From a virus: 22,816 bases of DNA. The position numbers were made by a program, and so were the translations under genes. The stretch spans positions 1-22,816 of the IMG/VR virus record IMGVR_UViG_3300027973_000229, one strand, 5' to 3'. The notes beneath the pieces are model-generated. The model was not told the origin of the DNA and did not search any database. It worked only from the letters and a program-made list of their open reading frames with translations. Shown piece after piece: positions 1-22,816 of the stretch. The first letter of the stretch is position 1. The number at the start of each line of letters is the position of its first letter.

Positions 1-1068
1 GCAATTGGAGAATACAATACCTCTACAATCTGGACAGGTGAAGGTAATAAAATTAAATTAAAATATAAAAAAAATTATCCAGTAAGTTTTGGATTATTTT
101 ATTCAGCCTTTACGCAGTTGATTGGACTTATGCCAAACCAAGAAGAATATATTATGATGGGTATGGCAGCATACGGCGACTGGACAAAACATTATAAAAA
201 GGTTAACGAATATTTCCCTTCACATGATATTCAAAAATATAATTTTCATAAAGGAATTATCGACTGGGGATGGGTTAATTCTGAGCAAGATAAATTTGAT
301 ATTGCAGCAGCAGTACAAGTAGTATATGAACAAAGGCTTAACGATTTTATGCGTATGGCAAAAACAATTACTGGTAAAGATAATCTTGTTTTTATGGGTG
401 GGTGTGCTTTAAACTCTTCTGCAAACACCTTATTATGGAATATATTTAATGATGTTTGGATTATGCCAAACCCTGGAGATGCTGGAAGTTCTTTGGGTGC
501 AGCAGCAGCACTATATGGCAAACATTTAGAATGGAAAGATCCATACCTTGGTCATGATCTTGGAGGAGAGTACCCTGTTCAGCAAATTGTTGACGGTATA
601 TTAAAAGACGGAATCGTAGCAGTAGCAACAGGAAGAGCAGAATATGGTCCAAGAGCATTGGGTAATAGAAGTATACTTGCTGATCCTAGAGATCCATTAA
701 TTAAAGACAAGGTTAATCTAATTAAACAAAGAGAATTATTTAGACCATTTGCTCCAGTTGTTATGGAGGAGTGTGCAGACAAATGGTTTGATATGAACTT
801 TGATTCCCCATATATGCAATATACAGTTAAATGTTTACAGCCTGATAAAATACCATCAGTGGTGCACAAAGATGGAACATCAAGAGTTCAGACTGTAAAT
901 AAATATCAACATCGTGGACTATGGAGGACTTTAAATAAATTTTATTTACAGACTGGGGTGCCAGTTCTTCTTAATACTAGCCTTAATATTAAAGGCCAAC
1001 CACTTCTCAATGATGAACTAGACATTCAGGCATGGGAAAAAGCATATAACTTTACGATTACACGCTAA
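1..1068 (+). CDS. NodU/HypF-type carbamoyltransferase, C-terminal part (5' truncated by window edge)
   Basis: The reading frame is open from base 1, so the N-terminus lies outside the window; the first internal TTG or ATG is not the real start. The protein carries the hallmarks of the NodU/CmcH family: a GGCALN segment followed by PNPGDAGSSLGAA (end of the Kae1-like ATP-binding fold), then the carbamoyltransferase C-terminal domain with GRAEYGPRALGNRS, DPR and LFRPFAPVV, and NTSLNIKGQP near the end. The family transfers a carbamoyl group from carbamoyl phosphate to sugar or antibiotic hydroxyls; NodU acts on Nod-factor glycans. Such genes occur in several large phages and are usually thought to modify glycans or nucleotides. 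The substrate here is unknown. It is followed by a separate promoter and the endolysin gene. Confidence 0.93.
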   Translation, partial: AIGEYNTSTIWTGEGNKIKLKYKKNYPVSFGLFYSAFTQLIGLMPNQEEYIMMGMAAYGDWTKHYKKVNEYFPSHDIQKYNFHKGIIDWGWVNSEQDKFDIAAAVQVVYEQRLNDFMRMAKTITGKDNLVFMGGCALNSSANTLLWNIFNDVWIMPNPGDAGSSLGAAAALYGKHLEWKDPYLGHDLGGEYPVQQIVDGILKDGIVAVATGRAEYGPRALGNRSILADPRDPLIKDKVNLIKQRELFRPFAPVVMEECADKWFDMNFDSPYMQYTVKCLQPDKIPSVVHKDGTSRVQTVNKYQHRGLWRTLNKFYLQTGVPVLLNTSLNIKGQPLLNDELDIQAWEKAYNFTITR

Positions 1069-1079
1069 TCTGGTATAAT
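1051..1079 (+). promoter_or_regulatory. Sigma70-like promoter for the endolysin operon
   Basis: TTTACG (1051-1056), a 17-nt spacer and TATAAT (1074-1079), with an extended TGG before the -10 box. The -35 box overlaps the 3' end of the carbamoyltransferase gene. The leader ends in a strong AGGAGG about 7 nt before the ATG at 1107. Confidence 0.7.
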
Positions 1080-1106
1080 TAATACATATTCTATAGGAGG
1101 AATAAA

Positions 1107-1655
1107 ATGGCTGATAAAGGAACATTAAAAGCAATTATTGAAGTTGCAAAAAAAGAAGTTGGAGCAATTGAGGGTCCAAAAGATAATGAAACAAAGTATG
1201 GTAAATGGACTGGAGTGAATTTTCAACCATGGTGCCAGTCATTTGTTTCTTGGTGTGCATTTACGTCAGGGCTAGATTCAAAACAATATCCAAAGTCTGC
1301 ATCAACAGTCGCAGCATCTGATTGGTTTAAAAAGAATAGCCGTTGGGCAGATGCACGTAATGATGATCCAACTCCAGGTGACTGGATTTATTTTGATTTC
1401 CCAGAAGATGGTGTTAACAGAATTTCTCATGTTGGTATTTGCATCAAAAACAATGGCGATGGAACTATCCAAGTTATTGAAGGAAACACTTCTGGAACTG
1501 CAAAGGGAGACCAGCGCAATGGAGGAATGTGTGTAGAAAAAACTCGTGGATACGTAAAAAACAACAAGAAAAAGTTACTTAATGGTGTTGTTGGTTGGGG
1601 TCGTCCAGTATATGTTGGAGAAGAAAACATTCCTTTGCTAAACAAGGTAAAGTAA
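1107..1655 (+). CDS. CHAP-domain peptidoglycan hydrolase (endolysin)
   Basis: A 182-residue protein built around a single CHAP (NlpC/P60-like) domain. The catalytic cysteine is C43 in PWCQSFVSW, the histidine is H108 in RISHVGI, and the third polar residue is probably N127 in IEGNTS. CHAP enzymes are amidases or endopeptidases that cut peptidoglycan cross-links. There is no signal peptide and no recognisable cell-wall-binding domain, so release probably depends on a holin. The ATG at 1107 follows a near-perfect Shine-Dalgarno (AGGAGG). The stop overlaps the next start as TAATG. Neighbouring small membrane proteins fit a lysis module, although the best holin candidate is about 5 kb downstream. 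A virion-associated role cannot be excluded. Confidence 0.9.
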   Translation: MADKGTLKAIIEVAKKEVGAIEGPKDNETKYGKWTGVNFQPWCQSFVSWCAFTSGLDSKQYPKSASTVAASDWFKKNSRWADARNDDPTPGDWIYFDFPEDGVNRISHVGICIKNNGDGTIQVIEGNTSGTAKGDQRNGGMCVEKTRGYVKNNKKKLLNGVVGWGRPVYVGEENIPLLNKVK

Positions 1656-1855
1656 TGGAATCAACCAAGAGATCTTCACTTAAAACAATTAGTTGGGAAA
1701 CATTTCATCTTGTAGTTCTTGCTGGAATCATTTATATTTTTACTGGTAAGTGGGAATATGCAAGTCTTGGTGCTATTCTTTACATTGCTATTGAAGCATT
1801 TGGGTACTTTGTTCATGAAAGATTATGGGCAAGATTTGGAAAGAAGGTTAAGTAA
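1655..1855 (+). CDS. DUF2061-family small membrane protein
   Basis: A 66-residue protein with two predicted membrane segments (FHLVVLAGIIYIFTG and YASLGAILYIAIEAFGYFV) ending in HERLWARFGKK, the layout of the DUF2061 family (conserved SLKTISWE or KALSYR start, C-terminal HERxW). The frame can be extended upstream into the endolysin gene, but the ATG at 1655 overlaps the endolysin stop (TAATG) and matches the family N-terminus, so I use it. DUF2061 has no proven function; inner-membrane location is inferred. A second family member lies at 5968-6171. A lysis role such as holin or pinholin is possible from position but not shown. Confidence 0.85.
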   Translation: MESTKRSSLKTISWETFHLVVLAGIIYIFTGKWEYASLGAILYIAIEAFGYFVHERLWARFGKKVK

Positions 1856-1959
1856 TGCGTATTAAAATTATTAAATTTGTTGTAAAAGCCCTTGGCTATG
1901 AGTGGGGTGGAGATAAACTTAACATTCCTATTTGGACAGTAAAAGCAAAGAAGAAATAA
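1855..1959 (+). CDS. 34-residue basic protein of unknown function
   Basis: A short frame starting at the ATG that overlaps the previous stop (TAATG) and ending 3 nt before the next start. The product, beginning MRIKIIKFVVKALGYEWGG and ending KAKKK, is basic with a short hydrophobic N-terminal half. It resembles no family I recognise. Tight coupling on both sides is the main argument that it is translated. Confidence 0.55.
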   Translation: MRIKIIKFVVKALGYEWGGDKLNIPIWTVKAKKK

Positions 1960-1962
1960 AAC

Positions 1963-2148
1963 ATGGCAGTTTACGAATACGACTGTATGCCATGTGCACA
2001 AAGATATACCAAAGAAAGATCTATTAAAGATGTCGATCCTGGGTATAAGTGTGAAACTTGTAACACATCTTTGGTTCGTGTATATTCTAATGTTGGAGCA
2101 CTTTTTAACGGCAGTGGATTTTATTCCACAGATAATAGAAAAAAATGA
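1963..2148 (+). CDS. FmdB-type zinc-ribbon protein
   Basis: 61 residues with the start typical of the FmdB/putative regulatory zinc-ribbon family (MAVYEYDCMPC), a second knuckle CETC and the conserved C-terminal GSGFYSTD. The two CxxC pairs should bind one zinc ion. Members are small proteins of uncertain role, often called regulatory because of the original FmdB. In phages they are common as tiny accessory genes. The stop is shared with the next gene by an ATGA overlap, indicating translational coupling. Confidence 0.85.
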   Translation: MAVYEYDCMPCAQRYTKERSIKDVDPGYKCETCNTSLVRVYSNVGALFNGSGFYSTDNRKK

Positions 2149-2747
2149 TAACAAGCATACCAAAAGGACAAATCTGTCAACAATTTGATGCAAAAATGAA
2201 CTTACCTTTATCAACATTAGAAGCACATAAAGTTAATGAAAATACCACTACATCTTGTGTTGCTCCAGCGTTTGTATATATAGAAGGAACACATGGTAAA
2301 AAATTTTTATGTGACTATCATTATTACTACGAAGTAAATTTAATTAAAAATGGATACTTAAGACCTGGTGAAAACATTGAAGAATTTATAATAGATGAAA
2401 CAGAAAGAATAAAAGAAACATTTGCAAAAAATGTAAAAACCACAGAAACGCTTGGTCATAAGTGCGAAATATTTGCTTCTTATAAAGCAGTTTGTCAATG
2501 TACTGCCGATGCTTTTGTAAAAGTTATTCCTAGAAAATTAGTTGTTGGCAAGGTAAAACATACTACAATAAAAAATATAAATAAAATTTCAGAAAGTATA
2601 TTTTATTGTAATTTTCATTTTAGAAGAAATTATTACAGACATTATAGTAACGGACTTGTGTATGAAGACTTTCATAAAGTGATAGATGAAAGATCTAGAA
2701 TTACAATGACTATTGCTGAAGAAGTCAGTAAAATTACTTGTTTTTAG
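2145..2747 (+). CDS. Unknown protein with two DUF7455-like zinc-finger repeats
   Basis: 200 residues that appear to be an internal duplication. Each half has a CxxxAxxFV stretch (TSCVAPAFVYIEG; CQCTADAFVKV), then FxCxxH (KKFLCDYHYYY; SIFYCNFHFRR), and ends in an acidic-basic motif (IIDETERI; VIDERSRI). The next gene, a DUF7455 protein, has the same order: CDACNAQALTKV, LLFCGHH and IVDERERL. I infer that this protein arose by fusion of two diverged copies. Repeat 1 has lost its first paired cysteine. The start overlaps the upstream stop (ATGA). No function is known; the DUF7455 domain is a small treble-clef-like zinc fold common in Actinobacteria. Confidence 0.75.
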   Translation: MITSIPKGQICQQFDAKMNLPLSTLEAHKVNENTTTSCVAPAFVYIEGTHGKKFLCDYHYYYEVNLIKNGYLRPGENIEEFIIDETERIKETFAKNVKTTETLGHKCEIFASYKAVCQCTADAFVKVIPRKLVVGKVKHTTIKNINKISESIFYCNFHFRRNYYRHYSNGLVYEDFHKVIDERSRITMTIAEEVSKITCF

Positions 2748-2751
2748 TCTT

Positions 2752-2780
2752 TTGACAAAACTGCCTATTTGATGTATAAT
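2752..2780 (+). promoter_or_regulatory. Consensus sigma70 promoter upstream of the DUF7455 gene
   Basis: Perfect TTGACA (2752-2757), a 17-nt spacer and perfect TATAAT (2775-2780). Transcription should start near 2787, giving a leader of about 45 nt with GAGGAG before the ATG at 2831. It restarts transcription inside an otherwise tightly packed gene row. Confidence 0.88.
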
Positions 2781-2830
2781 TAATAATATAGCAAAATTGT
2801 ATTTAACTAACAGAAAATGAGGAGTATAAT

Positions 2831-3058
2831 ATGATTACAATGATTAAGGATAGGGTTAAAAAAGAATGGACGCTTACCTTATTAGATCGATGCGATGCCT
2901 GTAATGCACAAGCACTAACCAAGGTAACTGGTTTGACTGGAGATTTACTATTTTGTGGCCATCATTATAATAAAATCATGGAAGATGCTCAAGGATATAA
3001 AAAAATAATGGCTTTCGCAATTACCATTGTTGATGAACGAGAAAGATTAACGGTATAA
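2831..3058 (+). CDS. DUF7455-family small zinc protein
   Basis: 75 residues containing LLDRCDACNAQALTKV, LLFCGHHYNK and a closing IVDERERL, the pattern of the short zinc-binding proteins annotated DUF7455 in actinobacteria and their phages. C27, C30, C49 and a following histidine are the likely zinc ligands. It has its own consensus promoter and a GGAG Shine-Dalgarno. It is the single-domain relative of the duplicated protein just upstream. Function is unknown; cytoplasmic location is inferred from the lack of hydrophobic segments. Confidence 0.8.
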   Translation: MITMIKDRVKKEWTLTLLDRCDACNAQALTKVTGLTGDLLFCGHHYNKIMEDAQGYKKIMAFAITIVDERERLTV

Positions 3059-3061
3059 ATA

Positions 3062-3469
3062 ATGTATGAATATTATGTAAGAAAAGTAGATAATGTAGTC
3101 GATGGAGATACCATTGACGTTCTTATTGATTTAGGTTTTGATATTCTTTTTCAATCCCGTGTAAGATTGGCTGGTATTGATACTCCTGAGTCTCGTACTA
3201 AAGATCTTAAAGAAAAGGTCCTTGGTCTTGAATCTAAAGAATATCTAAAGAAGGCTTTAAAGGATGCTAAATCTGTTGTAATTAAAACTGAAAAAATGGA
3301 TTCATCTGAAAAGTATGGTCGTATTTTAGGCTGGGTGTATGTTAATGGAAACACAGTGTCTTTAAATGATATGATGATTAACGATGGATATGCATGGGGA
3401 TACTTAGGAGATACTAAGGTTAAAGACTTTGATGCACTTGTTAAGGCTAGAAAAAAGTCTGGCAAATAA
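3062..3469 (+). CDS. Staphylococcal-nuclease-like (SNase/TNase) nuclease
   Basis: 135 residues covering one SNase OB-fold domain. The family motifs are intact: VVDGDTIDV, RVRLAGIDTPESR and KYGRILGWVYV. R35, E43 and R87 fall at the same positions as the catalytic Arg35, Glu43 and Arg87 of mature staphylococcal nuclease, with D40 as a calcium ligand. The enzyme hydrolyses DNA and RNA in a calcium-dependent way. No signal peptide is visible, so it probably acts inside the host, for example in host DNA breakdown or nucleotide recycling. It starts 3 nt after the DUF7455 stop and shares its transcript. Confidence 0.92.
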   Translation: MYEYYVRKVDNVVDGDTIDVLIDLGFDILFQSRVRLAGIDTPESRTKDLKEKVLGLESKEYLKKALKDAKSVVIKTEKMDSSEKYGRILGWVYVNGNTVSLNDMMINDGYAWGYLGDTKVKDFDALVKARKKSGK

Positions 3470-3491
3470 AATGCTTGTCTTGGACAAATAA

Positions 3492-3824
3492 GTGGAGCCA
3501 GAAGATAAGTTTATTGAAGAATTGATTTTAAACGGAAGTTTAGAATTTTCTGGAATTGACCAGGAGACTGGAGAAATTCTTTATACTTTTACAGACAAAC
3601 TAAAAGATTTTTCAAGTGAGTTGCAAAATGAAGTAAATCTATATTTTTCACAAGAAATGATGCAACTTTGGGAATATGGGTTTATTGACATGGATGTCAC
3701 CGATAATAATCCAATTGTAAGTTTAACAGAAAAAGCATTTGATAATAAAGAAGTGCAAAAACTTAAAAAAAATAACAAAATAACACTAAAAGAAGTTCTT
3801 AAAGCATTAAAAAAAGAAAGGTAG
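3492..3824 (+). CDS. Hypothetical acidic protein, GTG start
   Basis: 110 residues, acidic at the N-terminus and lysine-rich at the C-terminus. The start is the GTG at 3492, directly after a small perfect hairpin (TTGTC-TTG-GACAA, 3476-3488). The section GIDQETGEILYTFTDKLKDF followed by a long helix-like stretch resembles a winged-helix-type arrangement, but I cannot name a family. It sits between the nuclease and a membrane-anchored protein and has no detectable signal peptide. Confidence 0.7.
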   Translation: MEPEDKFIEELILNGSLEFSGIDQETGEILYTFTDKLKDFSSELQNEVNLYFSQEMMQLWEYGFIDMDVTDNNPIVSLTEKAFDNKEVQKLKKNNKITLKEVLKALKKER

Positions 3825-3845
3825 TATAATTATTAAGGGGTTAAA

Positions 3846-4268
3846 ATGGAATATTTGATTGGCTCTTTTACTACCTTTATTTTAATTGTTTGTATGTTTT
3901 TTATCAAAAAAGAAGAAACAAAAAAACAAAAACTTACAGTAAGGTATAGTCAAAGTCATATTTTTGAATTAGTGCAACCACTTTTGCCAACAATGATAAA
4001 TAAAACTATTAAGAAAAAAATGTGCCAATCAACAATTTATAAGAAAAAAACAAATGTTAGGGTAATAATAATTGAAGGTATGGCATATTGGGTTAAAGAT
4101 AATATTTTTTACGAGGCATCTATAAATAATAATGGGGTGGACTCAGCAACGACAAAGGTAGTTGACACAATAGGTATGGATAGTGTAGAATTAGATAAAA
4201 TGCTGTTTATTATGGATAAATTGCGAGAGGGATTAGACGATGATAGTGGGAGTACAGGGAACAAATAG
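3846..4268 (+). CDS. Hypothetical protein with N-terminal membrane anchor
   Basis: 140 residues. Residues 1-20 form one hydrophobic segment (IGSFTTFILIVCMFF) followed by a lysine-rich stretch, indicating a bitopic membrane protein with a cytoplasmic soluble part. The rest has no motif I recognise. A TATAAT at 3825-3830 and an AAGGGG ribosome site precede the ATG, so it may have its own promoter, although no -35 box is visible. The last 29 nt overlap the following gene in another frame. Confidence 0.7.
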   Translation: MEYLIGSFTTFILIVCMFFIKKEETKKQKLTVRYSQSHIFELVQPLLPTMINKTIKKKMCQSTIYKKKTNVRVIIIEGMAYWVKDNIFYEASINNNGVDSATTKVVDTIGMDSVELDKMLFIMDKLREGLDDDSGSTGNK

Positions 4269-4590
4269 TTTTGAAGACTATAATGTTTTCTTGCGATCTA
4301 TGGGTGTTGCCCTTTCTGGTTTACAAGAAAATGATCAGTATTTTTACATTTACTCAGCAGGACCAGCAAAAGTTAATTCAATGGTAATGGAGTTTGTAAA
4401 TTTATCAGAACGTAGTATGAAGAGTAGAGGAAAAAAAATTAAGTTTTATAAAGTTGCACCAAATTGGATTTCAGAAAATATTTCTGATATTAACTACTTT
4501 ATTTTTTTATCAAAAGAAAAAGAAAGTTTGTCAAAATTAGTTAGCGAAGCAAAACTTAATAAAGTTGATGTGGGAATTTTTAACTACTAA
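4240..4590 (+). CDS. Hypothetical protein, possibly Rossmann/SLOG-like (DUF2493-like)
   Basis: 116 residues beginning MIVGVQGTNSFEDYNVFLRSM, then a segment QYFYIYSAGPAKVNSMVMEF and a later IKFYKVAPNW. The alternation of a beta strand with GxxxFxDY and a following SAGP loop recalls the SLOG/DUF2493 nucleotide-binding fold seen in many phages. This is a pattern-level guess, not a firm assignment. The gene overlaps the preceding one by 29 nt, and the ATG lies inside it. Confidence 0.6.
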   Translation: MIVGVQGTNSFEDYNVFLRSMGVALSGLQENDQYFYIYSAGPAKVNSMVMEFVNLSERSMKSRGKKIKFYKVAPNWISENISDINYFIFLSKEKESLSKLVSEAKLNKVDVGIFNY

Positions 4591-4602
4591 GGGGAAATCA
4601 GC

Positions 4603-4812
4603 ATGAAGATTAAAGAATTAGAAAAAATGGAAACAGTTGTCTTAAACAACAAATCACTTTCATGGGACGGCTGGGACGTTATTCATGCCTATCCTTCTGA
4701 AAAAGGCGGAACATCAAAGTTTGGCGCTTACATAAATGGTAAGTGGCACATCACACGTAGATTTCAATTAGGATCTGATGGATGGGAATTACCTGACAAG
4801 TTTGTAGAGTAG
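4603..4812 (+). CDS. Small hypothetical protein
   Basis: 69 residues, rich in tryptophan and glycine (SLSWDGWDVIHAYPS, YINGKWHITRRF, DGWELPDKF). A clear AAGGGG ribosome site lies 9 nt before the ATG. The aromatic, beta-rich composition suggests a small compact fold. No family is recognised. It ends 2 nt before the WhiB gene and is probably co-transcribed with it. Confidence 0.65.
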   Translation: MKIKELEKMETVVLNNKSLSWDGWDVIHAYPSEKGGTSKFGAYINGKWHITRRFQLGSDGWELPDKFVE

Positions 4813-4814
4813 TC

Positions 4815-5099
4815 ATGCATAAAGATAAATGGAAAGATAATGCTTCATGCTTTGAGTACGACACAAATATATTTTTTGAAAAATATGAAGACGAAGAAAA
4901 TTTAAGAGGAGCAATAGATAAACTTTGTTCTACATGTCCAGTTTCCAAACAGTGTTTTGCTGTTGGGATATCTGGAAAAGAGTGGGGCGTCTGGGGCGGT
5001 ATATACTTAGAAAATGGTATAATATCTAAAGAGTTTAACAGTCACAGAAGCAAAGAAGACTGGGCAAACACTTGGCAACGACTAACAATGGAGCAGTAA
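4815..5099 (+). CDS. WhiB-family iron-sulfur transcription factor
   Basis: 94 residues with the four invariant cysteines of the Wbl family: C12, then C38, C41 and C47 in CSTCPVSKQC, followed by the G(V/I)WGG turn at residues 58-62. Wbl proteins bind a 4Fe-4S cluster and act with the primary sigma factor, usually as redox- or nitric-oxide-responsive regulators. They are essentially restricted to Actinobacteria and their phages, which makes this the strongest host clue in the window. The C-terminal tail after GVWGG lacks a clearly basic DNA-binding stretch, so it may work by binding host sigma factor, as described for the WhiB protein of mycobacteriophage TM4. The stop overlaps the next start (TAATG). 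Confidence 0.92.
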   Translation: MHKDKWKDNASCFEYDTNIFFEKYEDEENLRGAIDKLCSTCPVSKQCFAVGISGKEWGVWGGIYLENGIISKEFNSHRSKEDWANTWQRLTMEQ

Positions 5100-5860
5100 T
5101 GATTATACAAATAATTGGACTACCTGGTTCTGGCAAAACGGAATTAGCAAAAGCCCTTAAGGAACGCATTAACGCTATTCATCTTAATGCAGACGAGGTT
5201 CGTGCAACAGTAAACTCAGACCTAGGCTTTAGCCCTGAAGATAGAATTGAACAAGCAAGGCGTATGGGAGAAATGGCAAGACTAATCTCAAAGCAAGGAG
5301 TCGCTCCAGTCATTGTTGACTTTGTTTGTCCTACAGATTTAACTCGTGCAGCATTTGGAAAGCCAGACATTTTGGTATTTATGAACACAATTGAAGAAGG
5401 AAGATTTGAAGATACTAATAAGATGTTTGAAATGCCAACAAACTATGACATTGTTTTCATAAGCCATGAATGGAATGCAAATGAAAAGGCATCAGTAATT
5501 ATTAATCAGTTTAACTTACATGATTGGTCTGCACCAACAACACTTATGCTTGGCAGATATCAGCCATGGCACGAAGGTCATCACGCTCTTTACAAAGAGG
5601 CAGGGAAGAGAACAGACCAAGTACTACTGGGAGTCCGTAATACATACAACACAAGTGAAAAAGATCCACTTAAGTTTGATCAAGTAAAAGAATATATTGC
5701 CAAGGATGATTTTATGGATGGTGCATTAGTACTAAGACTACCTAACATTACCAACATTGTTTATGGTCGTGATGTAGGATATAAGATTGAACAAGTAGAT
5801 TTGGGCGCAGACATTCATGCAATTTCTGCTACGCAAAAACGCAAGGAATTGGGAATATAG
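5099..5860 (+). CDS. Bifunctional P-loop (APS-kinase-like) kinase / HxGH nucleotidyltransferase
   Basis: 253 residues with two domains. Residues 1-140 have Walker A GLPGSGKT (7-14) and the APS-kinase signature LNADEVRATVNSDLGFS, then EDRIEQARRMGEMA. Residues 145-253 are a cytidylyltransferase-like fold: LGRYQPWHEGH with H158 and H161, and the closing ISATQKR, equivalent to the ISxTxxR motif. The second domain is about the size of an NMN or glycerol-3-phosphate nucleotidyltransferase, far smaller than ATP sulfurylase. The start is the ATG at 5099 (TAATG overlap with WhiB), not an upstream in-frame TTG. Possible roles: NAD or nucleotide-sugar metabolism, or making activated sulfate (PAPS). The domain architecture is seen; the substrate is inferred. 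Confidence 0.88.
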   Translation: MIIQIIGLPGSGKTELAKALKERINAIHLNADEVRATVNSDLGFSPEDRIEQARRMGEMARLISKQGVAPVIVDFVCPTDLTRAAFGKPDILVFMNTIEEGRFEDTNKMFEMPTNYDIVFISHEWNANEKASVIINQFNLHDWSAPTTLMLGRYQPWHEGHHALYKEAGKRTDQVLLGVRNTYNTSEKDPLKFDQVKEYIAKDDFMDGALVLRLPNITNIVYGRDVGYKIEQVDLGADIHAISATQKRKELGI

Positions 5861-5863
5861 GAT

Positions 5864-5971
5864 ATGGATACATTAACCGCTCTTGTATTATCTTTTGTAT
5901 TTGCTGGAATTATGGTCTATGTTATAGAAAAGTATTTTGGCGGAACAGACGATAGCGATATAATTTCATGA
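5864..5971 (+). CDS. 35-residue single-span membrane protein
   Basis: The short frame encodes MDTLTALVLSFVFAGIMVYV followed by a polar acidic tail (GGTDDSD). About 17 residues form one membrane helix. It starts 3 nt after the preceding stop and its own stop overlaps the next ATG (ATGA), so it is embedded in a coupled operon. No homologue is recognised. Small size and position make a membrane accessory or lysis-related role possible. Confidence 0.6.
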   Translation: MDTLTALVLSFVFAGIMVYVIEKYFGGTDDSDIIS

Positions 5972-6171
5972 CAGTAACCAAGGCTAGATCATTTACTAAA
6001 GCACTAAGTTATCGCATATGGGGAACCTTATCTTCATTTGTAGTGGCCTATGTAATTACAGGAGACGCTACTCTTTCAGGCGCTATTGCCTTTTGGGAAA
6101 CAGTAGTTAAAGTATTTATCTACTACGCACATGAGCGTGGTTGGAATAAGATTCAATGGGGTAGAAAATAA
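5968..6171 (+). CDS. DUF2061-family small membrane protein (second copy)
   Basis: 67 residues with the DUF2061 signatures KALSYRIWGTLSSF at the N-terminus, two hydrophobic helices (FVVAYVITG; GAIAFWETVVKVFIYY) and the C-terminal HERGWNKI. It is paralogous to the protein at 1655-1855, but the sequences have diverged considerably; the shared part is the family core and the HERxW end. The function of the family is unknown. It overlaps both neighbours (ATGA upstream, TAATG downstream). Confidence 0.87.
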   Translation: MTVTKARSFTKALSYRIWGTLSSFVVAYVITGDATLSGAIAFWETVVKVFIYYAHERGWNKIQWGRK

Positions 6172-6407
6172 TGTATACAGATCAAATGAAAAAAGCCTTT
6201 AGATCTATTCACGCACCTAAAAACTTTAACCTTACATTGGTAGATAATAATAATTTTATTACTGTAAAGGCTAGTGAGCCAGACTTTATGAAGTTAACAG
6301 TTGAGGATCGTATTGCTGCAGTAGAGTATATGATACGTGTAAAAAAAGCATTAGAGGATAATGGCGCTATAGTTTTATTAGTTCGTGAAGGTGGCAAAGA
6401 ACTATGA
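6171..6407 (+). CDS. Small hypothetical protein
   Basis: 78 residues, mixed charge, without membrane segments or zinc ligands. The stretch FMKLTVEDRIAAVEYMIRVK followed by DNGAIVLLVREGG suggests an alpha-beta fold. The start overlaps the preceding stop as TAATG and the end overlaps the next gene as ATGA, so translation is coupled. No family is recognised. Confidence 0.65.
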   Translation: MYTDQMKKAFRSIHAPKNFNLTLVDNNNFITVKASEPDFMKLTVEDRIAAVEYMIRVKKALEDNGAIVLLVREGGKEL

Positions 6408-6832
6408 TAGAGTGGTTTGTATTTTTTATTTTTACTATATTTTTTGTTATTGTATTATTTAATAATATGCGTTTAAATATAAAAATTTCTTCAATAACAG
6501 AACGATTGCTTCAATCAGAAATAAATAAAAATGTTTTGTCTAAAAAACTTTCTGAGTTATCTTCTTCAGATTTAATAAAAAAAGACGAATCTTCTGAGGC
6601 ATTTTTAAAATTTATTTCAGATTCAAGAGATATAGCATATAAATATATAGAAGATACTCAGTTTGTGTTAAATAAGTTTATTACTGATATTGAGCCAGAA
6701 ATATTATATTTTGATGAATACGGGGAAATTATGAGATCCCAGCCAAATTATAACTCTATGAAAAAAATATCAGGGGCATATAAAGAACTAAAAAAACTCT
6801 TGCCCGAAGAGTATGGTAAAATAGATACATGA
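6404..6832 (+). CDS. Hypothetical membrane-anchored coiled-coil protein
   Basis: 142 residues. Residues 2-22 are strongly hydrophobic (IEWFVFFIFTIFFVIVLF), followed by a leucine- and lysine-rich region (about 30-60) likely to form a coiled coil. The C-terminal half (residues 65-140) is a soluble helical domain. This bitopic architecture, just upstream of the holin-like gene, is compatible with a spanin-like or holin-partner role, but no motif proves it. Confidence 0.6.
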   Translation: MIEWFVFFIFTIFFVIVLFNNMRLNIKISSITERLLQSEINKNVLSKKLSELSSSDLIKKDESSEAFLKFISDSRDIAYKYIEDTQFVLNKFITDIEPEILYFDEYGEIMRSQPNYNSMKKISGAYKELKKLLPEEYGKIDT

Positions 6833-6906
6833 TTAACAAGTTTTGGGTGTGGCTAAAATTTTGCTGCATTCAAATTAACAAAAGGTTATATCCTAGGAGG
6901 AATAAT

Positions 6907-7179
6907 ATGAACACAACACAACTAAAAGCAATGCTTGCATCTTACGGACGATCAGTCCTTGGTGCTGCAATTGCGCTTTACGCTTCAGGCGTAACAGATC
7001 CAAAGACACTTGCTTATTCATTGCTAGGCGCTATCGTGCCCGTTGCAATTAGAGCATTCAATCCTAATGACAAGGCATTCGGCAAGTTGCCAGATGCTAC
7101 TGAGGTTGACATTGCAGTTAAGACTGCAAAGGTAGTCAAGAGACCTGCAGCCAAGAAGACAGCAGCAAAAAAGAAGTAG
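6907..7179 (+). CDS. Holin-like small membrane protein (possible second start at 6829)
   Basis: From the ATG at 6907 the product has 90 residues: a short polar N-terminus, two hydrophobic helices separated by GVTDPKT (SVLGAAIALYAS; LAYSLLGAIVPVAIRAF), then NPNDKAFG and a lysine/alanine-rich tail ending AAKKK. This is the layout of small phage holins. A very strong TAGGAGG lies 7 nt before this ATG. The frame also opens at an ATG at 6829 that overlaps the previous stop (ATGA) and would add 26 residues, starting MINKFWVWLKFCC and containing six basic residues. Two products from one gene would resemble dual-start holin/antiholin genes. A strong terminator follows at 7201. Confidence 0.68.
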   Translation: MNTTQLKAMLASYGRSVLGAAIALYASGVTDPKTLAYSLLGAIVPVAIRAFNPNDKAFGKLPDATEVDIAVKTAKVVKRPAAKKTAAKKK

Positions 7180-7200
7180 CAAAAAATAATCAATTAGATT

Positions 7201-7234
7201 AACAGGTCAGTCTGTTTGACTGGCCTGTTTTTTT
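7201..7234 (+). terminator. Intrinsic terminator after the holin-like gene
   Basis: AACAGGTCAGTC, a TGTTT loop and GACTGGCCTGTT form a 12-bp stem with one G-U pair, followed by seven T residues. It ends the left operon. Its 3' arm and loop also contain the -35 box of the next promoter. Confidence 0.92.
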
Positions 7235-7244
7235 ATGCTATAAT
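7216..7244 (+). promoter_or_regulatory. Promoter of the Hsp20 gene, with -35 inside the terminator
   Basis: TTGACT (7216-7221), a 17-nt spacer and TATAAT (7239-7244) preceded by an extended TGC. The -35 box is made from the terminator loop and 3' arm. The leader to 7300 is about 50 nt and ends in AAAGGGG. Confidence 0.87.
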
Positions 7245-7299
7245 ATCTATACCTGCCCAAATGGGGGGAATTAAATTATTCGCTTGAAAGGGGAATAAA

Positions 7300-7716
7300 A
7301 TGGTAACACAATTTGCAATGGATCTATTCAATGATCCTTTTTTTATTGGCTTTAACAGAGACCTTGCCCGTCTAAATAATGCACACAAAATAAACTCTCA
7401 ATCATATCCTCCGTATGATCTTCTTAAATTAGATGAAGACACATATAGGCTATCACTTGCTATTGCAGGGTTTACTAAGGAAAATATTGATGTTTCAGTA
7501 GACAACGGAACATTAATTATTAAGGGTGAGATTATTGAAGTGACAGATGCAGAGGTCGTCCACAAAGGTATCGCAGGAAGAAAGTTCGTAAGATCTTTTG
7601 CACTGGGAGAGTACATGGAAGTAACATCTGCAGAACTTAAGGACGGTATGCTACATGTTAATGTAGTTCGTGTTGTTCCTGAAGAAAAGAAGCCTAAATC
7701 TATTAAAATTAAGTAG
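7300..7716 (+). CDS. Hsp20/alpha-crystallin small heat-shock protein
   Basis: 138 residues with an N-terminal arm (PFFIGFNRDLARL), the alpha-crystallin domain from about residue 40 (YPPYDLLKLDEDTYRLSLAIAG), the GTLIIKGE strand, the FVRSFALGEYMEV strand and the DGMLHVNVVR strand, ending with KPKSIKIK, equivalent to the IxI region. It resembles IbpA-type proteins. Small heat-shock proteins hold unfolding client proteins without ATP. They are frequent in aquatic phages, where a role in scaffolding or stress tolerance has been proposed. The gene has its own promoter and an AAAGGGG ribosome site. Confidence 0.95.
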   Translation: MVTQFAMDLFNDPFFIGFNRDLARLNNAHKINSQSYPPYDLLKLDEDTYRLSLAIAGFTKENIDVSVDNGTLIIKGEIIEVTDAEVVHKGIAGRKFVRSFALGEYMEVTSAELKDGMLHVNVVRVVPEEKKPKSIKIK

Positions 7717-7853
7717 TATAATATATACTATTCCGCTATGAGACTTTAAAAGGTTTTACAACGGATGTTCCTTTGACAGGAAAGTTAGCAGGAGTCGAAT
7801 CTTCGTGGCTAATAGACCTGAGCAGTAGTCTATAAACTGCTCATTTACTGTGC
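7717..7853 (+). other. Non-coding gap with hairpins; candidate small RNA
   Basis: A TATAAT (7717-7722) at the end of the Hsp20 gene and a hairpin (TGAGCAGT, 9-nt loop, ACTGCTCA; 7819-7843) bracket about 120 nt without an ORF. A second hairpin, TTCC-tttgaca-GGAA, lies near 7770. The segment may be a short transcript, a 3' UTR or a terminator region. No -35 box precedes the TATAAT, and the T-tract after the last hairpin is weak (TTTACT). Confidence 0.35.
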
Positions 7854-7859
7854 TATAAT
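7854..7859 (+). promoter_or_regulatory. Extended -10 promoter giving a leaderless dps mRNA
   Basis: TGC-TATAAT ends 7 nt before the ATG at 7867, so the transcript should start at or next to the start codon. No Shine-Dalgarno and no -35 box are present. Confidence 0.65.
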
Positions 7860-7866
7860 GATAAGC

Positions 7867-8316
7867 ATGGAAGAACTAATTAATACCCTTAAGGTCCTGC
7901 TTGCAGATAATATTACCCTTAAATTGAAGGCTCATGGGTATCACTGGAATGTAGAAAGCGATGATTTTGTTCAATTCCATGAACTTTTTGAAAATATTTA
8001 TACAGACTACGATCAAGCAACAGACACTTATGCTGAATGGCTTCGTAAGTTAGATACATATGCACCATTTAAACTATCAAGATTTATTGTATTAAATGAA
8101 GTTGGAGAGCCAGATGTAACTTCAGATCCAATGATGATGTCTGCAGATTTGCTTATGGCTAATGATATGGTACTTGCTAAACTTACAAATGCTGTTGATC
8201 TTGCTACACAAAATAGACAACATGCAATTGCAAACTTCTTTGCAGAGCGTATGGACATGCATCAGAGATGGCACTGGATGCTTACTGCATCACTTAAAAA
8301 AGTTGGAAACGACTAA
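7867..8316 (+). CDS. Dps-like ferritin (DNA-binding/iron-storage protein)
   Basis: 149 residues forming one ferritin-like four-helix domain. H26, H38, D53 and E57 keep the exact spacing of the Dps ferroxidase ligands (12, 15 and 4 residues apart), within HGYHWNVESDDFVQFHELFE and TDTYAEWLRK. Dps proteins form 12-subunit shells that oxidise and store iron and protect DNA from peroxide. The basic N-terminal extension used for DNA binding in some Dps proteins is absent, so iron detoxification is the likelier role. I choose the ATG at 7867 rather than an ATG at 7858, because the latter lies within the -10 box. It follows Hsp20, forming a stress pair. Confidence 0.9.
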   Translation: MEELINTLKVLLADNITLKLKAHGYHWNVESDDFVQFHELFENIYTDYDQATDTYAEWLRKLDTYAPFKLSRFIVLNEVGEPDVTSDPMMMSADLLMANDMVLAKLTNAVDLATQNRQHAIANFFAERMDMHQRWHWMLTASLKKVGND

Positions 8317-8320
8317 TATT

Positions 8321-9199
8321 ATGATAAAAGAAGGAGATTTTGTTATGGGGTCAACATCTGAAGGAGTAGTCCACGGTATTGTTGAACACATAATGACAGA
8401 GGGTGGAATATACGGAACACCTGGAACAGAGTATGCAATTCAGTCTATGCCACCAGAGAACCCAGCAATGGCTGTTAGAATTTATGAAAAAGAAGACGGA
8501 ACTTGGGAACCAACAGCATACAGTATTGGAATGATGTATAAGGATGCTACAAAAGTAGAAATGGAAAATCACACAATGGATTCAGAAACAGAGATGGCAA
8601 TGTTTGATGCTCAAATGGGGAAACAAGATGATTCAATGATGCCAACAGAAACTTATCAAGGTAACAAACAAGCACCTTGTTGGGATGGATATGTACAAAG
8701 AGGAATGAAGCCAGGAGAAAACGGTAGACCAGTTCCTAATTGTGTACCTGCTGCAAAAGCAGATGATCTATTTGAAGATGATGATACAGTTGAATACGAT
8801 ACTGACACAGTATCAAAGGCTGAAGGATATTCCCCACCAGCAGGAGCAAGATCTGCTGCTCGTAGAGCAATTAAGTTTAAAGAAGATGGAAAGGCTAATG
8901 GTGCAGGAACTGCAGTTGGCTGGACTCGTGCAGGACAATTAGCAAGAGGAGAAACTATTTCTCTTAGTACTGTTAAAAGAATGTATTCATACTTCTCACG
9001 CCATGAAGTAGACAAGAAAGGTAAAGACTGGGGTAACTCAGCAAACCCATCTAACGGATACATAATGTGGTTAGCATGGGGTGGAGACGCAGGATTCTCT
9101 TGGTCAAGATCAATAGTTAATCGTGAAAAAGATAAGGCCTTATTTTCTGATTTTGGAAAAGATTACACAAAAGTTAACACAGAAAGACACTCACTATAA
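8321..9199 (+). CDS. DUF2945 (Tudor-like) N-terminus fused to a conserved phage C-terminal domain
   Basis: 292 residues. Residues 1-75 begin IKEGDFVMGSTSEGVVHGIV and end in TYEKDGxW-type strands, matching the small beta-barrel DUF2945/hypervirulence-associated Tudor fold. A linker rich in Asp, Glu and Met follows, with PCWDGYVQRGMKPGENGRPV. Residues about 170-265 contain GTAVGWTRAGQLARGE, RMYSYFSRHEVDK and WLAWGGDAG, a block I associate with phage head-morphogenesis or protease-fusion proteins of unknown activity. Start 8321 gives the full Tudor domain; an internal ATG at 8345 has a better Shine-Dalgarno (AAGGAG) but would remove its first strand. It is probably co-transcribed with dps. Confidence 0.75.
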   Translation: MIKEGDFVMGSTSEGVVHGIVEHIMTEGGIYGTPGTEYAIQSMPPENPAMAVRIYEKEDGTWEPTAYSIGMMYKDATKVEMENHTMDSETEMAMFDAQMGKQDDSMMPTETYQGNKQAPCWDGYVQRGMKPGENGRPVPNCVPAAKADDLFEDDDTVEYDTDTVSKAEGYSPPAGARSAARRAIKFKEDGKANGAGTAVGWTRAGQLARGETISLSTVKRMYSYFSRHEVDKKGKDWGNSANPSNGYIMWLAWGGDAGFSWSRSIVNREKDKALFSDFGKDYTKVNTERHSL

Positions 9200-9330
9200 T
9201 GCCAAAGAAAAAAGCATGGGCATTCAATCCAATGCAAATTAAAAATGGAATGGTCGTTCTTTTAAGGAAAGACGGTACAATTAAAGCAACTCTTGGTAAA
9301 TATGGAGAATACGGCAAAAAGAATAAATAG
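9199..9330 (+). CDS. 43-residue basic protein
   Basis: The frame starts at an ATG overlapping the previous stop (TAATG) and ends at 9330. The product starts MPKKKAWAFNPMQIKNGMVV and ends GEYGKKNK; it is strongly basic and could fold as a small beta hairpin. No family is recognised. Its stop codon lies inside the bidirectional terminator. Confidence 0.6.
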   Translation: MPKKKAWAFNPMQIKNGMVVLLRKDGTIKATLGKYGEYGKKNK

Positions 9331-9343
9331 TTCTAACTATTTA
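9324..9343. terminator. Bidirectional terminator between convergent genes
   Basis: TAAATAGT-TCTA-ACTATTTA, an 8-bp perfect stem with a 4-nt loop. Read on the - strand it is followed by TTCTTTTT; on the + strand it is followed by AAACTTTT. The stem contains the stop codons of both convergent genes. Confidence 0.8.
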
Positions 9344-10008
9344 AAACTTTTACATTCTTTTAGTAAACTATTATATATGCTATATGAATCAAAAAGATTA
9401 CGCTTAGAAACCTGCTCTCGCACAAAGTTATAGTTATAAAAAACTTTTGAAGATTTTAAAAAACTAGTAGTTAAGTTATCTTTTATAGAATATTTATAGT
9501 CGGTGCTTATAATTTTTTTCCCAGTTTCTTTACTGATATGATTTACAATTTTATGCCTATCTAAATTTATATCTTCATAATTTAATATAAGTTCGCAAAG
9601 TTTTGGGACATTATGATGAAAAATATTATATTGCCTTATACGACTTTCAACGTTATCATCTATATATTTTTCTAAATCAACTTTATCTTTTAAGTAGAAA
9701 TATTCTTGAACTAACATTGATGAGATTGTGTCAATAGGATCTCTTAATATATTAACTATATAGTCTTCATCTTTAAAAAAAATTTTATTCATTTTCCAAT
9801 AATATTCTCTTGGCAAATTTGCAATATCATTTCCTGGTGGTTCATTAACAATATGAGTTTTATAAACATTTTTTCCAAAAGAAATATGAAATATCCACCA
9901 GAGATATGTAGATCCCGTTCTTGGAAATGTTGCTACATGAATTTTACCTTCTGACAAGTTTTTAGAATAAGTGTCAATTTGATTGCGTTCTACATAATTA
10001 TTATTCAT
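9337..10008 (-). CDS. Sulfotransferase-like P-loop protein (1)
   Basis: 223 residues. The PAPS 5'-phosphosulfate-binding loop is visible as ATFPRTGSTYLWW (residues about 25-37), and the 3'-phosphate-binding motif as NILRDPIDTISSM (about 87-99). Both are the diagnostic elements of the sulfotransferase fold. No membrane segment is present, so the protein is probably soluble. The acceptor is unknown; candidates are host or virion glycans or a metabolite. It has its own promoter (TTGTAA-N17-TATAAT) and a GGAG ribosome site. Two more distant relatives are at 12294-13443. Confidence 0.8.
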   Translation of the reverse strand: MNNNYVERNQIDTYSKNLSEGKIHVATFPRTGSTYLWWIFHISFGKNVYKTHIVNEPPGNDIANLPREYYWKMNKIFFKDEDYIVNILRDPIDTISSMLVQEYFYLKDKVDLEKYIDDNVESRIRQYNIFHHNVPKLCELILNYEDINLDRHKIVNHISKETGKKIISTDYKYSIKDNLTTSFLKSSKVFYNYNFVREQVSKRNLFDSYSIYNSLLKECKSFK

Positions 10009-10026
10009 CTATATTCTCCAATTACA

Positions 10027-10055
10027 ATTATATATTGTATTTTACCTTATTACAA
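10027..10055 (-). promoter_or_regulatory. Promoter of sulfotransferase-like gene 1
   Basis: TTGTAA (10055-10050), a 17-nt spacer and TATAAT (10032-10027) on the - strand. Unlike most - strand genes here, this one has a leader with GGAG before the ATG at 10008. Confidence 0.72.
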
Positions 10056-10060
10056 TATTG

Positions 10061-10133
10061 CGTCCCCAACGGGATTTGAACCCGTGTTAACGCCGTGAAA
10101 GGGCGACGTCCTAGGCCACTAGACGATGGGGAC
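10061..10133 (-). tRNA. tRNA-Glu (TTC)
   Basis: 73 nt. The acceptor arms GTCCCCA and TGGGGAC pair perfectly. The anticodon loop CTTTCAC carries TTC, the T-arm contains GGTTCAAATCC, and the discriminator is G. No CCA is encoded. It is last in a row of four tRNA genes. Confidence 0.95.
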
Positions 10134-10134
10134 C

Positions 10135-10208
10135 TGGAGCGAGTGACCAGAATTGAACTGGCACAACCAACTTGGAAGGATGGTGCACTACCATTATGCA
10201 ACACTCGC
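10135..10208 (-). tRNA. tRNA-Gly (TCC), CCA encoded
   Basis: The acceptor GCGAGTG pairs with CACTCGC, and the anticodon loop CTTCCAA gives TCC. The T-arm is CCAGTTCAATTCTGG and the discriminator is T. It is followed by a genomic CCA (10137-10135), unlike the other tRNAs in the window. Confidence 0.94.
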
Positions 10209-10212
10209 CTTG

Positions 10213-10284
10213 TATCCCTGGTAGGATTCGAACCTACGGCCTACACCTTAGAAGGGTGTCACTCTTCCACTGAGTTACAGAGAT
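10213..10284 (-). tRNA. tRNA-Arg (TCT)
   Basis: 72 nt. The acceptor ATCTCTG pairs with CAGGGAT (one G-U), and the anticodon loop CTTCTAA gives TCT, which reads AGA/AGG. The T-arm contains GTAGGTTCGAATCCTAC. No CCA is encoded. AGA is a frequent arginine codon in AT-rich phage genes, so this tRNA could support phage translation. Confidence 0.94.
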
Positions 10285-10288
10285 ATAG

Positions 10289-10362
10289 TACACCAGGTAG
10301 GACTTGAACCTACGATAGCCGAATTATGAGTTCGGTGCCTTAACCAACTTGGCTACTGGTGC
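10289..10362 (-). tRNA. tRNA with CAT anticodon (Met or Ile2)
   Basis: 74 nt. The acceptor GCACCAG pairs with CTGGTGT with a terminal G-U pair. The anticodon stem is CCGAA/TTCGG with loop CTCATAA, and the T-arm contains GTAGGTTCAAGTCCTAC. The C1-A72 mismatch of initiators is absent, so this is an elongator Met or a lysidine-modified Ile tRNA; the sequence alone does not settle which. Its 5' end overlaps the end of the nuclease gene by 23 nt. Confidence 0.92.
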
Positions 10363-10774
10363 TTAAAATTTCTATGTATCTAACTTCATCAATAATTTTA
10401 TATTTTAATGCAGTTTTAATCATCTGATCAGAATAACTTCCTAATTCAGGTTTTGCTGAAAAATATACAACATAATAAATATTATTAAATGTTTTTATTA
10501 AAGCACCATTTGCAATTGCTTTTTTTACACTATCTGTTCTTTGTGCTCCTGGTCGTTTTCCTTCACCAACGTTACCGCCTTTTGCTTCTACATATTCTAC
10601 ATTTGTATCTGATTGCGCTTTAAAGTCTACTTCACACCCAGTACCAACAAAAAAATAATTTCTATCAATAACACCAAATCCACGACTAACCAAGTCTTCA
10701 TATACTGCATCTTCAAATTGATCTCCGCTTTTTTTAGATTCTGATTGAAAGTCTATACGCCATGGATAAGGCAT
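10340..10774 (-). CDS. PD-(D/E)XK-like endonuclease
   Basis: 144 residues from the ATG at 10774, which has AAAGGA upstream and lies 1 nt after the HAD stop; an in-frame ATG at 10792 would add six residues. The sequence FEDAVYEDLVSRGFGVIDRN, then GCEVDFKAQ and VEYVEAKGG, gives the E...D...ExK layout of the restriction-endonuclease-like fold, with a later RTDSVKKAIANG helix. Related phage proteins act in DNA processing or host DNA degradation. The last eight codons run into the tRNA(CAT) gene, so its 3' end and the tRNA 5' end share sequence. Confidence 0.72.
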   Translation of the reverse strand: MPYPWRIDFQSESKKSGDQFEDAVYEDLVSRGFGVIDRNYFFVGTGCEVDFKAQSDTNVEYVEAKGGNVGEGKRPGAQRTDSVKKAIANGALIKTFNNIYYVVYFSAKPELGSYSDQMIKTALKYKIIDEVRYIEILSTSSQVG

Positions 10775-10775
10775 A

Positions 10776-11237
10776 CTATCCTTTATTTCCATCCCATGTA
10801 CCAATTTTCGTAGTAGTAATACCATGCTCTTCCCATAGTTTAATTACATTTGGGTTATCATCTACTGCGTGTAAAACATTCCAATGTTTTTTTATTTCAA
10901 GTAATATATCTTTTTTTACTTCATAGTCTGACCTATTGTCATTATTTTGACGCATATATAATGCGTGGTGACCAATATCATTTTTAGCAAGCCAATATGA
11001 TGTTAGTCCACGCCAAACTTCTTTTCGAGATGTCACAATAATAACGTGCATTTGATCAAAAAAAGTTTGGTTTAGCATTTCAACAACTTCAAAATTTGGC
11101 AGGGCATCTATAGAGGCCTCATGAAAAGCCTTGTAATCCCTATTATGGCCACGAACAAGATGAATGTACGGATCTACATTGGCTAAAGTTCCATCTACGT
11201 CATATATATGTGCTATAGGCTTCATATTAATACTCAT
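10776..11237 (-). CDS. HAD-superfamily phosphatase, polynucleotide 3'-phosphatase-like
   Basis: 153 residues with HAD motif I HIYDVDGTLAN (D13, D15), motif II VIIVTSRK, a conserved lysine region (YEVKKDILLEI) and motif IV HAVDDNPNVI. The arrangement and size resemble the C-terminal 3'-phosphatase domain of T4 polynucleotide kinase, but without the kinase half. It would remove phosphate from nucleic acid ends or small molecules. The gene starts with a consensus promoter placed for leaderless translation and is followed after 1 nt by the PD-(D/E)XK-like gene, which suggests a joint role in nucleic-acid end processing. Confidence 0.85.
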   Translation of the reverse strand: MSINMKPIAHIYDVDGTLANVDPYIHLVRGHNRDYKAFHEASIDALPNFEVVEMLNQTFFDQMHVIIVTSRKEVWRGLTSYWLAKNDIGHHALYMRQNNDNRSDYEVKKDILLEIKKHWNVLHAVDDNPNVIKLWEEHGITTTKIGTWDGNKG

Positions 11238-11243
11238 ATTTTA

Positions 11244-11272
11244 ATTATACAGGTATGCTGCCTATTTGTCAA
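11244..11272 (-). promoter_or_regulatory. Consensus leaderless promoter of the HAD gene
   Basis: TTGACA (11272-11267), a 17-nt spacer and TATAAT (11249-11244), with 6 nt to the ATG at 11237. The -35 box overlaps the stop codon of the SGNH gene. Confidence 0.9.
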
Positions 11273-12273
11273 TCTTGAATAGCATTTTTTTTATATAAAT
11301 TATAAAAGAAATCTGAAAAATGATAGTGAAAATGAATTCCTGGATGAGCATTTTTTAAATTTTTTTTATTATTTATTATAGAATAATCAGATCCTTTATG
11401 CCAAAATAAACTATCTTTAAATTCAGATTCATGATCTAAAATACAATCTAAAGCATAGCCACGATATTTTGTTTTTAGATTGGGCGAATAAAAAGATGTG
11501 TAATTTTTTAATTTAAAATTTTTAAGACTAACTAATTTATCCATAATCATAGCAGTTGGTATATCCCATGTCGTCCAATATAATTTAATGTTGTTTGTAA
11601 AACAAAATGATTCTAAATTATAAATAAAATTTATAGAATTTAAAATTAATTGATGTGGGGAAGTTGAGTCTTCTATATATTTTTGATTTTCTATTTTCAT
11701 AAAAATAGAATTTTTGTAAACATCTACTATAGGATTACAAAATGTATATTGTAAATAATCACTTTCTATATCATTGTCTTTTATTGTTTTTAATTTATAA
11801 AATTCTTTATCTATTACGACCATACTTCTAAAAAAATCTGGAAATAAACAAAAAATTTCTTTTGGCATTTTAGTTTTTAAAGAATACTTAATAATATTAT
11901 TACAAATAGTTTCTACAGATGCACCAGGACTTCCTAAATTTATAACATTTTTATTAAGCCTATTGCCTAAAAAATTTGTCCACCTTACTAATTCTGGAAC
12001 ACCAATACCAAAAGTTATAGAACAACCAGCCCCAAGCACATCTGCATCTTTGTCAATTTTTCCACGAAAGCCAAAGTTGTTAATTTCGTATGTATTATGT
12101 TCATCAACTGTGCTAATGTTTGATTTACCATTTGGATATTTATCAATAACATTTTGAGCGTATGGAGGATAGAGGCCAATGTTGGAAGTGTTTGTAAAAA
12201 ATTTTGTTAGATACCAGTTATTTTCTTTATTAAACTCATAAAAACCTAAGATATCTTTTGTTAAAAAAGTCAT
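11269..12273 (-). CDS. SGNH/GDSL hydrolase-like protein
   Basis: 334 residues. The segment NNFGFRG is followed by LGAGCSITFGIGVPELVRW with the predicted nucleophile S85, then NVINLGSPGASVE, typical of the SGNH esterase/acetylhydrolase fold (blocks I and II). The C-terminal NAHPGIHFHYHF is where the family has DxxH; here the Asp is replaced by Asn, so full activity is uncertain. Such enzymes deacylate or acylate carbohydrates and lipids. The gene has its own TTGATT-N17-TATAAT promoter, which overlaps the 3' end of the upstream sulfotransferase-like gene. It may be part of a glycan modification set. Confidence 0.78.
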   Translation of the reverse strand: MTFLTKDILGFYEFNKENNWYLTKFFTNTSNIGLYPPYAQNVIDKYPNGKSNISTVDEHNTYEINNFGFRGKIDKDADVLGAGCSITFGIGVPELVRWTNFLGNRLNKNVINLGSPGASVETICNNIIKYSLKTKMPKEIFCLFPDFFRSMVVIDKEFYKLKTIKDNDIESDYLQYTFCNPIVDVYKNSIFMKIENQKYIEDSTSPHQLILNSINFIYNLESFCFTNNIKLYWTTWDIPTAMIMDKLVSLKNFKLKNYTSFYSPNLKTKYRGYALDCILDHESEFKDSLFWHKGSDYSIINNKKNLKNAHPGIHFHYHFSDFFYNLYKKNAIQD

Positions 12274-12278
12274 ATTTG

Positions 12279-12307
12279 ATTATATCATTTTTGCTATAAA
12301 AAATCAA
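12279..12307 (-). promoter_or_regulatory. Leaderless promoter of the SGNH gene
   Basis: TTGATT (12307-12302), a 17-nt spacer and TATAAT (12284-12279), with 5 nt to the ATG at 12273. The -35 box lies within the last codons of the upstream gene. Confidence 0.82.
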
Positions 12308-12896
12308 GTTGGCGTTTGTATATATTTAACTTACACTCATTGTATTCATCAGAAACAGAATTAAAAATATCATTATTTATATAATTTGAAATTTTACTAT
12401 ATATTTCTAAATTTTTTGATGAAGGTAAAAAAATCTGTCGTTTATTCATTAATTTATTATTTAAATTTTTTTGCTTTATTTTAGCATTAGGAAAGTTAAA
12501 ATCTTCATGATGTCCACATTCTTGTAAAAATATTTTAAAAGTTTCTTTTGAATTTTCAGTAATTTGCTCAAATGTAAAAGGGATAATTCTATTTATATTT
12601 TTATTTAATAACGCTATATATTCTTTAAAAGAATCAATAGATTTTTGATAGTCTAATTTAATAACCTGATCAATGTCGTATTGCATATCAAAGATACTCA
12701 TAGATATGTCTGAAATTATTGCATCCTTTGGGTTTCTTAGAATTGAAACAGTAACAGAGTTATAAATATCTTTATTTAGTTCCTGCCATGATTTTTTATG
12801 AATATTAATATTAGGAACAATTTGTGCAGTATTATAAATTATAAAATTACTAGCAGATCTAGCATAACTTTTAACAAACAAATCTTTATATTTCAT
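12294..12896 (-). CDS. Sulfotransferase-like P-loop protein (2)
   Basis: 200 residues. The N-terminal SYARSASNFIIYN stands where sulfotransferases have the PSB loop (normally PxSGT), and VSILRNPKDAIISD is the 3'-phosphate-binding motif. The loop lacks the proline and glycine of the standard motif, so PAPS binding may be weakened or altered. It overlaps the preceding sulfotransferase-like gene by 11 nt in another frame, so the two are translated as a pair and may form a heteromer. The acceptor is unknown. Confidence 0.68.
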   Translation of the reverse strand: MKYKDLFVKSYARSASNFIIYNTAQIVPNINIHKKSWQELNKDIYNSVTVSILRNPKDAIISDISMSIFDMQYDIDQVIKLDYQKSIDSFKEYIALLNKNINRIIPFTFEQITENSKETFKIFLQECGHHEDFNFPNAKIKQKNLNNKLMNKRQIFLPSSKNLEIYSKISNYINNDIFNSVSDEYNECKLNIYKRQLDFL

Positions 12897-13443
12897 CTAT
12901 TTTTACACATTTCTCTAATGCATTTTGATATAATTTAAAACATTCATTTAAATCTTTATTTTTTACAGAAAAAACTATGTCGTTATATTTTTCTGTTTTT
13001 TTAGAAGTTTTTAAAAAATTGTAATCTGGAAGATCTTTTATAATATTATTTTTTGGCTTATTATTTAAAATAGTATAATTAGTTACTATTGAAACATATT
13101 CAATAACTTTATTAATATTGTTTGCTATGCTATTAAAATCTATAAAAGTATCTGCATTTTCTAAAGCAAAAGAATAAAATTTTATATATTCTTTTATTTG
13201 ATAATTTATTGAATTGTTTATTTCTAAATCTTTATTAAATTCTAAGTTCATTGCAACAATAGAAGATATTGAGTCAATCGGATTACGAACTAATGCTATT
13301 AAATAATTGTAATTGTTTAATTCATTCATTTTTTCAGGATTGTTTAAATGAGAAAAACCAAAGTTTTTTTTAAATGCATTGCTAAGAGTTTTATGTAAAT
13401 AACTTTGTCCAGATCTTGGGTAACTTATAATGATTGGTTTCAA
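12886..13443 (-). CDS. Sulfotransferase-like P-loop protein (3), TTG start
   Basis: 185 residues with IISYPRSGQSYLHK (PSB loop) directly at the N-terminus and LIALVRNPIDSISSI (3'-phosphate-binding motif) around residue 50. The start codon is TTG at 13443; the conserved loop begins six residues later, so the frame cannot start much further downstream. An AAGG lies about 9 nt upstream, a weak ribosome site. The rest is rich in Asn, Lys and Ile. It precedes and overlaps a second sulfotransferase-like gene and follows a zinc-finger microprotein with a leaderless promoter. Confidence 0.72.
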   Translation of the reverse strand: MKPIIISYPRSGQSYLHKTLSNAFKKNFGFSHLNNPEKMNELNNYNYLIALVRNPIDSISSIVAMNLEFNKDLEINNSINYQIKEYIKFYSFALENADTFIDFNSIANNINKVIEYVSIVTNYTILNNKPKNNIIKDLPDYNFLKTSKKTEKYNDIVFSVKNKDLNECFKLYQNALEKCVKIDEI

Positions 13444-13453
13444 AAAAATAACC

Positions 13454-13579
13454 TTATGACGAAAGACTTACAGAAAAATGATTTAAGCATACATCTGCCA
13501 CTATAAAATCTTTATTATTTAAAACTACATCATAGTGTGTTGCATCGTTTTGACAAAAGAAACATTTAGATTTTTTCAT
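13454..13579 (-). CDS. 41-residue zinc-finger microprotein
   Basis: The frame encodes MKKSKCFFCQNDATHYDVV and later VADVCLNHF. The CxxC and CxxH pairs with intervening A-T match the DUF7455-like pattern seen at 2145-3058 (CDACNAQA and FCGHH). One zinc ion is predicted. The promoter TGG-TATAAT ends 6 nt before the ATG, so the message should be leaderless. It leads the two sulfotransferase-like genes. A regulatory or protein-binding role is a guess. Confidence 0.68.
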   Translation of the reverse strand: MKKSKCFFCQNDATHYDVVLNNKDFIVADVCLNHFSVSLSS

Positions 13580-13585
13580 GAATTA

Positions 13586-13594
13586 ATTATACCA
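13586..13594 (-). promoter_or_regulatory. Extended -10 leaderless promoter
   Basis: TGG-TATAAT (-10 at 13591-13586), then 6 nt to the ATG at 13579. It lies in the short gap after the 2OG oxygenase-like gene. Confidence 0.72.
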
Positions 13595-14149
13595 TTAAAC
13601 AAAATCAAACCAAATAGGCATTATATATCTTGATCCATTTGCAGGTCCTACGTTATACCAATAATGAATATTTCCAGGGAATAAAACTAGATCGCCAGTC
13701 TTTGGCTTAAAAGATAAATTTTGATTAATAAAAGAAAGATCTCCACCTTCATAATCGTCATTAAGATATACCCAACCAGCAATATGGTTTGAATCTTTAG
13801 AACCCATATCATCTATTGGTATTGACTTACTATTATTGTGTTTCCATTCAGCAAAACGAGAATGTCTTGCCTTTAGTTTTACATTATATTCTTTTTCTAC
13901 AATAAGATTAATTTCTGGCACATATTTTTCTGGAAGAGAAAGTGAGTCATAATATACTAAAGACAGCGTGTTATGTCCAGAAGATTCTTCAGTCTGAAGA
14001 AGTCTCTTGTTGCTTGTCTGTGTTAATTTAATTAATTTAATAATATTATTACATTCATCTACATTTAAATAATTATTAAATATTTTTATGTTATCGGCAC
14101 CGCTACCTATTTTATTAAATTTTTCTTTAGTTGCTTCAGATATTTCCAT
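13595..14149 (-). CDS. 2OG-Fe(II) oxygenase-like protein with altered metal site
   Basis: 184 residues of the prolyl-4-hydroxylase-like double-stranded beta-helix type. Shared with its paralogue at 15276-15884 are YLNDDYEGGDLSF, KPKTGDLVLFPGNIHYWYNV and GSRYIMPIWF, which supply the distal His and the 2OG-binding Arg. The first metal motif, HxD in active members, reads PID in SIPIDDMG, so the first histidine ligand is missing. The enzyme may be inactive or use another ligand, perhaps the nearby SNH. The gene lies 1 nt after the SsuD-like monooxygenase gene. Confidence 0.83.
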   Translation of the reverse strand: MEISEATKEKFNKIGSGADNIKIFNNYLNVDECNNIIKLIKLTQTSNKRLLQTEESSGHNTLSLVYYDSLSLPEKYVPEINLIVEKEYNVKLKARHSRFAEWKHNNSKSIPIDDMGSKDSNHIAGWVYLNDDYEGGDLSFINQNLSFKPKTGDLVLFPGNIHYWYNVGPANGSRYIMPIWFDFV

Positions 14150-14150
14150 A

Positions 14151-15002
14151 TTAATTAAACTCCTTTACTAATTTTAATAACTGACTTATGTCTGCTTGAT
14201 CAGTGTGAATCATAAAATCATATATATTAAATTTATTTGATAAATCTCTAATTTGACGAACAACTTCTTCCTGTGTTCCTTTTACATGATGATGCTGTTT
14301 TCTAACTGGTGCATTTTTATCATACTTGATGTTTTGTTCTTCATCTGGATGATTAATAATAAGTGGATCAATAATAAGTATTGGTTTTACACGACTAAGA
14401 TCAATTTTTTTAAACTGATCTCTGTACAATAAATTGTCATCTACATATATGTATTCGCAATGTTTATTGGCTATTCTAATTGTTGTGTCTGAAGATCCAA
14501 CAACTGCCATATGGGTTTTGTGTCGATGTTTTTTCATCAATTGCATAATTTTATCCATCCAGACTTCAGATATTGCTACTCTTTTTTCTAAAGTATCAAT
14601 CAAACTTGAGTCGTGCATATAATGATCTAATACTATTTTTTCAGAAGGACCGTTGCCTTCATCTCCCCATCTTCCAGCAACAAGATTTACACCAATTCTT
14701 CCAGGTGCAAAACGATTTAATGTTTCACAAATCTTAGCAGCATAATCTGGGCTTGTTCCATATGCGGGTAAAGCAATAGTCATAATTAGTTGATTTGTTT
14801 TTTCTAGTGCTTCTTTAATAACTAAAGAGAAATCAATGCCACCTGGACCATAAGGAAGTAAAACAGATTTTACGTTAGCACCGTCTAGTTCTTTAGCCAT
14901 ATTAAGAATTCCATTTAAATCTAAGTTTTCGATACTATCGTTTATTTGCCAGTGTCTTCTCCACATCCAGTGAAATGTTATAGATTTATTTACATTATCC
15001 AT
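14151..15002 (-). CDS. Luciferase-like flavin monooxygenase, SsuD-like
   Basis: 283 residues with the TIM-barrel layout of bacterial luciferase-like monooxygenases: LLPYGPGGIDF, MTIALPAYGTSPDYAAKICETL, RFAPGRIGVNLVAGRWGDEG and a late AVVGSSDTTIRIA. The AxxxGxxSPxxAAK and GRxxxNxVxG segments are those of the alkanesulfonate monooxygenase subgroup, which uses reduced FMN and oxygen to cleave C-S bonds and release sulfite. It is somewhat shorter than SsuD (about 380 residues) and lacks part of the C-terminus. The substrate is not determinable. Such enzymes are unusual in phages. It is coupled to small neighbours and to a 2OG oxygenase-like gene. Confidence 0.82.
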   Translation of the reverse strand: MDNVNKSITFHWMWRRHWQINDSIENLDLNGILNMAKELDGANVKSVLLPYGPGGIDFSLVIKEALEKTNQLIMTIALPAYGTSPDYAAKICETLNRFAPGRIGVNLVAGRWGDEGNGPSEKIVLDHYMHDSSLIDTLEKRVAISEVWMDKIMQLMKKHRHKTHMAVVGSSDTTIRIANKHCEYIYVDDNLLYRDQFKKIDLSRVKPILIIDPLIINHPDEEQNIKYDKNAPVRKQHHHVKGTQEEVVRQIRDLSNKFNIYDFMIHTDQADISQLLKLVKEFN

Positions 15003-15261
15003 CTTTTATTACTTTTCCTTTTGTTTTAAACCAAGAACCAATTTTAGACTTTGCTACTTTAGTTCTTAATATTTCTCCAAATGTTTCGTGTGATATATCT
15101 GACCCAAGATACTCTTGACCAGTCTCAAGGTCTATCAACTTCCATTTGCCAGGAGCCTTTGTGTGCAGAATTAGATCAATGGGGTAGTCGTAATCATTTA
15201 CCTCAGATCCATCAAGAAGTTTTCTTTTTTTATTGGTTTCTTTTGATGTGCTATCTGTCAT
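14995..15261 (-). CDS. Small conserved phage-type hypothetical protein
   Basis: 88 residues, charged, with the core YPIDLILHTKAPGKWKLIDLETGQEYLG followed by SKIGSWFKTKGKVIKDG. It may be a small beta-barrel, but no function is known to me. It starts from a leaderless promoter and overlaps the start of the flavin monooxygenase gene by 8 nt, so it heads that operon. Confidence 0.72.
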   Translation of the reverse strand: MTDSTSKETNKKRKLLDGSEVNDYDYPIDLILHTKAPGKWKLIDLETGQEYLGSDISHETFGEILRTKVAKSKIGSWFKTKGKVIKDG

Positions 15262-15267
15262 TATTTA

Positions 15268-15273
15268 ATTATA
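15268..15273 (-). promoter_or_regulatory. Leaderless -10 promoter of the monooxygenase operon
   Basis: TATAGGG-TATAAT with 6 nt to the ATG at 15261. The same 16-nt block, including TATAGGG and the following TAA, precedes the gene at 15884. No clear -35 box is seen. Confidence 0.72.
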
Positions 15274-15275
15274 CC

Positions 15276-15884
15276 CTATATGATTGTAAACCAGATTGGC
15301 AGGGTATATCTTGTTCCAGAAAGCACTTCTTTTACTTCGTGTGCATAGTGCATATTTCCAGGGAATATTAAAAGATCTCCAACTTTAGGCTTTATAGTAA
15401 TATCGTGTGTAGCAAAACTAATTTCGCCACCTTCGTAATCATCATTTAAATAAATAAGCGTAGGAATATGGTTGTCTGTAACATAACCTAAGTCGTCTAC
15501 ATGTAGATTTAATTTAGTTCCTTTTTCCCACTTAGCCACACTAAGATTGGGCTCTTTTGGTCTTATTCGATCAAACCCATAAGAATTAATTATTTCAATT
15601 TTTATTTTATCTCTAATTTTAAACTTATCTTCTATACCAGTATAAATGTGCATCCAATTTATAGGATTGCCTAAATCGTCTTTTTGTGACTCAAAACTAA
15701 GTTTTCTGTTTTCATTAATGCTATCAAGCAAATATTTAATTTGATCATCGGATAAAAAGTTTGGTATTAGTTTAATATTTTCTGACGAATTTCCAACTTT
15801 TTCAAAAAAATCATTATAAGATTGAATACGCTTAATCTCGCTTGGATCGTGACCAACTGGAATATTATTAACTATGTGTGCCAT
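15276..15884 (-). CDS. 2OG-Fe(II) oxygenase (prolyl-4-hydroxylase-like)
   Basis: 202 residues. The metal triad looks complete: LNLHVDDLG (HxD), the distal His in FPGNMHYAHEV, and the 2-oxoglutarate Arg in SGTRYTLPIWF. YLNDDYEGGEISF is the conserved beta-helix turn. The family hydroxylates protein or small-molecule substrates using Fe(II), oxygen and 2-oxoglutarate and is common in aquatic phages. Its paralogue at 13595-14149 has lost the first histidine. It has its own leaderless promoter. Confidence 0.9.
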   Translation of the reverse strand: MAHIVNNIPVGHDPSEIKRIQSYNDFFEKVGNSSENIKLIPNFLSDDQIKYLLDSINENRKLSFESQKDDLGNPINWMHIYTGIEDKFKIRDKIKIEIINSYGFDRIRPKEPNLSVAKWEKGTKLNLHVDDLGYVTDNHIPTLIYLNDDYEGGEISFATHDITIKPKVGDLLIFPGNMHYAHEVKEVLSGTRYTLPIWFTII

Positions 15885-15890
15885 ATGTTA

Positions 15891-15896
15891 ATTATA
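15891..15896 (-). promoter_or_regulatory. Leaderless -10 promoter of the 2OG oxygenase gene
   Basis: TATAGGG-TATAAT with 6 nt before the ATG at 15884; an almost exact copy of the promoter at 15268-15273. Confidence 0.72.
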
Positions 15897-15949
15897 CCCT
15901 ATAAATTTTTTTAAGTTCGGCGCAAAATAGAAGTAACAAAACCTCTCCA

Positions 15950-15964
15950 TGCCCTACAAGGGCA
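15950..15964 (-). terminator. Hairpin in the gap; weak terminator candidate
   Basis: TGCCCT-TGT-AGGGCA on the - strand forms a perfect 6-bp stem with a 3-nt loop. The T-rich tail (GGTTTTGTT) starts only about 6 nt downstream, so termination is uncertain. Confidence 0.4.
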
Positions 15965-15992
15965 CTAGCGGTTAGTATCTTATTTTTGCTGC

Positions 15993-16151
15993 CTACGCAG
16001 AAATTCCAGAAGCAATGATCCTTCTTCTGAGAAACTCTTGCTCTCTTTCAAACCTTGATATCTTGTGATATGGGTTGGCGGAGATTCTTTTTTTATTCTT
16101 TTTTGCTCTTTTTACTTTATGCTGTGATACTTTGTCATTGATTTTTCTCAT
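15993..16151 (-). CDS. 52-residue highly basic protein
   Basis: The frame begins 1 nt after the stop of the previous gene. Its product, starting MRKINDKVSQHKVKRAKKNK and ending RRRIIASGISA, has many Lys and Arg residues and a helical middle (SRFEREQEFLRRR). It could bind nucleic acid, but no domain is recognised. The close spacing to its neighbour supports translation in an operon with 16153-16645. Confidence 0.6.
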   Translation of the reverse strand: MRKINDKVSQHKVKRAKKNKKRISANPYHKISRFEREQEFLRRRIIASGISA

Positions 16152-16152
16152 A

Positions 16153-16338
16153 TTATTTATCTTTCTTTATATTTTTATTTTTTAAAGCAGCGGTTTTTTC
16201 TTTGTTAAACTTTGCCAACTTAAGTTTTTGTTGACGCTCTATCACACGGTACTCATCAGCAGAGGGACATCTAGTACACCAGTGATAGGTAGTAAAATAA
16301 GGCTCTTCACGCTCATAGGCACAAATTGAATTTTTCAT
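16153..16338 (-). CDS. Small cysteine-containing basic protein
   Basis: 61 residues with an N-terminal C6 and a later WCTRC pair around residues 21-24, giving at most a three-cysteine zinc site, followed by a basic helical tail ending KKDK. A GGAG ribosome site precedes the ATG at 16338. The overlapping 17-codon frame upstream may couple its translation to the gene before it. Confidence 0.6.
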   Translation of the reverse strand: MKNSICAYEREEPYFTTYHWCTRCPSADEYRVIERQQKLKLAKFNKEKTAALKNKNIKKDK

Positions 16339-16388
16339 AAATTCTCCAATGTATTTATATCCATACCAACGCTAGTCATTTCAGTCAT
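16335..16388 (-). CDS. 17-codon bridging micro-ORF
   Basis: A frame encoding MTEMTSVGMDINTLENL. Its ATG overlaps the preceding stop (ATGA), and its TGA overlaps the next gene's ATG (ATGA). It fills the only gap between two genes, so it may serve translational coupling rather than make a functional peptide. It contains the GGAG used by the next gene. Confidence 0.35.
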   Translation of the reverse strand: MTEMTSVGMDINTLENL

Positions 16389-16645
16389 TGCCCACACTCC
16401 AGATGCTTAGTATTTTTATTTTTTTTGTTCCATAATATTTCTGTATCAACCAATATTTTGTCATTACAGTTGCAGCACTTACCATTAAATTTACCTACAA
16501 TCTTAACCCATTTAGGACCTTTAGCATGTTTCTTGGTAAGTTTTTTAAGTTCTCTTCTTCTAGATGGCGTTAATATATTTCCAGCACTATCGTACTGTAC
16601 GGTATTATAAGTGTTATTTTTTGTTCTAACTTGTCTAACTGTCAT
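16385..16645 (-). CDS. Small zinc-ribbon protein
   Basis: 86 residues. After a basic helical region (RRRELKKLTKKHAKGPKW), the C-terminal half is a one-zinc ribbon: FNGKCCNCNDKIL and HLECG, the pattern of phage proteins that carry a CxxC and an HxxC. A nucleic-acid-binding role is possible from the basic N-terminal half. It is expressed from a consensus-like promoter (TTGACA-N17-TATGAT) whose -10 ends 6 nt before the ATG. Confidence 0.7.
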   Translation of the reverse strand: MTVRQVRTKNNTYNTVQYDSAGNILTPSRRRELKKLTKKHAKGPKWVKIVGKFNGKCCNCNDKILVDTEILWNKKNKNTKHLECGQ

Positions 16646-16651
16646 TCATAA

Positions 16652-16680
16652 ATCATACCAAAAATCGAAGGGAATGTCAA
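16652..16680 (-). promoter_or_regulatory. Leaderless promoter, divergent from the GIY-YIG-like gene
   Basis: TTGACA (16680-16675), a 17-nt spacer and TATGAT (16657-16652), with 6 nt to the ATG at 16645. It is back to back with the + strand -10 at 16682, 1 nt away. Confidence 0.82.
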
Positions 16681-16681
16681 G

Positions 16682-16687
16682 TATAAT
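16682..16687 (+). promoter_or_regulatory. Leaderless -10 promoter of the GIY-YIG-like gene
   Basis: TATAAT ends 6 nt before the ATG at 16694. No -35 box is evident; the upstream DNA is shared with the divergent promoter. Confidence 0.65.
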
Positions 16688-16693
16688 AGAATC

Positions 16694-17008
16694 ATGACCC
16701 TACTATACATCCTATACAGCCCTATACATAAGGCTATCAAAATAGGGATATCAGATATCTCAGGTAGAAGGTTTGCAAGCCATAGGACCAAAGGTTGGAT
16801 ATTAATCAAGTATTGGTGGTTTTCCGAACGGGATAAGGCAAGAGCAGTAGAATCTATAGTAGTAAAGACACTTACTAATAAACATGGTTCTTTCCTAGAT
16901 AAGGAAGATATGCCACAAGGGGGCTATACGGAGACATTTGATGCGTCAAAAATAACAAGAAAAGGTTTGATACGTATGGTCAATAAGGCTATAAAAGATC
17001 TATCGTAA
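16694..17008 (+). CDS. GIY-YIG-like protein (T5orf172/MUG113 type)
   Basis: 104 residues, the only + strand gene in the right half. LLYILYSPIHKAIKIGISD matches the first strands of the T5orf172/MUG113 branch of GIY-YIG nucleases, where YxLxxxxxxxxKIGxS replaces GIY-YIG. GRRFASHRTKGWILIKYW supplies the following Arg-bearing helix. A late catalytic Glu is plausible in RAVESIV. Such proteins may be DNA endonucleases or non-catalytic relatives, and many are selfish or regulatory genes in phages. The last codons include a 12-nt block (GATCTATCGTAA) that also occurs in the repeat array at 18141. Confidence 0.78.
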   Translation: MTLLYILYSPIHKAIKIGISDISGRRFASHRTKGWILIKYWWFSERDKARAVESIVVKTLTNKHGSFLDKEDMPQGGYTETFDASKITRKGLIRMVNKAIKDLS

Positions 17009-17026
17009 TCTTTATTTACCCTGGTT

Positions 17027-17158
17027 TTATTCCTCAAAACTCATTTGCGATTCCCAGAAATCATCATTTTTTGTTTTAGTTTCATCTACTACAGCATGAC
17101 AATTATAGCAAGTTACCTTGCCATCTAGATCAATTTCATAGTAGTGTTTACATTCCAT
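17027..17158 (-). CDS. 43-residue zinc-knuckle microprotein
   Basis: The frame encodes MECKHYYEIDLDGKVTCYNC followed by HAVVDE and an acidic tail ending SFEE. CKH and CYNCH provide up to five zinc ligands. It has an extended -10 promoter (TGC-TAGTAT) 6 nt before the ATG. It converges on the GIY-YIG-like gene with an 18-nt gap. Confidence 0.65.
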   Translation of the reverse strand: MECKHYYEIDLDGKVTCYNCHAVVDETKTKNDDFWESQMSFEE

Positions 17159-17164
17159 AACCCT

Positions 17165-17173
17165 ATACTAGCA
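17165..17173 (-). promoter_or_regulatory. Weak extended -10 leaderless promoter
   Basis: TGC-TAGTAT (-10 at 17170-17165), then 6 nt to the ATG at 17158. TAGTAT matches the consensus at four of six positions. Assigned mainly because the spacing equals that of the other leaderless promoters. Confidence 0.45.
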
Positions 17174-17193
17174 CATGAAGGTTAACAAATAGG

Positions 17194-17264
17194 CTTCAGG
17201 TGAAGGAATCGGACCTTCATTATCAGTTTCGGAAACTGCTCTACGACCACTATAGGAACCTGAA
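17194..17264 (-). tRNA. tRNA-Arg (CCG), slightly divergent
   Basis: 71 nt. The acceptor TTCAGGT pairs fully with ACCTGAA, and the T-arm is GAAGG-TCCGATT-CCTTC. The anticodon loop TTCCGAA gives CCG on a stem with one mismatch at its top. The D-stem has only three pairs, the T-loop begins TCC instead of TTC, and position 1 is U, which is unusual. No CCA is encoded. It may be functional or decaying. Confidence 0.75.
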
Positions 17265-17286
17265 CTACTTAATCAGTATAGCATAG

Positions 17287-17394
17287 TTATTGTTTGCCGT
17301 TGCATTTTGGACATTGTTTGGTGATATTTTTTGTCCCATAGGCTACTTGATACATAGCACCACAGTTAAAACATAGGATATCTAGGTTAATCAT
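17287..17394 (-). CDS. 35-residue zinc-ribbon microprotein
   Basis: The frame encodes MINLDILCFNCGAMYQVAYG and ends QCPKCNGKQ. The CxxC...CPKC pattern is a minimal zinc ribbon. It starts 6 nt after TATGAT, indicating leaderless expression, and also lies at the end of the long leader transcribed from the consensus promoter at 17615-17643. Confidence 0.68.
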   Translation of the reverse strand: MINLDILCFNCGAMYQVAYGTKNITKQCPKCNGKQ

Positions 17395-17400
17395 TAATAG

Positions 17401-17406
17401 ATCATA
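17401..17406 (-). promoter_or_regulatory. Leaderless -10 promoter of the zinc-ribbon microprotein
   Basis: TATGAT with 6 nt to the ATG at 17394. No -35 box is seen. Confidence 0.58.
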
Positions 17407-17439
17407 TCATGGTTTTGACAATATTTGTTTAAAGATTAA

Positions 17440-17608
17440 TCTTACTGATAATTTAATTAGATAGTCTAGAAGTGGAGTGAAGTGGAGGATAGTGGGGGAT
17501 TGAGCATTTTTAAGAAGGGCGTCGTAATCCCCACGGCCCAAACTACCTATCCCCAAACCTTCCTATCTCTTATACCACATATCCAAACCTTATATCTCCA
17601 TAGCCCCA
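17440..17608 (-). ncRNA. Candidate structured leader or small RNA
   Basis: The transcript expected from the consensus promoter at 17615-17643 begins G-rich, with two AAGGTTTGG boxes and GTGGGGATT, and then turns C-rich (AATCCCCCAC, CTATCCTCC). GTGGGGATT can pair with AATCCCCCAC, which has one extra C, around a loop of about 25 nt. No ORF of note lies in it. The 3' end is not defined; it may run into the zinc-ribbon gene at 17394. Confidence 0.4.
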
Positions 17609-17614
17609 TAGCGG

Positions 17615-17643
17615 ATTATATACCAAACATTAGTGTTTGTCAA
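17615..17643 (-). promoter_or_regulatory. Perfect sigma70 promoter with an operator in the spacer
   Basis: TTGACA (17643-17638), a 17-nt spacer and TATAAT (17620-17615). The spacer holds the inverted repeat CAAACA-TTAG-TGTTTG (17624-17639), placed as a repressor operator would be. The nearest downstream ORF starts more than 200 nt away. Confidence 0.85.
17624..17639. repeat. Inverted repeat in the promoter spacer
   Basis: CAAACA-TTAG-TGTTTG, 6-bp perfect arms, located between the -10 and -35 boxes. Confidence 0.75.
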
Positions 17644-17673
17644 GTATATTTTGTACCAAAATAGTATGACAAA
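17636..17673. repeat. Nested inverted repeat upstream of the promoter
   Basis: Outer arms TTTGTCA and TGACAAA and inner arms TATTTTG and CAAAATA around TAC. The left gap is 4 nt and the right gap 3 nt. It overlaps the -35 box. Confidence 0.75.
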
Positions 17674-17679
17674 TTTGTC
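17668..17679. repeat. Perfect 12-bp palindrome
   Basis: GACAAATTTGTC, overlapping the right arm of the nested inverted repeat. Confidence 0.8.
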
Positions 17680-17792
17680 CAAATTTCAGGATAAATGTTT
17701 GATTATCGTAATCTTTTATTTAAAAAGATATAAAAAATATCTAAAACATCAGAAAATAATGTTTGGATAATATAGTGTTTGTATATAGGGTA

Positions 17793-18005
17793 TTACTTGT
17801 AGAAAGATCCATGGTTTATCTTTTGATCCCCCGCTTCGGCGGGATCTTCGATAGGACTATTAATCATTTGAACGGCGGGGGATGAAGTAAAGTATCTTCC
17901 TAAACCAATAGCAACAGTAAAGGAAGTAAAGGCTTGTGCCAAAACCTCATCTTCTTGTTTTGCCATTTTAGGATACATCATTCTAGAAAAATGTTTTGGA
18001 CTCAT
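17793..18005 (-). CDS. 70-residue hypothetical protein
   Basis: The open frame extends upstream, but the ATG at 18005 lies 6 nt after a TATAAT, the same layout as other leaderless genes here, and the upstream part is repeat sequence. The product starts MSPKHFSRMMYPKMAKQEDE, has a helical middle (EVLAQAFTSFTVAIGLGRYF) and a polar C-terminus (SPIEDPAEAGDQK). No family is recognised. Its 3' part contains a UUCG-capped GC hairpin (near 17828-17849) within the coding sequence. Confidence 0.65.
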   Translation of the reverse strand: MSPKHFSRMMYPKMAKQEDEVLAQAFTSFTVAIGLGRYFTSSPAVQMINSPIEDPAEAGDQKINHGSFYK

Positions 18006-18011
18006 AGCATT

Positions 18012-18017
18012 ATTATA
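18012..18017 (-). promoter_or_regulatory. Leaderless -10 promoter downstream of AGGTTTG repeats
   Basis: TATAAT with 6 nt to the ATG at 18005. No -35 box is seen; instead a CAAACCT box (18043-18037) lies about 20 nt upstream, where an activator would bind. Confidence 0.65.
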
Positions 18018-18065
18018 CACCTGATATAAGAAATAGAGGTTTGAGAGATATAAAGGTTTGATATA

Positions 18066-18175
18066 TAAGGTTTGTCTAAGAATCTGGAAAAATTTATACT
18101 CTTCGTAATAAGGTTTGGCCAAGGATCTGGAAAATTTTTTGATCTATCGTAATAAGGTTTGACAAATGTGGTTTG
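18066..18175. repeat. Tandem 43-44-nt repeat with AGGTTTG and TCGTAAT boxes
   Basis: Two full units (18066-18108 and 18109-18152) share TAAGGTTTG, AATCTGGAAAA or GATCTGGAAAA, and TCGTAA. A third partial unit starts at 18153. Further AGGTTTG copies lie at 18037 and 18054. The units are about 75-80 percent identical by eye. Confidence 0.8.
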
Positions 18176-18187
18176 ATATGATATTAT
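18159..18187 (+). promoter_or_regulatory. + strand promoter with no + strand gene downstream
   Basis: TTGACA (18159-18164), a 17-nt spacer and TATTAT (18182-18187). It would transcribe into the - strand gene at 18231-18524 as antisense, or make a short RNA containing the hairpin CCTGC-AATA-GCAGG (18205-18218). Confidence 0.6.
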
Positions 18188-18230
18188 GTGGCCAGCCCCA
18201 CCCCCTGCAATAGCAGGATGTGTGTTAAAC

Positions 18231-18524
18231 TTAGTTGACGTCTCCTTCTTTCTTAGACCTTGCATAGCCCAAGACATCATTAAGTGTTTCCATTCCGTCA
18301 ATCTCTTGTTCTTCAATCTCAAGAGCAACTAAAAATAAATCAAATGTTTCTGAAATGTATGTCTCTGCCATTGGACTTTCTTGTACTATTCCTGATGCCA
18401 CGAAAAATGCTAGGGGTAATCCCATATCGTTAAATTCTACAAAATCTTTTAACTCTTCATCATCTCTAAATTCCATCCAAAATTGGGATAGGATCGCTGC
18501 TTTGTCTGCGCTAGGTATTGCCAT
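18231..18524 (-). CDS. Acidic hypothetical protein
   Basis: 97 residues, strongly acidic, starting MAIPSADKAAILSQFWMEFR, with a central MGLPLAFFVASGIV and helical ESPMAETYISETFDLFLVAL. The architecture is that of an all-helical small protein. I recall similar proteins of unknown function in actinophages, with low certainty. It starts 6 nt after the stop of the upstream gene with GAAAGG as ribosome site, so the two form an operon. Confidence 0.75.
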   Translation of the reverse strand: MAIPSADKAAILSQFWMEFRDDEELKDFVEFNDMGLPLAFFVASGIVQESPMAETYISETFDLFLVALEIEEQEIDGMETLNDVLGYARSKKEGDVN

Positions 18525-18530
18525 AGTTAG

Positions 18531-18749
18531 TTAACCTTTCATCTCTTCCATAAGTGTATCATATTCTTCCCCTGCCATTAAACTCACTACCTCTAAACGC
18601 TTATAGGCTATAACAGGATTATTTCTAACTAAAAAATAACCAACCGCTTCTAAGTTAAGTCCCATGTCCTCATTGAGGAGTTTAGCAATTCTCTCAGCAT
18701 AACGCTGTTCTTTTGTATTCTCAGGTTTTCTTCGAACGCTGTATGTCAT
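18531..18749 (-). CDS. Small helical hypothetical protein
   Basis: 72 residues from the ATG at 18749, chosen because GGAGGAGAG lies directly upstream and a consensus-like promoter lies above that; the open frame continues further upstream through the promoter and is not credible there. The product begins MTYSVRRKPENTKEQRYAER and is mainly charged helices (IAKLLNEDMGLNLEAVGYFL). Function is unknown. Confidence 0.75.
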   Translation of the reverse strand: MTYSVRRKPENTKEQRYAERIAKLLNEDMGLNLEAVGYFLVRNNPVIAYKRLEVVSLMAGEEYDTLMEEMKG

Positions 18750-18765
18750 AACTCTCCTCCATTTC

Positions 18766-18794
18766 ATTATACCAAAAAAGTAAGGGGGGCGCAA
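18766..18794 (-). promoter_or_regulatory. Promoter with its -35 in a terminator stem
   Basis: TTGCGC (18794-18789), a 17-nt spacer and TATAAT (18771-18766). The -35 box is part of the terminator's 3' arm. Confidence 0.72.
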
Positions 18795-18818
18795 GACTGG
18801 CAAGAATCTCAGCGCCCC
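18774..18818 (-). terminator. Intrinsic terminator overlapping the next promoter
   Basis: On the - strand GGGGCGC, a 19-nt loop and GCGCCCC, followed by CCTTACTTTTTT. It ends the operon 18848-21230 and is the second terminator here that contains a -35 box. Confidence 0.72.
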
Positions 18819-18847
18819 ACCTTGTTATCAGCCTAGTAGACCCCTCT

Positions 18848-19198
18848 CTAGGCGTTGACGAGTGGCGAGTAAGCAGCCACAAAGTTATTCCAATCAACCG
18901 CTACATTGCTCATGATAGTTTTATTAGTCATGTCAATAATTACAGTGTCATCACCTAGGTCCTGAGTGATATCATTAATAGCAAAAATACCAAACCCTGT
19001 TTCCCCTAATATTTCATCTTGAATAAGATAACTGATCATCATACGTGTAAAGTAGGATGTGTCTTCCCATCTAGGTTTTGAATGCTCCAGAGCCATTGCT
19101 ATGTCCCGCTGCCATTCAGTCTCACCCCAGTGGCTATATAGCACTACTGCAGGGGTATCCTCACGGTCCCTAAATACAAAGTTAATACGTGCTCCCAT
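18848..19198 (-). CDS. Hypothetical protein
   Basis: 116 residues, soluble, starting MGARINFVFRDREDTPAVVL with a WGETEWQRDIAMALEH helix and SYLIQDEILGETGFGIFAIN. The beta-strand-rich N-terminus and conserved YSHWG look like a compact domain that I associate with actinophage hypothetical proteins; no function is known. Its start overlaps the upstream stop (TAATG). Confidence 0.75.
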   Translation of the reverse strand: MGARINFVFRDREDTPAVVLYSHWGETEWQRDIAMALEHSKPRWEDTSYFTRMMISYLIQDEILGETGFGIFAINDITQDLGDDTVIIDMTNKTIMSNVAVDWNNFVAAYSPLVNA

Positions 19199-19356
19199 TA
19201 CTCTACCTCATTCTTCTCTACTAGGTTAGGTACGATTGATAGTTGATTACTTATCTCATTAAAGATGCTGTCTTCATCTTCATTGTCAGTCTCATATTCA
19301 AAATTCATGTAGTCGCCTGTTGGTTCAAAGATTACTTCAATTTCCCATCTTGCCAT
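19198..19356 (-). CDS. 52-residue acidic protein
   Basis: Starts MARWEIEVIFEPTGDYMNFE and continues with an acidic run (TDNEDEDS). Both ends overlap neighbours as TAATG, so it is embedded in a coupled operon. The N-terminal beta strands suggest a small alpha-beta fold. No family is recognised. Confidence 0.68.
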   Translation of the reverse strand: MARWEIEVIFEPTGDYMNFEYETDNEDEDSIFNEISNQLSIVPNLVEKNEVE

Positions 19357-19694
19357 TAGTTGGACTCCTCATCCTCTGTTTCAAAATCGATAATAATTTT
19401 TAAAACACGAGTTCCGTCTAATTTTGCGTAAACAGGATAAACACCGTCACCGTATCCAGTAGAGAAAGCAACAGCACGGCCAAGGCCAAGGTCACCAAAG
19501 CCTTCTACAATTGTAGCATTAGAGGCACCTAGGTAACTGTATTCACCTTTATGCTTAGGGTGCTCATCAAAGTTTTGTTTATCTGAATCCCAGTTTTTCC
19601 ACTCATCAAGGTAGCAAGGGTCACCGACCATGGCCTGTCCTGAATCTACTGTAAAAGAACCAATATATGTTAATCCAGTTATTTCTGTTTTCAT
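19356..19694 (-). CDS. DUF4241-like protein
   Basis: 112 residues from the ATG at 19694, which overlaps the upstream stop (ATGA); an earlier in-frame start would lie inside the upstream gene. The blocks FTVDSGQAMVGDPCYLDEW, GLGRAVAFSTGYGDGVYPVY and RVLKIIIDFE match the DUF4241-like pattern (DSGQ, DP, StGyGDGxYpV). The fold is predicted to be all-beta. Function is unknown, though such genes are widespread in phages and actinobacteria. Confidence 0.78.
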   Translation of the reverse strand: MKTEITGLTYIGSFTVDSGQAMVGDPCYLDEWKNWDSDKQNFDEHPKHKGEYSYLGASNATIVEGFGDLGLGRAVAFSTGYGDGVYPVYAKLDGTRVLKIIIDFETEDEESN

Positions 19695-20140
19695 TCTTTG
19701 TCCAATTCTGCTAGGGTCATTTCTTCTACTGTAGCACATTTAGCGCATTTCTGCAAATCTTCAAACCTATCGTAATGCAGAACTGCTTCCTCATCTTCCC
19801 ACATCTCTCCACAATTGTCACACTCGTAGATATCCTCACTGCTGATTTGTATCTGATAGTCCTTGCTACCATCAAAGGGCACGGTAGTTACAAAGTACCC
19901 AATCCTATTAACTATACGCATACCCTGAAATATATAGGTACCACCATTGTCTCCGTCACAATAAGTCCATATCCTATTAGGCTCTTGGGCGTTAACAAAG
20001 GCGAACTCGTCATCATATGTCTCAAACATATAACCTACGCCTTCTTCAGTTTGGAATGAGGCATTGTCATCTATATGGTTTGGGATTGGCTTGAACTTGT
20101 CAAACCACTCTTCCTCTGTAAGTTCTATTAGGTCATTCAT
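19691..20140 (-). CDS. Hypothetical protein with C-terminal zinc ribbon
   Basis: 149 residues. The N-terminal two-thirds is acidic and aromatic (FAFVNAQEPNRIWTYCDGDN, GMRIVNRIGYFVTTVPF). The C-terminus has YECDNCGEMW and LQKCAKCATV, a two-knuckle zinc ribbon. An AAAGGA ribosome site lies about 10 nt upstream. It overlaps both neighbours. No family is recognised. Confidence 0.75.
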   Translation of the reverse strand: MNDLIELTEEEWFDKFKPIPNHIDDNASFQTEEGVGYMFETYDDEFAFVNAQEPNRIWTYCDGDNGGTYIFQGMRIVNRIGYFVTTVPFDGSKDYQIQISSEDIYECDNCGEMWEDEEAVLHYDRFEDLQKCAKCATVEEMTLAELDKE

Positions 20141-20411
20141 TTGTCTCTATCCTTTCATTGATAGCAAATGATAAATCGTATGTTAGTTGATATACCGTCG
20201 TGAGTGCGTCAATTTGACCTTCCCAGTAGGTTCGCTGCATTGAATCCATTGCTTCTTCTGATTCAGCCTCAGCCTTCTGAGCAATATCCAATTGGGTTTC
20301 TGCCACCAGCATAAGGTTCTTTAATTCACCATGAATGATGTTCAAACCTGATTCACCCATGTCTACTAACTTTTGTAGTCGTGGTGAGAATTCGTAGTCA
20401 AGATTATTCAT
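20133..20411 (-). CDS. Helical hypothetical protein
   Basis: 92 residues, almost entirely helical by composition (ELKNLMLVAETQLDIAQKAE and so on), rich in Glu and Ala, with likely coiled-coil character in residues 25-60. It overlaps the upstream stop by a few bases and the downstream start by 8 nt. Function is unknown. Confidence 0.72.
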   Translation of the reverse strand: MNNLDYEFSPRLQKLVDMGESGLNIIHGELKNLMLVAETQLDIAQKAEAESEEAMDSMQRTYWEGQIDALTTVYQLTYDLSFAINERIETNE

Positions 20412-20556
20412 TAATCATCTCCAAGTAGTGTTTAGATACGTGAATGGCGCCTTCAAGGTATGGAACAATACTATCAGCACCGTCCTCATTTTGCAAATCC
20501 TGTTCAAGGGATATTGTGTGAATTCTTATATACTCTCTTAATGTGTTTAGGTCCAT
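20404..20556 (-). CDS. 50-residue hypothetical protein
   Basis: Starts MDLNTLREYIRIHTISLEQD and continues with a second helix-like region (YLEGAIHVSKHYLEMINE). It has a consensus-like leaderless promoter and couples to the following gene by an 8-nt overlap. No family is recognised. Confidence 0.7.
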   Translation of the reverse strand: MDLNTLREYIRIHTISLEQDLQNEDGADSIVPYLEGAIHVSKHYLEMINE

Positions 20557-20559
20557 ATA

Positions 20560-20778
20560 TTAATTATAAGGGTTGGTGTTGATTTTGACAAGTCCAGTAG
20601 GTGTAACCTTGCTCACATCTGTAATGATAGGCTCAAAAGCAGGGGATGTACCAATATTAATAACCATTCCATTGCCACAAATACAATCAGGATCTACTCT
20701 TGGTATTTCCAGGGCGGTAATTTCAATTAAAGCATCACAGTTAGTACATAGATAATCATACTTAGTCCACATAGTCAT
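20560..20778 (-). CDS. Small zinc-ribbon-like protein
   Basis: 72 residues with LCTNCDALIEITALEI and DCICGNG, an FmdB-like two-knuckle arrangement (CxxC and CxC) in the first half. The second half is beta-strand-like (INIGTSPAFEPIIT). The last two codons before the stop encode the -10 box of the next gene's promoter. The start overlaps the upstream stop. Confidence 0.7.
   Translation of the reverse strand: MTMWTKYDYLCTNCDALIEITALEIPRVDPDCICGNGMVINIGTSPAFEPIITDVSKVTPTGLVKINTNPYN
20563..20591 (-). promoter_or_regulatory. Leaderless promoter inside a coding sequence
   Basis: TTGTCA (20591-20586), a 17-nt spacer and TATAAT (20568-20563), with 6 nt to the ATG at 20556. The whole promoter lies in the 3' end of the upstream gene. 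Confidence 0.82.
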
Positions 20779-20915
20779 TGTTTATCCAACTCTATCTGTT
20801 GAGCACAGTCATTACATCTTTGATCATAATCCAATTGGTCAAGGGTAGCCTCAGAGCCACAGTCAAAGCAGGTAGTTAATAACGGAGCAACATTACCCAT
20901 AGTATGTGTTCTCAT
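20775..20915 (-). CDS. 46-residue zinc-ribbon microprotein
   Basis: Contains TTCFDCGSEA and RCNDCAQQ, a minimal zinc ribbon with two CxxC knuckles 15 residues apart. It starts inside the end of the preceding gene (23-nt overlap) and its stop overlaps the next start. One of many short zinc proteins in the window. Confidence 0.66.
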   Translation of the reverse strand: MRTHTMGNVAPLLTTCFDCGSEATLDQLDYDQRCNDCAQQIELDKQ

Positions 20916-21069
20916 CTATATAACCTTCTGCTAGTAGTCCCTCAAAGAAGTCCCATACTATTAGTAATTGTTTATAGTTTTGTTCATCCCCTTGAGATTT
21001 GGCGGTATCAATAGCCCAAGTTAAACTATTACCAAAGGCTTGTATATCACTATATGTATAACCTAACAT
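20893..21069 (-). CDS. 58-residue hypothetical protein
   Basis: Starts MLGYTYSDIQAFGNSLTWAI and continues with a helix (EQNYKQLLIVWDFFEGLLAE) ending YIDENTYYG. The start overlaps the upstream stop (TAATG). Helical and acidic; no family recognised. Confidence 0.66.
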   Translation of the reverse strand: MLGYTYSDIQAFGNSLTWAIDTAKSQGDEQNYKQLLIVWDFFEGLLAEGYIDENTYYG

Positions 21070-21230
21070 TACATACCCCCATACTCAAAGATAACTCCCA
21101 TGGTTACACACAAGCGGCAATCACAATCGCCTGCATTCATGGCAGAGATGTATTCAAAGTGTTCTAGGTTTTCTTCCCATATGGTTTGACATAGTTCGTT
21201 GATGGTATAAGGTTTGTAAGTTGTGGTCAT
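21069..21230 (-). CDS. 53-residue cysteine-containing protein
   Basis: Starts MTTTYKPYTINELCQTIWEE and includes GDCDCRLCVTMG, a CxCxxC cluster that could bind metal. First gene of the operon reading left from 21230, with a consensus-like leaderless promoter. No family is recognised. Confidence 0.68.
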   Translation of the reverse strand: MTTTYKPYTINELCQTIWEENLEHFEYISAMNAGDCDCRLCVTMGVIFEYGGM

Positions 21231-21236
21231 GTATTA

Positions 21237-21265
21237 ATTATTGCAGAAATTTAGGGAAAAGTCAA
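21237..21265 (-). promoter_or_regulatory. Leaderless promoter preceded by an ATTACGA box
   Basis: TTGACT (21265-21260), a 17-nt spacer and AATAAT (21242-21237), with 6 nt to the ATG at 21230. GATTACGAAGAGTC lies directly upstream and overlaps the -35 box; a close copy is in the repeat array near 18100. Confidence 0.82.
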
Positions 21266-21327
21266 GACTCTTCGTAATCGAATTTTTTCAAAAATGTTAT
21301 ATTGGTCACATGGCTGGCCCCGCTTTG

Positions 21328-21401
21328 CGATTCCAACGGGACTTGAACCCGTAACCTCTACCGTGACAGGGTAGCGATCTAACCAATTGATCTATGGAAC
21401 C
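21328..21401 (-). tRNA. tRNA-Asp (GTC)
   Basis: 74 nt. The acceptor GGTTCCA pairs with TGGAATC (one G-U), and the anticodon stem CTACC/GGTAG has loop CTGTCAC, giving GTC. The T-arm contains CGGGTTCAAGTCCCG. The discriminator is G and no CCA is encoded. It is the only tRNA next to the DUF932 gene. Confidence 0.95.
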
Positions 21402-21452
21402 TTGTGAGCAGTTTTTGCATCCACTTACTCAGGTGGCATATATTAAATTGTG

Positions 21453-22475
21453 CTATGCGATTTGCATAACATTCTGCACAACTTTTAGCAAACGATTTTT
21501 CTCTGCGTTAATTGCAGGGTCAAATCCACTAGCAGATGCGAGAATAGATTCGTTAGAACCACCACGAGCAGAACGATACCAATCTAAACGCTCAGTTAGT
21601 GCATTGAAAGCACCCCAAGCAGTATTAGCAATCATACCATTAAACTCGCCTGTGTAGATGTCGTTAATAACATCTATTTTGTTTTCCCATTTCTTTAGCG
21701 CACCCTTAGTATCTTTTTCAGGTTTTGCATACGCTGTAAGAATAATGTCGTTAAATTGCTTAGCAGAAACCTCTTTTTCAATCATAGCCTTAGCCATAAT
21801 ATCAAATTCGTCCATGTAAGCATTAGCAAGACCAAGAGTTTCACGAGCAATCTGCACTTTACCATTTGCAGTTTGTGTGTGACGAATCTTGAATGATTGC
21901 TTGATGCCTTTATTCTTCTTACGACCTACGCCACCAAGCGCAAGGTTAAGAGTATTAGCGCACACAACACGAACAGGTGTTATGCTTGCTTGAATTGCAA
22001 TAGAGCCGTCATGTGATGTGTTAATGAGCAAATAAGTTTTTACCTTATCCGCAACACCATTAGGGTCAAGAACTGTTTCACGCTCAAGAGCAAGAGCGCC
22101 AAATACTACACGCCCACCCTTGATTGAACCAGCAGTTTCCCAGCGTCCGCCACCATCAAGAATGTTATCACCAAATGAAAATAAATCTTCATTTTGTAAA
22201 ACATGGTAGCGCTCACCAACAACGCCTAAAATGTCTGTTTGTGTTTTGTCTGTTGGGTTAGTACGCAAAACATATTGATATGCCTTGTCGCTTGTTAAGT
22301 GTGTTGGGGTTTCCAAATCTTCAAGACGAACATCCCAACCATTAAGATTTGCTGCTTCCAACATTTCTACGGTTGTTTTTTCTTCTGTAAAGACAGTACC
22401 CAATCCATGCCATGCAGGTTCACGAAAAGATGCAAAAGATGTCTTTCCGTTTTGTGTTTCTAGGTCATGTGCCAT
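21453..22475 (-). CDS. DUF932 / phage-plasmid-like protein (TIGR03299 type)
   Basis: 340 residues from the ATG at 22475, where AAGGAA precedes it and the protein begins MAHDLETQNGKTSFASFREP, as family members do; the longer open frame upstream spans a promoter and is not used. Family blocks: PAWHGLGTVF, YQYVLRTNP, LGVVGERYHVLQN, GRWETAGSIKGGRVVFGALAL, SHDGSIAIQASITPVRVVCANTLNLAL and AYMDEFDIMAKAM. DUF932 proteins are abundant in phages and plasmids, of unknown biochemical role. It is one of the longer genes in this region and is followed on the same strand by tRNA-Asp. Confidence 0.93.
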   Translation of the reverse strand: MAHDLETQNGKTSFASFREPAWHGLGTVFTEEKTTVEMLEAANLNGWDVRLEDLETPTHLTSDKAYQYVLRTNPTDKTQTDILGVVGERYHVLQNEDLFSFGDNILDGGGRWETAGSIKGGRVVFGALALERETVLDPNGVADKVKTYLLINTSHDGSIAIQASITPVRVVCANTLNLALGGVGRKKNKGIKQSFKIRHTQTANGKVQIARETLGLANAYMDEFDIMAKAMIEKEVSAKQFNDIILTAYAKPEKDTKGALKKWENKIDVINDIYTGEFNGMIANTAWGAFNALTERLDWYRSARGGSNESILASASGFDPAINAEKNRLLKVVQNVMQIA

Positions 22476-22506
22476 GAGTTTCCTTCTTTCTGTTGTTGTT
22501 AATTTA

Positions 22507-22512
22507 AGTATA
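22507..22512 (-). promoter_or_regulatory. Extended -10 promoter of the DUF932 gene
   Basis: TGT-TATACT on the - strand with a TTTGCA-like -35 at an 18-nt spacer. The leader to 22475 is about 25 nt and contains AAGGAA. Confidence 0.6.
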
Positions 22513-22640
22513 ACAGGACAGGCTGACAAATGCAAATCCAGATAGTTAAACATGGACAATTCGGACATTTTTATTATGTGATCGTAAACACATCGGCGTG
22601 TTGTTTGACATTTTAGATTTTTGTGGCTGGCTTTTTTAAA

Positions 22641-22670
22641 TAAAAAATAGGCCAGTTTTAAATCATGGCC
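22641..22670 (-). terminator. Terminator of the acidic peptide gene
   Basis: On the - strand GGCCA, an 11-nt loop and TGGCC, followed by TATTTTTTATTT. It is preceded by another perfect hairpin at 22676-22695. Confidence 0.6.
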
Positions 22671-22675
22671 AGGAT

Positions 22676-22695
22676 TTTGATAGCCCCCTATCAAA
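22676..22695 (-). terminator. Perfect hairpin just after the acidic peptide stop
   Basis: TTTGATAG-GGGG-CTATCAAA, an 8-bp perfect stem, begins 1 nt after the stop of the gene at 22697. No T-tract follows at once, so it may protect the 3' end or act with the next hairpin. Confidence 0.55.
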
Positions 22696-22696
22696 T

Positions 22697-22813
22697 TTAG
22701 TAGTGATCCTCTAATGAAACTTCGTCTACATTTAAGTCTGCGTCATAGTCATATGAACTTAACTCAGCCTCAATTGAAACATTACTTAAATCAAAGTCAG
22801 CAATTTCTGACAT
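22697..22813 (-). CDS. 38-residue acidic peptide
   Basis: Starts MSEIADFDLSNVSIEAELSS and continues to EVSLEDHY; it has a strongly negative charge and no cysteine. The ATG is 3 bases from the window edge, so a longer version starting outside cannot be excluded. Acidic mini-proteins of phages can mimic DNA or bind host enzymes, but that is speculation here. Confidence 0.55.
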   Translation of the reverse strand: MSEIADFDLSNVSIEAELSSYDYDADLNVDEVSLEDHY

Positions 22814-22816
22814 TGG

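Follow-up and report, generated by a model that had tools for sequence, protein, structure and literature searches.

Iteron-type replication origins, such as P1 oriR and those of iteron plasmids, combine short repeated boxes with DnaA boxes, an AT-rich stretch and a promoter carrying box-like operators, and they are commonly autoregulated. In phages of the T7 phiOL/phiOR type, origins with promoters lie at the genome ends. The basal unwinding system (BUS) of bacterial oriC follows a rule in which a DnaA box is separated by a spacer of 0-16 bp from at least three trinucleotides with a central A, the DnaA-trios (PMC8287927). Phage origins have been predicted from DnaA boxes before (e.g., PMC11512268), and for the published BE1 phages read pile-up and two-fold coverage have located the genome ends (PMC5764925). 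Taken singly, DnaA boxes, DnaA-trios and iterons are known; in the open-access literature searched we found no description of the module reported here in actinophages, and as far as that literature shows the origins of large lytic actinophages are undescribed.

We analysed a window of 22,816 nucleotides, which is an entire virus record (22.8 kb), and within it the 793-bp interval 17395-18187. The region, as seen across the relatives of this virus, resembles the BUS in having tandem TTATCCACA boxes, a short spacer, AT-rich DNA and 5-8 central-A trinucleotides, where at least three are required. Unlike the BUS, it carries phage-specific boxes and a promoter alongside, the trio sequence of the family departs from the commonest one, 3'-GAT-5', and DnaA boxes are missing from some members, among them the window. 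Repeated short boxes, DnaA boxes, an AT-rich stretch and a promoter with box-like operators are shared with iteron origins such as P1 oriR, but here the boxes lie in both orientations over ~800 bp, the genomes are those of large phages with their own replisome, and no Rep was identified. As in the T7 phiOL/phiOR type, a promoter faces the genome end near a terminal repeat, whereas the host-type promoter, the DnaA boxes and the iteron-like boxes set the actinophage region apart. With the terminal-repeat boundary of BE-cluster Stanwilliamsviridae the locus shares synteny with DUF932 and the same order of promoter, boxes and TTACGA elements, boundary and DnaA boxes. The two differ in that the isolates have CTATATAC, CATATAC or ATAAGACA in place of AGGTTTG, that neither ATCAGTAA nor CTCCACT was noted in the BE-cluster region, and that the terminal repeat is shown in the BE isolates.

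The DUF932 gene of the window has 207 relatives in the viral collection. Its nearest matches among named phages are in Streptomyces phages of Stanwilliamsviridae (Samistivirus-type), at ~52% identity, and no near-identical named phage was found for the window. WhiB genes are present in 13 of 14 larger relatives, indicating actinobacterial hosts, and protein similarity and actinobacterial markers together place the virus among Stanwilliamsviridae-like actinophages. BE phages are reported as presumed virulent and without an immunity repressor (PMC10690885); no repressor with an integrase or lysogeny module nearby was seen among the protein families found. The closest full relative, G001, encodes PolIII-alpha, a DnaB-type helicase, a DnaG-type primase and RecA (Pfam). 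DnaA domain IV, which binds DNA, was not found in any of the 14 relatives searched, and a phage-encoded DnaA was rejected. No Rep-type family appeared among the Pfam matches of the scanned larger ORFs of G001, many ORFs having no family. The window also contains a block (9337-15884) with sulfotransferase-like and 2OG-Fe oxygenase-like genes, and G001 additionally has genes for a carbamoyltransferase, a tryptophan halogenase, a cobalamin adenosyltransferase and a B12-dependent ribonucleotide reductase.

The interval had been described from its letters as dense in repeats and palindromes, and the density is real. AGGTTTG occurs exactly seven times, in both orientations (Table 1); none of 5000 dinucleotide shuffles of the interval gave seven copies (mean 0.11, maximum 3). 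Since some 7-mer, whichever it may be, attains that count in 16 of 1000 shuffles, a single sequence is modest evidence, and it is conservation that settles the reality of the boxes. Followed along the neighbouring - strand genes, the upstream boxes appear as CAAACCT. The reported 43-nt tandem repeat was recovered (18065-18102 against 18108-18145, 82% identity over 38 nt at 43-nt spacing), and the recurring block with ATTACGA on the - strand resolved into a bipartite, directional A element, ATTACGA-N12-TTTTCC, of which all four copies lie on that strand and one is a variant. Inverted repeats are present as well, although they consist mainly of opposed boxes and one short palindrome. The core ATCAGTAAGAT and the CTCCACT repeats lie farther left in the interval than any of the AGGTTTG boxes.

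Table 1. Features in and beside the interval 17395-18187 (positions in the window; offsets relative to ATCAGTAA)
Feature	Position	Strand	Remark
35-aa zinc-ribbon-like protein, next small gene, downstream of core	17287-17394	-	relatives in 32 loci
DnaA-box place (TGTGGATAA, mostly +16 and +27/28, in 46/54 anchored relatives)	17412-17438	-	empty in window
Invariant core ATCAGTAAGAT, part of DnaA-trio-like stretch	17439-17449	-	ATCAGTAA in 54/57 relatives; trio-phase conservation
CTCCACT repeats in exact 10-bp steps (17471-17477, 17481-17487, degenerate 17491-17497)	17471-17497	-	
A element at -79, ATTACGA (17522-17528) ... TTAAAAATGCTC variant	17502-17528	-	offset -77 to -81 in almost every relative
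Downstream box array, two AGGTTTG (17584-17590, 17554-17560) past the promoter	17554-17590	-	conserved 'R' array
Strong promoter TTGACA-17-TATAAT, 12/12 sigma-70, reads towards core	17615-17643	-	kept in 51/54 relatives
Palindrome CAAACATTAGTGTTTG inside promoter, box-like half sites	17624-17639		partly in an inverted repeat arm
A element copy 3, ATTACGA (17706-17712) then TTATCC	17689-17712	-	position -263 of conserved map
Small gene, 70 aa, between both arrays	17793-18005	-	tblastn matches in 33 related loci
Upstream box array, five AGGTTTG (18037, 18054, 18068, 18111, 18155)	18037-18161	+	'F' array, kept in 57 relatives
A element copy 2, ATTACGA (18103-18109) then TTTTTCC, within 43-nt tandem repeat	18086-18109	-	
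A element copy 1, ATTACGA (18147-18153)-N12-TTTTCC	18129-18153	-	sequence and consensus
Outward sigma-70-like promoter TTGACA-17-TATTAT, 11/12, overlaps a box	18159-18187	+	

Conservation of the boxes and their spacing in related phages, which had been named as one check on this region, was borne out. Six relatives read whole (101-119 kb) each have one large box cluster, syntenic with that of the window; in G009 an extra group of three scattered boxes adjoins it. In 57 dereplicated metagenomic relatives the cluster lies ~4.3 kb downstream of DUF932, and the 57 regions together contain 304 copies of CAAACCT and 332 of AGGTTTG (~7 expected for each), as well as ATTACGA, which reads 295 times with the genes and 3 times against them. 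The exact DnaA box TGTGGATAA occurs in 144 copies in 48 of the 57 regions, all in a single orientation, where 0.7 would be expected. With the invariant ATCAGTAA as position zero, 54 of the 57 relatives could be anchored on a common map, in which CTCCACT repeats stand at -48, -38 and -28 (123 copies in relatives, 4.3 expected) and DnaA boxes often also at +60/61. The core pattern recurs in at least 120 stretches of viral contigs. The region thus contains an array of short repeated sites, as iteron-type origins do, and judged by its sequence it is a real, highly conserved and mostly non-coding control region of a large actinobacterial virus family. A scan of genomes for the core, made with mimicry of a host oriC in mind, gave only a phage-looking MAG contig and a probable chance match, and that idea was rejected; the contig, assigned to Chitinophagaceae, has the core, boxes, CTCCACT and DnaA boxes (L255 2391-2415) and is probably a misbinned phage contig. 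Satellites of helper phages showed no similar region among the matches listed.

A DnaA box stands beside the core in 46 of the 54 anchored relatives. At least five consecutive NAN trios lie within 16 bp of a DnaA box in 45 of these 46 regions, against 2.3 expected when the trio side is shuffled; the 46 regions are homologous, so that these are not independent successes and no p-value is attached, the chance for a single region being ~5%. The BUS arrangement of at least three DnaA-trios no more than 16 bp from a box is therefore present in the same 45 regions. The middle A is conserved at 98-100% at five trio positions, while most neighbouring positions vary. We infer that host DnaA is the natural candidate initiator, because genes for a phage replisome are present and a phage DnaA was not found. 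The stability of the DNA was not diagnostic, since the best 80-bp segment of the region ranks at the 99th percentile, yet several segments elsewhere are less stable.

Exact DnaA boxes, often paired 11-12 or ~41 bp apart, were also observed in other early-side stretches of the genomes (G006 97018-98928, G009 1337-1348, G010 71950-77247, G011 94330-97202 and G007 101157-101198). They mostly adjoin CRP/GlxR-like palindromes (TGTGAN6TCACA), in some relatives just upstream of DUF932, and could be parts of host-sensing early promoters. The window itself has four CRP-like TGTGAN6TCACA sites with one mismatch (2050, 20602, 21295 and 22577; 0.8 expected), three of which lie in the region of - strand genes upstream of the cluster. 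Phages of Klebsiella, Proteus and Lactococcus weakly match (E 0.009) a 41-bp segment with repeated DnaA boxes in MulchMansion (L262 1486-1526), a hint that unrelated phages, too, have such pairs of DnaA boxes.

The window and seven other anchored relatives have no exact DnaA box TTATCCACA at the core, and the preliminary description could not have seen these boxes because the genome of the window has lost them; the connection to the terminal-repeat boundary was likewise beyond its view. Here the window departs from the BUS arrangement that most of the family retains. In seven of the eight relatives without DnaA boxes CAAACC boxes stand in that place, and the window has there only the near-match CAAAACC. 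Exact DnaA boxes are all but missing from this lineage genome-wide: the 111 kb of G001 include a single exact TTATCCACA, compared with 6-9 in the five other genomes read whole. The lineage of the window may have switched to a mode that uses the box protein only, or it may have lost the function.

On balance, the region is probably an origin-like module for the initiation of replication in a Stanwilliamsviridae-like actinophage, itself probably virulent, and is situated at or next to the junction between direct terminal repeat and unique sequence. In the usual form of this module, host DnaA would bind the tandem TTATCCACA boxes and extend onto the adjacent DnaA-trio-like AT-rich core (...NAN-NAN-CAG-TAA-GAT), opening the DNA. 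The AGGTTTG/CAAACCT boxes would be bound by a phage-encoded protein in two roles, that of iterons and that of operators for the strong promoter facing the core, and once the origin had fired, the phage DnaB, DnaG and PolIII-alpha would replicate the genome. In the lineage of the window, where the docking boxes for DnaA are gone, the box-binding phage protein presumably docks alone. The origin or switch region with iteron-like sites that had been proposed was in this respect supported in part: the boxes, their arrangement and the promoter are conserved in dozens of relatives, and DnaA boxes with a trio-like core in most. The DnaA boxes beside the terminal-repeat boundary of seven isolated Streptomyces phages also favour an origin. 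Against an origin count the missing DnaA boxes of the window and the seven anchored relatives, the exact DnaA boxes, some of them paired, in other early intergenic regions, and the lack of a skew switch. The expected change of GC skew did not appear at the site; skew follows gene orientation, and it was dropped as an origin marker. No box-binding protein, initiator or replication intermediate was identified.

The region may instead serve transcriptional control, with a phage repressor or activator using AGGTTTG as operators for the strong leftward and the weaker outward promoter, and with ATTACGA and the DnaA boxes serving other regulators; we regard this as a live, though less probable, account. 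Of the several promoters that had been described, two match the sigma-70 consensus closely and one is conserved, whereas promoter-like sites taken together show no enrichment, with 64 in the sequence and 67.4 in shuffles. In 51 of 54 regions, where 4.8 would be expected, the downstream array contains a promoter that matches at 10/12 positions or more, and reverse promoters occur inside the F array in 19 regions (5.7 expected). The conserved sigma-70 promoter itself speaks for transcriptional control, as do the boxes, which lie downstream of it and in some relatives overlap its -35 element, and DnaA boxes in other early intergenic regions may likewise have a transcriptional role. In the window, genes on the promoter's own strand (the 35-aa gene and a tRNA-Arg) follow it, and the 70-aa gene comes after the upstream array. 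The 70-aa gene, present in about one third of relatives at 62-93% identity among the matches listed, matched no Pfam family; its conservation means that the interval, taken before as regulatory, is so for the most part, with this stretch coding. Transcriptional control, however, does not predict DnaA boxes at fixed positions and a trio-phased core downstream of the promoter, and BE phages are, as reported, presumed virulent without an immunity repressor. Nor does it predict the arrangement in the isolates, where the conserved promoter reads towards the terminal-repeat boundary and on towards genes of the opposite strand; there it is unlikely to serve genes as mRNA, because those genes are on the opposite strand. 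RNAalifold detected no conserved RNA structure of the transcript in 54-sequence alignments (a weak negative, run without a positive control), and an Rfam scan returned tRNA only.

Packaging or processing of the terminal repeat, in which the repeats would bind a terminase or maturation protein cutting at the repeat boundary, is a still less probable, though live, account. It draws on isolated Streptomyces BE phages, whose non-coding region next to DUF932 is conserved, with 86 records matching that of NootNoot. In seven isolates of Stanwilliamsviridae type, position 1 of the record, which marks the genome end, falls within the homologous region, in each case immediately before YATTACACA (orientation as used here), and the ~11-kb direct terminal repeat has its boundary there. 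One or more exact DnaA boxes stand 58-95 bp outside the terminal repeat in all seven, TTACGA elements lie on the repeat side, and each isolate lineage repeats a box of its own, in both orientations. In NootNoot the pair at the boundary is the only close exact DnaA-box pair in the 96 of 131 kb examined. Six metagenomic viral sequences (L144, L171, L179, L184, L231 and L235) start 19-81 bp before ATCAGTAA, and none of them has its end in the 150 bp that follow it; for L184, L231 and L235 the start may lie inside a longer contig. These starts may possibly be a trace of a genome terminus, at which they hint weakly. DnaA boxes and a promoter would, however, be unexpected at a packaging site, contigs bearing DUF932 show no pile-up of ends there (two further contig-end scans were too specific), and the box sequences differ between lineages, unlike the boundary sequence, which the isolates conserve. 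The evidence for a terminal repeat comes from the isolates and none from the window's own group, for which such a junction would be an extrapolation. Finally, an accident of composition, in which AT-rich intergenic DNA and a tandem repeat made by slippage have no function, could draw on the 1.6% of shuffles in which some 7-mer attains seven copies, but it is refuted: dozens of divergent genomes conserve the sequence, the order and the spacing, and the isolates, a separate group, conserve the architecture.

An origin at the terminal-repeat junction accounts for more of the elements than these alternatives, because it covers the DnaA boxes, the trio-like core, the iteron-like boxes and a promoter that in the isolates has no evident gene to serve. 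Regulation through operators does not exclude an origin, given the autoregulation common among iteron origins; it and terminal-repeat processing are both compatible with one, and origin and terminus could share the site. More speculatively, large virulent actinophages with a PolIII-type replisome of their own might possess, at the junction of the terminal repeat, a copy of the system that unwinds bacterial chromosomes, where host DnaA would start replication and may drive duplication of the ~11-kb repeat, and a fast-changing pair of phage box and initiator might be able to replace DnaA, as in the lineage of the window. If this is true, the borrowing of host DnaA by virulent phages would become directly testable in laboratory Streptomyces phages, as would the regeneration of very long terminal repeats. 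Lineages with or without DnaA boxes, and lineages with different boxes, form a natural experiment with built-in contrasts, and co-variation across them would offer a route to the box-binding protein.
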